Of a DNA stretch of 64,000 nucleotides, positions 1 through 64,000 are shown one piece after another. Position 1 is the stretch's first letter. Every line of letters begins with the position of its first letter. This stretch comes from Plasmopara viticola. Taxonomy: Eukaryota > Oomycota > Peronosporomycetes > Peronosporales > Peronosporaceae. The position numbers and the translations under genes are program-made. The notes under the pieces are model-generated. The model saw only the letters and a program-made list of their open reading frames with translations, was not told where the DNA came from and did not search any database. The stretch lies in NCBI GenBank assembly GCA_001695595.3, contig MBPM02000058.1:310001-374000 (forward strand). The letters are read 5' to 3'.

Positions 1-575
1 TGGAACTCCGGTTTATTACTCTCAGCGTTTTAAGGATCAAGAAGTCACTAGCATTTATTGACAATGTCGCAACTATCGATCATTGACATTTCAGCAGTGC
101 ACACGCGCCAAAGGTTTACATACTATAAACTTGCTAAAGTTTTATCCACATATTGTGTGGCCTTACAAGTAAAGTCATTTTCAAGATACAGCAAAAATCA
201 TTTTCGGCGCAAACATTAAATCGCATACCTTAAACTTAAATGCGACTAACGCTGTTTGTATCGGAGTCGGTTCTGAATGCAGAAATCGTCAGTCTTGCTC
301 TGCGAACCACTCTTGTAGTCTCACGGTAGAGCATGTGGCCGGTGTTTCGAATGTGCTAAATTGATAGTATGAATTTCTCTATCCTTTGGGTAGCTGCAAT
401 ATATAGTATTTTATCTGATAAACAAGTATTGTTGTGCAATACACCGCATTCTTTTGCCAACGCGAATCCATCACTAGCGCTTCAATCGAACTTTTCACAG
501 TGGCGAAATTGCTATGCAAAAACGGTAAAAAGCTCATGACAAGTAATGACTATTGCCGACTCTCGAAGTGATCTT

Positions 576-595
576 GCTCATCCACAACGCAATTC
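576..595 (+). promoter_or_regulatory. Oomycete-type core promoter, copy 1
   Basis: GCTCATCCAC followed by CAATTC lies 31-50 bp upstream of the ATG. It resembles the oomycete initiator plus flanking element (GCTCATT-N-CAWTTT type) around transcription start sites. The match is partial and is by eye. Confidence 0.5.
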
Positions 596-625
596 GCCTC
601 CAACTACACAAAGCAAGCGTACAAT

Positions 626-1078
626 ATGAACTTCATCATTCCTTTCGTCGCCATGATGGCTTATATCGGTCCTGTTGCCGCTGCTGACCAACCTCTTGTT
701 TTATCACCGGTAGAAGCCTACGAAAAGGCTCAAACATCCACGTTGCCCGACGGGGTCACGCTCACTGGAGTCACGGAAACGATTGATCCGCCTGCTAATG
801 CTGCTGCAACTACCAAAAAAGAAGTCGACGAGGACAATGACAACGATAGTAAGGACAATCAAAAAGAGCAGCTTGAATGGGGTCTTGGTGGCTGGGGACT
901 TGGAGGATGGGGCGGCTGGGGTGGGTGGGGTGGCTATGGACCTTACCGCTTTGGATTTATGTGCGGCGGCGTTCCCGGCTGGGCATACCCCATCGGTTAC
1001 TGGAACATATTTGGCGCGGGTCTCTACGGTGGCGGGTGCGGTCTTGGTATTCCTTTTGGTGGTCTCTACTATTGCTGA
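626..1078 (+). CDS. Secreted Gly/Trp-rich protein, copy 1
   Basis: The 150-aa product begins with a clear signal peptide (hydrophobic residues about 2-17, likely cut after the Ala run ending at residue 20). A Thr/Pro/Ala-rich segment follows, then a very acidic stretch (about residues 66-79) and a C-terminal half built of GGWG-type repeats with Tyr, three Cys and a terminal YYC. No enzymatic motif is visible. The composition suggests a cell-wall, adhesion or apoplastic protein. In planta-induced glycine-rich proteins of Phytophthora (ipiB) are also encoded in tandem, but I do not claim homology. The ATG is the first in frame and lies 50 bp after the core promoter-like site. Identical protein is encoded by all four array copies. 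Confidence 0.85.
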   Translation: MNFIIPFVAMMAYIGPVAAADQPLVLSPVEAYEKAQTSTLPDGVTLTGVTETIDPPANAAATTKKEVDEDNDNDSKDNQKEQLEWGLGGWGLGGWGGWGGWGGYGPYRFGFMCGGVPGWAYPIGYWNIFGAGLYGGGCGLGIPFGGLYYC

Positions 1079-1893
1079 GACGCATGTTGCAGCTTTTGAC
1101 AACATCCTTTTAATCTCTAGAGTTTTAATAGTAGCCAAAAAACACATTTGCGTTGGATTTTTTCGATCTTTTTCTTAAAATGTGGTGCTTTGGCGTGCGT
1201 TTGAAAGTGCCAACATATGTGTCATTTCAATTCGTGATTTCTGAGTCCGCCTATTGGATATGACTTTATTCATGATTGCACCACGAATCTGTGTTGCTCA
1301 CATTATTCAGAGATCGGTTTGGAACTCCGGTTTTTTACTCTCAGCGTTTTAAGGATCAAGAAGTCACTAGCATTTATTGACAATGTCGCAACTATCGATC
1401 ATTGACATTTCAGCAGTGCACACGCGCCAAAGGTTTACATACTATAAACTTGCTAAAGGTTTATCCACGTATTGTGTGGCCTTACAAGTAAAGTCATTTT
1501 CAAGATACAGCAAAAATCATTTTCGGCGCAATCATTAGATCGCATACCTTAAACTTAAATGCGACTAACGCTGTTTGTATTGGAGTCGGTTCTGAATGCA
1601 GAAATCGTCAGTCTTGCTCTGCGAACCACTCTTGTAGTCTCACGGTAGAGCATGTGGCCGGTGTTTCGAATGTGCTATATTGATAGTATGACTTTCTCTA
1701 TCCTTTGGGTAGCTGCAATATATAGTATTTTATCTGATAAACAAGTATTGTTGTGCAATACACCGCATTCTTTTGCCAACGCGATCCATCACTAGCGCTT
1801 CAATCGAACTTTTCACAGTGGCGAAATTGCTATGCAAAAACGGTAAAAAGCTCATGACAAGTAATGACTATTGCCGACTCTCGAAGTGATCTT

Positions 1894-1913
1894 GCTCATC
1901 CACAACGCAATTC
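1894..1913 (+). promoter_or_regulatory. Oomycete-type core promoter, copy 2
   Basis: Same GCTCATCCAC...CAATTC signal as copy 1, at the same distance from the start codon. Confidence 0.5.
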
Positions 1914-1943
1914 GCCTCCAACTACACAAAGCAAGCGTACAAT

Positions 1944-2396
1944 ATGAACTTCATCATTCCTTTCGTCGCCATGATGGCTTATATCGGTCCTGTTGCCGCT
2001 GCTGACCAACCTCTTGTTTTATCACCGGTAGAAGCCTACGAAAAGGCTCAAACATCCACGTTGCCCGACGGGGTCACGCTCACTGGAGTCACGGAAACGA
2101 TTGATCCGCCTGCTAATGCTGCTGCAACTACCAAAAAAGAAGTCGACGAGGACAATGACAACGATAGTAAGGACAATCAAAAAGAGCAGCTTGAATGGGG
2201 TCTTGGTGGCTGGGGACTTGGTGGATGGGGCGGCTGGGGTGGGTGGGGTGGCTATGGACCTTACCGCTTTGGATTTATGTGCGGCGGCGTTCCCGGCTGG
2301 GCATACCCCATCGGTTACTGGAACATATTTGGCGCGGGTCTCTACGGTGGCGGGTGCGGTCTTGGTATTCCTTTTGGTGGTCTCTACTATTGCTGA
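1944..2396 (+). CDS. Secreted Gly/Trp-rich protein, copy 2
   Basis: Protein identical to copy 1 over 150 aa: signal peptide, acidic linker, Gly/Trp/Tyr-rich tail ending in Cys. The coding DNA differs from copy 1 by a synonymous change in the Gly-Trp repeat (GGA to GGT, near 2222). Conserved protein with silent nucleotide changes indicates a functional gene under purifying selection or conversion. Confidence 0.85.
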   Translation: MNFIIPFVAMMAYIGPVAAADQPLVLSPVEAYEKAQTSTLPDGVTLTGVTETIDPPANAAATTKKEVDEDNDNDSKDNQKEQLEWGLGGWGLGGWGGWGGWGGYGPYRFGFMCGGVPGWAYPIGYWNIFGAGLYGGGCGLGIPFGGLYYC

Positions 2397-3211
2397 GACG
2401 CATGTTGCAGCTTTTGACAACATCCTTTTAATCTCTAGAGTTTTAATAGTAGCCAAAAAACACATTTGCGTTGGATTTTTTCGATCTTTTTCTTAAAATG
2501 TGGTGCTTTGGCGTGCGTTTGAAAGTGCCAACATATGTGTCATTTCAATTCGTGATTTCTGAGTCCGCCTATTGGATATGACTTTATTCATGATTGCACC
2601 ACGAATCTGTGTTGCTCACATTATTCAGAGATCGGTTTGGAACTCCGGTTTTTTACTCTCAGCGTTTTAAGGATCAAGAAGTCACTAGCATTTATTGACA
2701 ATGTCGCAACTATCGATCATTGACATTTCAGCAGTGCACACGCGCCAAAGGTTTACATACTATAAACTTGCTAAAGGTTTATCCACGTATTGTGTGGCCT
2801 TACAAGTAAAGTCATTTTCAAGATACAGCAAAAATCATTTTCGGCGCAATCATCAGATCGCATACCTTAAACTTAAATGCGACTAACGCTGTTTGTATTG
2901 GAGTCGGTTCTGAATGCAGAAATCGTCAGTCTTGCTCTGCGAACCACTCTTGTAGTCTCACGGTAGAGCATGTGGCCGGTGTTTCGAATGTGCTATATTG
3001 ATAGTATGACTTTCTCTATCCTTTGGGTAGCTGCAATATATAGTATTTTATCTGATAAACAAGTATTGTTGTGCAATACACCGCATTCTTTTGCCAATGC
3101 GATCCATCACTAGCGCTTCAATCGAACTTTTCACAGTGGCGAAATTGCTATGCAAAAACGGTAAAAAGCTCATGACAAGTAATGACTATTGCCGACTCTC
3201 GAAGTGATCTT

Positions 3212-3231
3212 GCTCATCCACAACGCAATTC
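3212..3231 (+). promoter_or_regulatory. Oomycete-type core promoter, copy 3
   Basis: Same GCTCATCCAC...CAATTC signal, 50 bp before the ATG. Confidence 0.5.
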
Positions 3232-3261
3232 GCCTCCAACTACACAAAGCAAGCGTACAAT

Positions 3262-3714
3262 ATGAACTTCATCATTCCTTTCGTCGCCATGATGGCTTAT
3301 ATCGGTCCTGTTGCCGCTGCTGACCAACCTCTTGTTTTATCACCGGTAGAAGCCTACGAAAAGGCTCAAACATCCACGTTGCCCGACGGGGTCACGCTCA
3401 CTGGAGTCACGGAAACGATTGATCCGCCTGCTAATGCTGCTGCAACTACCAAAAAAGAAGTCGACGAGGACAATGACAACGATAGTAAGGACAATCAAAA
3501 AGAGCAGCTTGAATGGGGTCTTGGTGGCTGGGGACTTGGTGGATGGGGCGGCTGGGGTGGGTGGGGTGGCTATGGACCTTACCGCTTTGGATTTATGTGC
3601 GGCGGCGTTCCCGGCTGGGCATACCCCATCGGTTACTGGAACATATTTGGCGCGGGTCTCTACGGTGGCGGGTGCGGTCTTGGTATTCCTTTTGGTGGTC
3701 TCTACTATTGCTGA
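3262..3714 (+). CDS. Secreted Gly/Trp-rich protein, copy 3
   Basis: Third array gene, encoding the same 150-aa secreted Gly/Trp-rich protein as the others. Unit 3 is nearly identical to unit 2 in both coding and flanking DNA, so these two are probably the most recent duplicates. The function is unknown. The signal peptide and lack of a membrane anchor suggest secretion. Confidence 0.85.
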   Translation: MNFIIPFVAMMAYIGPVAAADQPLVLSPVEAYEKAQTSTLPDGVTLTGVTETIDPPANAAATTKKEVDEDNDNDSKDNQKEQLEWGLGGWGLGGWGGWGGWGGYGPYRFGFMCGGVPGWAYPIGYWNIFGAGLYGGGCGLGIPFGGLYYC

Positions 3715-4530
3715 GACGCATGTTGCAGCTTTTGACAACATCCTTTTAATCTCTAGAGTTTTAATAGTAGCCAAAAAACACATTTGCGTTGGATTTTTTC
3801 GATCTTTTTCTTAAAATGTGGTGCTTTGGCGTGCGTTTGAAAGTGCCAACATATGTGTCATTTCAATTCGTGATTTCTGAGTCCGCCTATTGGATATGAC
3901 TTTATTCATGATTGCACCACGAATCTGTGTTGCTCACATTATTCAGAGATCGGTTTGGAACTCCGGTTTTTTACTCTCAGCGTTTTAAGGATCAAGAAGT
4001 CACTAGCATTTATTGACAATGTCGCAACTATCGATCATTGACATTTCAGCAGTGCACACGCGCCAAAGGTTTACATACTATAAACTTGCTAAAGGTTTAT
4101 CCACGTATTGTGTGGCCTTACAAGTAAAGTCATTTTCAAGATACAGCAAAAATCATTTTCGGCGCAATCATCAGATCGCATACCTTAAACTTAAATGCGA
4201 CTAACGCTGTTTGTATTGGAGTCGGTTCTGAATGCAGAAATCGTCAGTCTTGCTCTGCGAACCACTCTTGTAGTCTCACGGTAGAGCATGTGGCCGGTGT
4301 TTCGAATGTGCTAAATTGATAGTATGACTTTCTCTATCCTTTGGGTAGCTGCAATATATAGTATTTTATCTGATAAACAAGTATTGTTGTGCAATACACC
4401 GCATTCTTTTGCCAATGCGATTCCATCACTAGCGCTTCAATCGAACTTTTCACAATGGCGAAATTGCTATGCAAATACGGTAAAAAGCTCATGACAAGTA
4501 ATGACTATTGCCGACTCTCGAAGTGATCTT

Positions 4531-4550
4531 GCTCATCCACAACGCAATTC
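4531..4550 (+). promoter_or_regulatory. Oomycete-type core promoter, copy 4
   Basis: Same GCTCATCCAC...CAATTC signal, 50 bp before the ATG. Confidence 0.5.
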
Positions 4551-4580
4551 GCCTCCAACTACACAAAGCAAGCGTACAAT

Positions 4581-5033
4581 ATGAACTTTATCATTCCTTT
4601 CGTCGCCATGATGGCTTATATCGGTCCTGTTGCCGCTGCTGACCAACCTCTTGTTTTATCACCGGTAGAAGCCTACGAAAAGGCTCAAACATCCACGTTG
4701 CCCGACGGGGTCACGCTCACTGGAGTCACGGAAACGATTGATCCGCCTGCTAATGCTGCTGCAACTACCAAAAAAGAAGTCGACGAGGACAATGACAACG
4801 ATAGTAAGGACAATCAAAAAGAGCAGCTTGAATGGGGTCTTGGTGGCTGGGGACTTGGTGGCTGGGGCGGCTGGGGTGGGTGGGGTGGCTATGGACCTTA
4901 CCGCTTTGGATTTATGTGCGGCGGCGTTCCCGGCTGGGCATACCCCATCGGTTACTGGAACATATTTGGCGCGGGTCTCTACGGTGGCGGGTGCGGTCTT
5001 GGTATTCCTTTTGGTGGTCTCTACTATTGCTGA
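4581..5033 (+). CDS. Secreted Gly/Trp-rich protein, copy 4
   Basis: Last intact array gene. The protein is again identical, although the DNA carries silent differences (AACTTT for AACTTC at codons 2-3, GGTGGC for GGTGGA in the repeat). Its 3' flank diverges from the other units just after the stop codon, marking the edge of the homogenised array. Confidence 0.85.
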   Translation: MNFIIPFVAMMAYIGPVAAADQPLVLSPVEAYEKAQTSTLPDGVTLTGVTETIDPPANAAATTKKEVDEDNDNDSKDNQKEQLEWGLGGWGLGGWGGWGGWGGYGPYRFGFMCGGVPGWAYPIGYWNIFGAGLYGGGCGLGIPFGGLYYC

Positions 5034-5378
5034 GACGCATGTTGCAGCTTTTGACAACATCCTTTCGATCTTATAAGTTTTAATAGTTGCCAAAAAACAC
5101 ATTTGCATTGTTATTTCGATCTTTTCCTTGAAATGTGGTGCGTTTGGAAGTGCTAACATATGTGTCATTTCAATTTGTAATTTCTGAGTCCGCCTATTGG
5201 ATATGACTTCATTCATGATCGCACCACGAAGGTGTTTTCCTCACAGAAAATATAGGTAACCTAACCACTTTATATCCATAAGCGACAAAGTTTTTGTCTG
5301 GGCGTATTCCGTTACATGTAGGCGCGGCTATCGACGGTGAGTGCATTTTGATTTTTTTTCGGTGGTTTTTCCTGCTGC

Positions 5379-5475
5379 TGAGCAGCAAGTTGCAGCTCGT
5401 GACTACATCCTTTCGGTCGTATAAATTTTGACACATCTTTTCGATCCTATGAATAGTAAAAAGGGCGTTGCGTTA
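5379..5475 (+). pseudogene. Relic 3' end of a fifth array copy
   Basis: This stretch resembles the end of the array gene and its 3' flank: a GCTGAG-type stop region, TTGCAGCT, GAC-ACATCCTTTCG, TATAA-TTTT and TTGCGTT in the same order and spacing, but heavily mutated. No Gly/Trp-rich coding part remains. It suggests that an older, diverged unit once lay to the right of the present array. Confidence 0.5.
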
Positions 5476-6561
5476 AATTCCTCGATTTCTATCATTGAAC
5501 AGTGCTGCCGATCGCCTCGCACATTAAGAACAACTCGCCACCTGAGTAATAGGCGTGTGAGCTAAAAAAACGACTGAGATAGCTACACCATAGGTCGAGC
5601 ACGAATTACTAAAAAAGAAAACACGTTTGCTTTCGTAGCGGGTGTGGTCGCAAAAAGGATGCGCTTCTATACATGTTACAACATAAGCACTGTACTGCTA
5701 TCTCAACATAGCCTTTGTAGAAAAAAGGGAGCCGTACTAATCAGCATAAATTGGAATTCAAGTTTAAGTAGGTTCAAAATGTAAGCTGTTTTGGGGACGA
5801 GGCGCTACAACCAAACTTTCCACAACTTTAATCGTGGACAGGTAAATCTATCTGTAAACTTGCCCTGACTTGTGCTTTAGAAATGCACGTGGCTTTTATC
5901 AGCTAGTTGATAATTAATCGTAGATAATCGATGGCTCACCATATCACAATTTTACCTTAAGAAACAATAGTCTGTTCAATTTTTAGTAGGAATAGCTTTT
6001 CAGCGAGGGTATGAGAGCTAGCGATACCGCTAGAGCTGGATGGTAGAGAATGTAATATGCTATTGTGAGAGTATATCTTTAGATGCACTGATTTAATAGC
6101 GGCGAGAGCTGGATTAAGCAGCCAGAAGGTGCACCTGAGCATAAGGCAGTTGATCGCTCAAAAGTATGCTCATACATTGTAAATTACTGCGAGTCATACT
6201 TCCTCTCAGCATAGATCGAGGGCCAAAGCCCTCGACTCACGCTTCCCCTAAGAAAAAAGTCAATGCAGTATAGCTTATTTGTGTGCTTAAACTCAAGCAC
6301 CGATCGCTGATGTTTTATGTGCGTCTAAATTCCTGTGGTTAGCACTATCGTAGATCAGAATGAACAAAGTATGTCTTAAATGCTTTGTCACTAGACGATT
6401 AACCGTCGCATGTGCTTATAAGATTTGTTGGCCTTCTCGACCATTTGCTAGGTGTACTGACTGAGCTCAATGTTACGTCACTTTCTCGCATATGAAAGCT
6501 TTTGCACTTTTTCAGATGTTTACACAAAGGATGAGCTAAATAATTTGTCGCTTGCGCGCGA
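5476..6561. other. Intergenic, no supported gene
   Basis: AT-rich, stop-rich sequence. Short frames exist on both strands but none has recognisable motifs or a convincing start context. Confidence 0.6.
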
Positions 6562-6846
6562 ATGTATTTGTTTATGTTGATTAAAATTGCCCAAACAGAA
6601 ACTAGTATTGATAGCGAAGGCAATCTCTCAATTGCGACCTTTACTAAACTAGATGGTACGATTGAGACTATATACACAAAAAGCAAAATGTATACTTTGC
6701 CAGCTCAAACAAGATTCGCCGCATTAATAATGCTGTGGTGCAAATTCAACAAAAAGCAATCTTTTGCTTTCGGTAATCAAACCGATAAAGGCAGCTTCTT
6801 TAAGACGAAAGATTTACTAATATTCCCTACGCAAGCAGACACCTGA
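6562..6846 (+). CDS. Unrecognised 94-codon frame
   Basis: An ATG-initiated 94-aa frame ends 29 bp before the copia 5' LTR. It has no signal peptide, membrane segment or known motif. It may be a chance frame or the remains of a gene next to which the retrotransposon landed. Confidence 0.15.
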   Translation: MYLFMLIKIAQTETSIDSEGNLSIATFTKLDGTIETIYTKSKMYTLPAQTRFAALIMLWCKFNKKQSFAFGNQTDKGSFFKTKDLLIFPTQADT

Positions 6847-6875
6847 GCCAGGAGCTCTTGTCGAGATAAGAATCT

Positions 6876-7021
6876 TGTTAACATTACACCGCTGAATGCA
6901 TGTTGAACAGGTGGATGGCTTTACAGTAATTACAAGTACGTCACAATTAGTAATTACATATGGTAGCCATTCATTGGTCAGGATAAATATATTCACTTCG
7001 GTTTTTACTTTCTTCTTAACA
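6876..7021 (+). repeat. Copia 5' LTR (146 bp)
   Basis: Terminal TGTTAA/TTAACA inverted ends. Shares almost all of its sequence with the 3' LTR but carries about 30 extra bases containing a second AGTAATTACA motif (around 6930-6958). The LTR is unusually short. Confidence 0.93.
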
Positions 7022-7069
7022 GGTTAACAGCCGCAAACAACAGCCTCGCATCACCACACCGTCACCGCC

Positions 7070-9541
7070 ATGACTACCAAGCGCACCGAAGTCCTCCTAG
7101 GAGATGGTAACTACTACCATTGGGAGTTCAACATGAGAATGGCCCTCGCAAGAAAAGGGCTGCTGGGACACATTATGGGCGCGAAGGGTGAGAGCGAAAT
7201 AACGGAGACGTGGCTCGTGAATGACGCCAAGGCATTGGGTATAATTGCCCAGGGCGTCGAGATACAACACCAGACCAAGATACGGTCTGCTACTCGTGCC
7301 TTGGAGGCATGGGGAACGCTTCGCGATTTCTACCATCGTTCCACTTTACACAACCGTGTCACGATGACACGGCGCCTTCATGAGTTTAAGATGGAGAGTG
7401 GCACTCGCATGGTGGAACATCTGGACGCGTTCGATGAGCTGGTCGTGGGACTCCAGATGACGGGAGAGCCGGTGGATGAATCAAGACAGCTTGTGGTGCT
7501 TCTGAGCAGCTTGCCGGCGGAATATGAAATAATATCTTCTATCGTGGAGAACGCCAAGGACATCACTCTGATCGAAGTCAAGGAGAAGCTGTTGAAGGAG
7601 TCAGACAAACCACAGAAGAAGGAAGCAAGTGAGAAAGCGTTTCAAGCCACAGACAATGATGGACGGATCAAGGGCAGACGAGGAAGTGGCCGCAAGATTT
7701 ACGCGCCACGCAAGGGCGGCGGTTTTCGGGGAAAATGCTTCAATTGTGACCAGACTGGTCATATGAAGCGGGACTGCCCAGCTGCTGAGAACCGTTCCAG
7801 AAACCGTTATAGCGGTAATGATGCAGTGTTTGCTGTGGGGGATGAGAAATCAGTAAGCTGGCTGATCGACAGTGGTGCGACGTCACACATGACCCCTCAC
7901 CGGAGTGACTTGATCGACTTCAAGCAACTTAAAGACGACATCAAGGTAACAATTGCAGATGGCAGAAAGTTACGCGTCGAAGGAGCTGGAACAGTGAAGC
8001 TTATCGGCTTAGATGGAAGACGCATATCGATGATGGAAGTGCTGCTTATCCCTGGACTTGACAGACGTCTACTGTCGGTGGGAAAGCTTGCCGAACGTGG
8101 ACTAAGTGTGGAGTTTCAGCGTGCTTCGTGCATCATTTGGGACAAGAACGAAGCTTTGGCAAGTGGGACAAGAAATGGGAAAGCTTACACACTGGATTGT
8201 CAGCAAGAGGAGGCACGATTGGTGCAATACTCGGGAGTTGATAGTCAGTGGGAGTTATGGCACGCTCGCATGGGACATCCAAGTGAGGACGTTTTAGTGA
8301 AAACTATGCGATCCACAGAAGGTATTACTGCGCTAAAACAAGGTATCAAGACCCTGTGTGGTGGATGCATGAAGGGCAAGCAGACGATCGAAGCCTTTCC
8401 AGGACGCTCCATGACAAAGACATCGCGTGTATTGGAGTTAGTTCACACAGACGTGATGGGACCCATGAAGACACTTTCAAAAGGAGGTGCTAAATACATT
8501 TTGACGTTTGTGGATGATTATTCACGATATGTGGTGGCTTACTTTCTGGCAAAAAAGAGTGAAGTTGCCGACAAGATCACGATGTTTAAAGCACTGCATG
8601 AGAATCAGTGGGGAACCCGTATCAAGTGCCTGCGTTCGGACAACGGAACGGAGTTTGTCAACAAGACAGTTACGAATTTATGTCAGCGGAACGGTATCAT
8701 ACATCAGCGTACAGTACCATACAGTCCCCAACAAAATGGTATTGCAGAACGAATGAACCGTACGATAATGGAAAAGGCACGGAGCATGCTACACTACAAG
8801 TGTGTTCCGACATGTTGGTGGGCAGAGGCAGTAAGCACTGCGGTGTACCTGATCAACCGCTCTCCTTATACAATGCACCCAAATAACACCCCATATGAAC
8901 TGGGATTTAAGATGAAGCCACGGATGGATCATCTTAGGGTGTTTGGGTCTCATGGATATGCTCACGTTGATCAAGTGAAGAGGACGAAGCTCGAAGCCAA
9001 AAGCTTCAAGTGCATGTTCCTTGGTTATGCCGAAGACACCAAGGGATACCGAGTTTACGATTTGGAGAAAGACAAGATATCAGTATCACGGTCGGTGAAG
9101 CTGGACGAGCGTGAAGTGGGCGGCATTTATGAGACACACCCGCCCAAACAAATAAAAGTGATACACGTTACTAAAGCCAACGATGAAAGTGCTGTGTCCG
9201 GGCCGACGGAACACCAACAAGATCAAGATGAACTTATGGAGGGTGAAGGAGAAGATGAAATTCCAGATGCTCCAATGAATGAAGAGGAGTCCGACACAAA
9301 TGAGTCAAGGATCGAGATGCTTCGATTACCGACCTCAGTACACTCTGAGCTGACAGAGTACAGAACTCCACACTTGATGCACAGGAAGATCGATTGGTAT
9401 TTCGACCGCAAGTGGAACGTTCAAGGCGTACAAATGAACCAATGTTATTGCTGGAAAACGGATCAGATGCCGATGAAAGTCTGGGAGGAAGCGAAGGACC
9501 ACCATCTTCAAAGCGTGCAAGGATTGATGAAGACGGCCTGA
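7070..9541 (+). pseudogene. Copia gag-protease-integrase frame
   Basis: The frame covers gag (residues about 1-220), a CX2CX4HX4C zinc knuckle (223-236), an aspartic protease with DSGAT (Asp 267), an integrase HHCC region (about 395-435) and the integrase core with Asp 461, Asp 524 and Glu 560, a DD35E spacing. Translation is open to residue about 775. After that the frame no longer reads like copia while frame 1 picks up the pol sequence, so a 1-nt indel lies near 9385-9410. The ATG at 7070 follows the LTR by 48 bp. All catalytic residues of protease and integrase are present. The element is defective only through the frameshift, as far as I can see. Confidence 0.92.
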
Positions 9542-11181
9542 TAGCTGAAGCTATTCTCGCTTACGCTGTTAGTGTTGGTGAAGAATCAGACTTGCCTACC
9601 ACGTATGCGCAGGCAATGTCTAGTGATGAGGCAGAACAGTGGCGACAAGCGATGGACGCCGAATTGCAGTCGCATCACAAAAACAAAACATGGACACTCG
9701 TTCCACGAGAATCAATTGGACGTACGATTGGATGCCGCTGGGTCTTTGCTAAGAAGCGTGACCAGAATGGATGTGTTGTGCGCTACAAAGCACGATTGGT
9801 GGCTAAAGGTTTCAAGCAGAAATACGGCGTGGATTTCTTCGAGACTTACTCTCCAGTGGCCAACATGAACTCAATTCGAGTTGTACTCGCAGTGTGTGCG
9901 GTATTAGGCTACAAAATGGAACAGCTGGACGTCGACACCGCCTTTCTCAACAGTGTACTGTCGGATCGTGTTCACATGGAAGTTCCAATTGGTGTTAAGG
10001 GAGCTCAAGGATTTGCGTGTCAGCTGAACAAAGCTATATATGGTCTCAAGCAAGCTGCAAGCGCTTGGAACAAGACAATCGACCACGTCTTCAAGAAGAA
10101 CGATTTTAAAAGTTGTGGAGCGAATCAATGCGTCTACGTGAAGATAGTGGAAGAAGGTTTTGTGTACGTATGTCTTTATGTCGATGATATGATCATTGCA
10201 GCCAAGACGAGCGACGAGATTCTAGAGGTCAAGGGGATGCTTAAAAGTGTTTTCAAGATGAAGGATCTCGGTATGGCGAAGTTCATCTTGGGCATGGAGA
10301 TCGACCACGACATGACAGCTTCCACACTAATGATCAAGCAAACACGCTACATTAGCGACGTGGCTGAGCGATTTGGGCAGAAAAACGCCAAGAACGTCGA
10401 CAATCCGTGTACGTCCGGTCTCAAGCTGTCAACATCACAGTCACCAAGTACAGAAGCTGAGCGTTCAGAGATGCGGTCAAGACCATACCGCTCACTAATT
10501 GGATGTCTGCTATATGTTACAACTTGCACTCGGCCGGACGTCGCATACATCGTGACACAACTGTCTCGATTTCTCGAAAAACCGGGGTTACCACATTGGA
10601 ACGCCGCAATTCGTGTATTGCGCTACTTAAATTCGACACGTCATCATGGGATCGTTTATCAAAGAGGGACGGGAAAGGTGATTGTTGAAGCTTTTTCGGA
10701 TGCTGACTGGGGTAGCAACACCGATGACAGACGGTCTGTCTCAGGTGTGTTGATCAACATTGGTAAAGCTCCAGTTGTATTCAAGTCCAAGTATCAGAGA
10801 ACCGTTGCACTAAGTTCCGCAGAAGCAGAGTATATGGCACTCAGCTTCTGCACACAAGAAGTACTTTGGGCGCGCGCAATGCTCAAGGACATGGGTCAAG
10901 AACAAGTGGGAGGCACGCAAATATGGGAAGAAAATCAAGGTGCGATAGCTTTGGCAATCAACGCGGGCTACCACGCACGTACAAAGCACGTGGACATCAG
11001 ACATCACTCTATTCGGGAGAACGTTCAGCATGGATTACTCAAACTTGGCTACATTGATACGAAGAGTCAGCTTGCACATATGCTAACCAAGGCGCTTGGA
11101 ACCAAGATGCTGAAATTTCTGCGCGAAGCCTTCGGAATCAAGACCAAGTTAGCAACAAAGGACACACAGCATTATCGGTGA
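9394..11181 (+). pseudogene. Copia reverse transcriptase-RNase H frame
   Basis: Continues the polyprotein in another frame. It starts within the Pro/Arg-rich linker after integrase and holds RT (about residues 85-330, with YVDD and its first catalytic Asp at residue 264) and RNase H (FSDADW, then SSAEAEYMAL). It ends at a stop 7 bp before the 3' LTR. The first Met here is not a real start, since in copia elements RT is made as part of gag-pol. The RT and RNase H core residues look intact. Confidence 0.92.
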
Positions 11182-11188
11182 GTGGGAG
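11177..11188 (+). other. Polypurine tract
   Basis: GGTGAGTGGGAG directly precedes the 3' LTR, the expected place for the plus-strand primer. Confidence 0.55.
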
Positions 11189-11304
11189 TGTTAACATTAC
11201 AGCGCTAAATGCATGTTGAACAGGTGGATGGCTTCACAGTAATTACAAGCCGTTCATTGGTCAGGATAAATATATTCACTTCGGTTTTTACTTTCTTCTT
11301 AACA
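11189..11304 (+). repeat. Copia 3' LTR (116 bp)
   Basis: Matches the 5' LTR end to end except for the missing 30-bp segment and about three substitutions. It is followed by the AATCT target-site copy. Confidence 0.93.
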
Positions 11305-11309
11305 AATCT

Positions 11310-12239
11310 TGATCTAGACCTGAATGTATGTGACGAGACGCGTCTTTAAGTGAACGGGCTATAGTCACAAGATTTACACAGCTATTGTAAAACATGCCGA
11401 GGTAAGCATGTTCTAATTCCAAGAATCGTCCATTAGTGATGGCGAGTGGCGTAAATATTCTTCTGCCTTTGTTGTAAGCCTTTTCGGTGTGCTCGCTTTT
11501 GTCGCGACAGATAGCAAGACCCAAAAGCAATTGCGCAGAAAACTCTTACCTCACGGCTTATTTGGTCAGCCCTACGTGGCTTTAGTTGCGGCTCGATTGC
11601 GCTCGTCCATTTCTAGAATGATAGGAAAACCTCGTGCTCAAAACTCAAGCTATCCATCGAATGTCCGGAATTGGGAGATAATAATGGAGTTTACACGGCG
11701 AATATTATACCGAGGTAATCATTTTGGAGAATACAAGTGTCAATACTTAGTTCACATTCTGCAAAGTCACGCGCTCAGTGTGCATATGAGAACTCTTTCA
11801 AGTTTGCGGGAAACATTAGCTGGCTATTGCACTTATGTAACACAGCCGCGTAGGAAGCTGATTAAGGTCGGTGGTCGGATGAGGCGGAGGCGCGAGCGAG
11901 GCGAAGGCGAAGGCGTAGAAGAGAAGTGGTGTTTGATGCTTAAAGCAGTTTGAGAAGTGATATTTAGTGAAGAGCTCGAGCTCTTACGACTTTTTTTTGC
12001 TACAGCCTAACTGGTGGCTCTAACCTAAAAGCTATCATTCTTTCTTATTACGTGTGCAGACGTAAAGAGCCATAACAAAGCGTATAGTCGCTTTTTAAAG
12101 CGCTGAGACGCTGTACAACCATACATACGTCCGTTGTATGGGAATACGAAAGACTCATGAGCCTACAAACCCGTTTATTAATACCACTGAGCTTCTAACA
12201 AAACGTAACAAGGAGCTCGACAACTGCGAATAGACTTGA
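11310..12239. other. Non-coding, with gypsy LTR-like segment
   Basis: No convincing gene. A 154-codon frame at 11489-11953 has no ATG start and is low-complexity Arg/Glu at its end. Bases about 11900-12050 resemble 62230-62370 in the same orientation (GAGCTCGA, a T-run, TGCTACAGC-TAAC, AAAGCTATCATT), so they are probably a piece of a gypsy LTR. Confidence 0.45.
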
Positions 12240-12799
12240 AGTTATCAACGGTGAAGCAGCTGATGCTTGTACAACTTATCCAAAAGAAATTGTGGATCGA
12301 AAGGCCTCAGGCGCCAGAAATTTAGTGCACGAAATCAGTGAAAATCCAAAGCGCCGTTTTTGGCAAACTCAAGAGCTATTTTCGAAAGGTTTATTAGACC
12401 ACTATATCCATTTATTTGGAAAGCGTAGACTGTAATACTCACTTTATTCAGATTTGTTTATATTCTTGTGGACTTAATCATTTTGATGGATTGTACAAAG
12501 AGCGCTGAGAAGTCCAGCAAACATGGCCCAACGAAGAGGCTGCACGGCTGAGAGTCCATTTCCAAATCCAAGACCTCCTAAACGGAGCCGAATAAGTGGT
12601 CCTGGTAATAACGGGCCTTTACGGCGAATGTCGGGCTCAACATCACGAGTGCCGACTCCGTAAGATGCGGCAAGCTGCAATGGCCAAGTGAACTCAACCG
12701 CTCAGGCTAATGCAGCTCCCTCTGCAGCGACAAGACAAGACACACTGTCTATGCAGCAACTACAATTTATCTCACTCAGCAGCAACAGCAATATCAAGC

Positions 12800-13780
12800 C
12801 CAGGTGCATGCTCAAATGCAAGCCCAGATACAACAAGCTAATGAGCGCTTCGAGTTTCTCGTTGTAACAAGAGGCGCGCAGAAGAAATGCGTTCTTCCTG
12901 TTTATGAAGAGACGTTTGGCGAAGATATTGAATTATGGATCTTTCCAACAGACCAGTACTACACCAACAAGGGCACCACTTGATGACAACAGAGTCGTCA
13001 GGCTTATTTCAAGTAACTCAGGCAACTCCGAATTAAATTGGTATCGTGCCTTTATCGCCAACTACGATCTAATGAACATGCACAAGACATGGGCACTGTT
13101 TAAAACTCGATTGCGCACACGCTTTATGCTTTGGTATTTCGAGTATGATCTTCGAGAGCGGAAGTTTCATTTGAAACAAAGTATCCATGAATACGTCTCT
13201 AAAATCAAGGACTTGATGTCCCAAACTAAATTGGAAATCAGTGATTTGGAGACGCACTTCATTTTCCGGAATAGATAAAGGAAAGAGACTGCAAAAAAAA
13301 TCAAAGAAAAAAGCCCGGGTACTCTCCAGGAGGCCAATGAAGCTGCCTACAATTTCAAATTTGCCCATTACTCGGGCAGGCCGAATCATCTATCGATCAA
13401 GTCGTTCAAAACGGTGCCTACAGAATCAGGCTATCGTGCAAACGAGTTACGACCTCAGAAACAAAAGTATTTTGAAAATAAAACGGGAAGAACGATAACT
13501 GAACCAAATCGACGACATTTAACAATTGTGGCGTTGACATATCGTCGCAATGTACCGCTCTATAACTTAAGGAAGCGAAACGTTATATTAGAGGAGCACT
13601 ACATGCTATCTACAAAGCTGAAGCTCAAGCTTCTACAGACGTTGGCCAAGAGAGATCCGCCACCGCCTTGGATGCAGTCTTAAAGGTCTATCCGAAGACT
13701 TGGTGAAGCGACTTGAGCTCGATGTAACCGAAGGTGAGATGATGCAAGTCAACCTTGATTACGACCAGGTGGTTCACCGC
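12800..13780 (+). pseudogene. Gypsy gag remnant
   Basis: Fragments in different frames read as a capsid-type retroelement gag: a Gln-rich start near 12800, a Trp-Tyr-rich core at 12904-13278 and a Lys/Arg-rich part to about 13780. At least three frame changes are needed, so the gene is dead. Confidence 0.6.
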
Positions 13781-14499
13781 CCCCGACGAACAAAGAAAAT
13801 GAACTTGCAGATACCTTGTTTTATTATTATATCAAGTCATGCCCGTTCCTGAAAATTAGGATGCTATCATTGGCCTGATGTGGCTTCGTGAGCAAAATCA
13901 AAACATCAACTGGACTATAGGGAACATGTCTGTTCGCATCAACACGAAGCACCACTCAGCAATTCGACTTCAACCGCATAATCAACGTCCGTCCGGATGG
14001 CCAGTTGGACAACGCATGGCCCGAATGAATTAGAGCCGCGAGATTTTTGATTACCATCGGCAACAAGGCCAATTTGGCCGTCAAGGAATGACACAGCTAA
14101 TTTTTTCTCTTTAATTTAAAAAATGTTGCGTCACGTCGAAGACGTTGAAGTTGTCTTTGTTGTCAATCATTATGATTCTGGAAAGCCTGAGCGCTTCAAA
14201 AATCAAGGATAAGAATCGCTTAAGGATACTACGGCGTATGAACCGCTAAGCAAGTATGCGAACACGGTATTTCGCACGAAGCTTTTGAGCGAGACACCTC
14301 CAGTACAAAAAGAAATTGTGCTTGAAGTTTCGCTTTAGCTTAATACCAAACCCGATATTCGTCAAACAATGGCGCCATGGTCCTGAACAGTGCAGGACGA
14401 TCCAAGAATGGACCAAAGCGATGAAACAAGCAGGCCTTATTCGATCAAATAATCTGCTTTCTTGGCGCAAACGTTTTGTGTCAAGAAGCCTGTAGGTTA

Positions 14500-15700
14500 G
14501 CAAATTGTGCACGATTACCGTTAACTAAATCTAGCGACCATCTTGCCGGCGATATCAATGCCGCGTAAGGTTGAAACCTTTGAAGCCATGTCCGACAGTC
14601 ATTAATCTTCGTGCATCGACCTACTCTGGAGACACTACCTGGTTAAATTGCGTGAACCATATATCCCATTCAGCGAATTTTAACCCCCAGATAGTCTATT
14701 TGAATATCTAGTCACTCTCATAGGACTGAGCAGAAGCTCGGGTACGCTGAACCGGCTCATGCAGAAAATCTCTCGAGATCTAAGCGATGTGATGAGAATC
14801 TACTTTGACGACATCTACGTATTCACACAAAGTGAAGATGTTAGACATACTTAAACACTGTGAAGAACAGCAACTTTACATGAAGTTGTCAACGTGCCAG
14901 TTCTGCGTGAATGTGCTCCCATGCCTAGGAGACTATATCGGGTAAAAAGGCGTTCGAAATGATCCCGATAAGAATAAGATATCGCAGAATGGCCTGTGCC
15001 CATGACAAAGAAAATGGAATGCTTTTTAGGCACTACAGTCTATGTCTCAAAGTTTTGCAAGGACTTTGCGCAATTGGCAAGACTATTTCACGAAAGTATG
15101 TCCTCGATAAGTCATTGATCTTTTGGACGATCAGCTGCGCTGCCTCGCCAAACTTAAGCGTCGCTTGACGCTTCAACCGATTGTAAATTATTGGAACATC
15201 TCGAAACCATTTGGTATACGAATAGACGCCACAATTTCTGCGATCGGGGGAGTCTTGTATCGGAGAGGAGAGTATGCGCATCCAATTGCTGTTACTGATT
15301 GGAAGATGAATCTAGCCGAGTTAAAGTACCCTATTCGTGAGCAAGGGCTACTTGCAATTATGCATGCGCTAAAAGTATGGCGTGTGTCTTCTACTTCGAC
15401 CATTTACGGTCGAAATGGATCGCAAAAGTATTGAAATGATCCTGACGCAGAAGACTACAAATCGCAGAGTAGCTCGATGGCTTAATGAACTTGCAGAATT
15501 CCAGCCCTTGTTCAAGTCAATTACCGGTGAAACAAACACCGTGGCTGATGCACTGTCACGCAATCTAAAATTCGAGAGAAAAGCTGCCCAAGTTAGCTTG
15601 CAAGAGCTTTTGGATGCAGCCAAAAACCGCGAGATCGTGGCGACAGCCAGGACGAACAAGATCACAGCTGCTCAATCTGCAAAGACAATGTATGTGTGAT
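14500..15700 (+). pseudogene. Gypsy RT-RNase H remnant
   Basis: The YFDDI catalytic motif of RT is visible near 14804-14818. A hinge with the conserved Lys-Gly-Val segment follows near 14940, then RNase H with an Asp-Ala motif near 15225 and a Leu-Ala-Ile-Met-His-Ala-Leu helix near 15350. Stops and indels occur throughout. It matches the minus-strand copy near 62780-63300 closely enough to belong to the same family. Confidence 0.8.
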
Positions 15701-16500
15701 ACAGAGACCTACAGGATATAATCAAGATGCTGAAAAAGGGAGGTGATGTGCCAAAGTACTCATTACAATATTGTATTTTATATCTCCAAATTGGTTAAGA
15801 TGAGACGCCACGACTGTGTATCAGATGACGAGGATCTGAAAAATTGCGTCATCTGTGAGCACTATGACTCTCTATCGGCAGACCACCCAGGATTTTACAA
15901 GACGTATGTCAAAAGTACTACTGGCCAAAAATGACGAAGTACGTCCAACGCTATATCAACGCATGCGAAATATGTCAGCACAACAAGGCTAGGCAGACTA
16001 AACCGCCGAATTACTCCAGTCCTCGGATTTGCACGAGGCAGATGAGTGGCATTTTAATGGACTGCATCGTGTCTATGCCGGAAACCAAAAGTGGTTTCAA
16101 TGCCGTCATGGTGATTGTTGATTGCTACGAAGACAACAGACGATACTGCAGGAATTGCAAAGGTCTTCATGCAGAAATATATGAAGGACTATGGCATACC
16201 AAAAACCATTGTGTCCGACCGAGACAACAAATTCACAATCAAATAATGGCAAGCAATCGTGTTTGCTGTGGATACGCAATACAATTTGGTTTTGGCTTTT
16301 AGGCCGCAAACAGAATGACAAGCGGAAAGAACTAACGTATTCATTAAAATAATTCCAGAGGTACCGTTAATCCAGCACAGAGTGATTGAAATGACTGTTT
16401 GCATTGGCTAAGATAGCCAACAATCGACGCGTACACTCTACAATCGGAATGTCAACGTTCGAAGCGGATCTAGGATTTGTCCATTCTATGCCGAGTGATG
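15700..16500 (+). pseudogene. Gypsy integrase remnant
   Basis: The zinc-binding HHCC region ends with CEICQHNKARQTKPP near 15966-16010. The first core Asp lies near 16060 (MDCIVSMPETKSG segment) and the second in a VSDRD motif near 16215. The catalytic Glu region is not readable. Frames change several times. Confidence 0.8.
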
Positions 16501-16559
16501 TGGCATCAGATCCAAAATTTCATAAGTTAGCATCCTAGATTTCTTTTAGCCAATAAAGT

Positions 16560-17090
16560 CTCTTAGTTCCCAATGATTATGGAGTATCTGGAACGGTCTT
16601 CTGGTCGGAAATTGTACAAACACCTAAATCTATGGATAGTACTAATGCATATGTATTTTAAGACTAATTCAATTTTTTTGCGTATTGTATTGTATTGTAT
16701 TACGTTATCGCGTTGCCAAGTTATGCACGTGCTAGGCTCTATGGCTAGTCCACGGCATAGAGTGGTGTCCGCATACGTCGAGTCTCGTTCGGCGGGCAGT
16801 GCAGCCAGCACCGAGGCCGTGAGGGTCTTCCATTATTTTGCGTAGTTCTGACTTGGTAAGAGCCCAGGTGGCGCCCTGGTGCTGGAGACCGTCGCGTCGA
16901 GGGTGAGACTCGTTAGAGACCTGCAGATGCCCGAGAGCACCTGCCCGAAGCGCGCGAGCATTTAGCCCCCGCGCTTGGCGTGAAAGCCATTAATCCGGTG
17001 ACGACAGGTACGTCACATGAATAATTTATTTTTTTTTGCGTGAAAGCCATTACCGGCAAAACTGCCGGTGACGACAGTTACCTCACATAA
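16560..17090. repeat. Gypsy LTR-like DNA and direct repeat
   Basis: Bases 16560-16650 and 17040-17088 match 62385-62550 in the same order, so this is an LTR fragment of the minus-strand gypsy family with extra DNA inside. A short TATTG microsatellite lies at 16681-16702. A GCGTGAAAGCCATTA...CCGGTGACGACAG segment is repeated at about 16978-17023 and 17038-17088. Confidence 0.5.
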
Positions 17091-17099
17091 CCTCCCTTC

Positions 17100-17785
17100 A
17101 AGAAGATGCCTACATCAAAAGATAAGACTCTTTTTTTTAGATTCCCAGTAGTGGCCGATGAGTCCGAAAATCTGCATTACATTCTCCACAAGATTCCAAG
17201 GGGTTTCCTACTTTAATTTCACCAAGCCAGCAAACTTTATACTGTAAGTTTCCCGTTTCCCGTTTACTTACGACGTCCAATTGCGACTTTAAAAATATGT
17301 CCTTCGGAGTTATCGACCAACATGACCTTCTTCATGTTTTGTCGACGGTTGGGGTCCTCGCGATACGGCTTAAACAGTGAACTTTTATACTTTGGGTGCA
17401 GCTTGATCACTTCGATAGTCTTAACTCATAGGAATCGTGTGAGACTTCCTTCACGATCGGAAATGCGCCAATATATTGTGGTGCGAGTTTCTTAGACAGA
17501 GTTAAACCCTTGTGACGGACATCCAAATTCTTGCCATCCAAAAACACCATATCGCCAACTTGGAAGTCTTAGACAAGTCTATTCTTGTCATAAAAGTACT
17601 TCATGCGCACTTGTGCTTCGCTAATCCGTCCTTTACCACCTTGAGAAACATTTTTTGACGTAGTAGAAGATCTTACGCTGCTTTTCGGGAATTCTGGGTT
17701 ATATCGTGTAGCTTATCCTGGTACTTCCATTCTTCTTTGTGCCCAATATTAAAGCACAACATCCAGCCGCCGATCACGTCGTTTG
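17100..17785 (-). pseudogene. Gypsy integrase C-terminus/chromodomain remnant
   Basis: Read on the minus strand, about 17650-17400 gives an integrase tail with YDKNR, VGDMVFLDGKNL and KKLAPQYIGAFPIVKEV. Then follow a KLHPKYKSSLFKPYR-type segment (about 17400-17340) and a chromodomain-like stretch (about 17220-17130). Stops interrupt all parts. It is the 3' end of a second gypsy copy on the opposite strand. Confidence 0.8.
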
Positions 17786-17787
17786 GC

Positions 17788-19527
17788 ATAATCAGAAGTA
17801 TACTACCGGCAATCCATGTAAACGAAAGCTTTGCAAACATTGTTAGCCTACCAGAATTTTAACTTGCCTCTTTTCTTTCGCATCCTGTCGCTCTCATGTG
17901 ATCGTTACCCATCCTGATTGGCAAATCAATCAAGTAAATGCGGTTTCTGCAGCTCAAGCACGACCAGGAGCCCACTATTCTTTTTGCGCTGCAAGAGGTG
18001 GAGCATGCGTCGTTCATGCGGTGTCGTACTCATTTAAGCTTCATTCCTGGCCACTAGTCACCGTATCGTGGATGCGTCTTCGAAGCAAACTCCAAGAGAA
18101 AATTGTGGCAGCAGGATAAAGAATGGCTTTGCCCATTGTTATCAATGGGTAAAGTTAGCCAATAACGGAAGTTGAGTCTTTACTCTTTAAAGCGCGAATA
18201 AACGTTCTGAAAGTGAGAATATCCAAAAAAAATGATGCTATACCATAGACAAAAGCACCATGACTTTTTTTTGTGGGCGTGCGTTCTCATGAAGAATTAG
18301 TGCAAATCAGAGATGTCTTCGACGGTCAAATTTAAACCAGTTTTAGTTGCAATTCTCGTGGATAATAATGTCGGTTTTTTATTTTAAAATCAAATTCTTC
18401 TAACAAACGCCTACCATGCACATTCTTGATACTATCGGTCGTTGCTAACGAAATTACAGCACGCATTCAACAATTTATCGCTAGCGCTTGTTCAAGTAGT
18501 GCTTATGGTGATGATATAGCGTCCATAGGTCCAGGAACACATAAAGCCCGTCCAATGTGTCGAGTCAAAGAAGTGAGACTTTGATAATAATTTACCAAAG
18601 CTCGAGCAATAACTCGGTCAAGATTGCTTTATATGGTCAAAAGGCCGTTTTGCAGTGAAGTCGACGCTTCTCCTTGTGTATGTAAAAGGTGTGTGTTTAT
18701 ATATTTGGCAAGACTAGTGGCCCTTTGATCGCACTTTACCATACTTTAAGAGTAAATTTGACCGAGCCATTGCTCGAGCTACGGTAAAATGCTATTGGAG
18801 TCTGCTCGATACACAAGACGGACTTCATGAGCGCCTATACCTCTGGATACTCATTTGTTAATGAGCTTCACTCGAACAAGCGCTAGCGGAAAGCTCAATA
18901 GCACGTGGCATACTTTCGTTAGCAGCGATCGATGACATCAAAAATCGTGCTCGGCAGCTATAACAAGGCGAAATTGAATCTCAGACCGCACTATTTCTTC
19001 CATCAAAAGACAAAGCAACTGGTTTTGATGAATAAACCAACTTAGAAAAACAATAAATTTTCTTGTTATTAAAGCAGTACGACATTCCGAGTTTGGTTTC
19101 TCTTTAGCTTTGGCTTTCAACGAGTCAACTTGTCTTGCTTGTATGGTTTTATGAATGGATTCCACGACGCTTAATCCCCGACTTGTTAGGTATGATAGCG
19201 TTGATCACCTACGGGGAGGGGGAGGGCGAGTGCGACGAGGGGTGAAATCAGGAATCTCGCTACCGTGACCAGTGGCCAGGAACGTAGCCAAAATGAGCAC
19301 GAAACCGCACGATCGACGCATGCTTCACCACTTGCAGCGCAAAAAGAATAGTGGACTCGTGGTCGTGCTTGTGCTGCAGAAATCGCATTTACTTGCCAAC
19401 TAGGATGGGTATCGATCACATGAGAGCGACAAGATGCGAAAGAAAAGAGGCAAATTAAAATTCTGGTAGGCTGTCCATGTTTGCAAAGCTTTCGTTTACA
19501 TGAAATGCCGGTAGTATACTCCTGATT
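17788..19527. mobile_element. Putative TIR element with ~300-bp inverted ends
   Basis: The left 17788-18110 and right 19230-19527 segments are inverted copies. They share AGTATACTACCGGCA at the tips, AAACGAAAGCTTTGCAAAC, a CCTCTTTTCTTTCGCATC segment, and GGTTTCTGCAGC/CAAGCACGACC with TGGCCACTAGTCAC at the inner side. The middle has no coding frame. This looks like a non-autonomous DNA transposon. No clear target duplication is visible. The inner parts recur in every 3.4-kb unit downstream. Confidence 0.6.
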
Positions 19528-20214
19528 TCGCAAGATCATTAGATTCTATGCGTCCAAAGGTACCTGTCGCAAGGTCCAATGCCGTCTTAAAATATCTAGC
19601 AATGCTATTTGTAGCGACATTACCTTTTGCACTTCATTGTCCTACAAAGTACGCTTATCTTCACATCACCATTGGTCGCATACACCATCTACATATGGTC
19701 CACACGACAAGACGTCCATGCGACAAATGTTAGCAGCCGCTCACAATATGGGGAGTAATTGTTGTCATTTCTTCCTGATAGCAAACACATCATCTCAATT
19801 CTATCCGCTATACGGCAATCCAAGTAAATACCAGAGAGCAGTCGTTGTGTATGCAATGGAACGATCAGCAGCCGCACGATAAAAAAAATGCAGAATCGGT
19901 GCGACGCAAGTAAATGGTAACGCTAAGACTGAACGAGCTTCCGCCTTTAACATTAACAAACATCCGTCTCGTCGACCTCAGTGTACATGTTTTATAGGTA
20001 CAAGCAAAAACAGATTTCGTGTCGTCAACGTTTAGCAGCATTGTCTCATTTGATGCAGAAGCCTTTTTCGTGTCTAGCACACCACCGAATACGACCACTG
20101 GGTGAGTGCGAAAATATAATACTCGGAAGCACATTGTTCACGGAACAAAGACCGCAGCTTCTCCTTTTTACATGCAACTCGTCGGCTGCATACTGCCCTT
20201 GTCATCTTTCTAGC

Positions 20215-21005
20215 CTGAATCAGCGGCGCTAAATAGAAGCAGAGGAAATCGTAATTGTGTAAACCCTAGCGAGCTAAATAGGGCAGCAGAAGGCGAGGTA
20301 GTACTGATTCCACCGCCTGACAATCTCTGCAGTAAATAGACCCAGGTGCTCTCATCGTCATCGCTCGATCCAGACCAGACAAACAGAAATTCTCCACCAG
20401 CTGCCTCAAAACAGAGCGTTCGCTTGGTTTCGTCTTTGTAAAGCGTATGGACAGCATGCCATCCTGCAACTGCATCTCTCCACGTGGCTTGTCAAAATGC
20501 TACTGCAGCGATGCCCACTACTCTCCTGTTGCTACGTTCGTTCTCAAAACCAGTACAAAATACCGCCGTTTTCACCTTTTCCTAAATTCTCAAGTTGGTG
20601 AACACTTGTGCAATTAAGACTCTTCTTCATATACGTACATGACATTCGCCTGCTTGTAAAGCCAGCCAATGCGTATCAACTCTCGGTCAGTACGTATCGA
20701 CGACGAGCTTCCCGTTGATCTTTGCGAGTTGTAGTTCAAATGTCTCAAGATTTACTCTGTATCTCGTGCAAACATACTTCATAAAGTCTCCTGAACTGGT
20801 ACGCAATCTGGCTTGTGAACAGAAACTTCTCGCCTAGCCAAAGCTCTCCACGAAAAGTTCTTACTGCCCACTGTCGGTAGGTTCGTTGTGCGTCCTCTGC
20901 GGTCTGCACCACCACCTCACATTCGTAATCCTCTACGTCGTACTTGCCGACCACAAAATTGGCTTCAGCTCCTCCTTCGTCTTGAGTTTTTACTCCGACT
21001 TTCAC
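20215..21005 (-). pseudogene. Decayed PH-like gene fragment, unit 1
   Basis: On the minus strand an open stretch at 21005-20745 begins without an ATG and contains VGKYDV and WAVRTFRGELWLG. It then continues in other frames with LQLAKINGKLVVD, GWLYKQANVMYVYEEES and finally TLYKDETKRTLCFEAAGG and STWVYLLQRLS. The last part is reminiscent of the end of a pleckstrin-homology domain, but I cannot confirm it. Stops and frame changes between the parts show a pseudogene. Confidence 0.5.
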
Positions 21006-21303
21006 CCGACCCGTGCTGCTTTTCTACATTTCGACTTTTTGTGTGTATCAACAGTCAATCGAATTTCGAGAAGATGGTGTAGGGGTGCTATCAAAAGTGG
21101 GGTGTTGGGTGGTTAACGAAAACTGTGAGGTGGTAAGCAACACCCGAATTTTAAGGTAAGGTAATCTTAACTTTCTGGTAGGCTATCCTGACTTTCGCTT
21201 CTTTTGTCAAAGTGACTCTGTAGTAAACATTGAATTATAAAAATTGTCTCCCTCATGCACGCGCTACTCCTTCTACTAATTTAGTGAATACGATTCTATA
21301 GGC

Positions 21304-22747
21304 CCAGCACGACCATGAGCTCACTGTTTTTTTGCACTGCAAGTGGTAAAGCATGCGTAGATCACGCGGTGTCGTGCTCAATCTAGCTCCATTCCTGGTC
21401 ACTAGTCACGGTATCGTTGACGCCAGTCAAGGCTCTCAGCGTCTTCGAAGTAAACTCCAAGAGGAAATCGTCGCAGTAGAAGAAAGAATGGCTTAGCCCA
21501 TTGTTATCAATAGGTTCAACAGTAAGCCAAATACGAAAATGGAGTCTTTGCCCCTTAAAGCACGAGCAAAAAAAATAACGCTCCGAAAGTGAGAGGATCC
21601 AAGAAAATTGAAGATATACCAAAGACGAGAACACCGTGACTTTTTTCCTTTTGTGGGCGTGCGTCCTCATGAAGAGTTGGAACAAACTTCGACGGTCAAA
21701 TTTAAACCAGTTTTAGTTACTTTCCTCGTGGAGAATGATTCTGTTTTTATAATTTACAAATTAATTCTTCTACAAACAGCTACCATGCACATTCTTGATT
21801 ACACCTACCATGCCCATTTTTGATCCTATCGGTCCCTGCTAACGAAAGTATAGCATGTATACATCGATATCTCGCTAGCGCTTGTTCAGGTAGTGCTTAT
21901 GGTGACATTAGCGTCCATAGGTCCAGGCACACATAAAGCCCGTCCAATATGTCAAGTCAATAATGTGAGACTTTAATAACAATCTATTCCAGCTCGAGCA
22001 ATAATTCAGTCAAGTTTGCTTAGTATGGTCAATAGGCTTTTTTGCAGTGAAGTCGACGCTTTTGTATCTTAAGAGAGTGAGTTCGAATTTTTGGCAAGCT
22101 TTGATCGCCCTTTACCATACTTTAAGAGTAAACTTTACCGAGTCACTGCTCGATCTACGGTAAGTGCTATTGGAGTCTGCTTGGTACACTAGACGGACTC
22201 CGTGTGCGCCTGAACCTCTGGATAATCATAAGCTTTACTCAAACAAGCGCTAGCAGAAAGTTCAATAGCACGTGGCAATCTTTCGTTAGTAGCGATCGAT
22301 AACATCAAAAATGTACTTTGTAGCTATAACAAGACGAAATTGATTCTCAGACCGCAGTATTTTTTCCATTCAAAAAAAGAATGAAACTGATTTGAATAAG
22401 TAAACAACTTAGAGAACAATGTATTTTCTTGTTACTAAAGCAGTACGATATTCCGGCTTTGGTTTCTCTTTAGCTTGGGTTCCAACGAGTCAACTTGTCT
22501 TGCTTGCATGGTTTAACGGGAGTTTCCACGACGCTTAATCCCCAACTTGTTAGTGAGGATCGCGTGGATTATGGTGAGGGGAAGGGCCACTAACACGGGG
22601 CGGAGGGGAAGGCCCATTGTTACCACGTATTTTAAGTTCACCGTGACTAGTGGCCAGGAATGTAGCCAAAACGAGCACGAAACCGCACGATCGACGCATG
22701 CTTCACCACTTGCAGCGCAAAAAGAATAGTGGGCTCCTGGTCGTGCT
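21304..22747. mobile_element. TIR-bounded 1.4-kb element, unit 2
   Basis: About 115-bp inverted ends (21304-21418 and 22633-22747) share AGCACGACCA, a TTTTTGC-CTGCAAGTGGT-AAGCATGCGT block and CACTAGTCACGGT. The interior is AT-rich without a coding frame. It looks like a MITE-type element amplified as part of the tandem unit. Confidence 0.55.
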
Positions 22748-23599
22748 TGAGCTGCAGAAACCGCATTTACTCAGATAACTTGCCAACTAGGATGGGTATC
22801 GATCACATGAGAGCGACAAGATGCGAAAGAAAAGAGGCAATTAAACTTCTGGTAGGCTGTCCATATTTGCAAAGCTTTCGTTTACATGGAATGCCGGTAG
22901 TATACATCTGATTTCGCAAGGTCGTTAGATTCGATGCGTCCAAAGGTACCTGTCGCAAGGTCCAATGCCGTCTTAAAATATCTAGCAATGCTATTTGTAG
23001 CGACATTACCTTTTGCACTTCATTGTCCTACAAAGTACGCTTATCTTCACATCACCATTGGTCGCATACACCATCTACATATGGTCCACACGACAAGACG
23101 TCCATGCGACAAATGTTAGCAGCCGCTCACAATATGGGGAGTAATTGTTGTCATTTCTTCCTGATAGCAAACACATCATCTCAACTCTATCCACTGTACG
23201 GCAATCCAAGTGAGACCAGAGAGCAGTCTTTGTGTATGCAATGGAACGTTCAGCAGCCGCATGATAAAAAAAATGCAGAATCGGTGCGACGCAAGTATAT
23301 GGTAACGCTAAGACTGAACGAGCTACCGCCTTTAATATTAACAAACATCCGTCTCGTCGACCTCAGTGTACATGTTTTATACGTACAAGCAAAAACAGAT
23401 TTCGTGTCGTCAACGTTTAGCAGCATTGTCTCATTTGATGCAGAAGCCTTTTTCGTGTCTAGCACACCACCGAATACGACCACTGGGTGAGTGCGAAAAT
23501 ATAATACTCGGAAGCACATTGTTCACGGAACAAAGACCGCAGCTTCTCCTTTTTACATGCAAATCGTCGGCTGCATATTGCCCTTGTCATCTTTCTAGC

Positions 23600-24390
23600 C
23601 TGAATCAGCGGCGCTAAATAGAAGCAGAGGAAATCGTAATTGTGTAAACCCTAGCGAGCTAAATAGGGCAGCAGAAGGCGAGGTAGTACTGATTCCACCG
23701 CCTGACAATCTCTGCAGTAAATAGACCCAGGTGCTCTCATCGTCATCGCTCGATCCAGACCAGACAAACAGAAATTCTCCACCAGCTGCCTCAAAACAGA
23801 GCGTTCGCTTGGTTTCGTCTTTGTAAAGCGTATGGACAGCATGCCATCCTGCAACTGCATCTCTCCACGTGGCTTGTCAAAATGCTACTGCAGCGATGCC
23901 CACTACTCTCCTGTTGCTACGTTCGTTCTCAAAACCAGTACAAAATACCGCCGTTTTCACCTTTTCCTAAATTCTCAAGTTGGTGAACACTTGTGCAATT
24001 AAGACTCTTCTTCATATACGTACATGACATTCGCCTGCTTGTAAAGCCAGCCAATGCGTATCAACTCTCGGTCAGTGCGTATCGACGACGAGCTTCCCGT
24101 TGATCTTTGCGAGTTGTAGTTCAAATGTCTCAAGATTTACTCTGTATCTCGTGCTAACATACTTCATAAAGTCTCTTAGACTGGTACGCAATCTGGCTTG
24201 TGAACAGAAACTTCTCGCCTAGCCAAAGCTCTCCACGAAAACTTCTTACTGCCCACTGTCGGTGGGTTCGTTGTGCGTCCTCTGCGGTCTGCACCACCAC
24301 CTCACATTCGTAATCCTCTACGTCGTACTTGCCAACCACAAAATTGGCTTCAGCTCCTCCTTCGTCTGGAGTTTTTACTCCGACTTTCAC
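23600..24390 (-). pseudogene. Decayed PH-like gene fragment, unit 2
   Basis: Same fragment as in unit 1, with the same frame breaks. In this unit and unit 4 the segment near 24160 reads in the alternative frame as LRDFMKYV-TRYRVNLETFEL, which shows where the original frame was. No start codon, so a dead copy. Confidence 0.5.
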
Positions 24391-24687
24391 CCGATCCGCG
24401 CTGCTTTTCTACATTTCGACTCTTTGTGTGTATCAACAGTCAATCGAATTTCGAGAAGATGGTGTAGGGGTGCTATAAAAAGTGGGGTGTTGGGTGGTAA
24501 CGAAAACTGTGAGGTGGTAAGCAACACCCGAATTTTAAGGTAAGGTAATCTTAACTTTCTGGTAGGCTATCCTGACTTTCGCTTCTTTTGTCAAAGTGAC
24601 TCTGTAGTATACATTGAATTATAAAAATTGTCTCCCTCATGCACGCGCTACTCCTTCTACTAATTTAGTGAATACGGTTCTATAGGC

Positions 24688-26131
24688 CCAGCACGACCAT
24701 GAGCTCACTGTTTTTTTGCACTGCAAGTGGTGAAGCATGCGTAGATCACGCGGTGTCGTGCTCAATCTAGCTCCATTCCTGGTCACTAGTCACGGTATCG
24801 TTGACGCCAGTCAAGGCTCTCAGCGTCTTCGAAGTAAACTCCAAGAGGAAATCGTCGCAGTAGAAGAATGAATGGCTTAGCCCATTGTTATCAATGGGTT
24901 CAACAGTAAGCCAAATACGAAAATGGAGTCTTTGCCCCTTAAAGCACGAGCAAAAAAAATAACGCTCCGAAAGTGAGAGGATCCAAGAAAATTGAAGATA
25001 TACCAAAGACGAGAACACCGTGACTTTTTTCCTTTTGTGGGCGTGCGTCCTCATGAAGAGTTGGAACAAACTTCGACGGTCAAATTTAAACCAGTTTTAG
25101 TTACTTTCCTCGTGGAGAATGATTCTGTTTTTATAATTTACAATTTAATTCTTCTACAAACAGCTACCATGCACATTCTTGATTACACCTACCATGCCCA
25201 TTTTTGATCCTATCGGTCCCTGCTAACGAAAGTATAGCATGTATACATCGATATCTCGCTAGCGCTTGTTCAGGTAGTGCTTATGGTGACATTAGCGTCC
25301 ATAGGTCCAGGCACACATAAAGCCCGTCCAATATGTCAAGTCAATAATGTGAGACTTTAATAACAATCTATTCCAGCTCGAGCAATAACTCAGTCAAGTT
25401 TGCTTAGTATGGTCAATAGGCTTTTTTGCAGTGAAGTCGACGCTTTTGTATCTTAAGAGAGTGAGTTCGAATTTTTGGCAAGCTTTGATCGCCCTTTACC
25501 ATACTTTAAGAGTAAACTTTACCGAGTCACTGCTCGATCTACGGTAAGTGCTATTGGAGTCTGCTTGGTACACTAGACGGACTCCGTGTGCGCCTGAACC
25601 TCTGGATAATCATAAGCTTTACTCAAACAAGCGCTAGCAGAAAGTTCAATAGCACGTGGCAATCTTTCGTTAGTAGCGATCGATAACATCAAAAATGTAC
25701 TTTGTAGCTATAACAAGACGAAATTGATTCTCAGACCGCAGTATTTTTTCCATTCAAAAAAAGAATGAAACTGATTTGAATAAGTAAACAACTTAGAGAA
25801 CAATGTATTTTCTTGTTACTAAAGCAGTACGATATTCCGGCTTTGGTTTCTCTTTAGCTTGGGTTCCAACGAGTCAACTTGTCTTGCTTGCATGGTTTAA
25901 CGGGAGTTTCCACGACGCTTAATCCCCAACTTGTTAGTGAGGATCGCGTGGATTATGGTGAGGGGAAGGGCCACTAACACGGGGCGGAGGGGAAGGCCCA
26001 TTATTACCACGTATTTTAAGTTCACCGTGACTAGTGGCCAGGAATGTAGCCAAAACGAGCACGAAACCGCACGATCGACGCATGCTTCACCACTTGCAGC
26101 GCAAAAAGAATAGTGGGCTCCTGGTCGTGCT
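24688..26131. mobile_element. TIR-bounded 1.4-kb element, unit 3
   Basis: Same element as in unit 2, almost base for base, with inverted ends at 24688-24802 and 26017-26131. No coding frame. Confidence 0.55.
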
Positions 26132-26984
26132 TGAGCTGCAGAAACCGCATTTACTCAGATAACTTGCCAACTAGGATGGGTATCGATCACATGAGAGCGA
26201 CAAGATGCGAAAGAAAAGAGGCAATTAAACTTCTGGTAGGCTGTCCATATTTGCAAAGCTTTCGTTTACATGGAATGCCGGTAGTATACATCTGATTTCG
26301 CAAGGTCGTTAGATTCGATGCGTCCAAACGTACCTGTCGCAAGGTCCAATGCCGTCTTAAAATATCTAGCAATGCTATTTGTAGCGACATTACCTTTTGC
26401 ACTTCATTGTCCTACAAAGTACGCTTATCTTCACATCACCATTGGTCGCATACACCATCTACATATGGTCCACACGACAAGACGGCCATGCGACAAATGT
26501 GAACAGCCGCTCTAAATATGGGGAGTAATTGTTGTCTTTTCTTCCTGATAGCAACCACATCATCTCAACTCTATCCACTGTACGGCAATCCAAGTGAGAC
26601 CAGAGAGCAGTCTTTGTGTATGCAATGGAACGTTCAGCAGCCGCATGATAGAACAAATGCAGAATCGGTTCGACGCAAGTATATGGTAACGCTAAGACTG
26701 AACGAGCTACCGCCTTTAATATTAACAAACATCCGTCTCGTCGACCTCAGTGTACATGTTTTATACGTACAAGCAAAAACAGATTTCGTGTCGTCAACGT
26801 TTAGCAGCATTGTCTCATTTGATGCAGAAGCCTTTTTCGTGTCTAGCACACCACCGAATACGACCACTGGGTGAGTGCGAAAATATAATACTCGGAAGCA
26901 CATTGTTCACGGAACAAAGACCGCAGCTTCTCCTTTTTACATGCAACTCGTCGGCTGCATATTGCCCTTGTCATCTTTCTAGCC

Positions 26985-27774
26985 TGAATCAGCGGCGCTA
27001 AATAGAAGCAGAGGAAATCGTAATTGTGTAAACCCTAGCGAGCTAAATAGGGCAGCAGAAGGCGAGGTAGTACTGATTCCACCGCCTGACAATCTCTGCA
27101 GTAAATAGACCCAGGTGCTCTCATCGTCATCGCTCGATCCAGACCAGACAAACAGAAATTCTCCACCAGCTGCCTCAAAACAGAGCGTTCGCTTGGTTTC
27201 GTCTTTGTAAAGCGTATGGACAGCATGCCATCCTGCAACTGCATCTCTCCACGTGGCTTGTCAAAATGCTACTGCAGCGATGTCCACTACTCTCCTGTTG
27301 CTACGTTCGTTCTCAAAACCAGTACAAAATACCGCCGTTTTCACCTTTTCCTAAATTCTCAAGTTGGTGAACACTTGTGCAATTAAGACTCTTCTTCATA
27401 TACGTACATGACATTCGCCTGCTTGTAAAGCCAGCCAATGCGTATCAACTCTCGGTCAGTACGTATCGACGACGAGCTTCCCGTTGATCTTTGCGAGTTG
27501 TAGTTCAAATGTCTCAAGATTTACTCTGTATCTCGTGCAAACATACTTCATAAAGTCTCCTGAACTGGTACGCAATCTGGCTTGTGAACAGAAACTTCTC
27601 GCCTAGCCAAAGCTCTCCACGAAAAGTTCTTACTGCCCACTGTCGGTGGGTTCGTTGTGCGTCCTCTGCGGTCTGCACCACCACCTCACATTCGTAATCC
27701 TCTACGTCGTACTTGCCGACCACAAAATTGGCTTCAGCTCCTCCTTCGTCTTGAGTTTTTACTCCGACTTTCAC
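26985..27774 (-). pseudogene. Decayed PH-like gene fragment, unit 3
   Basis: Third copy. Near 27540 it shares the variants of unit 1 (GTGCAAACATA, CTCCTGAACTGG) rather than those of its neighbours, a sign of sequence exchange between units. Confidence 0.5.
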
Positions 27775-28073
27775 CCGACCCGCGCTGCTTTTCTACATTT
27801 CGACTTTTTGTGTGTATCAACAGTCAATCGAATTTCGAGAAGATGGTGTAGGGGTGCTATAAAAAGTGGGGTGTTGGGTGGTTAACGAAAACTGTGAGGT
27901 GGTAAGCAACACCCGAATTTTAAGGTAAGGTAATCTTATCTTTCTGGTAGGCTATCCTGACTTTCGCTTCTTTTGTCAAAGTTGACTCTGTAGTATACAT
28001 TGAGTAAAGAAAATTGTATTCCTCATGTCCACGCTACTCCTTCTACTAGTTAAGTGTATACGGGTCTATAGGC

Positions 28074-29519
28074 CCAGCACAACCATGAGCTTGCTGTTTT
28101 TTTGCACTACACGTGGTGAAGCATGCGTCGATCGTGCGGTGTCGTGCTCAATCTAGCTCCATTCCTGGCCACTAGTCACGGTATCGTGGACGCCAGTCAA
28201 GGCTCTCAGCGTCTTCGAAGTAAACTCCAAGAGAAAATCGTCGCAGTAGAAGAAAGAATGGCTTAGCCCATTGTTATCAATGGGTTCAACAGTAAGCCAA
28301 ATACGAAAATGGAGTCTTTGCCCCTTAAAGCACGAGTAAAAAAAATAACGCTCCGAAAGTGAGAGGATCCAAGAAAATTGATGCTATATTAAAGACGAGA
28401 ACACCGTGACTTTTTCCCTTTTGTGGGCGTGCGTCCTCATGAAGAATTGGAACAAACTTCGACGGTCAAATTTAAACCAGTTTTAGTTTCTTTCCTCGTG
28501 GAGAATGATTCCGGTTTTTTATTTTACAATTCAATTCTTCTAACAAACAGCTACCATGCACATTCTTGATTACACCTACCATGTCCATTCTTCATCCTAT
28601 CGGTCCCTGCTAACGAAAGTATAGCATGTATACATCGATATCTCGCTAGCGCTTGTTCAGGTAGTGCTTATGGTGACATTAGCAACCATAGGTCCAGGCA
28701 CACATAAAGCCCGTCCAATACGTCAAGTCAAAGAAGTGAGACTTTAATAACGATCTGCCACAGCTCGAGCAATCACTCAGTCAAGTTTGCTTAGTATGGT
28801 CAATAGGCTTTTTTGCAGTGAAGTCGACGCTTTTGTATTTAAAGAGAGTGTGTTCGAATTTTTGGCAAGCTTTGATCGCCCTTTTCCATACTTTAAGAGT
28901 TAACTTTACCGAGTCACTGCTCGATCTACGGTAAGTGCTATTGGAGTCTGCTTGATACACAAGACGGACTCCGTGTGCGCCTGAACCTCTGGATAATCAT
29001 AAGCTTTACTCAGACAAGCGCTAGCAGAAAGTTCAATAGCACGTGGCATTTTTTCGTTAGTAGCGATCGATAACATCAAAAATTGTACTTTGTAGCTATA
29101 ACAAGACGGAATTGATTCTCAGACCGCAGTATTTTTTCCATTTAAAAACGAAAGCAACTGATTTGAATAAGTAAACCAACTTAGGGAACAATGTATTTTC
29201 TTGTGACTAAAGCAGTACGATATTCCGGCTTTGGTTTCTCTTTAGCTTGGGTTCCAACGAGTCAACTTGTCTTGCTCGCATGGTTTAACGGGAGTTTCCA
29301 CGACGCTTAATCCCCAACTTGTTAGTGAGGATCGCGTGGATTATGGTGAGGGGAAGGGCCACTAACACGGGGCGGAGGGGAAGGCCCATTATTACCACGT
29401 ATTTTAAGTTCACCGTGACCAGTGGCCAGGATTGTAGCCAAAATGAGCACGAAACCGCACGATCGACGCATGCTTCACCACTTGCAGCGCAAAAAGAATA
29501 GTGGGCTCCTGGTCGTGCT
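28074..29519. mobile_element. TIR-bounded 1.4-kb element, unit 4
   Basis: Inverted ends at 28074-28190 and 29405-29519. It is more diverged from units 2 and 3 than they are from each other. No coding frame. Confidence 0.55.
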
Positions 29520-30359
29520 TGAGCTGCAGAAACCGCATTTACTCAGATAACTTGCCAACTAGGATGGGTATCGATCACATGAGAGCGACAAGATGCGAAA
29601 GAAAAGAGGCAATAAAACTTCTGGTGGGCTGTCCATGTTTGCAAAGCTTTCGTTTACATGGAATGCCGGTAGTATACTCCTGATTTCGCAAGGTCGTTAG
29701 ATTCTATGCGTCCAAAGGTACCTGTCGCAAGGTCCAATGCCGTCTTAAAATATCTAGCAATGCTATTTGTAGCGACATTACCTTTTGCACTTCATTGTCC
29801 TACAAAGTACGCTTATCTTCACATCACCATTGGTCGCATACACCATCTACATATGGTCCACACGACAAGACGGCCATGCGACAAATGTGAACAGCCGCTC
29901 TAAATATAAGGAGTATTATAGGGAGTATTCGTTGTCTTTTCTACCTGATAGCAAACACATCATCTCAATTCTATCCACTATTCGGCAATCCAAGTGAGAC
30001 CAGAGAGCAGTCTTTGTGTATGCAATGGAACGTTCAGCAGCCGCACGATAAAAAAAGTGCAGAATCGGTGCAAGTAAATGGTAACGCTAAGACTGAACGA
30101 ACTACCGCCTTTAATATTAACAAACATCCGTCTCGTCGACCTCAGTGTACATGTTTTATACGTACAAGCAAAAACAGATTTCGTGTCGTCAACGTTTTGC
30201 AGCATTGTCGATGCAGAAGCTTTTTACATGTCTAACACTGCCATTACTGGGTGGTTGCGAGAATAAAGTACTTAAAAGCACATTGTTCACGAAAAAAAGA
30301 CCGCAGCTTCTCTCTTTACATGCAATTCGTCGGCTGCATATTACCCTTGTCATCTTTCT

Positions 30360-31126
30360 TGCCTAAATCAGCGGCGCCAAATAGAAGCAGAAGAAATCGT
30401 AATTGTGCAAACCCTAGCGAGCTAAACAGGGCAGCAGAAGGCGAGGTAGTACTGATTCCACCGCCTGACAAACTCTGCAGTAAATAGACCCAGGTGCTCG
30501 CATCGTCGTCGCTTGATCCAGAGCAGACAAACAATTCACCAGCTGCCTCGAAACAGAACGTTCGCTTGGTTTCGTCTTTAAAAGGCGTACAGACAGCATG
30601 CCATCCTGCAACTGCATCTCTCCACGTGGCTTGTCAAAATGCTACTGCAGCGATGCCCACTACTCTCCTATCGCTACGGTTTTTCTCTAAACCAGTAAAA
30701 AATATCGCCGTTTCCACCTTTCTCCAAAACTCTCAAGTTGATTCACATTTGCGCAATTAAACCTTATCTTCATACACGTACATGACATTCGCCTGCTTTT
30801 AAAGCCAGCCAATGCGTATCAACTCTCGGTCAGTACGTATCGACGACGAGCTTCCCGTTGATCTTGCGAGTTGTAGTTCAAATGTCTCAAGATTTACTCT
30901 GTATCTCGTGCTAACATACTTCATAAAGTCTCTTGAACTGGTACGCAATCTGGCTTGTAAACAGGAACTTTTCGCCTAGCCAAAGCTCTCCACGAAAACT
31001 TCTTACTGCCCACTGTTGATGGGTTCGTTGTGCGTCCTCTGCGGTCTGCACCACCGCCACACATTCGTCCTCCTCTACGTCGTACTTGCCGACCACAAAG
31101 TTGGCTTCAGCTCCTCCGACTTTCAC
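30360..31126 (-). pseudogene. Decayed PH-like gene fragment, unit 4
   Basis: Fourth copy, with a 12-bp deletion near 31117 and further substitutions. The piece ending in STWVYLLQ (near 30500) is in an open 72-codon frame but has no credible start. Confidence 0.45.
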
Positions 31127-31850
31127 CCGAACCGCGCTGCTTTTCTACATTACGACTCTTTGTGTGTATCAATAGTCAACCGAATACCGAGAAGATGGTG
31201 TAGGGGTGCTATAAAAAGTGGGGTGTTGGGTGGTTAACGAAAACTGTGAGGTGGTAAACAACACCCGAATTTTAAGGCAAGGTAATCTTAAATTTCTGGT
31301 ACGCTATCCTGACTTTCGCTTCTTTTGTCAAAATGACTCTGTAGTTTACATTGAGTCAAGAAAATTGTCTCCCTCGCGCACACGCTACTCCCTCTACTAT
31401 TCAAGTGAATACGGTTCTATAGGCCCAGCACGACCATGAGCTTGCTGTGTTTTTTTGCACTGCAAGTGGTGAAGCATGCGTCGATCGTGCGGTGTCGTGC
31501 TCAATCTAGCTCCATTCCTGGCCACTAGTCACGGTATTGTGGACGCCAGTCAAGGCTTTCAGCGTCTTCGAAGTAAACTCCAAGAGGAAATCGTCGCAGT
31601 AGAAGGAAAAATGGCATAGCCCATTGTTATCAATGAGTTCAACAGTAAGCCAAATACGAAAATGGAGTCTTTGCCTCTTGGAGCGCGAGTAAAAAAAAAA
31701 ACGCCCTGAAAGTGAGGGGATCCAAGAAAATTGGTGCTATACCAAAGATGAAAACATCAAGACTTTATTGTTGTGGACGTGCATTCTCATGTAGAATTAG
31801 TACATATCAGAGATGTCTTTGACGGTCAAATTCAAATCAGTTTTACTTAC

Positions 31851-34800
31851 TGATTTCCTTCACCGCCCTTTTGCACGTCAAATAAATTTTCGGCTGCATC
31901 TAGTCAACAACGCTATCTGGTCTTCTCTATCTGCATTAGATAAAAGCCTTCTCACACATAGCATCTTTCGTTGAAGGTGCAAGTAGTTGTTTGTAATTGA
32001 ATAATGCAGATATTTTAGCAAAGCGCCACGTACCGCAAATGATAGAGCTGGTTGTGCTGGTGAGATTAACTTGTCCCCTTCTTGCCGAATGTTATATTTG
32101 CCTGTAGTAGTCTAGATATCAGAATTGCTATCCACATAATGTTTTCATCAACGAGTTGACATAAAGTGAAGTGCGCTATGTAAGTCATTTAGGCGCGGCT
32201 GTAGGTAACAAAAAATACATTTCCTAATTTGTTTGCAGCACACCGCATAAATTAGCGTTATCTTACTCCTTTTTTTTATTCTACGACTAACTAAATTTTG
32301 CCCAGCAGACTGATACAAAAGAATTAGGTATTCATACGCGAATTTGCGCTGTAAAGCGCGCAAGTAGGGCATTGGGTAGCTCAATCGGGAATGGTACCAT
32401 CGCTCGCCCCGTAATGGTTTCGCTGCTGCATTTCCCATCCTGCGTATGTCAGCTATCGGCCACATACGAAGCTGGGTATGATCAAGAGCGCACGCACCTG
32501 GAATTTAAACAACGTTTTCAATGGAAGCATTCTCTACACTTCGAACGCATTGATACCTCAACTCATTGGTATTCTGTTGTATTGACAAAGAACGTCAAAT
32601 GTTCTGAAGTTTATATAGCTCGTATTTAGGGGTCAGAGAAACAAATGTACGAAGAGACAAGTAGTACCTAGGAGATAACGTAATGGTGATTATTGCAATT
32701 ACGATATGTTGCGGCAAATTCCACTCTTACAATATTTTAAAAGGGCGTGAAGCCAATTTCAGGTACCACTTCTTTGCGGGAACTTGCATTATTTCAGTAC
32801 CTTGAAATTGTGTGTCGGACAGCCAAAAGCGAAAAAATGTGCAGTGTTGGTATATGTATACCTAATGATCTTTTTTTCTGCCTGTATACCTAAATGGACA
32901 AGAAGTATTGTTCTAAGTGGCTGCTACGTGGCTCTGATTGAAGTTTTGCTCACAATGAAATCGGAATGCAGTACATTTAAGGCGAAATTGAGGCCGAACG
33001 CACGCGATCATGCCGTCGTATTGCAATATTTGAGGTAAGTGAGCACTAGGTTACCAGCTGATAGACCACGATAGTCAAGCTTCCATCACAACAAAGCCCT
33101 AACGCTGGAGAGAGCATCGAAACTGGTAAGTTGCATATGTATTGCAGAAATTGTAGGAATAGCTTAATCTAAAAGGAACCAAATGGGATGACTCAAGCAC
33201 AGCAACTGCTTATCGTGCTATACCCATATACAACTACCTTTTACAGCCATGAGGCACTACAGAGATTGAAGAACGCCTTTAGCTTCATATTGAATGTATT
33301 AAGGCAAGACAAAATGCAGCCGTTTGCGTTATAAAGCGAGACACAAAGGCCTCGCTAGGCGACACTTTATTAAAAATGTGCGTATACAACTGCCTAACTT
33401 AGTCCAGGCACAATCGTCACTATGTCCCGTTTTCGAGAAGAAGATGTGCGTTGTTGTCGCTACAAGGTACGTCCTGCTCAAGTGCACAAAAGCGCGAAGC
33501 AAGACTTTTACACATGTTGATCGAAAACGGCGGTTTATTGATCTGTCTTAGCGCTTGTTATATGAGAGGAATCTTACTTAAGAACCTCGGACAATCGTAA
33601 TCGAACGGGCATAGTTATATCTTCGGCCCTTCCTGCACTGTCCTTTTGCGTAAGGTGCTATGTGCTCTAGTAATTATTTTCACGCCCACACGGGTTAACT
33701 GTACACCTGAGCCCTTTATAGAGATATATTGTACGACCTTTTCTTCACCTGACGTATGCGTAGTATGCGCTGTATCAATATTTATTTTGTTAAGCGGCTG
33801 CTTTTGCACATTTTCAACTGCTGGTCTTCAGATAGCTCTCGTGACGCGCCTGCCAAGTGGACAACGCTGGCGTTGCGGCATACCAATTGAGCATTTTACT
33901 CGGCGCAACATCTTTCACTGCCGAGTTAGTTTTCATCCGCAAGGTATATTTCCTCGTTGGACAAAAGGAGTGAACGTCTTTCAAGATGTCGGTACTCGGT
34001 AGTGGATGAGTCACGTAAATTGCATTTATAGCTTGACTGCTCGAACAGCATCTCGCCGCTCATGGCACAGGTGCATCCTTTGTTGTAGGCGCAAGCAAAC
34101 CATGACCAAAGAGAATCATTTCTGAATAGAAGCGTTTTTGAAAGCTGAGACAACCTTTGTTGGTTCTGGCTTGGTCAATTTAAACAGCCCGACCAAACGG
34201 CAACCTCGTTTGCTGCTTATTTGGTCATCATCGTGATCGACAAACTTTTCGAAAGCATTGAGTTGAAACAAACTCCTCTAATTGAGTTTTAGTTTGGAGG
34301 ATGTTTTAAGCTGTTAAAAGAAGCCGCGCTATAGGTGCGGTTTCTGTTGCGGTAAAAGCACGAGAACTTTTGACAAAAGGTATGGCTTTTCGCTAAAAGG
34401 AGCCTATAAAATTGGTGTCTAGGTGGTTGACAACACCCTATAGCTCTGCATACTGGTTTACATGCCAGAAACCAGAAACCATTGTCTAACCGGCTAATAA
34501 TTTGACGACTTAGCGTCTACTTATAGTCAATCATGACTCAGAGGTCATCTATAAGGCCAGCCAGACCTCGAGACTTAGGGTTGGTCTGAAATACCTGAGA
34601 CTGTGATTCTTTCATAAATTTTAGTGGGCACTCCTGGCCTGTAACGATGCCTGCGCATACGCTCCACCCTCGTATCTCCGCTGATGATGAAGCTTCACCT
34701 TATGGCTGTTCGTCTTACGTTCTTAGGACAATGAGCCATTCGTCAATCACTCGAAAGTTTTGCATATCTTACAGCAATGCGTCTCACCAATTTTCCCCTT

Positions 34801-35065
34801 ATTAAAGCTATTTCACCGCGCTGTGTCTGGAAATTTAACCACAGAACGAATTACACAAAAGTCTTTGCGATGCAATCAAATTTTAGAGTTGACTATACTA
34901 TACACTGCTCTTCATTTTTTTTAAGTACAGCACATACATTTAAGCTGGAATGGTTTACCGTTATTTACCAAATGAGACCTTCATTTATCGATAATTCACC
35001 TCTTATTGGCTATTTGTAGCAAGACCCTACTTCTGCACTTGAGTGGAAGCGGCATCGTTGACAAG
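31851..35065. other. 3.2 kb without a supported gene
   Basis: Sequence with many stops on both strands. Short frames of up to about 118 codons exist, but none shows a motif, a good start or repeat support. A tRNA-like box A at 32369-32385 does not fold into a full tRNA. The last about 100 bp are the leader of the RPB6 gene. Confidence 0.55.
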
Positions 35066-35476
35066 ATGGACGATATGGACTACGACGACGCGGGCATCCG
35101 CGACATGGAAGACGAGGAAGTAGTAGAGGAGGAAATGGAGGAGGAAATGCCTACCGAAGAACTATTTGAGGATGGCAACGATGGCGTTGACCAGGAGAAC
35201 AAGGTACAAGTGCTCGATGAGTCTCATAAACAGCCCAACGCGCATCGGATTACCACACGGTACATGACGAAGTACGAACGTGCTCGTGTACTGGGTACAC
35301 GTGCCCTACAGATATCGATGAATGCTCCAGTTATGGTGGACATCGAAGGTGAGACGGATCCGCTGAAGATTGCGATGAAGGAGTTACGCGAGCGCAAGAT
35401 TCCTATTATTATTCGTCGATACTTACCCGACAATTCATTCGAAGACTGGAGTATTGACGAGCTTATAATTGAGTAG
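35066..35476 (+). CDS. RPB6: RNA polymerase subunit RPABC2 (Rpb6)
   Basis: The 136-aa product is the common omega-like subunit of RNA polymerases I, II and III. The N-terminal half is an acidic disordered tail (Asp/Glu runs, about residues 1-50). The C-terminal half holds the conserved core: [20 protein letters not shown] (about 67-86) and then [21 protein letters not shown], ending in an acidic WSIDELI segment. The ATG at 35066 has A at -3 and G at +4 and begins the acidic tail. An in-frame extension upstream has no ATG. It is convergent with the EGF-repeat gene, whose stop lies 135 bp away. Length and core match the eukaryotic family; it looks fully functional. Confidence 0.95.
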
Positions 35477-35611
35477 ATGGTAGATTGTAGAGCAACTTAA
35501 TACACATAACTCTTGTTTGATATTGTCGTATAGCATGTGGTCAGTGAGATATTGCAATACAACTACAATTCGCGGTCATCTTATTGCTACTTTTTCAGTT
35601 GCGCCATAATC

Positions 35612-36286
35612 TTAACTCACGGTGGTTTGTGAATCACACGCAGTACCGTAGTAGCCTGGAAAACATTCACACTCGCCCGTTTCGTAATTGCATTTGCCTC
35701 TCCCACCACAGTCACGTCCTTGATTATTCCCAAAAGCGAGCATTACGTCATTGCCACTAGGACATTCTTTAAGAGAACAGTCTGGGCCGCGGTATCCTTG
35801 GTCACAATAACATCCCATGTGCTTAATAGCGTCCCACGCAGTGTACGCTGGCACGACATTTGGACTCCCAGAAATAATTGCAGCGAGAGTGAGACATATG
35901 CCACGACTGTTGCAATCATTTGGACACTCGGATCGTTCACAGGCTTTGCCTCCATAGCCTGGAAAACACACGCAATGTCCCGTGGAATAGTCACAATTGC
36001 CTTGATTTGAACATTCAACCAATGAATGCGCAGTATTCGCAGCTGTTGGGACTTGCACCCACGCGTCACCGTACGGACATGTACGCAACGAACAATCGGC
36101 ACCTTTAAATGCTGGGTATTTGATACTGGCAGTCTCTTGATCTTGTCGCTCGTAGCACGTACATTTGTCATTCTTCCCACAGGTGCCTTGAGCGTTGCAG
36201 CCGTTCGGACAGTACGCAAAGACGTATGCGGACATCCACGTAACCAGTGCAATGCAAAAGCACGCCACTTTGGACACACACAACAT
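35612..36286 (-). CDS. Secreted EGF-repeat protein
   Basis: The 224-aa product has a signal peptide (about residues 1-24, hydrophobic core CIALVTWMSAYVFA). Four to five Cys-rich EGF-like modules follow: CPNGCNAQGTC, then CSNQGNCDYSTGHCVCFPGY, CPNDCNSRGIC with CYCDQGYRGPDC, and CGGRGKCNYETGECECFPGY. The modules resemble extracellular EGF/teneurin-like repeats common in oomycetes. No membrane anchor or GPI-type tail is seen, so it is probably secreted. A GTGAGT donor-like site overlaps the last codons, so a short alternative 3' exon is possible. It shares a 399-bp upstream region with the divergent gene at 36686. Confidence 0.85.
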   Translation of the reverse strand: MLCVSKVACFCIALVTWMSAYVFAYCPNGCNAQGTCGKNDKCTCYERQDQETASIKYPAFKGADCSLRTCPYGDAWVQVPTAANTAHSLVECSNQGNCDYSTGHCVCFPGYGGKACERSECPNDCNSRGICLTLAAIISGSPNVVPAYTAWDAIKHMGCYCDQGYRGPDCSLKECPSGNDVMLAFGNNQGRDCGGRGKCNYETGECECFPGYYGTACDSQTTVS

Positions 36287-36685
36287 GCTAGATACCTGCG
36301 AGTTGACAATTGATATAGTCGCAATGTAGTGTACGGAAGTAAATGTGACGCTTCATGCGCACAACGTGAAAGATCCCATGAGGCCTCGATCAACCAACAG
36401 TCGCCCTGAAACGTCACTACAGCGGTTTTTAATATCTTCTGCAATTAATTAAGTACATATCTTATCGAGCTCTATTATCTTAATAGTACTACTACCTGTA
36501 ATCCGTATAGTACACGCCTATGACAAAGAAAAAATTACTATTTCATAAATAAGAACAATTTAATATAACTTTCGAGAAAAGTATACGAAAAAGAAGACTT
36601 ATTAAGTTTAGCTAATTTACATGTCAAGGTTTCCACCAATCATATGATTTTTTGATTTGAGCAAAGCGCTCGGCCTGCAACAACG
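36287..36685. promoter_or_regulatory. Divergent intergenic region
   Basis: AT-rich 399 bp between the starts of the EGF-repeat gene (minus) and the unknown gene at 36686 (plus). It must hold both promoters. I see no confident single element. Confidence 0.5.
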
Positions 36686-37681
36686 ATGGCTAATTCTGCA
36701 GACGTCGTAGAAGTCTTCGAGTGCGAAGGCAGCTTCTCTTTCCTACACGAACTACATCGCTTTACATTTAAGATCTACAAAGACTGCAGTCTTTGCATCG
36801 ATATTCGGCCTGTCACAGCTACCACTTTGAATTCTTTGGAAGCAAGTGATCAGGAGACTTTGAATGAAGAAAACGTGACAACCACCAAATTGGTAGCATA
36901 CGATGGTCGAGCATTGATCGACAATAATGGACAAGAGCCAACGGGTTACATGGTTCATTATAAACTCGTCCAATGGGTGCCAGGTATGCAAACTATACAG
37001 ACGCAAATCGTCAAGTGTATTGCTCGATTATCTCGAAAACAAGGTTTATTCGGACGATTTGTGGATATTCAAGAGAGTATGGAAGAAGCTCAAAATTTTG
37101 TACTAAAACCGATCGCACACCGATTTGAATTTTTAGATAACGTGTTGCAGCCTTTGACTCCTGGTCGCTACGAGCTGCAAGGTATTACAATTGCAGAAAA
37201 TTCATTTGCGTACGAGTGTAATGTGGAATTCACCCTATTGGCAAACGGAATGGTGTCTGGTGTGTCTCGAGAACAGCCTTTTGCTCAAGAGTGTCCAGTT
37301 GCTGGCATGTGGACTCGTCTTGGTCTGACGTACCTCTTGGAGTACGAAATGTATGGTCACAAGCATTCCTATATCTATTATGGCACGCCATTCCACTCCT
37401 GCTTGCATGGTACATGGGAGAACGTTAAGCTGCAGACGTTCGGCAGGTATGCTAACAGTCAAGCGGAGCATGGGATTTTAGAGTTGCAGTTGATAAAAGC
37501 TGTTCGAGTCTGGAGTGAAGCTTACCATAAAGATTATCCGGCAACATTTAAAGAGTGCGTGATGCTTTTGCTACTTGCTTCTTACCGAGATGAAATTCTC
37601 CCCAATCATTTATGGCGTTCAGTCTTTGTGTATTGCGGGTACGACTGGTTCCGTAGTGGTACGCAAAGGTACCAAGGTTAA
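36686..37681 (+). CDS. Unknown conserved protein, paralogue A
   Basis: 331 aa, family not recognised. Residues about 154-276 form a module beginning LTPGRYELQG, with a PVAGMW motif, a YxY-G pair and a G-W before a GxLELQL end, like an antiparallel beta-sheet domain. The C-terminus (about 288-325) is an alpha-helical segment with LLLLAS and PNHLWRSVFVYCGYDWF, resembling the tail of the next gene. No signal peptide or membrane segment, so likely cytosolic. The stop TAA overlaps by one base an ATG of the downstream frame. The paired arrangement shows a local duplication. Confidence 0.8.
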   Translation: MANSADVVEVFECEGSFSFLHELHRFTFKIYKDCSLCIDIRPVTATTLNSLEASDQETLNEENVTTTKLVAYDGRALIDNNGQEPTGYMVHYKLVQWVPGMQTIQTQIVKCIARLSRKQGLFGRFVDIQESMEEAQNFVLKPIAHRFEFLDNVLQPLTPGRYELQGITIAENSFAYECNVEFTLLANGMVSGVSREQPFAQECPVAGMWTRLGLTYLLEYEMYGHKHSYIYYGTPFHSCLHGTWENVKLQTFGRYANSQAEHGILELQLIKAVRVWSEAYHKDYPATFKECVMLLLLASYRDEILPNHLWRSVFVYCGYDWFRSGTQRYQG

Positions 37682-37794
37682 TGTGTCATAATGACTACAT
37701 ATCTGTAAAGCTGATGTTTAATATAGGTTTTGTCCAATTAGCTATGGTTTATTTTTACACGAATCAGAAACGCTCCGTCGGTTCAGGAATCATC

Positions 37795-39591
37795 ATGGAT
37801 GGAAGAAGTGCTGTCTCGGTCTCTCCTGGTCAATTATCTACATCTTCATCACCACCGCTAGAACGCGTTTATGATGGCTGTGTTGGTGGATTTTTAGCTG
37901 AGAAAAGTCGCATTCTTCTACGCATCGAGTCTGACGGAACGGTACACGGTGAAGTCCGTCGACGGCAAGGTACCAGCTCACGAATTTTAGCCAATGAAAA
38001 AAATCGCAAGCGACGAATTGTCGCTAATCATCCAGATGGCATTGTCATCGCTCACATCATTGGCAATGCTCAAGTTGTTCCTATAGAGGAAGCAGTCGTG
38101 TTGTGCTCTTCGACTGTACGTGGCGACGGTACATCGGCAGCAGAGTATTGCTGTATTGTTGAGATCACCAAGAGATTAAACCATGTGGATCGACACACAC
38201 TGACCTGTCATTTGCACGTTCCAGTCGCCTCTGATGTTCCCGCAGTAGGTACATGGCGATTCTTTAGTGCTCGAAACTGTACCTTGTCGTCGGCCATGAC
38301 AAGTAATATAGAAACATCTATAAGAACGAACGAGGCTGGAGCGTCACTAGATCAAAAAGTATTTCAACTACAGCCGGTGCAGTGGTACCAGCGTCAACAA
38401 GAAGCGGAGCAGGAAGAGAGGGAGGCAGCGTTGATGCAGTCCAGACTTCCGTCACTACTGTACCCTTTACGACCAGGCAAATATGAATTTAAAGGGTTCA
38501 CGACGAATGAGACGTCGTCGGTGGCTACTGTACCAAGGCAGAGGAATGGACGTAGAGGGCGCTCTCGTTCTGTTATGACAACATTAAAGGATGAATGTCT
38601 TGTCACCTTGCACTTATTGCCTGATGGTACACTGCGTGGTACATCTCGTGAGGTGGTTCAACCGCAAGTGTGCCCACTAACAGGTCGCTGGCAAGCCAAT
38701 CGTGTTGCATACGTGCTAGAGTACCACGTTCGCGAAGCAGTGGGCCACTTTCGGTACTCGGGAGTTGTTTTGATTGAAAAGGACGATACAACGAGTGATG
38801 GGAACGAAAAAGCCAATCCTGAGAGACGTGAGACGCTCAGTGGCAAGTGGTACAATGTAGACGAGGGCCATGCTGCCGGGTTTGAAGGAGGTCGAGGAAA
38901 GTTTGAACTGGAACTGGTACAAGTGACTTATACTCCAGTGTCTATCAAGGAAGAACGTGCTTTTGAAAATAGGGAACGTCAGTCGGAAAATATAGACTTA
39001 CAGAGAACCATCAATAATGCGTCGAGAAGTACCAGTATCGAGGTTGATGATGACGATGATGTCATTCGTGCATTAACCTCGGGCGAGTACGAATTGTCAG
39101 GTTGTGCCACTGATGCTGAGGGGTACGAGTACGCTTTTCATCTCCAGTTGCACTTACATCCCAATGGGAAGCTTTTTGGTCAATGCAAAGAGCGCATTTT
39201 CCACCAGATCAGTCCCGTATCTGGGCGATGGAATCCGTCTCGTATCGTGTACAGTCAACAGTATGTGGTGAAACATGAAGTGGGTCTGTACACTTATGCT
39301 GGTGATATGAGCAAAGATGGAGCTGTCATTCGCGGCATGTGGACGAACATTGAGGACGAAGCCGCTTTAGCTCTTAGCGAGCATGGCACATTTGCACTGA
39401 TTTTAGTGAATGTAAAGCGACAATGGAGCGCCTTTAGTCACGTTTATTACCCGCCAAGATTTCGACGCGGCGTGCTTACGACGCTTATGGCATCAGCTAA
39501 AAGCAATCAATTGCCAGGGGCGCTTTGGACCCATATTTTTGCTTTTTGTAGCGAGAAATGGTTCACCCCTGTGCCTAATGTGATAAAGTAG
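37795..39591 (+). CDS. Unknown conserved protein, paralogue B, repeated module
   Basis: 598 aa. It contains the module of the upstream gene at least twice: from about residue 224 (LRPGKYEFKG) and from about 427 (LTSGEYELSG). Each has a P-x-x-G-R-W motif, a YxYxG pair and a closing F-x-L-L segment. A more diverged copy may sit at about 20-190. The C-terminal about 40 residues (LPGALWTHIFAFCSEKWF) match the tail of paralogue A. The frame is open from 37681, but the ATG at 37795 (MDGRS) is chosen because the upstream part is hydrophobic, unlike the family start, and sits against the previous stop. Function unknown. Confidence 0.8.
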   Translation: MDGRSAVSVSPGQLSTSSSPPLERVYDGCVGGFLAEKSRILLRIESDGTVHGEVRRRQGTSSRILANEKNRKRRIVANHPDGIVIAHIIGNAQVVPIEEAVVLCSSTVRGDGTSAAEYCCIVEITKRLNHVDRHTLTCHLHVPVASDVPAVGTWRFFSARNCTLSSAMTSNIETSIRTNEAGASLDQKVFQLQPVQWYQRQQEAEQEEREAALMQSRLPSLLYPLRPGKYEFKGFTTNETSSVATVPRQRNGRRGRSRSVMTTLKDECLVTLHLLPDGTLRGTSREVVQPQVCPLTGRWQANRVAYVLEYHVREAVGHFRYSGVVLIEKDDTTSDGNEKANPERRETLSGKWYNVDEGHAAGFEGGRGKFELELVQVTYTPVSIKEERAFENRERQSENIDLQRTINNASRSTSIEVDDDDDVIRALTSGEYELSGCATDAEGYEYAFHLQLHLHPNGKLFGQCKERIFHQISPVSGRWNPSRIVYSQQYVVKHEVGLYTYAGDMSKDGAVIRGMWTNIEDEAALALSEHGTFALILVNVKRQWSAFSHVYYPPRFRRGVLTTLMASAKSNQLPGALWTHIFAFCSEKWFTPVPNVIK

Positions 39592-39748
39592 CTCACATAA
39601 ATGTTGGTTAAGCAATAAGAGATGTCCACCCGTTTATTCTTTACCGATTTCTAGCATAAACAAAGCCCGATTGCATGTAACCTCGGGTGTGTTCACTTTA
39701 TTTCAAGCCTTTTTAGTATCTAGAAGCTGTGGATGAAGCCACTTGAGC

Positions 39749-40159
39749 TCAGCCCATGAAGTTGAACACCACAAGAAAGAGGATAATGTTGCAAAAGAGG
39801 TAATCGGCAAATGCGCGTTGCTCTGTACGATCGCCAAAGTCGTTGTCGGGATTGATCTGCATACGCAGTGACACTATACAAGGATAAAAATGTTACAATT
39901 AATATACAAAATTCAAAGACATTCTTGACGAACCTGCGAGCACAAAGACGCCAACGGTGCACACGAATCCGGCAAGAAATGAGTTGAATGGAAAGTTTCC
40001 GACTAAGAGGCAATAGATAAATTGAAGAACGCCTGTGGCTAGCACGTAAGCTAGGAAGCCATCAATGAGCTTCATCTTCTTGGGTGTGGTCTTGGCGTAC
40101 TTGGCGTACAAGTCGCCCAAGATGGAGCCCACACCCACTTCTGTCGCCTTCTTCACCAT
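39749..40159 (-). CDS. DAD1: DAD1, oligosaccharyltransferase subunit
   Basis: Two exons: 40159-39934 and 39873-39749, with a 60-bp intron (39874-39933, GT...AG in the minus sense) between the third and C-terminal parts. The 116-aa product matches Defender against death 1/Ost2, a small membrane subunit of the ER complex that transfers N-glycans. It has an N-terminal [20 protein letters not shown] membrane segment, a [14 protein letters not shown] motif, a second membrane helix, then LRMQINP and a [20 protein letters not shown] tail ending MG. The splice restores the conserved VLAV-LR-QINP context. Length and motifs are normal. It is convergent with the unknown gene at 37795 and divergent from ETF-alpha. 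Confidence 0.94.
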
Positions 40160-40485
40160 GGATGCCTTGGTTTGTATCTACAACCACGGCGCATACAAAA
40201 TGACCATCTTAAGCGGTGGCAATGAGCGAGACACGATGACATGCGTACCTGGTAAACTTTTAGAAGATAAAGACGACGCCGCGTGGATATTCTCATTAAG
40301 TACGAATGGAACTCGATTTTTTGACAATTTCTTGATAAAAAATAAATATCATTGTATTTCTTGAAATACAAGTAATATAATGTTGGCAAAGTTATATGTA
40401 GTACTCTATAAATAGAGCACTACCTAATTAATTCCATACTCCTTCAACGGCATCTCCCTCATTGCAAGATCTACTGCTCTCTAAC
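40160..40485. promoter_or_regulatory. Divergent region between DAD1 and ETF-alpha
   Basis: 326 bp between the two starts, which must carry both promoters. AT-rich towards 40340-40430. No specific element assigned. Confidence 0.5.
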
Positions 40486-41583
40486 ATGCTAGCTCGACAG
40501 GTAAGTTCCACGAGCGCCAGTATAGTATCGCTCTTTCACTAATGATTACATGCTCGGTCTCTCAACTCTAATATGCTTGCTGTTTCGCCATCATTACGCT
40601 CACAGTTTATTCGCCGCGTCGCCCTGCACACCCCACGCAGCGCAGCCATGTCCACGCTGGTGGTGGCTGAGCACAATTTATCGCAAATCTCTGGGCCTAC
40701 GTTGGCTACAGTTACAGCTGCCACGCAAATTGGTGGCGATATTACACTGCTGGTGTTAGGCAGCCAGGCCGGTCCAGCCGCCGAAGCTGCCGCCAAGGTA
40801 GCTGGTGTCAAGAACGTCTTGCACGCTGCTGACCCCAAGTATGACCATTATGTGGCCGAAGAGGTGACTGAGTTATTGATAGCCGCTCAGAAGACTAACA
40901 ACTACACCCACGTGCTGGCGCCCAGCTCCAATGCTAGCAAAAACTATCTGCCTCGCACGGGAGCTAAGCTTGACGTGGCTCCAATTTCCGACATTTTGGC
41001 TGTCATTGACAAAGACACGTTTCTTCGTCCCATGTATGCTGGCAATGCGATCGCCCAGATCAAATCCAAAGACGCCTTAAAGCTCATTACAGTGCGTCCT
41101 ACGGGATTTGAAAAGGCTGCTGCTGAAGGTGGCAGCGCGTCGGTAAGTCCGGCTCCGGAACCGTCTACGGTTGGCAAGTCGTCTTTTGTTTCAGAAGAAG
41201 TGAGCAAGTCGGAGCGTCCCGATTTGGCCGCGGCCCGCGTGGTTGTCTCAGGTGGTCGCGGTCTTAAAAATGGCGAGAACTTTGAAATGCTCTATAAACT
41301 GGCCGATAAGCTCGGTGGAGCCGTCGGTGCTTCGCGTGCTGCAGTGGATGCTGGTTTTGTACCGAATGAGCTGCAAGTCGGTCAGACGGGCAAAGTCGTG
41401 GCTCCTGAGCTGTACGTTGCTGCTGGTATTTCTGGTGCAATTCAGCATTTGGCTGGCATGAAAGACAGCAAGACGATTGTGGCTATTAATAAGGACGAAG
41501 AAGCTCCGATCTTCCAGGTGGCCGACTATGGACTTGTTGACGATCTGTTCAAAGTCGTGCCGGAACTTACGGAAAAGATCTAA
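40486..41583 (+). CDS. ETFA: Electron transfer flavoprotein subunit alpha
   Basis: Mitochondrial matrix ETF alpha accepts electrons from acyl-CoA and other dehydrogenases and passes them to ETF-quinone oxidoreductase. The product has a basic N-terminus (mitochondrial presequence) before [10 protein letters not shown], then the alpha/beta domain. The C-terminal FAD domain has [37 protein letters not shown] and [15 protein letters not shown] prefer a spliced start: exon 40486-40500 (5 codons), intron 40501-40605 (GTAAGT...CACAG, with CTAAT upstream of the acceptor), exon 40606-41583, giving 330 aa. An unspliced start at 40573 is in frame and would give 336 aa with a different first 11 residues. 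All FAD-binding motifs are present. Confidence 0.95.
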
Positions 41584-41765
41584 AAAATAGCCGAGAAAAT
41601 AAAATTTTACCTCGTGCTCTAAGCAGACGAAAAAGTGTATACAGAGCTGCTTAAGTGCCACTATTGTTTGGTTATCAAGGTTATCAAATCATATTAGCTT
41701 CTCAAATTCGTTAGATACATTACATGGGATATTAGATAGTACACACTATGTACTATATATATAAA

Positions 41766-43361
41766 ACATCATCGCTATCTCTGAGGGTTTTTAGGGGTAC
41801 CCTCGTTGCTCTCATATGGGATGGTTGAGCGGATGTTGAGCGGACGACGAGCGGAGAAGACGGACTGACATTCAAACATTCTGGGACAAGACGACAAAGA
41901 AACACGAGCGTTGCATTCTCCGAAACGGGGACTCATACTCGTCACCTGCAGTAGCAACGCGCCGTGCGTCCAATGGAGCTGTCGCTGCGACAGACGCGAC
42001 GTCAATGACTTCTCTGCTATCCAGCATCTATCGCATCAACGCTGCTCTGGAAGCTGCAGTGGCACAGCCTCCACCGCCGCCCGGTACATTGCGTGTGTGC
42101 CACGCAACGGAAGATGACTGGAACGCTTTTGCTGACAGCGAGGATCAAATCGTTCGACCTAATTTTCTCGAATGGTTCGCTGACACGGAAGAGATCCACA
42201 TCATCGAGTTTGCGGGAACTCCCCACGAAGATTACCTTCAGGAGCTAAACGATCAATTTCGTGAGCGGCATGTCAAAAAATGGCTCAAAGGCCACATGGC
42301 CGCCGTGAATCCTCAGGGGCGACGGTGGTGTCCAGACCTCAGTTATGGACCACGCCAGACAACACCGGGCTCCGTGCTTCCACCAGATGTTACAAGATTT
42401 GACGATTTTCGGACGATTAAAGTCGAAGTTGGCGTCTCTCAGCCGTGGGGGATGGCACAAGGACAACTCGACCACAAGGCGATATCAATATGGGCTATGA
42501 TGCCAGGAGTTGAGTACGTGCTGTGTGTAAAGTTCGATCCCGACTTTGCGAATCCCGAATACAAATTGTACGATGCTCGCGTCAATCCACTCGTGCAGCT
42601 GGCTCCACTTCCAATTGTTGCTCCAAGTACGGTGATCCAGTTGGACGGACGTCGAATCCTTGGTATTCCGCCAGGGATGGCGCTCCCGGTAGGTTTTCCG
42701 GCAATTCTGTCGGTGGATTTGTGCTCTTCATTGGTCTGGGCAATGCGTTAATCAGACATCCAGCGCAGCAACTACTGAGTGATCTGATTGGATATAAATA
42801 ATCATAAATTCATGTGAGATTACCTCCGTAGAAGACCGGTTTGTTTACCGGTATGGACCGGACTCTTTTGTCACATTGCACAGTGACTCCAGGTGCGAAT
42901 ACTGCGTGAGTATTTTGTTCTAAAATTCACAAATTTTTATCAAAAAAATACCACCGTTGTCACATCTCTTGAATTTGTGGGTATGTGAGCATTAAAAAAA
43001 GGTATTTTCAAGCCACTCCATACATTTACAATAATATTTTATGGTAGGTCCTAGACCCCTTTATGGTTTGTCTATCCCAATCCTCACATACTCACATACT
43101 CACGAATATTCACTAATGGTATCTATCGACATGTTCTATTTGAAAGCTTTGTGAGCATTTTGCTATTACTCACACTTTCATCTAACATCTATCTCCTATT
43201 GATATTAGATGAACCAAACCTTGTCTCGGTCATTGTTTCGTGCAAGGCAAGACTTTTAAGGACATACTCGACACATTTAACATAAATACAAGTCATATGA
43301 TCCACACGCTAATGTGACTTTAGCTGGAGCTCCAGAGTGTGACGTCATAGAAACGATGATC
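41766..43361 (+). repeat. Left terminal inverted repeat of the PLV
   Basis: Inverted copy of 58195-56781. The outer tip reads ACATCAT then TCTCTGAGGG. It contains the intact Uma2-like nuclease gene and a further about 600 bp of non-coding DNA. About 150 bp (around 42815-42950) have no partner on the right side, so the arms differ in length. Confidence 0.92.
42005..42751 (+). CDS. Uma2-like PD-(D/E)XK nuclease (left TIR copy)
   Basis: An intact 248-aa frame inside the TIR. Residues about 45-75 resemble the N-terminal strand-helix of Uma2/DUF820 proteins. The core has PDLSYGPR (Asp about 111), IKVEVGVSQPW (Glu about 140) and LDHKAISIWAMMPGVEYVLCVK (Lys about 158), the D...E-x-x-S...K pattern of this restriction-nuclease-fold family, followed by the final VxYxL strand. 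It has no signal peptide. The start is the first ATG after the TIR leader. It is the only PLV-borne gene without a visible break. Location in the TIR means the complete element would carry two copies. A role in excision, genome maintenance or host interference is possible but unproven. Confidence 0.72.
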   Translation: MTSLLSSIYRINAALEAAVAQPPPPPGTLRVCHATEDDWNAFADSEDQIVRPNFLEWFADTEEIHIIEFAGTPHEDYLQELNDQFRERHVKKWLKGHMAAVNPQGRRWCPDLSYGPRQTTPGSVLPPDVTRFDDFRTIKVEVGVSQPWGMAQGQLDHKAISIWAMMPGVEYVLCVKFDPDFANPEYKLYDARVNPLVQLAPLPIVAPSTVIQLDGRRILGIPPGMALPVGFPAILSVDLCSSLVWAMR

Positions 43362-43469
43362 CTTTCTTAATACTAAGAGCGCAACTGCGCAAGTGATGCT
43401 ATTTCAACGATGCACACTTTGGCGGGTTTTGCTGATGCGATCGTAGTCGTCCAAGGTAATTCTTGACTC

Positions 43470-43839
43470 AGCTACATCTGACGTTGCTTTGGGAATTGGT
43501 TGAGAGTAGTAATCATCGTCGATCTAAATCGGCTGTGGTTCTTGTGAGTCTATATACTGGACATCCATTGCGTGGCTCTGCGTATATTACAAGGGAAGAT
43601 AATGAGAATTACAACTCAATCTCACTACAGCCAACATCTACCATGATGAGCTGACCGTATTTGAATAGGCGCTACCCGGCAGATCAAACGATCTACTCTC
43701 AGAATAAATGCATTTCGATGTGGATCGTATGATGTGAAACGACACCACAAAGCTTCTCCCTGGGCAAACACTTTTACAGAGATCCGTCGTTAGTATCGTA
43801 ATCACCGATTCCTTTGTAGTCCAAATTTGTGAGATCCAT
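43470..43839 (-). pseudogene. Unassigned broken minus-strand frame
   Basis: Starting with an ATG at 43839, a short readable stretch (MDLTNLDYKGIGDYDTNDGS) is followed by further readable pieces in other frames down to about 43470. It lies just downstream of the protease. It may be a small PLV gene, but no motif is recognisable. Confidence 0.3.
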
Positions 43840-43859
43840 GTCTATATTGATGCGATTGA

Positions 43860-44228
43860 TCAAAAATTATCATAATGATCTTTGAAGAGTTTGTAGAACT
43901 TGTCTAATTGATTGTGTTGCAGATAGTAGAGCTAAAGAACACTATACTGCCCACAGTTTCCAAATCGAGGCTTGTGTATTTCAACTTCACGACAAGAATA
44001 ATCCTTTAGTATCACACGTGGCCTAGGTAAGCCGAGAAAATCAAAGTACGCCTTATGCTTGTTTGATACTGCTATCCAATGATACCGCCGATCTGAGGCG
44101 TTCCTATGTTCAGAATACAATAATCTTTGCTTCTATTAAATTGCTGCTTGCAATCAAAGGAAATTAGCGAGTTTCATGAGTTGATTATCCGTCGTTCTAG
44201 ACAATTTAATAATTCTTTTCTCGCTCAT
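43860..44228 (-). pseudogene. Adenain-like capsid maturation protease
   Basis: About 122 codons from an ATG at 44228. The readable core (44120-43932) has the order His-Trp (YHWIAV), a YFDFLG segment and a GNCGQYSV motif. This matches the adenovirus-type Ulp1-fold cysteine protease that in PLVs and Polintons cleaves capsid proteins. The presumed His and Cys (in NCGQY) remain. A TAG stop follows shortly after the Cys and two frame changes lie upstream. It is divergent from the capsid gene, with 58 bp between starts. Confidence 0.68.
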
Positions 44229-44286
44229 GGCGCTTGATTTTTTGATCAGTATAATATAATCGTCATCTATTTAATCACACGAAAAT

Positions 44287-45998
44287 ATGTCGTCTGCATC
44301 TGATTTTTCTGCTTTGAGCATTCCGTCGAACCAGCTCCTGCTGAGATACTCTTCCGTGATAAGAAATAAACATATATTCAGGAATCAGCGTCCAATACCG
44401 GTCAGTATGCCGGACAAATCCAATTTAATCTCGCAAGGATCTCTTCGCAAGCTGCATATGTCAATTGAGAAGAAGCCGTCATCGAGCTTCCAGCAAAACT
44501 TCAAATTCTCAATGGCGGTGCAGGTTCGGTCACTTCGACTGCTGCCTGTACTGTGGATCAATCGATTCGAAGACCGGTGCGTGGCAGTTCATTGACAGTG
44601 TTCAGGTTGTCATTGATGGAACCACCGTACAAACGAATCAAGTTCATGAGAATGTGAATACAACGTTCAAGGCTATCACTGAAACGGACTATAATACGTC
44701 TGTGAATCATGGATCAACGAGCAACTTTGTCTTGAATGAGAATTCCACTCCAACGATCCAAGGGTCAAGCGGAGCGGCACAATCACTCGAAAACTTGTCC
44801 ACTTTGTCGTTTATGACCGTCATTTTAGTTTAGCTAATGACTACCCGAACCGTGGAGCCGCCGAACAATCGCTTTTTACCGCTCTTGATCAACAAGTACG
44901 AAGCTTGCATCTGATGTGATGGGAGGCAGTGCAAATCTCCAAGCCGTATCGAAACCTCAAGTCTTCGAGGCTCCTGCTGCTGGTGCCGTTGCTGCTGGTT
45001 CGCCATTTTACGTCGCTCATTATTTGGCTTGCATTAAATTGCGGGGTATCTGTGACTATTTCAAGAAATGCCCAATGCAGAAGAACAGGCGCGGTTTTAT
45101 TTACCTCAATTACAATAGCTCATTTACTACTTTGGTTACGAGTGGTAGTGCAGGTGTTGTTGCGCCTGCCACCATTGCTAGTTTGAGCAATAATATGAAT
45201 TTTGGTAACACCTGCCCAGTGCTTTGAATTTATAGCAGTGGTACAACAACTATTACTTTGGCCGGTGGTCTTGCGCTCCCTGCATCTGCTGTAACTTTAA
45301 CGATTACCGCCGATGTTAATGGTACTCGCACTGCCGAAACTAGTATCACTCCTTCGCAATCGATTTTCGCGTCTTCTCGTTCCAACTTACTCGCCCAACC
45401 CAAACGCCAATCATGCATTGGCTCAGAAAAAAACCTTTTGTTACTTTAAACGAATTACGAATAAATTCACTGTTGTGCCGGGCGCTTCATTCTCTTGGAC
45501 AGTCAGTAATGGCATTGCTGATTCAAACCGCTCGATCATGCAACCTGTTATTACCAATCCAACCGCAGGTGCTACCGTATCGGACTTAATCAATCCTCTC
45601 CGTAGTCCATTTTCGACTGTACCTGCTACGACAAGTCCATTTGCTGTATTAAAAAATATACAAGTTACCGTAGGAAACGTCGTTGTTTGGATCAATCCGA
45701 TTAGTTTTGGATATGATCTGTTCGTGCAAGATAGTCGAAGTCGGGTGTTGATGGTGGTCTTGATGATGTCACGTCGGCTGGTTTGCTATCTCAGCGTCAA
45801 TAATCGCTTTACCGATTTGTTGCTGTTGATATTGGTCGCCGCCTTCCAAGTGAAGACGGTGCCAGTAAGAGTATCATTGTGTCCAGTACTTCCCACAGTA
45901 ACTACGCCCTAACGATTTATTACAATGGATTGCGTGAAGTCGTTGCAACCGTTGATACGGCTATGGGTACGGTCTCCCAAGGTCCTGTTCAAAGCTGA
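44287..45998 (+). pseudogene. PLV major capsid protein (double jelly roll)
   Basis: About 570 codons in several frames. Readable blocks in order are NTGQYAGQIQFNLA (near 44395), FIDSVQVVIDGTTVQTNQ (near 44600), FKKCPMQKN-GFIYLNYNS (near 45060-45115), FTVVPGASFSWTVSNGIA (near 45470), RSIMQPVITNPTAG (near 45530), DLINPLRSPFSTVPATTSPF (near 45590) and DGGLDDVTSAGLLSQ (near 45755), ending GTVSQGPVQS. These blocks and their spacing are those of PLV/virophage-type major capsid proteins. There are at least four frame changes and in-frame stops at 44367 and 44466, so no capsid can be made. Confidence 0.8.
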
Positions 45999-46079
45999 TT
46001 TTGACAACTTCGTTATGTAATTCTATCTAACCACACATTTAAATCATCTTCAATATACGTGACCTTATCAAAATCAATC

Positions 46080-46525
46080 ATGACTGACTTTTTCTTCGAT
46101 GATCCGACAAAGCAAAAGGCATTTGATCGTTATAACAATGCAATGGCGAAGAGCGATTTCGTTCAAGAAAAGAAGCTGAAGGCGTTGATTCAACGCGAAA
46201 CATTAGACGATGCAAGCACCGACACACTTGCGAAATTGTTCCAGCAAGTGATGGGGAAGAATCGTAAGAATGAGTATGGTCAAATCACAAAAAAGCTATT
46301 GAAAGGTCCTAAAGGTCTACCTGAAATTATCAAAGGTGAAGCAAGTGATATTCCCAAATCTAGTAAGAAGAAGCATATATATACCCCACAAACAATCAAT
46401 ACAGATGCTAATATGAAAGAGTTCACTGCACCTGAAAAATCTTCAGTGGAGTAAATGATGTTGCGCAAAAGGTAGTCAATACTCGAGCATACATTAAAGG
46501 AAAAAGGCATCAAAAGAAGTGGTGA
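46080..46525 (+). pseudogene. Small Lys-rich PLV protein 1
   Basis: 124 codons are open from the ATG at 46080 (MTDFFFDDPTKQKAF) to 46454, charged and helical, with no known domain. The next about 25 codons (VNDVAQKVVNTRAYIKGK) read on in another frame to a stop at 46525, so one indel near 46445 shortens the protein. It follows the capsid gene by 81 bp in the same direction and could be a structural or DNA-packing protein. Confidence 0.5.
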
Positions 46526-46599
46526 ATGACCATGTTCTGAAATACCTAAACAAGTGTTGCGAGTTCCAAAGAGAGGATTCAAATTGAAGACGTCAAAAA

Positions 46600-47066
46600 A
46601 TGGCAGCAAAGTTTGCTGGTGAGGTCATGAAAGAATCAGTAAAGCTTATAAAACGAAAGCGAACTGCAACTACCCCAAATAAATCTCCCACTGACAAACG
46701 CGCGACGAAAAAAGGTGCTAAGCGAGTTGAGGAGGAACCTTCAATTACTCGGCAACTCTTTCAAGACTCGAATGTTGATAAAAGTAGTGATGACGAAGAC
46801 ATGAAAGAAGAGGAAAGATAACGCGGATTGAATGCTGGCATAAGAAAGTTTATTCTGACGATATCAACAGCTGCAAAAGTCAATTTGCAGCAAACTTATA
46901 CGTAAGTATTCGACATAGATTTGGCGAGGCTGTCGATCAGCGCAAAGGCAAAGACGATATTAAAGACAATGCTCCTAAACCACCAAGAATGCACAAAATG
47001 AAACGAGATGCTATAAATCAGTACAAAGCTGAAATGAAAGGCGGGCTAGATGACTTCTTTATCTAA
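46600..47066 (+). pseudogene. Small basic PLV protein 2
   Basis: The first 73 codons from 46600 are very basic, then acidic (KLIKRKRTAT, then SSDDEDMKEEER). A single frame change near 46815 leads to a second part ending MKRDAINQYKAEMKGGLDDF with a stop at 47066. No known domain. The last 21 bp overlap the end of the fibre gene on the other strand. Confidence 0.45.
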
Positions 47067-49264
47067 ATTGAATGCCACTATTTTTTTATTAGTCGATTCC
47101 AGTTGTTCGACACGATCAATTAGCTTCTTTATGATATTAACATTTATTATTGTTATAGCATTGTAATCTAAGCATAGTTGAACTGCTTACGGTGAGTTTT
47201 CACCTTCGTCTTTCAAATTTTGATATTCGATCATCTGAATTGCTTTTAAATAGACGCGCATAACATCTTGAGCTATCATAAAAATTACCGGTCTGAGATC
47301 CTTATAACGCTCAAATGGTGTATCGATTTTCTATATATTCTCCTATTCTCCTTCGATCGACGATCAGACGTAGCCCATATACCAGCTTGAATGTAAATAT
47401 TACCACCAAAAGAAGCTGATAGTAAAAGGTACGCCAATACGATTTGCCCACGAGTTAAACGCTACATCATAACTATACGAAATTGTGCTAACTGGTATAA
47501 TTGTGATAGATGAGTTAAACTCAACTACTTGCAAAGGGGTGTTTGGTGATCCGGTTCCGATACCTACTCTGCCGCTGTAACTGTTCGTGTATTTGAAGTA
47601 ATAAAAACAAATTGTTGGTAGAAGTACTTTCAAAATATGCACTGTTCGTCGAGGTTGCATTTGTTGCATTGCTCACTTGTAAGCCATAACCAATAGGTGA
47701 TGCGGTAGACGAATTTATGAAAATCGGCATGTCATAGTTAGCGGTTTCATCGTTGAGTGCATTAGAGGCTTAAATATAAATATTGCCAGAATTCAGTGTA
47801 ATCGGAGCTGTTCCAAACGAACTAGTGTATGGTGTGTTGGTGTTGAATACCATCTTATTAATAATGTCTGAAACAAGGTATAAACAAGCTAATTTAGGAG
47901 TTGGCGAAGAGCCAGCATCATTAAAAGCAAAAGCATCAGCACTTGTTGCTCATGTATAAGTATGAGGATTTCCAGTTTTATACGGCTGGGGATTGCCAAT
48001 ATTGAAGCAAATTTGTGCGTTTGAGACGTAAATCCCACAGTTGGTCTACCGTTCCATTTGATAGTAATTAAATCAGCGCTTGTAACAGAAACACCTCCAA
48101 CGAATGAGCTCGAATTATCCGTTGATATTGAACTTTGTTGTTTGTGACGAATGTGGTTCTTGAAGCGATGACCAATCCATTTGTATCAGTTACTTGATAA
48201 ATGTTCATAGTTTCACGGTTCACAGTTCCGCCGCTGCAGATTATTGGTCCTTGATGTTCCTAAAGGCATCAATTCGACACCTGAACTATCGAGTGTCATT
48301 GATTTTGATGCTTGAAATGTACCCAGAGTTGTTAAATTATTGTAATTTAGTTCATTAGCATCAGCTGTCATAATGAGTTCATTAATGTTCAATGTAGAAT
48401 AGCTAAGATTCAATATCGAGCTTCTAGCTCCATTATCTCCAGTTATTTTATTACAAGTAAGAGAAGGCGAAGCAACTGATACTGAAGCAAAAAAAATTCT
48501 TGTGATAGATAAATTACGAAGACCACAATAGTCAAGAATTGAATTTATTACAACCGCTTTTGACGCCACGGCCCCACCAAGAGTAATCCCAGTGTAGTAA
48601 GTACCGGGAAATGTAATTCCTTTAAACGTTAAATTTGCAACATTTAGACCCGTTCCAATTGAACCTAAATCTAATTGTAATCCAGAAATTGTATCAGCAA
48701 TAGTGATATTCCCACTTAATGAGATAGTCATTCTGGCCGTGTTGTTAGATGCAATTACAGTATTATGATTAGACTGTATCCCAATCCAACCATTAGTTGC
48801 AAGTCCGCATCGAACACTTTCATTTGCAACTTGTATCCCCCATGTGTTTGGATTGGCATTAACTAATACAGAATTTGCTAAAATTAGCGTTTTGTAAAGC
48901 ATTGACTGTAAGAGTTGCCAAACTTCCAATCGACTTAATGTTTGGCTGAGTTGCTGTTTGAATTGTGGTTACTGATGCCACTAATGTTGCTGCTTAAATC
49001 AAGAACAAGCAATTTGCTTGCACTGGCAACAGCACCAGGAGTCACTCCATAAAGGTAACCAAGGCCAGACAGATCTAAACTGGATCCGTTAATAGCCAGT
49101 GATCCACAATTCATATTGCCGATCACATTTAAAGCAGAGAGCGATCCTACTCCGCCAAGTTTCAAATATCTTTGATCAGCTGTACTTAAAGTAAGGTAGT
49201 CATTAGTTGAGTTGAAGAAAGAGCTATTGGAGAGAGGAGAATTAATAATCAGAGGGAGAGACAT
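47046..49264 (-). pseudogene. Fibre/spike protein with S74-type chaperone tail
   Basis: About 739 codons. The start at 49264 gives MSLPLIINSPLSNSS and then LTTADQRYL-like and LYGVTPG-ASASKLLVLD blocks, typical of giant-virus and PLV fibres. A long beta-rich Ser/Thr/Asn section follows (48929-48213). Near 47380-47340 a GIWATSDRRSKEN motif appears, with Ser (47368-47366) and Lys (47353-47351) placed as in the peptidase S74 intramolecular chaperone dyad. A final LDYNAITIINVNIIKKLIDR coiled coil ends the frame. Several frame changes break it. The product would trimerise and clip itself to form a virion fibre. Confidence 0.7.
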
Positions 49265-49285
49265 TTTTGATCACTAAACTATAAG

Positions 49286-49755
49286 ATGCAAAATTTCTAC
49301 GAATCCATACCGAAGTTAAAGCTGGAAAAACTCCAAAGAACGATCACTTGAGTTGCCATTTCGCATGTGCGTGGCCTCTCCTAGTGGATCAGGGAAGTCG
49401 AATACTGTTTTCTTCGAAAGTGCCCTTCTATGCAAATGCTTTACCAAGATCGTCATATGCACAAAAACAAATGAAGCTCTTTCCGATCATCTTCAAGACA
49501 CAATCGACAACTTCGAGGTGATAGAGGGAGAAATAGTCCCAGCAATGAGTGAACACGATTCTGAGAATAGCACGTTGATAAGTTTTGATGACTTGGTCAT
49601 GGAACCAAAAAGAATTCAAGCCCAGATCTCACAGTATTTCATCCGGGGACGGAGCAAGGCTGGTCAATAATTTACATTTCACTGAATTACTTCGGAGTTC
49701 CAAAAACGATTTGAAACAACTCTCAGTGGGATCATATTTTGATCGAGAAAAGACA
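49286..49755 (+). pseudogene. A32/FtsK-type DNA packaging ATPase
   Basis: The ATG at 49286 gives about 20 residues before a frame change near 49345. An open block then follows at 49353-49670 with Walker A PSGSGKS (near 49380), KIVICTKTNEAL, Walker B LISFDDLVME (near 49575) and ISQYFIRGRSKAG. In a further frame WSIIYISLNYFGVPKTI (near 49660-49710) matches the sensor-like segment of the family. The usual C-terminal about 100 residues are missing because the sequence runs into the penton gene. Its start lies only 21 bp from the fibre start on the opposite strand. Confidence 0.75.
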
Positions 49756-50491
49756 AAGTCAATTCCGGATTAGTACCCTGCATTAGGCAATAGGCTAACC
49801 CCTGACCGTGTGACGTTGTAATTAAGCCGCCATACTCAACCCCAGCAGAAGAAAATGTGTGCAATACGTGATTATTATTTGCAATTAGATTGTACAGATT
49901 CGAACAAGTGATAACAACTGCGGCGGCCGGATCGATTTGAGGAATTAGATTACTTTTAACACTAGTTGTCTGAGCGGCGGGATATGTAGCTGGACTGAAC
50001 ACAATGATAGAACCAAATGAGGAATCGACTACCTGGAGCTGAGGTGTATAAGCACCGACTGGCATTGTAGGAAAGCCACTTGCAGCAGTGTAGCCTGTGA
50101 TATTCTTGACTGGTTGCATTGTTAATTGAATAGCGTAACTCGTTGGGTTCTCAACACATGAGATGAAATTTTAGTTTGATCCGGTCGTATTGTTTGTCAA
50201 ATAGAGATTGTTTTGGATAGACCAATATTAAAGGTAGTTGTTGATGTCGCTTGTCAAGTATGTGCCATCAGGAAGCGTATTTGTGTATGTCGTTGTCGTC
50301 GAAGCTGTCGACTGTATGGTCTTAAGGCTGTTGTTTTGACGCTGCACAGTAATTGCTCGCCAGGAGTAGTAGATGGATATTGATCAAAATGCTATTTCAT
50401 GCTGACTGAAGTCGATTGGCTGCGAAAATCGATATCGGAATTGATAAGTAGCCACCTGGTTATTGAGACTTATTAAAATCGGAAAGCTCAT
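49679..50491 (-). pseudogene. PLV penton (minor capsid) protein
   Basis: A single reading frame of about 270 codons from ATG 50491 to a stop at 49679, interrupted only by stops at codons 36 (TGA, 50386-50384), 88 and 107. Readable blocks are NQVATYQFRYRFSQPIDFSQ, DGTYLTSDINNYL and ENPTSYAIQLTM, then GSIIVFSPATYPAA, NLYNLIANNNHVLHTFSSAG and LSFLDQNMIPLRV, the pattern of a single-jelly-roll penton of PLVs. The last about 12 codons look foreign because the frame runs antisense through ATPase DNA. Confidence 0.68.
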
Positions 50492-50528
50492 ATTAGTAAC
50501 TAGTATATATTAACCAAAAGAAAGAAAA

Positions 50529-50940
50529 ATGCATCGACGAAAGAGAATTCGACGACGATAGATGCTCCAAGCAATGGAGATCAATGGATCAGGCGAAGTG
50601 GATCACTCGAAACCTGTAGCTTCATCCAAAAATGACTTTGGTTCAACAAATATTGAGACAATCTCCAATCTACTTCAGAAAATCAGCGTTAGTCATCTTG
50701 CCAAGGAGCAAAGAAAGACGAACAAGCCTCGTTATATTGATACTTCAATTTTGTGTCGAGCGTAATATCTTGGTCTTCGATCACGATCATTGTGATAAAG
50801 ATGCTGATATGCCTTCGGTGGCGTTCGGTCCTTATATTGAGCTTAACAAGAATCACCGAATTCGAATATTTTCACCATTACTGAGTATCACTCGATACTT
50901 CTTATTCTTTTTTGGTGAGAGCATTCATGACTTAATGTAA
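50529..50940 (+). pseudogene. Small PLV protein with basic N-terminus
   Basis: Starts MHRRKRIRRR, followed at once by a TAG stop (50559-50561). The same frame continues to 50765, then a frame change leads to LVFDHDHCDKDADMPSVAFG and a hydrophobic end at 50940. About 137 codons. The Arg-rich start could bind DNA or serve as a nuclear signal. Its start is 37 bp from the penton start on the other strand. Confidence 0.4.
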
Positions 50941-50986
50941 AGCATCGTATATATAAGCTCAAGATTGTTTATTGAGTCTAAGAGAG

Positions 50987-51324
50987 CTAAAGCTTCATCA
51001 CACGCTTAGATTGACTGTAGTATGAGGTCGAAAACACATTTTTCATATAAAGCTTGTCCAAAATGGACTTTATCTCAATTTTGATTGATGAATTGTCGTC
51101 TCGGATTTGATTAACACCTTCAAGCACCTTTAAGCGTTTTACGAGACCATCAAGAAGCTGATTATACGCACTTTCAAACTCTTGTAGAGTAATTTTACAC
51201 TTATTCAAGCAATACAGCATGAAATCAAGTTCCTGCTCGTCTAAAAGATCAAACAGGGCTTATTGAACTGCCTATCTTCTCTTATCAACCACCAGAGATC
51301 TACGAATGCACGAGAGACAAGCAT
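50987..51324 (-). pseudogene. Small helical PLV protein
   Basis: The ATG at 51324 opens about 22 codons (MLVSRAFVDLWWLIREDRQF). After a frame change the remaining 78 codons from near 51260 to 50987 are open and helical (LVKRLKVLEGVNQIRDDN). No known domain. One indel separates the two parts. Confidence 0.4.
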
Positions 51325-51335
51325 TGTATTGATTT

Positions 51336-52770
51336 TTACTTGTATTTGTCACTTCGTAAGCAAGCTTGAAGTCCATAGAATTTCACACGGAATGGACCAG
51401 CGTTACGGTATGGTCTTTTTTGTTTTTGCTCCATGATCGCTTTGTATGTTATAGCAAATAAACTATTTCTCGTAGATATCAATCTCAAGTGTTTTGTCGC
51501 TACTAGAAGGAGTGAAACATGGAGTATGCGTTCCCGACGGTCTCTAGGTCTGGTTGGAGTCTTTGCAGCAGGCTTTGCAACAGTTGGCTCAAACGATGTC
51601 TCTGATTTAAAGGATGTATCTGGCTCATATGATGCATTTTGCTTGGATGCATATGATCGATTTGCGATTTCGTTACAGCTCGTGTTAGCAGCCTTGGTGC
51701 TGTGGAGTAGCTGAGCATGTAAATCATTCTTCTCGCGATTGGTGAGCTTAGTATATGTTGGAGATTGGATTAAATGAGTCTCAGCAATGTGTCGAATCAC
51801 ATTCATTGAAATTGCTTTTCTGCTGTGCTTTATGAACAACTTAGATATGATATGACTGAAGCTATTGCTCGAACTTGTATAATCGTACTCACCTGGCTGT
51901 CTGTCGAAAATGCGCCACAGGAGATTGCTAGGTTGCTCTCCAACCGTGTTAGTCAAGAACTCAAGAAACGATTTGATCAAGCTCATCGTAGTACCCCATG
52001 AGCCAAACATTCTTGAGATCATTCAATTATGAGACGTTCCCTTGAAGATAATTAGCACCTTCCTCAGGGGTAAGCACGACACTTGGCCATACCAAACAAA
52101 GTATATAATGCACGTTCAAAAACAACATAATGTACTCAAACGCGAGCTTCACGTAATCAGTCTTCTCAGCTTTGGCCAACTGCTCAAACTCTGATCGAGA
52201 AAAAAAATATTTTACCATACCTTTCGTTGAGCACCTTTGCGACTATACCAGGGACAAACATAAGCTCTTCATAGCTGATGTATTTCGTCTCTTCCTCAAT
52301 GGTCAGTTCGTTATCCAGCTTTGCAGCCTTGTTTTGCTTACTCAGTTCCTTTTGAATCGTTAGTATTTAAATGTATCCCGATATCTGTCCTTGACCATTC
52401 TACACATGGCATTCAATGTTAGAATCAGACTCTCTTTGCTCGTATAGATGCTCATCAGAAGCGCTATGATACTCGAAATCTGTTACTTTAATGTCTTTTG
52501 AAACGTCACGTCGTTGTATCTGTTTGGATAGTGAATACTGGTGATGAAATCATTTGGAGACCATTGCTCTTTTGCAATCCCCGCTTTGTAAAGCTTGATC
52601 AGTTGCATAGTATACAACTTAGTCGTAGTGTCCGTTGGATTGTCCTGATCACTTCCTAGATTAATATCACGAGTAATAATATTTTTGATCTCATCCAGAC
52701 TGAGTGTTTTAGGTTTAGTAACCTTTGATATTTTTGTCTCTCGCTTTGTATATAAGTAATCTGGATATTC
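51336..52770 (-). pseudogene. PLV tyrosine recombinase
   Basis: Readable parts run from about 52750 down to 51336: a SAM-like core-binding domain (KTLSLDEIKNII and LYKAGIAKEQWSP, about 52700-52400), a linker (LDNELTIEEETKYISYEEL, near 52300) and the catalytic domain. In the last open block (52022-51336) residues 77-78 are Arg-His in SMNVIRHIAETHLI, and His 107 lies in LLHST. Nine residues later, where the nucleophilic Tyr should be, the codon is TGT for Cys (51677-51675). Frame changes and stops occur near 52450, 52370, 52220 and 52025. It would have integrated the virus; this copy cannot. Confidence 0.65.
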
Positions 52771-52777
52771 AATTTAA

Positions 52778-53219
52778 ATGTACAAGGAACTTGCCGTCGG
52801 GTTATTAAAGTCTTACACGGCAAGCCCGTTAGTTTGAGCCATTCTCAATTAGATAAGGGCCATACGCCTTATTTTCAGCCTGAGAACTACAAGAAGCTAG
52901 TGAAGGCCTTAAAATCGGGCAAGAGGACGACGTTACATATGTCTCACGGAGAAGTGCCCCAAACGCATCAGTCGGGACTTAGTGGCTCTAGCTTTTGGGG
53001 AAACTTGTGAAATAGAATCAAATCAAATGCAAAAGGTATCGGTATCTTTCTAAAAGATAATGGAAGCCAATCGCCTCTGGCCTCCTCGCTGGTATTGCCA
53101 CCGCGGCCGAACCCGAAGCTACTCCATTGCGTGGTCTAGTCAAATCAGACAGTGGTGTAGGCATGGCACCTTCCATGACTCGTCGTCGTACTAAGGGGTG
53201 GAGCTTCCGACTTGGATAA
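52778..53219 (+). pseudogene. Capsid-associated PLV protein
   Basis: About 147 codons from the ATG at 52778 to a stop at 53219, in three frames. Blocks are VLHGKPVSLSHSQLDKGH, KKLVKALKSGKRTTLHMSHG and SGLSGSSFWGNL, then a TGA stop, NRIKSNAKGIGIFLKDNG, and an Arg-rich end (APSMTRRRTKGWSFRLG). The Gly-Ser-Phe-Trp plus amphipathic helix resembles the membrane-active minor capsid proteins of PLVs and adenoviruses. This is inference. It is divergent from the recombinase with almost no gap. Confidence 0.45.
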
Positions 53220-53270
53220 CTTTGGTTATGTTTGATTTTGATATATAAATTTACAAATTTCACAATAGTC

Positions 53271-53800
53271 ATGATCGGTTCAGTTTATAAAATCGTTTGT
53301 CGTCAAAGCGACATTTGCTATGTTGGTAGCATATTCAACCTACTCAAACATCGTATGAATGGGCATCGGTCTAAGTTCAAGCATTGGGATGAAGGAAAAT
53401 CAACAAGTGAAATTGCAATCTTTCCATACTTTTGAAAGTATGACCCATACGAGAGTTAAATGTTGATCAAGCAGTATGAGGTTGCCGATGAATCTCAGCT
53501 TCGTGTTTATGAAACGTTATGCATCAACAAATCCAAGAAAACTTGCGTCGATAAGGTTCCTCCATTTGCACTACTGAAAACGGCAAAGCAACAAGAGAAT
53601 ACAAGATTGTACTGGGAAGCCAATTAAGAAGTGCTCAATGTAAAAACGAGCACTACAACGAGTTTCAAAAAGAGAGATTTGTCAAGAAGGTTACATGTGA
53701 ATGTGGCGGTCATTACCAATATAGAGGCAGAACGTGTTACTTCAATCAAAGAAGCGTATCAGATGGGTGGAAGCACAGTAGATCCGGCAATTCTGATAGC
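53271..53800 (+). pseudogene. GIY-YIG endonuclease with Cys-rich tail
   Basis: The first 118 codons are in one frame with two stops (TGA and TAA near 53433-53460). The start has VYKIVC...CYVGS, the GIY...YIG core, followed by LKHRMNGHRSKF with the expected Arg. ADESQLRVYETLCIN carries a plausible catalytic Glu. After a frame change at about 53625, AQCKNEHYNEFQKERF and KKVTCECGGHYQYRGRTCYF give a small zinc-binding tail, as seen in nucleases of large DNA viruses. Confidence 0.65.
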
Positions 53801-53886
53801 GCAATCTATTTTTTGTCTCTGCATACGATTACACGTCATCAATCATTCTATACGAGAAGGTGATATTTTAAATAACATGATATTTT

Positions 53887-56730
53887 GATCGATTATGGCG
53901 GTTGTACTTATCACAACATCCTTTTATGTGCTTTATGCGACAGCTCTTACAAATATTCAGCTTTTTTTCTACAAACCTCGTATCAACAAGCATCAAATTT
54001 GAGATATTGATCGTATCTTTTGGCGTTTGCTGCATTTCACATCGTTCCTTGTATACGCTTTCAGGGCCTTATTCAATTGAAAAACGCTGATAGAAGCACC
54101 TTCTTCGTATGTACAATTCTCGGAGATAATATGATAGGTGTTGTTGGTAGCCATACAAAAATTTTGCGTTTTTCAACGAATGAGACCGGATAGATTGATT
54201 CAACTCTTTTGTTCTTATATTTGGAATAAAAATTCAAATAGATTGACCGACAGCGGTGTAGAAAAACGTCAAATTTTTGATCTTTGATCTCATTCTCAAG
54301 ATTTGTGTTCTTCCTTTCTTCAGAGCGACCATGAAACGACGACTCACTTCCCCTGACTCATCCTTGTATGTTTGTAGCTTGTTGCTTTAAAATAGCTCCA
54401 ATTTTCCAATCAGGCACAATAACTGAACGCTGTTTTCCTTTTACCGGACATGAAATGCATATGACACCATGCTGTGAAGTCCTAATTAATTTGGATGTTA
54501 CGATCTTGGGCATCAATGTGATCATTGCAGACGGCAAGAAATTGCGTGGTAAAAAGATTGTTAAGCTGACTGGGATGGACGGTAAGCTCATCAGGATGCT
54601 AGATGTTATGTACATTACAGGACACGATAGACGGCTGCTATCGGTCAGAAAATTTACGGAACAAGGTCTACGTGTGAAGTTTCAGCAATTTTCATGTGTT
54701 CTCTGGGGCAAGAATAAGGCTTTAGCTCAGGGCAAAAGGTCGATAACTACCTCAAGAAATCATCCTTTGGTAAAGTCTTAGCAAGATTGTCCATATCATT
54801 ACAAAATAATACTTGTTTTTGATAATATTCTTCTAATTTAAATTGCTCTTGATGAGAGTTAGCAACTTAATCAGAAGCAAATGAATACTTAAGAAGGTTC
54901 ATCAATCACGATTTACCTGATCCACCTTCACCATAAAGCAATACCATGAAATCAAATTTGTCATATAGCCTAGTCATTAGGCGACCAATCGTAATAGTCT
55001 CGTCATCGAATTGAACTTGAGATATTGATCAAGTAGCGGAGCAAAGTCAGTATTGAGCTCAAACTCTGAGTCAATGTATCTTCGAACCTGAATATTCTCT
55101 GCAATATCAGCAGTCGAAACAAACGTGGCATTAAATAGATCGTAGATACCATTGTGGAATCCAATGTAGTTGTAATCTAGGTTAATCTACTCAAAGTCCG
55201 TGCTGATGATGTTTTTTGATGAAGTAAGGTAATTGCTGATGATCTTGCGACTTGCACATATGAAATAAAGGCTCATCAGCAAACACTACATTCAAGAACA
55301 CAGTCGGATCATCGTATTTGCCAACATAGTAATATAGAAGCGAATTTTCATAGATTGCTCCAGTCTGAAATTCACGCTTATACTTGTCTCTGACGTACTC
55401 CACCAGCTTCTCCTTAAAAATATATAATTGTCTTCTCTTTTCGTTATCTTCATTCTCTTCTTCAATTTCTTGTGGTTCATACTCCGCATTCCTCGTATCC
55501 ATCTTGATCGGTTCCTCCAACAATAGATTTAATTTAGAATCAGTTAGCTTGGGGTGATACTTGGATATTTCCCAGTCATTGAGCACTTTCAATGCAGCAG
55601 CTTGATCAATCGATCTGTCATTGTATAGAGAATGCACAAATATGTTTCCACATTAAACCAAGATCGATGTGTTGCTTGCGATATAGCACACCAGCCAAGT
55701 TCCAAGTATTATTGTTATCACAGTACCACGATCTCTTCATCATGCGACATAGTTTGTGTAGACGCTGATAGTAAAGTCCAATTGACACACAATATTCGAC
55801 AAAATTTAGTTTCTCATAAAGCCCTTAAAAGGCTTCTTTGTCCTCATCTGATTTAAAGTAGATACGATTACGCGAGATTACTTTGCCATCCTTTGATTTT
55901 CAAGTTGGTTTAGTGAGATATAACCCTGACTGAATAACACTTGTGGATCTGCATTCTAAATACTTTGATGATCGATTGGTATTTCCTTGACAAGTGAGCG
56001 CCAAGCATCGGTTACTTCAGAAAACATCAGAATGTCTTTATTCCCGTGCTCAAGTCCATAAGTATCCCAAGTAATGCCCTTAGCATCTGCATCAGTTCTA
56101 GTCGTGGCTTTCGGCTTGGCCTTACGCTCCTTCATTTTGCGCTCATACCGATCAACTATCAATGAATCACGCTTGAGTGTGCTTTCAATATAATTGCCTT
56201 AAGCACTTCTTTTTGTATTGTCCTCAAGGAATTTTCGCAAGACATCAATTTGTTGCTGTTCGAGGACAAGGCTCTTAGCTTCTGCAGACTCGTCACGATA
56301 TTCAAGGTAATTTACAGAAACGATAAGATATGCCCCTCAACTGCGACTCGGTCGGTTTAATGACCTCAGTAGCTGTCAAAGTCACTTCATTCTCATAATC
56401 GTCCAAATTATATATTTTTTTCGAATCTGATTGACATTCCTCCTTATATACCGCGCTATCCGCGATCACCAAATTGGCAATCGTCTCATCCACATTTGGA
56501 ACTTCACTTACTTTGACATTCGAGGCCTCGACGGGTTCGATCACCGATGGCGCTGGTGTATTAACAACCTCAGCGACGACTGGGGTATTGACTTGTGGTG
56601 ACATTTCTCCTACTATATTACTCTCCTCGACAATACTTTCCCGATCCATAATAATTGAATGCTTGCCGCAGCGACCCTTGTTGCGAGCTAGCAAACACTG
56701 TTCTCCGTTCTTTTTGATAAAGTTGTACAA
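53887..56730 (-). pseudogene. D5-type primase-SF3 helicase, interrupted
   Basis: About 850 codons plus an insert. The N-terminus (56730-56302) has a Cys/His cluster (CLLARNKGRCGKHS). Middle pieces include KKYDDPTV-like and FADEPLFHMC at 55637-55191, then IGFHNGIYDL (near 55150), the D5 N-domain signature. Walker A is GEGGSGKS (near 54920-54900) and the Walker B region QVLFCNDMDNLAKTLPKDDF lies near 54840-54780. After a foreign insert (about 54465-54750) the gene resumes with ISCPVKGK, DESGEVSRRFMV and HRCRSIYLNFYSKYKNKRV, and ends in a Cys-rich KSCRIKHIKGCCDKYNRH tail. Stops and frame changes are frequent. The enzyme would unwind DNA for virus replication. Confidence 0.78.
54465..54750 (+). 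mobile_element. Copia pol fragment inside the helicase gene
   Basis: On the plus strand this piece reads HMTP...VIIADGKKLRG, VKLTGMDGKLIRMLDVMYI and DRRLLSVRKFTEQGLRVKFQ. It matches the protease-to-integrase linker of the copia element at 7880-8170 of this window, with many substitutions. No LTR, gag or RT is attached. Helicase motifs continue directly on both sides, so it is an insert without the marks of normal retrotransposition. Confidence 0.8.
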
Positions 56731-56780
56731 TGTTATATCACTTAAGTTAACTTTTTATACTTTATATTTTCGTCGCTCTA

Positions 56781-58195
56781 GATCATACTTTTTAATGATG
56801 TCACACTCTGAAGCGTTCCAGCTAAAGTCATATCAGCGACTGGATCATATGACTTGTATTCATTGTTGAGTATGTCCGTAAAAGTCTTGCCTCGCACGAA
56901 ACAATGACCGAGACAAGGCTTGGTTCACATAATATCAATAGGAGATTGATTTTGGATGAGAAAGTGTGAATTATAGCAAAGTACTCACAAAACTTTTAAT
57001 TAGAACATGTCGATAGATCCTATAGTAACTTTACATCATTATTAAATATATGTGAGTATGTGAGTATGTGAGAATTGGGATAGATAAACCATAAAGGGAG
57101 ATATTGTAAATATATATAGATTGGCTAAAAGGGCCATTTCTTAATAATACTCACATACCCACAAATTCAAGAGATGTGACAACGGCCCTTCTCGTGGACA
57201 TGAATTTATGATTATTTATATCCAATCAGATCACTCGGTAGTTGCTGCGCTGGATGTCTAATTAACGCATTGCCCAGACCAATGGAGAGTACTAATTCAC
57301 CGACAGAACTGCCGGAAAACCTACCGGGAGCGCCATCCATGGCGAAATACCAAGAATTCGACGTCCGTCCGACTGGATCACCGTACTTGGAGCAACAATT
57401 GGAAGTGGAGCCAGCTGCACGAGTGGATTGACGCGAGCATCGTACAAGTTGTATTCGGGATTCGCAAAGTCGGGATCGAACTTTACACACAGCACGTACT
57501 CAACTCCTGGCATCATAGCCCATATTGATATCGCCTTGTGGTCGAGTTGTCCTTGTGCCATCCCACACGGCTGAAAGACGCCAACTTCGACTTTAATCGT
57601 CCGAGAATCGTCAAATCTTGGAACACCTGGTGGAAGCACGGAGCCCGGTGTTGTCTGGCGTGGTCTATAACTGAGGTCTAGACACCACCGTCGCCCCTGA
57701 GAATTTACGGTGGCCATGTGGCCCTTGAGCCATATTTTGACATGCCGCTCACGAAATTGATCGTTTAGCTCCTGAAGGTAATCTGGAAGAGATCCATTCA
57801 AAAAAATTGGGTCGAACGATTTGATCCTCGCTGTCAGCAAATGCGTTCCATTTACTTACCGTTGCGTGGCACACACGCAATGTACCGGTCGGCGGTGGAG
57901 GCTGTGCCACTGCAGCTTTAGAGCAGCGTTAATGCGATGGATGCTTGAGAGCAGAGAAGTCATTGACGCCGGTGTGACTGCGTCTGTCGCAGCGACGGCT
58001 TCATTAGACGCACGGCGACGTGTATGAGTCCCCGTCCTTAAAGAAAGGAACGCTCATGTTTCTTTGTCGTCTTGTCCTAGATTGTTTGAATGTCAGCTCG
58101 TCTTGTCCGCTCGTCGTCCGCTCAACATCCGTTCAACCATCCCGTATAAGAGCAACGAGGGCACCCCTAAACACCCTCAGAGACAGGCATGATGT
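56781..58195 (-). repeat. Right terminal inverted repeat of the PLV
   Basis: Inverted copy of 41766-43361 with many substitutions and indels. It ends TCTCTGAGGG then ACATCAT (read inwards). It holds the decayed nuclease copy and ends 50 bp from the helicase start. Confidence 0.92.
57292..57963 (-). pseudogene. Decayed Uma2-like nuclease (right TIR copy)
   Basis: Homologue of the gene at 42005. The ATG at 57963 is kept, but a 1-nt deletion soon after (near 57915), a change over the next codons and a deletion of about 45 bp near 57790 disrupt the first third. In the remaining 182-codon frame the motif Pro before the core Asp is Leu (LDLSYRPR) and VSQPW has become VFQPC. A premature stop at 57292 removes the last about 16 codons. 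The core Asp, Glu and Lys codons are still there. Confidence 0.75.
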
Positions 58196-58445
58196 ACACA
58201 CCGTACCTGTCTTAATACATTAACTGGGCTTCTTGAACAATACAATTATGTAGCATCTCGTAACAACCACGACTTTATCAGATATCATATTGATACAGTA
58301 GATCGAACATACACGCGAAAAAAAAAATTGGAACAATAAAGTATTGGGAAATGGGTTACTCGCCCAATATCATTATATTGTGTACGGGGTCGTCCGCCCA
58401 GGATCGAAAAGCAAAGGCCATAAATGTGCAAATCACGATTGAACC
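58196..58445. other. Flank between PLV and four-TM gene
   Basis: AT-rich, non-coding, with an A-run at 58318-58327. It contains the 3' end of the neighbouring minus-strand gene's transcript. Confidence 0.5.
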
Positions 58446-59006
58446 CTACGCGGTAACTACAGGCACTGGAGTTGCACCAATCCGCGGGCTGCCTTGTTGA
58501 TCGAACGCTTCATCGTCTGGGTGCTGCCTTGGCCTGTCTTCACGTGACCCAATCATCGCCACGCCCAGAAAAGCAAGCGTTGAAAGCAGCGACGCCGCCA
58601 CCGCTAGATAGATGCTTCCACACCGCACAAAGCGATTGAAATTGCCGTGGCAATGCAGCGTCACGCCTGACAAGAGCAGGAAAAGCGATGCAGTCGCCAG
58701 AGCGACAAAAAAGACCAAATCCATCACTCGTTCACAATAGTGCACAGGGTGAACGCACAGACGTAGCCACTCGATAAAGACCAAAAAGGCAAAGGCGTAG
58801 ACAAACGCCAAGAAGTTGACAATCCGCGCAAAGCTCATGGCACTGCTACTCACGACGACCGCAACAGTTTGGCCTCCTGCCGTATTCTGATACGATACAC
58901 CAGCGGTACGCAGCGCGATATACGCGACAAGTGAGCAACAAAATTGGATCAGACGAAGCAGAACGCGCGTCCAGAACCGACAGAAACGACCTGGACATGA
59001 CGCCAT
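58446..59006 (-). CDS. Four-TM membrane protein A
   Basis: The 186-aa product has four predicted membrane helices (about residues 14-34, 55-82, 93-118 and 128-152), short loops and a polar C-terminal tail. The topology is MARVEL/tetraspan-like and no catalytic motif is seen. ATG 59006 is the first in frame and directly precedes a Cys/Arg-rich cytosolic start. The downstream neighbour at 59186 has the same length, topology and order of helices, so the two are tandem paralogues on the same strand. Confidence 0.72.
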   Translation of the reverse strand: MASCPGRFCRFWTRVLLRLIQFCCSLVAYIALRTAGVSYQNTAGGQTVAVVVSSSAMSFARIVNFLAFVYAFAFLVFIEWLRLCVHPVHYCERVMDLVFFVALATASLFLLLSGVTLHCHGNFNRFVRCGSIYLAVAASLLSTLAFLGVAMIGSREDRPRQHPDDEAFDQQGSPRIGATPVPVVTA

Positions 59007-59185
59007 GCTTCACCTTGTGTAGCTGTTTGAGAACTGCCATTGCTCCACTTGATCAACTTCTGTGAGACCTGCGGTGGTCTCGTTTCCACGAAAATACCAA
59101 GCAAAGAGCAATAAAAGAGCTTGTTTATTTCTTAGAAACTGCTTAAAAGGTGGTATAAACTTTGCTATCCTTCTTCTTTAACCTC

Positions 59186-59758
59186 TTAGACGCGGCTCGA
59201 TGCGTCTTTGGGAGTTGAATTGCCAGTGGGCGTCGATTCAACTTGATAGCCACCACCACGTCCCGCTTCCTCCGAGTCGCTCCCAATGTGGTGACGCGAT
59301 TCCATAAAGTTTTCACAACAGTCGAGCAAGAACGTCACAAAGTACGAAAAGGACGCGAGAAACGTAAACACGACTGCAGTCTTCAACTCATTGCAGCGTA
59401 GCATGTAGCCGTAGATAGAGCAATGCGCCACATAATCCGAGACCACGAGTACAATTCCAGCGACAACCAGCAAAGCAGCCAAAAGCAGGTCGATGAGCTG
59501 TTCAAACAGGTGCGACGACGGACGTGGAAAGAAACGCATGAGTTCCATAAAGAGCAACGAGAAGAGTCCCACCACCATCCCCGTATAAGTCATTAACGTC
59601 GCATAAGTCGCTGCTCGGCTACCCAACATACTCGAGTAGCCATAATACGATGCTCCCACAAATGCACGCGATAGCGTGGCCAGTGCCACGAGAGACAATG
59701 CAAAGTTTAAAAAGCGAAGCAGAGCTCGACCCCAGCGCATGGAATTGCCGCGTGCCAT
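59186..59758 (-). CDS. Four-TM membrane protein B, paralogue of A
   Basis: 190 aa from ATG 59758 (MARGNSMRWG). Membrane helices lie at about residues 11-33, 53-78, 88-109 and 124-148, followed by an acidic, Ser/Thr-rich tail (SDSEEAGRGGG). The frame is open for 22 more codons upstream, but without an ATG. Conserved features with protein A include the Trp-x-Arg-x-LLR start of helix 1, an ExxR pair after helix 2 and Cys-His/Cys residues in the last loop. Role unknown, probably plasma or vesicle membrane. Confidence 0.72.
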   Translation of the reverse strand: MARGNSMRWGRALLRFLNFALSLVALATLSRAFVGASYYGYSSMLGSRAATYATLMTYTGMVVGLFSLLFMELMRFFPRPSSHLFEQLIDLLLAALLVVAGIVLVVSDYVAHCSIYGYMLRCNELKTAVVFTFLASFSYFVTFLLDCCENFMESRHHIGSDSEEAGRGGGYQVESTPTGNSTPKDASSRV

Positions 59759-59926
59759 TGTTGTACTGACTAGAGATGAAATGCCTGCGAGTAAGCCGTT
59801 GTCTTTTGAAAAATGGCAATCCAAGGTTGTGAGAATTCAAAGAGCGAGGATCCGGGACGAGGGCTTGCGATCAAACCGTTGCAAAGACTGAGGATAACTG
59901 GGAATGTTCTATTGAAATTTACAGCT

Positions 59927-60505
59927 CTAAACAATATCAACGGGTGAAAGTGGAGCTAACTGCTTTGGTGGAGGAGAGCAGTCGTCGTCGAATGGAGACA
60001 CGAGATTCGTGTGCACGACGGGAGATTGCGGCACATTAATGTTGGGATCGTCGAGCTTGACATAACTAAATATACTTGTTCGAGAAGCTCTTGTCTCTTC
60101 CAGAATCGGTGACAGAAAAAGCGTCTTGGTAGCAGGAGTGAGTTTTGCTGCATGGTACGCCGTTGAGCTACAATCGTCTGCGTACGTCACACGGTTATTC
60201 TCCACTACCGAGATTAAAGTTGGAGGCCGATTGCACACTGTTCGCGATGCGGAGAACTTTATAAGATAGAACTTGTGCGCGAGTAGGAGCAGCATTAGAG
60301 CCACGAGGCCTCCAATGACTATCTCGTATGATTGCATGAATGTTGTAAACGCCGTAAGTGCAAAGTAAAAATGATCGACTTGACTTTGCATGAAACGGTC
60401 TCCGATCCAAGAAAGGATGCACGACGGACTATCCATAAGTTGGCTTGGTCTGGGTTGTGAGATTCTGGATGGCACTAAGGGATGGGCAGGAAGCTTTGCA
60501 AACAT
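59927..60505 (-). CDS. Single-TM protein of unknown function
   Basis: 192 aa, family not recognised. One strong membrane helix at about residues 61-80 (IVIGGLVALMLLLLAHKFYL) separates a Pro/Ser-rich N-terminus from a polar C-terminal part of about 110 residues. The C-terminal part has two similar PSPV/LSPVD segments and an acidic patch. No signal peptide before the helix, so it is probably a type II or III membrane protein. It is in the same orientation as the two four-TM genes, ending 168 bp from the next start. Confidence 0.55.
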   Translation of the reverse strand: MFAKLPAHPLVPSRISQPRPSQLMDSPSCILSWIGDRFMQSQVDHFYFALTAFTTFMQSYEIVIGGLVALMLLLLAHKFYLIKFSASRTVCNRPPTLISVVENNRVTYADDCSSTAYHAAKLTPATKTLFLSPILEETRASRTSIFSYVKLDDPNINVPQSPVVHTNLVSPFDDDCSPPPKQLAPLSPVDIV

Positions 60506-62229
60506 CTACTTTAAAGCCATCGCTCGGCCGAGCACATAGGGATCGTTGTGCCACAAATATTGGCCATAATCTGCTAATTTTAAAGTCGAGATGTCTACGA
60601 TCACCCATGACAATGTAGCAAGGACTAGATTGCAAGGTAAGCGCTGTATGAGATTTCGAACAAATCAAAGAGCAACAGGTCTCAGATCAAACTCAACGAG
60701 CTTATCCATCACTCAACATATGTGCGTCTCCAAAAAATTATTGTTGGAGATTAGATTCCCATCAGTTCAGGTTTTCAGTCCAGCATATGGTTATTCTATC
60801 AATTTAGGTTTGCACTCGTTTCTCGCAGCCACTTGTTCACGCGTAGCTAGGACCGTTACGTCTGCATACCGGTATAAGCGTTGAGATCATGCCGAGGTTA
60901 CTCATGCCTTTGACGCATCACCATTTGCCTGCTGGTATTATTTCGAAAATGTGGTCGTTTCACTCTTTGAATCAAGTGACTCGTTGCTATACGACAATAT
61001 TATAATCTTGAGACCGTTTACGTTGAATCATTTCACTATAAGAGCGACATACACCTTTCTTTGTCTTCTCATTAAGAACGTGAGGAGTCTTAAAACTAAA
61101 ACTGTACATTTGGCTGCCAGCGAAAATGACAACGTATGTTTTAACATTTAGGCAAGTGAACGTCTTGCCACAGGAATGGTTAGGATTATATTTTATTTCA
61201 TATAACGTTGGTGAATTGGTGACGACCCTTTTGAGTTATTCTATTGCCCACCATGGATGATAAAAAGAGAAGAATTACACAACCGGACTACATATCCCTT
61301 GAAAATCGAAGAAAGGGTCACGTGAGAAAGTTTGATAAATGAGTGTGGGTTGGTATCGGCGCAAAGCAGGCCGCCCAGTAATTGCCAGAGCACCAGCGAG
61401 CCGTCTCTAGATATCCAGTTGTTAAATCGCGAGCAAAGCGAACGCCAGTCACTGAGGCTTGTCAATTACAGCACTGTCTCAATCCTTTGGACGATTTGTT
61501 AGAAAACCTATGTTTTAGAGTGAGTGATGGGCACCATATGATTGCTTTGTGCTGCCTCTCTCAGGCTGGTAAATAATTTACGGTAGTTTGTACCGCATTG
61601 TTCTAGCAGGGTTGGTTGACCATACATTCCTGGTCGATATCTTCGGACAAATATGGCTACCACTTTTAGCTGGATTTTTTTCAACCTATTTGCAGTTTGG
61701 TGAAATGGGTGACACGATAGATACCAAAACTGTACATAGGTGGCACCAAGATGTTAAATCAAAAACGAGGTCACTTTGAGCAATTCAGTCCTGGTGAAAT
61801 GGGTTGGCACAATGATGCCAACTATGTCGTGGTCGTACATAATTCAAAATTATCGGATCGAAAAGAGGAAGGTCACTTTGAGCACTTCATCTGGCAAACA
61901 GTATATTTCTTTATCGCTATCGCGGCAAAGAAGAACAAGGCGTTGACGTGCTGCATAAAGAATTATCTTTCAAACCACTTGGGACAATCGAGGCCAATAT
62001 GACATTCTGTAAGAGCTACAACGAAAATGTTAATTACATATTTGACGACTCATGGCAGCCTACAAAATTATCGATAGGGAGTGTTATAGCACTAGCATAA
62101 ACATTGTGTTTGTAGTACGATGGGACCTGTGGGTCAGATGTGCAATTTGTGAATCAAACACATAAAAAAATCACAGTCTCGGATGAAGTTCGATAAACGT
62201 TTGTCGTTAAACGAGGCTTGGGCGGCGAG
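60506..62229. other. 1.7 kb without a supported gene
   Basis: Short frames on both strands only. Similar blocks (GGTGAAATGGGT near 61700 and 61795) suggest an internal duplication. I see no recognisable domain, LTR or TIR. Confidence 0.5.
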
Positions 62230-62550
62230 CGGAGCGAAGTCGGTGAAGGAAAGTAAGTTTTTAATGTTTAAAGCGAATTAAGAAGTGACATTATATGGAG
62301 AGCTCGACTTTTTTGCTTGCTACAGCTTAACAGTCGGCTTTCTGTCATCCACACTAAAGGCTATCATTGTTCTTTACAAGGTCTGTTGATTCCTAATGAT
62401 TATGGAACATCACACCCTTTCTTCTGCTCTGAAATTGTTAATCGCCTACGTCTTTTGGATGGTACTAATTTGTATTTTGCAGATAATGAAACTATATGGC
62501 GTAATAAGCGTTACTGGCAAACCTGCCGGTGACGACGAGTACGTAACATG
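62230..62550 (-). repeat. Gypsy LTR fragment
   Basis: Bases 62230-62370 match about 11900-12050, and 62385-62550 match 16560-17088 in part, in the same orientation. The boundary CCGGTGACGACGAGTACGTAACA (ending at 62549) looks like an LTR edge, just beyond the 3' end of the minus-strand gypsy remnant. The other edge is unclear. Confidence 0.5.
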
Positions 62551-62559
62551 ACTTCACTT

Positions 62560-64000
62560 TCAGGTGATGCCTGTTTAAAAGATAGGGCTCATTTTTTTGA
62601 GTTTCTAATAGAGGTCGTTGAGTCCGGGGTTCTGCTTAAGATTGCCCACGGCCTCTTGAGTGGCTTCCTTATTGGTGACCAAGCTGCCGCGCTTAGAAGA
62701 AAAGAGTTTCCTTGTACAAACATTGTCCAGTTACGGCGTCAATGAGTTGTGCCTCGGAGCCAACGGCCGACATGACTTTATTTAACTATTGCCGACGCTT
62801 GGGGTCCTTGCGATATGGCTTCGACAGTGAAGTATAAAGCACTGCAAGGTTTGAGGCGTCCATTCGTGTACCATGAAGTCTGGAATACTTCGAAAAAGTG
62901 GAAGCATCAATGACGCTTGAGAATGGTGAAGAAGCGTAGTTGATCGTTCGAGAGCTCGATCGCTTCTCGTGGACGTGATTTCAAATTGTCGTGAAGTGGT
63001 CCTTTCAATTTCGCAAAGTCCTTGCAGAACCTTGAGGCATAGACTTAAATGCCTTAAAAGTACTCCATTTGCTTCTTTGTCTTGAGCATAGGCCAATTTG
63101 CCATGATCTCGATTTTTTTGGTGTCCCCTCGGACGCCTTTTTGTCCGAAAAATTCTTATAGGCATGGGATCTCATCCCAGGCATAAAGGGCGCTTTGACA
63201 GCTTGGTGTAAAGTTGCTGTTCATCACACCGTTTGAGTACACGGTCTAAAGCCGTTACGTGATTTACGACATCTTCACTTTTTGGATCACGTTGATGTCG
63301 TCAAAGTTATTTCTAATCACATCCTTTGAGGATCAAATAACTTTTCGCAAAGCCGAACCCAAGCTTTCGCTTAATTTTATGGGAGTGACTAGATACTCAA
63401 ATAAACCATCGGGGTCAAAAAAGTGATAGATAGGATATCCGATTCACGCAATTCAGCCTGATATTAGCCTCAAGAAAGGTCCTTCCACGAAGAGCAATGA
63501 CTTCGGACATGGTGCTAAAAGTGCCTTCCTTACGCGGCATCGGTATCGCCGGCAAGATTGTCGCTAAATTAAGTTGACGGTAATCGAGCACAATTTGCCA
63601 ACATACAGGCTTCTTGACACAAAGTGTAAGTGCCGTAAACGCAGACGTACTTGGTCGAAAAATGCTCTATCTTTGCTTTATTCTTGGATTGCTATGCGCT
63701 GATGAGGACTTTAGTGCCATTGTTCGACAAATATCGGCTACGCACCAGGCTTAAGTAAAACTTCGTGCTTAGTACCTATGTGCTGGAGGTGTCTCGTTAG
63801 TAAACTCTGTACTAATTACTGTGTCTGCATACTCGCGTAGCATTCCATACGCCGTATTGTCCACTCTTATTTCTTAAAAATATTTGTTTTTTCAGAATTT
63901 TGTGGGGTGACGGCGAAGACAGCTTCAATGTCTTTGTCGCGACGCAAAATTCTCAGGAACTGTTGAGACGAAATTAGCTGCGTCATTCTTTGACGGCCAA
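62560..64000 (-). pseudogene. Gypsy RT-RNase H remnant, minus strand
   Basis: Read right to left from the window edge. An RT part with an F/YFDDI-type motif lies near 63290, and PCLGDF-like, KKGVRGDTKKIE and KTKKQMEYF segments near 63170-63050. An RNase H start follows near 62960-62790. Chromodomain-like sequence then comes directly (about 62720-62560), so the integrase has been deleted. The gag and 5' part lie beyond the window. Same family as the gypsy fragments at 12-18 kb. Confidence 0.75.

Follow-up and report, generated by a model that had tools for sequence, protein, structure and literature searches.

The segment 41766-58195 of the window (the whole stretch of 64,000 nucleotides analysed, lying on contig C58) is very probably an integrated and since decayed Polinton-like virus (PLV) of the oomycete-associated Gossevirus-like group, placed between an ETF-alpha gene and a membrane-protein gene. 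Its inverted ends, most of its gene set, a gene order common to other copies, its relatives in the same genome and its decay are directly observed, and at present the element has no evident function. Gossevirus-group PLVs have been on record from oomycetes since 2021, and a count of as many as 299 copies of the capsid in a single oomycete genome followed in 2023 (PMC7805220, PMC10120064). The element therefore joins a published group as a new and well-resolved member and represents no new kind; its novelty was overstated in the original prediction. That prediction, made from the window alone, was right in substance, but missed both the other copies in the genome and a gene inside the ends. With it, the known small DNA viruses of downy mildews and related organisms gain a fossil whose limits are well defined. 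Less expected are the conserved oomycete gene in each end, the existence of short derivatives which retain ends and gene sequence, and the presence in this genome of a better preserved polymerase-B lineage whose penton genes are related.

Inverted ends and insertion site

The segments 41766-43341 and 56804-58195 match each other in ten inverted blocks, forming terminal arms of about 1.57 kb on the left and 1.39 kb on the right, in agreement with the 1.4-1.6-kb inverted ends originally described. In the global alignment of one arm with the other, 101 of 1357 columns differ (7.4%; 63 transitions and 38 transversions), with a score of 1953.5 as compared with a maximum of 4.0 for shuffled arms (n=20), and a 44-base stretch of the left arm is missing, in two pieces, from the right arm. 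Because of this 7.4% difference, and because collinear copies stand at other loci, the inverted ends are confirmed as real and are not a simple assembly artefact; an artefact had been named in advance as fatal to the prediction. Terminal inverted repeats, which are required of a PLV, are thus present. The boundaries of the arm match are those given by the earlier reader, and the identical start ACATCATCGC is found at other copies in the genome. The interior is AT-richer, as had also been noted, with 37-44% G+C across 43-57 kb and 47-50% in 1-kb windows over the arms.

Divergence between the arms amounts to K=0.106 outside the enclosed reading frame and to K=0.044 in the core of that frame. As percentages, the end-gene core (42229-42751 versus the right arm) differs by 4.2% between the arms, as against 9.8% outside the frame, a contrast that gene conversion might explain.

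Among 66 ends inspected throughout the genome, 43 have an intact terminus, 27 of them with distinct flanks. In 21 of these 27 the dinucleotide GT lies immediately outside the terminus, while GTAC occupies positions -12 to -9 in six, compared with two at most at any other offset tested, a pattern which suggests that the functional end may extend some 12 bases past the matched terminus. The 20-base end motif, allowing up to 3 mismatches, occurs 65+49 times genome-wide (control, 0+0). No convincing target-site duplication was seen on inspecting the flanks of the window copy. A common host palindrome as the target was rejected, since the exact 16-mer TGTACTATATAGTACA occurs four times genome-wide, each time (4/4) at such an element end.

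The flanking genes were recognized by their domains, ETF_alpha on the left (E=9.9e-37) and MARVEL on the right (E=5.6e-10). The earlier view of a virus integrated between ETF-alpha and a membrane gene and then decayed is supported. An open frame at 58446-59009, closer to the element than the MARVEL gene, has no Pfam match.

Remnants of the viral genes

Since the short pieces of the window itself gave no above-cut-off capsid, ATPase, protease or recombinase match in Pfam or PHROGs, its genes were identified through less broken paralogues in the same genome (on contigs C13, C31, C60 and C66) and placed by tblastn (Table 1). Every assignable gene between the ends is interrupted or truncated.

Table 1. 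Features of the element and its neighbours (window positions; bit scores are given with their cut-offs)
Feature	Position	Strand	Evidence
Left neighbour, ETF-alpha gene, open	40546..41583	+	ETF and ETF_alpha above cut-off
Whole element (very probable decayed, integrated PLV)	41766-58195		16.4 kb
Left terminal inverted repeat	41766..43341	+	Inverted blocks
Left end gene, open 303-aa frame, conserved oomycete protein	41840..42751	+	61 database homologues
Adenain-like cysteine protease remnant	43935..44132	-	71 matches in genome
Major capsid protein gene (supported candidate), broken	44313..45906	+	Five collinear tblastn pieces, C66 frame, 64-83% identity, 3 stops
Broken gene of unassigned function, 3' of capsid gene	46321..46716	+	C66 frame, 55% identity, 4 stops
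Fibre gene, broken	47154..49264	-	tblastn pieces, 5 stops in C-terminal part
A32-type packaging ATPase gene, broken	49271..49729	+	Three pieces, more than one frame
Presumed penton/minor capsid gene, broken	49709..50509	-	C60 frame, 77% identity, 3 stops; 47 database homologues
Broken conserved gene	50460..50753	+	C66 frame, 74% identity, 2 stops
Broken conserved gene	50990..51443	-	C60 frame, 79% identity, two pieces
Presumed tyrosine recombinase gene, broken	51433..52731	-	449-aa C60 frame, 60-79% identity, 7 stops
Broken conserved gene	52798..53216	+	C13 frame, 52-74% identity
Presumed GIY-YIG nuclease gene, broken	53262..53778	+	Matches C60 frame, 3 stops
Retrotransposon fragment inside element	54335..54781	+	Pol_BBD 29.1 (27) bits
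Presumed D5-type primase-helicase gene, broken	54780..56117	-	tblastn to C31 frame, 6 stops
Right terminal inverted repeat	56804..58195	-	Inverted blocks
Right-hand copy of end gene, broken	57265..58121	-	tblastn pieces with stops
Right-hand MARVEL membrane gene	59186..59836	-	MARVEL 39.8 (32.8) bits

Three of the predicted functions were recovered above cut-off in this way. The C13 paralogue of the ATPase reaches 28.5 bits with Pox_A32 (cut-off 22.8), the window piece, 72% identical to it, reaching 12.5 bits alone; the paralogue thereby supports the A32-type packaging ATPase required of a PLV, the window piece lying where (49.3-49.7 kb) it had been proposed to look for it. As regards the adenain-like cysteine protease required of a Gossevirus-group PLV, the C13 paralogue stands above the Peptidase_C5 cut-off of 21.3 (23.0 bits) and the C31 paralogue below it (15.3 bits), while the window piece itself has no match with this profile. 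The C66 fibre paralogue carries a C-terminal Peptidase_S74 (chaperone) domain (53.2 bits, cut-off 22), the window's own fibre frames having no S74 match.

The major capsid protein had likewise been given a check beforehand, namely the match of 44.3-46.0 kb to capsid models, and here the fold stood but the sequence did not. No sequence profile matches the capsid, and its own profile finds nothing in PDB sequences at E <= 1, whereas in a low-confidence structure model of the C-terminal half of a homologue, the N-terminal jelly roll being outside the model, double-jelly-roll capsids rank first among the fold matches, with the Sputnik capsid among them. The model therefore lends support to a double-jelly-roll major capsid protein. 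Taken together, the outcomes that had been named beforehand as refuting the prediction did not occur in a form that refutes it. Proteins of P. infestans are among the homologues of the window capsid piece, and the P. infestans capsid has been assigned to the Gossevirus protein cluster (PMC7805220).

The remaining assignments are more qualified. The presumed penton is conserved and collinear across copies, yet no profile recognizes it and nothing in PDB sequences matches it at E <= 1, so that its name rests on position and motifs. For the presumed D5-type helicase, D5_N (about 55106-55261, E=0.0096) and VapE-like (about 54780-54959, E=0.017) survive as two signals in the expected order, though both fall below cut-off. 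The GIY-YIG signal of the window (17.8 bits, E=0.004) also falls short of its cut-off (22.6 bits), and the C60 paralogue has no GIY-YIG match at all. The gene at 51433..52731 is, by its position and a motif, presumably a tyrosine recombinase, but nothing in Pfam, PDB or NCBIfam matches it.

When 43301-56802 was translated in six frames, with X at stops, and scanned with Pfam, the result was D5_N, VapE-like and Pol_BBD, and apart from these chance rows only. The predicted lack of polymerase B and rve integrase is in line with these scans, which form a weak test since they also missed the ATPase, the protease and the S74 domain; polymerase B (PF03175) has no match on C58. In IMG/VR, scanned with queries for the penton, the capsid, the end gene and the ATPase, no relative was confirmed.

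In its living form, the virus would have had a linear genome some 16.4 kb long, bounded by inverted ends of 1.4-1.6 kb and probably replicated by means of a D5-type primase-helicase. The A32-type ATPase would have packaged this genome into a double-jelly-roll capsid, matured by the adenain-like protease and fitted with fibres, and a tyrosine recombinase, acting at the ends of the element, would have brought it into the chromosome. After insertion, the assignable viral genes accumulated stops and frame changes.

Relatives in the genome and alternative explanations

The genome searched comprises 92,937,831 bases in 358 contigs. As single pieces, the recombinase has 74 matches, the ATPase 81, the protease 71 and the helicase 36, while there are at least 150 penton pieces (150 of 196 candidates scored) and at least 154 capsid pieces (150 of 231 candidates scored), all of these being counts of pieces and not of element copies. 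From the left end, the window order is protease (2.2 kb), capsid (3.5), ATPase (7.6), penton (7.9), recombinase (10.7), helicase (13.4) and right end (16.4). On C13 the corresponding positions are 2.1, 3.6, 7.6, 8.3, 10.9, 13.9 and 16.4 kb; on C14, in the same order, the protease lies at 2.3, the capsid at 3.7, the ATPase at 7.7, the penton at 8.3, the recombinase at 10.9 and the right end at 16.2 kb; and C61 presents the mirror image of the window gene order across 16.6 kb. No helicase match is among the matches listed for C14 and C61. Between the window and other copies, dN/dS is 0.10-0.38 for the penton (6 of 8 pairs, dS being saturated in 2) and 0.15-0.51 for the capsid (7 of 7 pairs), values which are rough owing to frame breaks in the copies. 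We read these low values as suggesting that the lineage was under constraint from one insertion to the next and that each copy decayed thereafter.

Two arrangements of copies were also observed. On C38, two very similar elements (403981-419517 and 478023-493551) lie 74 kb apart, their left flanks identical over the 40 bases compared and their right flanks resembling those inversely oriented. On C72, an inverted viral end abuts the element at 316822-331090 on both flanks, as if two copies were joined head to head.

Polymerase B has 40 PF03175 matches in the genome, several of them pieces of one gene, and none on C58, C13, C14 or C61. Set against 46 of the 150 penton matches, 26 of the 40 have a penton within 8 kb, mostly at about 5.4 kb. 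In 25 of these 26 cases the penton belongs to a divergent type, with 30-41% identity, the remaining one showing 58%. Many of the PF03175 frames are long and open. One genome holds two PLV lineages, one having the helicase and presumed recombinase and the other polymerase B. Their pentons are homologous and their preservation differs; since they stand side by side, module exchange and lineage turnover become testable. The better preserved polymerase-B lineage is found on C41, C80, C123, C156, C226, C254, C277 and others.

In this context, a classical Maverick/Polinton transposon that lost its polymerase B and rve integrase by decay or deletion has to be considered, and appears very unlikely. 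In its favour, this same genome also contains polymerase-B elements whose pentons are related, both configurations (helicase/recombinase and polymerase B/rve) have already been reported in oomycetes (PMC7805220), and six-frame Pfam scans are insensitive on DNA as decayed as this. Nevertheless, the collinear elements of equal length on C13, C14 and C61 are likewise without PF03175, the C13 helicase piece is placed as in the window, and the window interior is already occupied by conserved pieces. With Mavericks/Polintons at large the window element has in common the inverted ends and the genes of morphogenesis (capsid, ATPase, protease); it differs from them in having no clear target-site duplication and no detected polymerase B or rve integrase, although decayed genes can escape scans. 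Even less credible is an intact element whose stops are long-read assembly errors. It is true that assembly can introduce spurious stops into such elements (PMC10120064) and that PacBio reads were used for the assembly (PMC9130769), but the arms differ by transitions as well as transversions and by a missing stretch, the end-gene cores have diverged mainly at non-synonymous codons (19, versus 3 synonymous), a retrotransposon piece lies inside the element, the adjoining ETF-alpha gene is open, and the polymerase-B lineage retains long open frames in the same assembly.

Among the closest known systems, the Gossevirus (GKS1) group, which includes oomycete-integrated elements, is like the window element in host group, inverted ends, capsid, ATPase and cysteine protease (PMC7805220, PMC10120064), and in five oomycete elements of this group helicase-primase and tyrosine recombinase replace polymerase B and rve. 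In the portions covered of these publications no gene in both inverted ends is mentioned, in contrast to the window element. Virophages (Sputnik, mavirus) are also small DNA elements coding for a capsid, an ATPase and a cysteine protease, and the Sputnik fold match has been mentioned; in contrast, the window capsid profile has no sequence match to any solved structure.

A conserved gene in the terminal arms

The end gene has homologues (n=61) in Phytophthora, Aphanomyces and Lagenidium, where the source is named, and 86 matches in the genome, and it stands at both ends of the elements on C75, C14 and C61. It has no Pfam, PDB (profile, E <= 1) or NCBIfam match, and its structure model (pLDDT 42.5) was too poor for a fold search. 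The database names of some homologues start with 'Restriction endonuclease dom', and the conserved stretch E-x-G-x-S-Q ... D-x-K-A ... GVEY is reminiscent of Uma2-type PD-(D/E)XK nucleases, the product being, by this motif, putatively nuclease-like. When the gene is compared with nine copies from the same clade, dN/dS values of 0.34-0.48 are obtained. Of the 173 codons in the core, 3 differ synonymously and 19 non-synonymously between the left and right copies of the window, so that selection since insertion is not supported.

Short derivatives with more or less intact ends and end-gene sequence are found on C71 (1.1 kb, with one open 265-aa frame), C11 (2.6 kb) and C16 (1.7 kb), and no capsid match is among the matches listed for them. 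It is conceivable, if rather doubtful, that the nuclease-like end gene of oomycete PLVs of this lineage acts on the ends, in their processing or mobilization, and that ends and gene would together form a small mobile unit. The portions covered of the literature on such elements (PMC7805220, PMC10120064, PMC12220804, PMC8204020, PMC9130769) do not describe any gene lying within the inverted ends, which is not to claim that it is absent from print. In any case, the end gene offers a concrete target for asking how viral ends are processed. Around two dozen end-gene matches at about 30% identity, many of them open and near 290 aa, also occur at C10:793619-1096914, a region which carries capsid and penton pieces as well.
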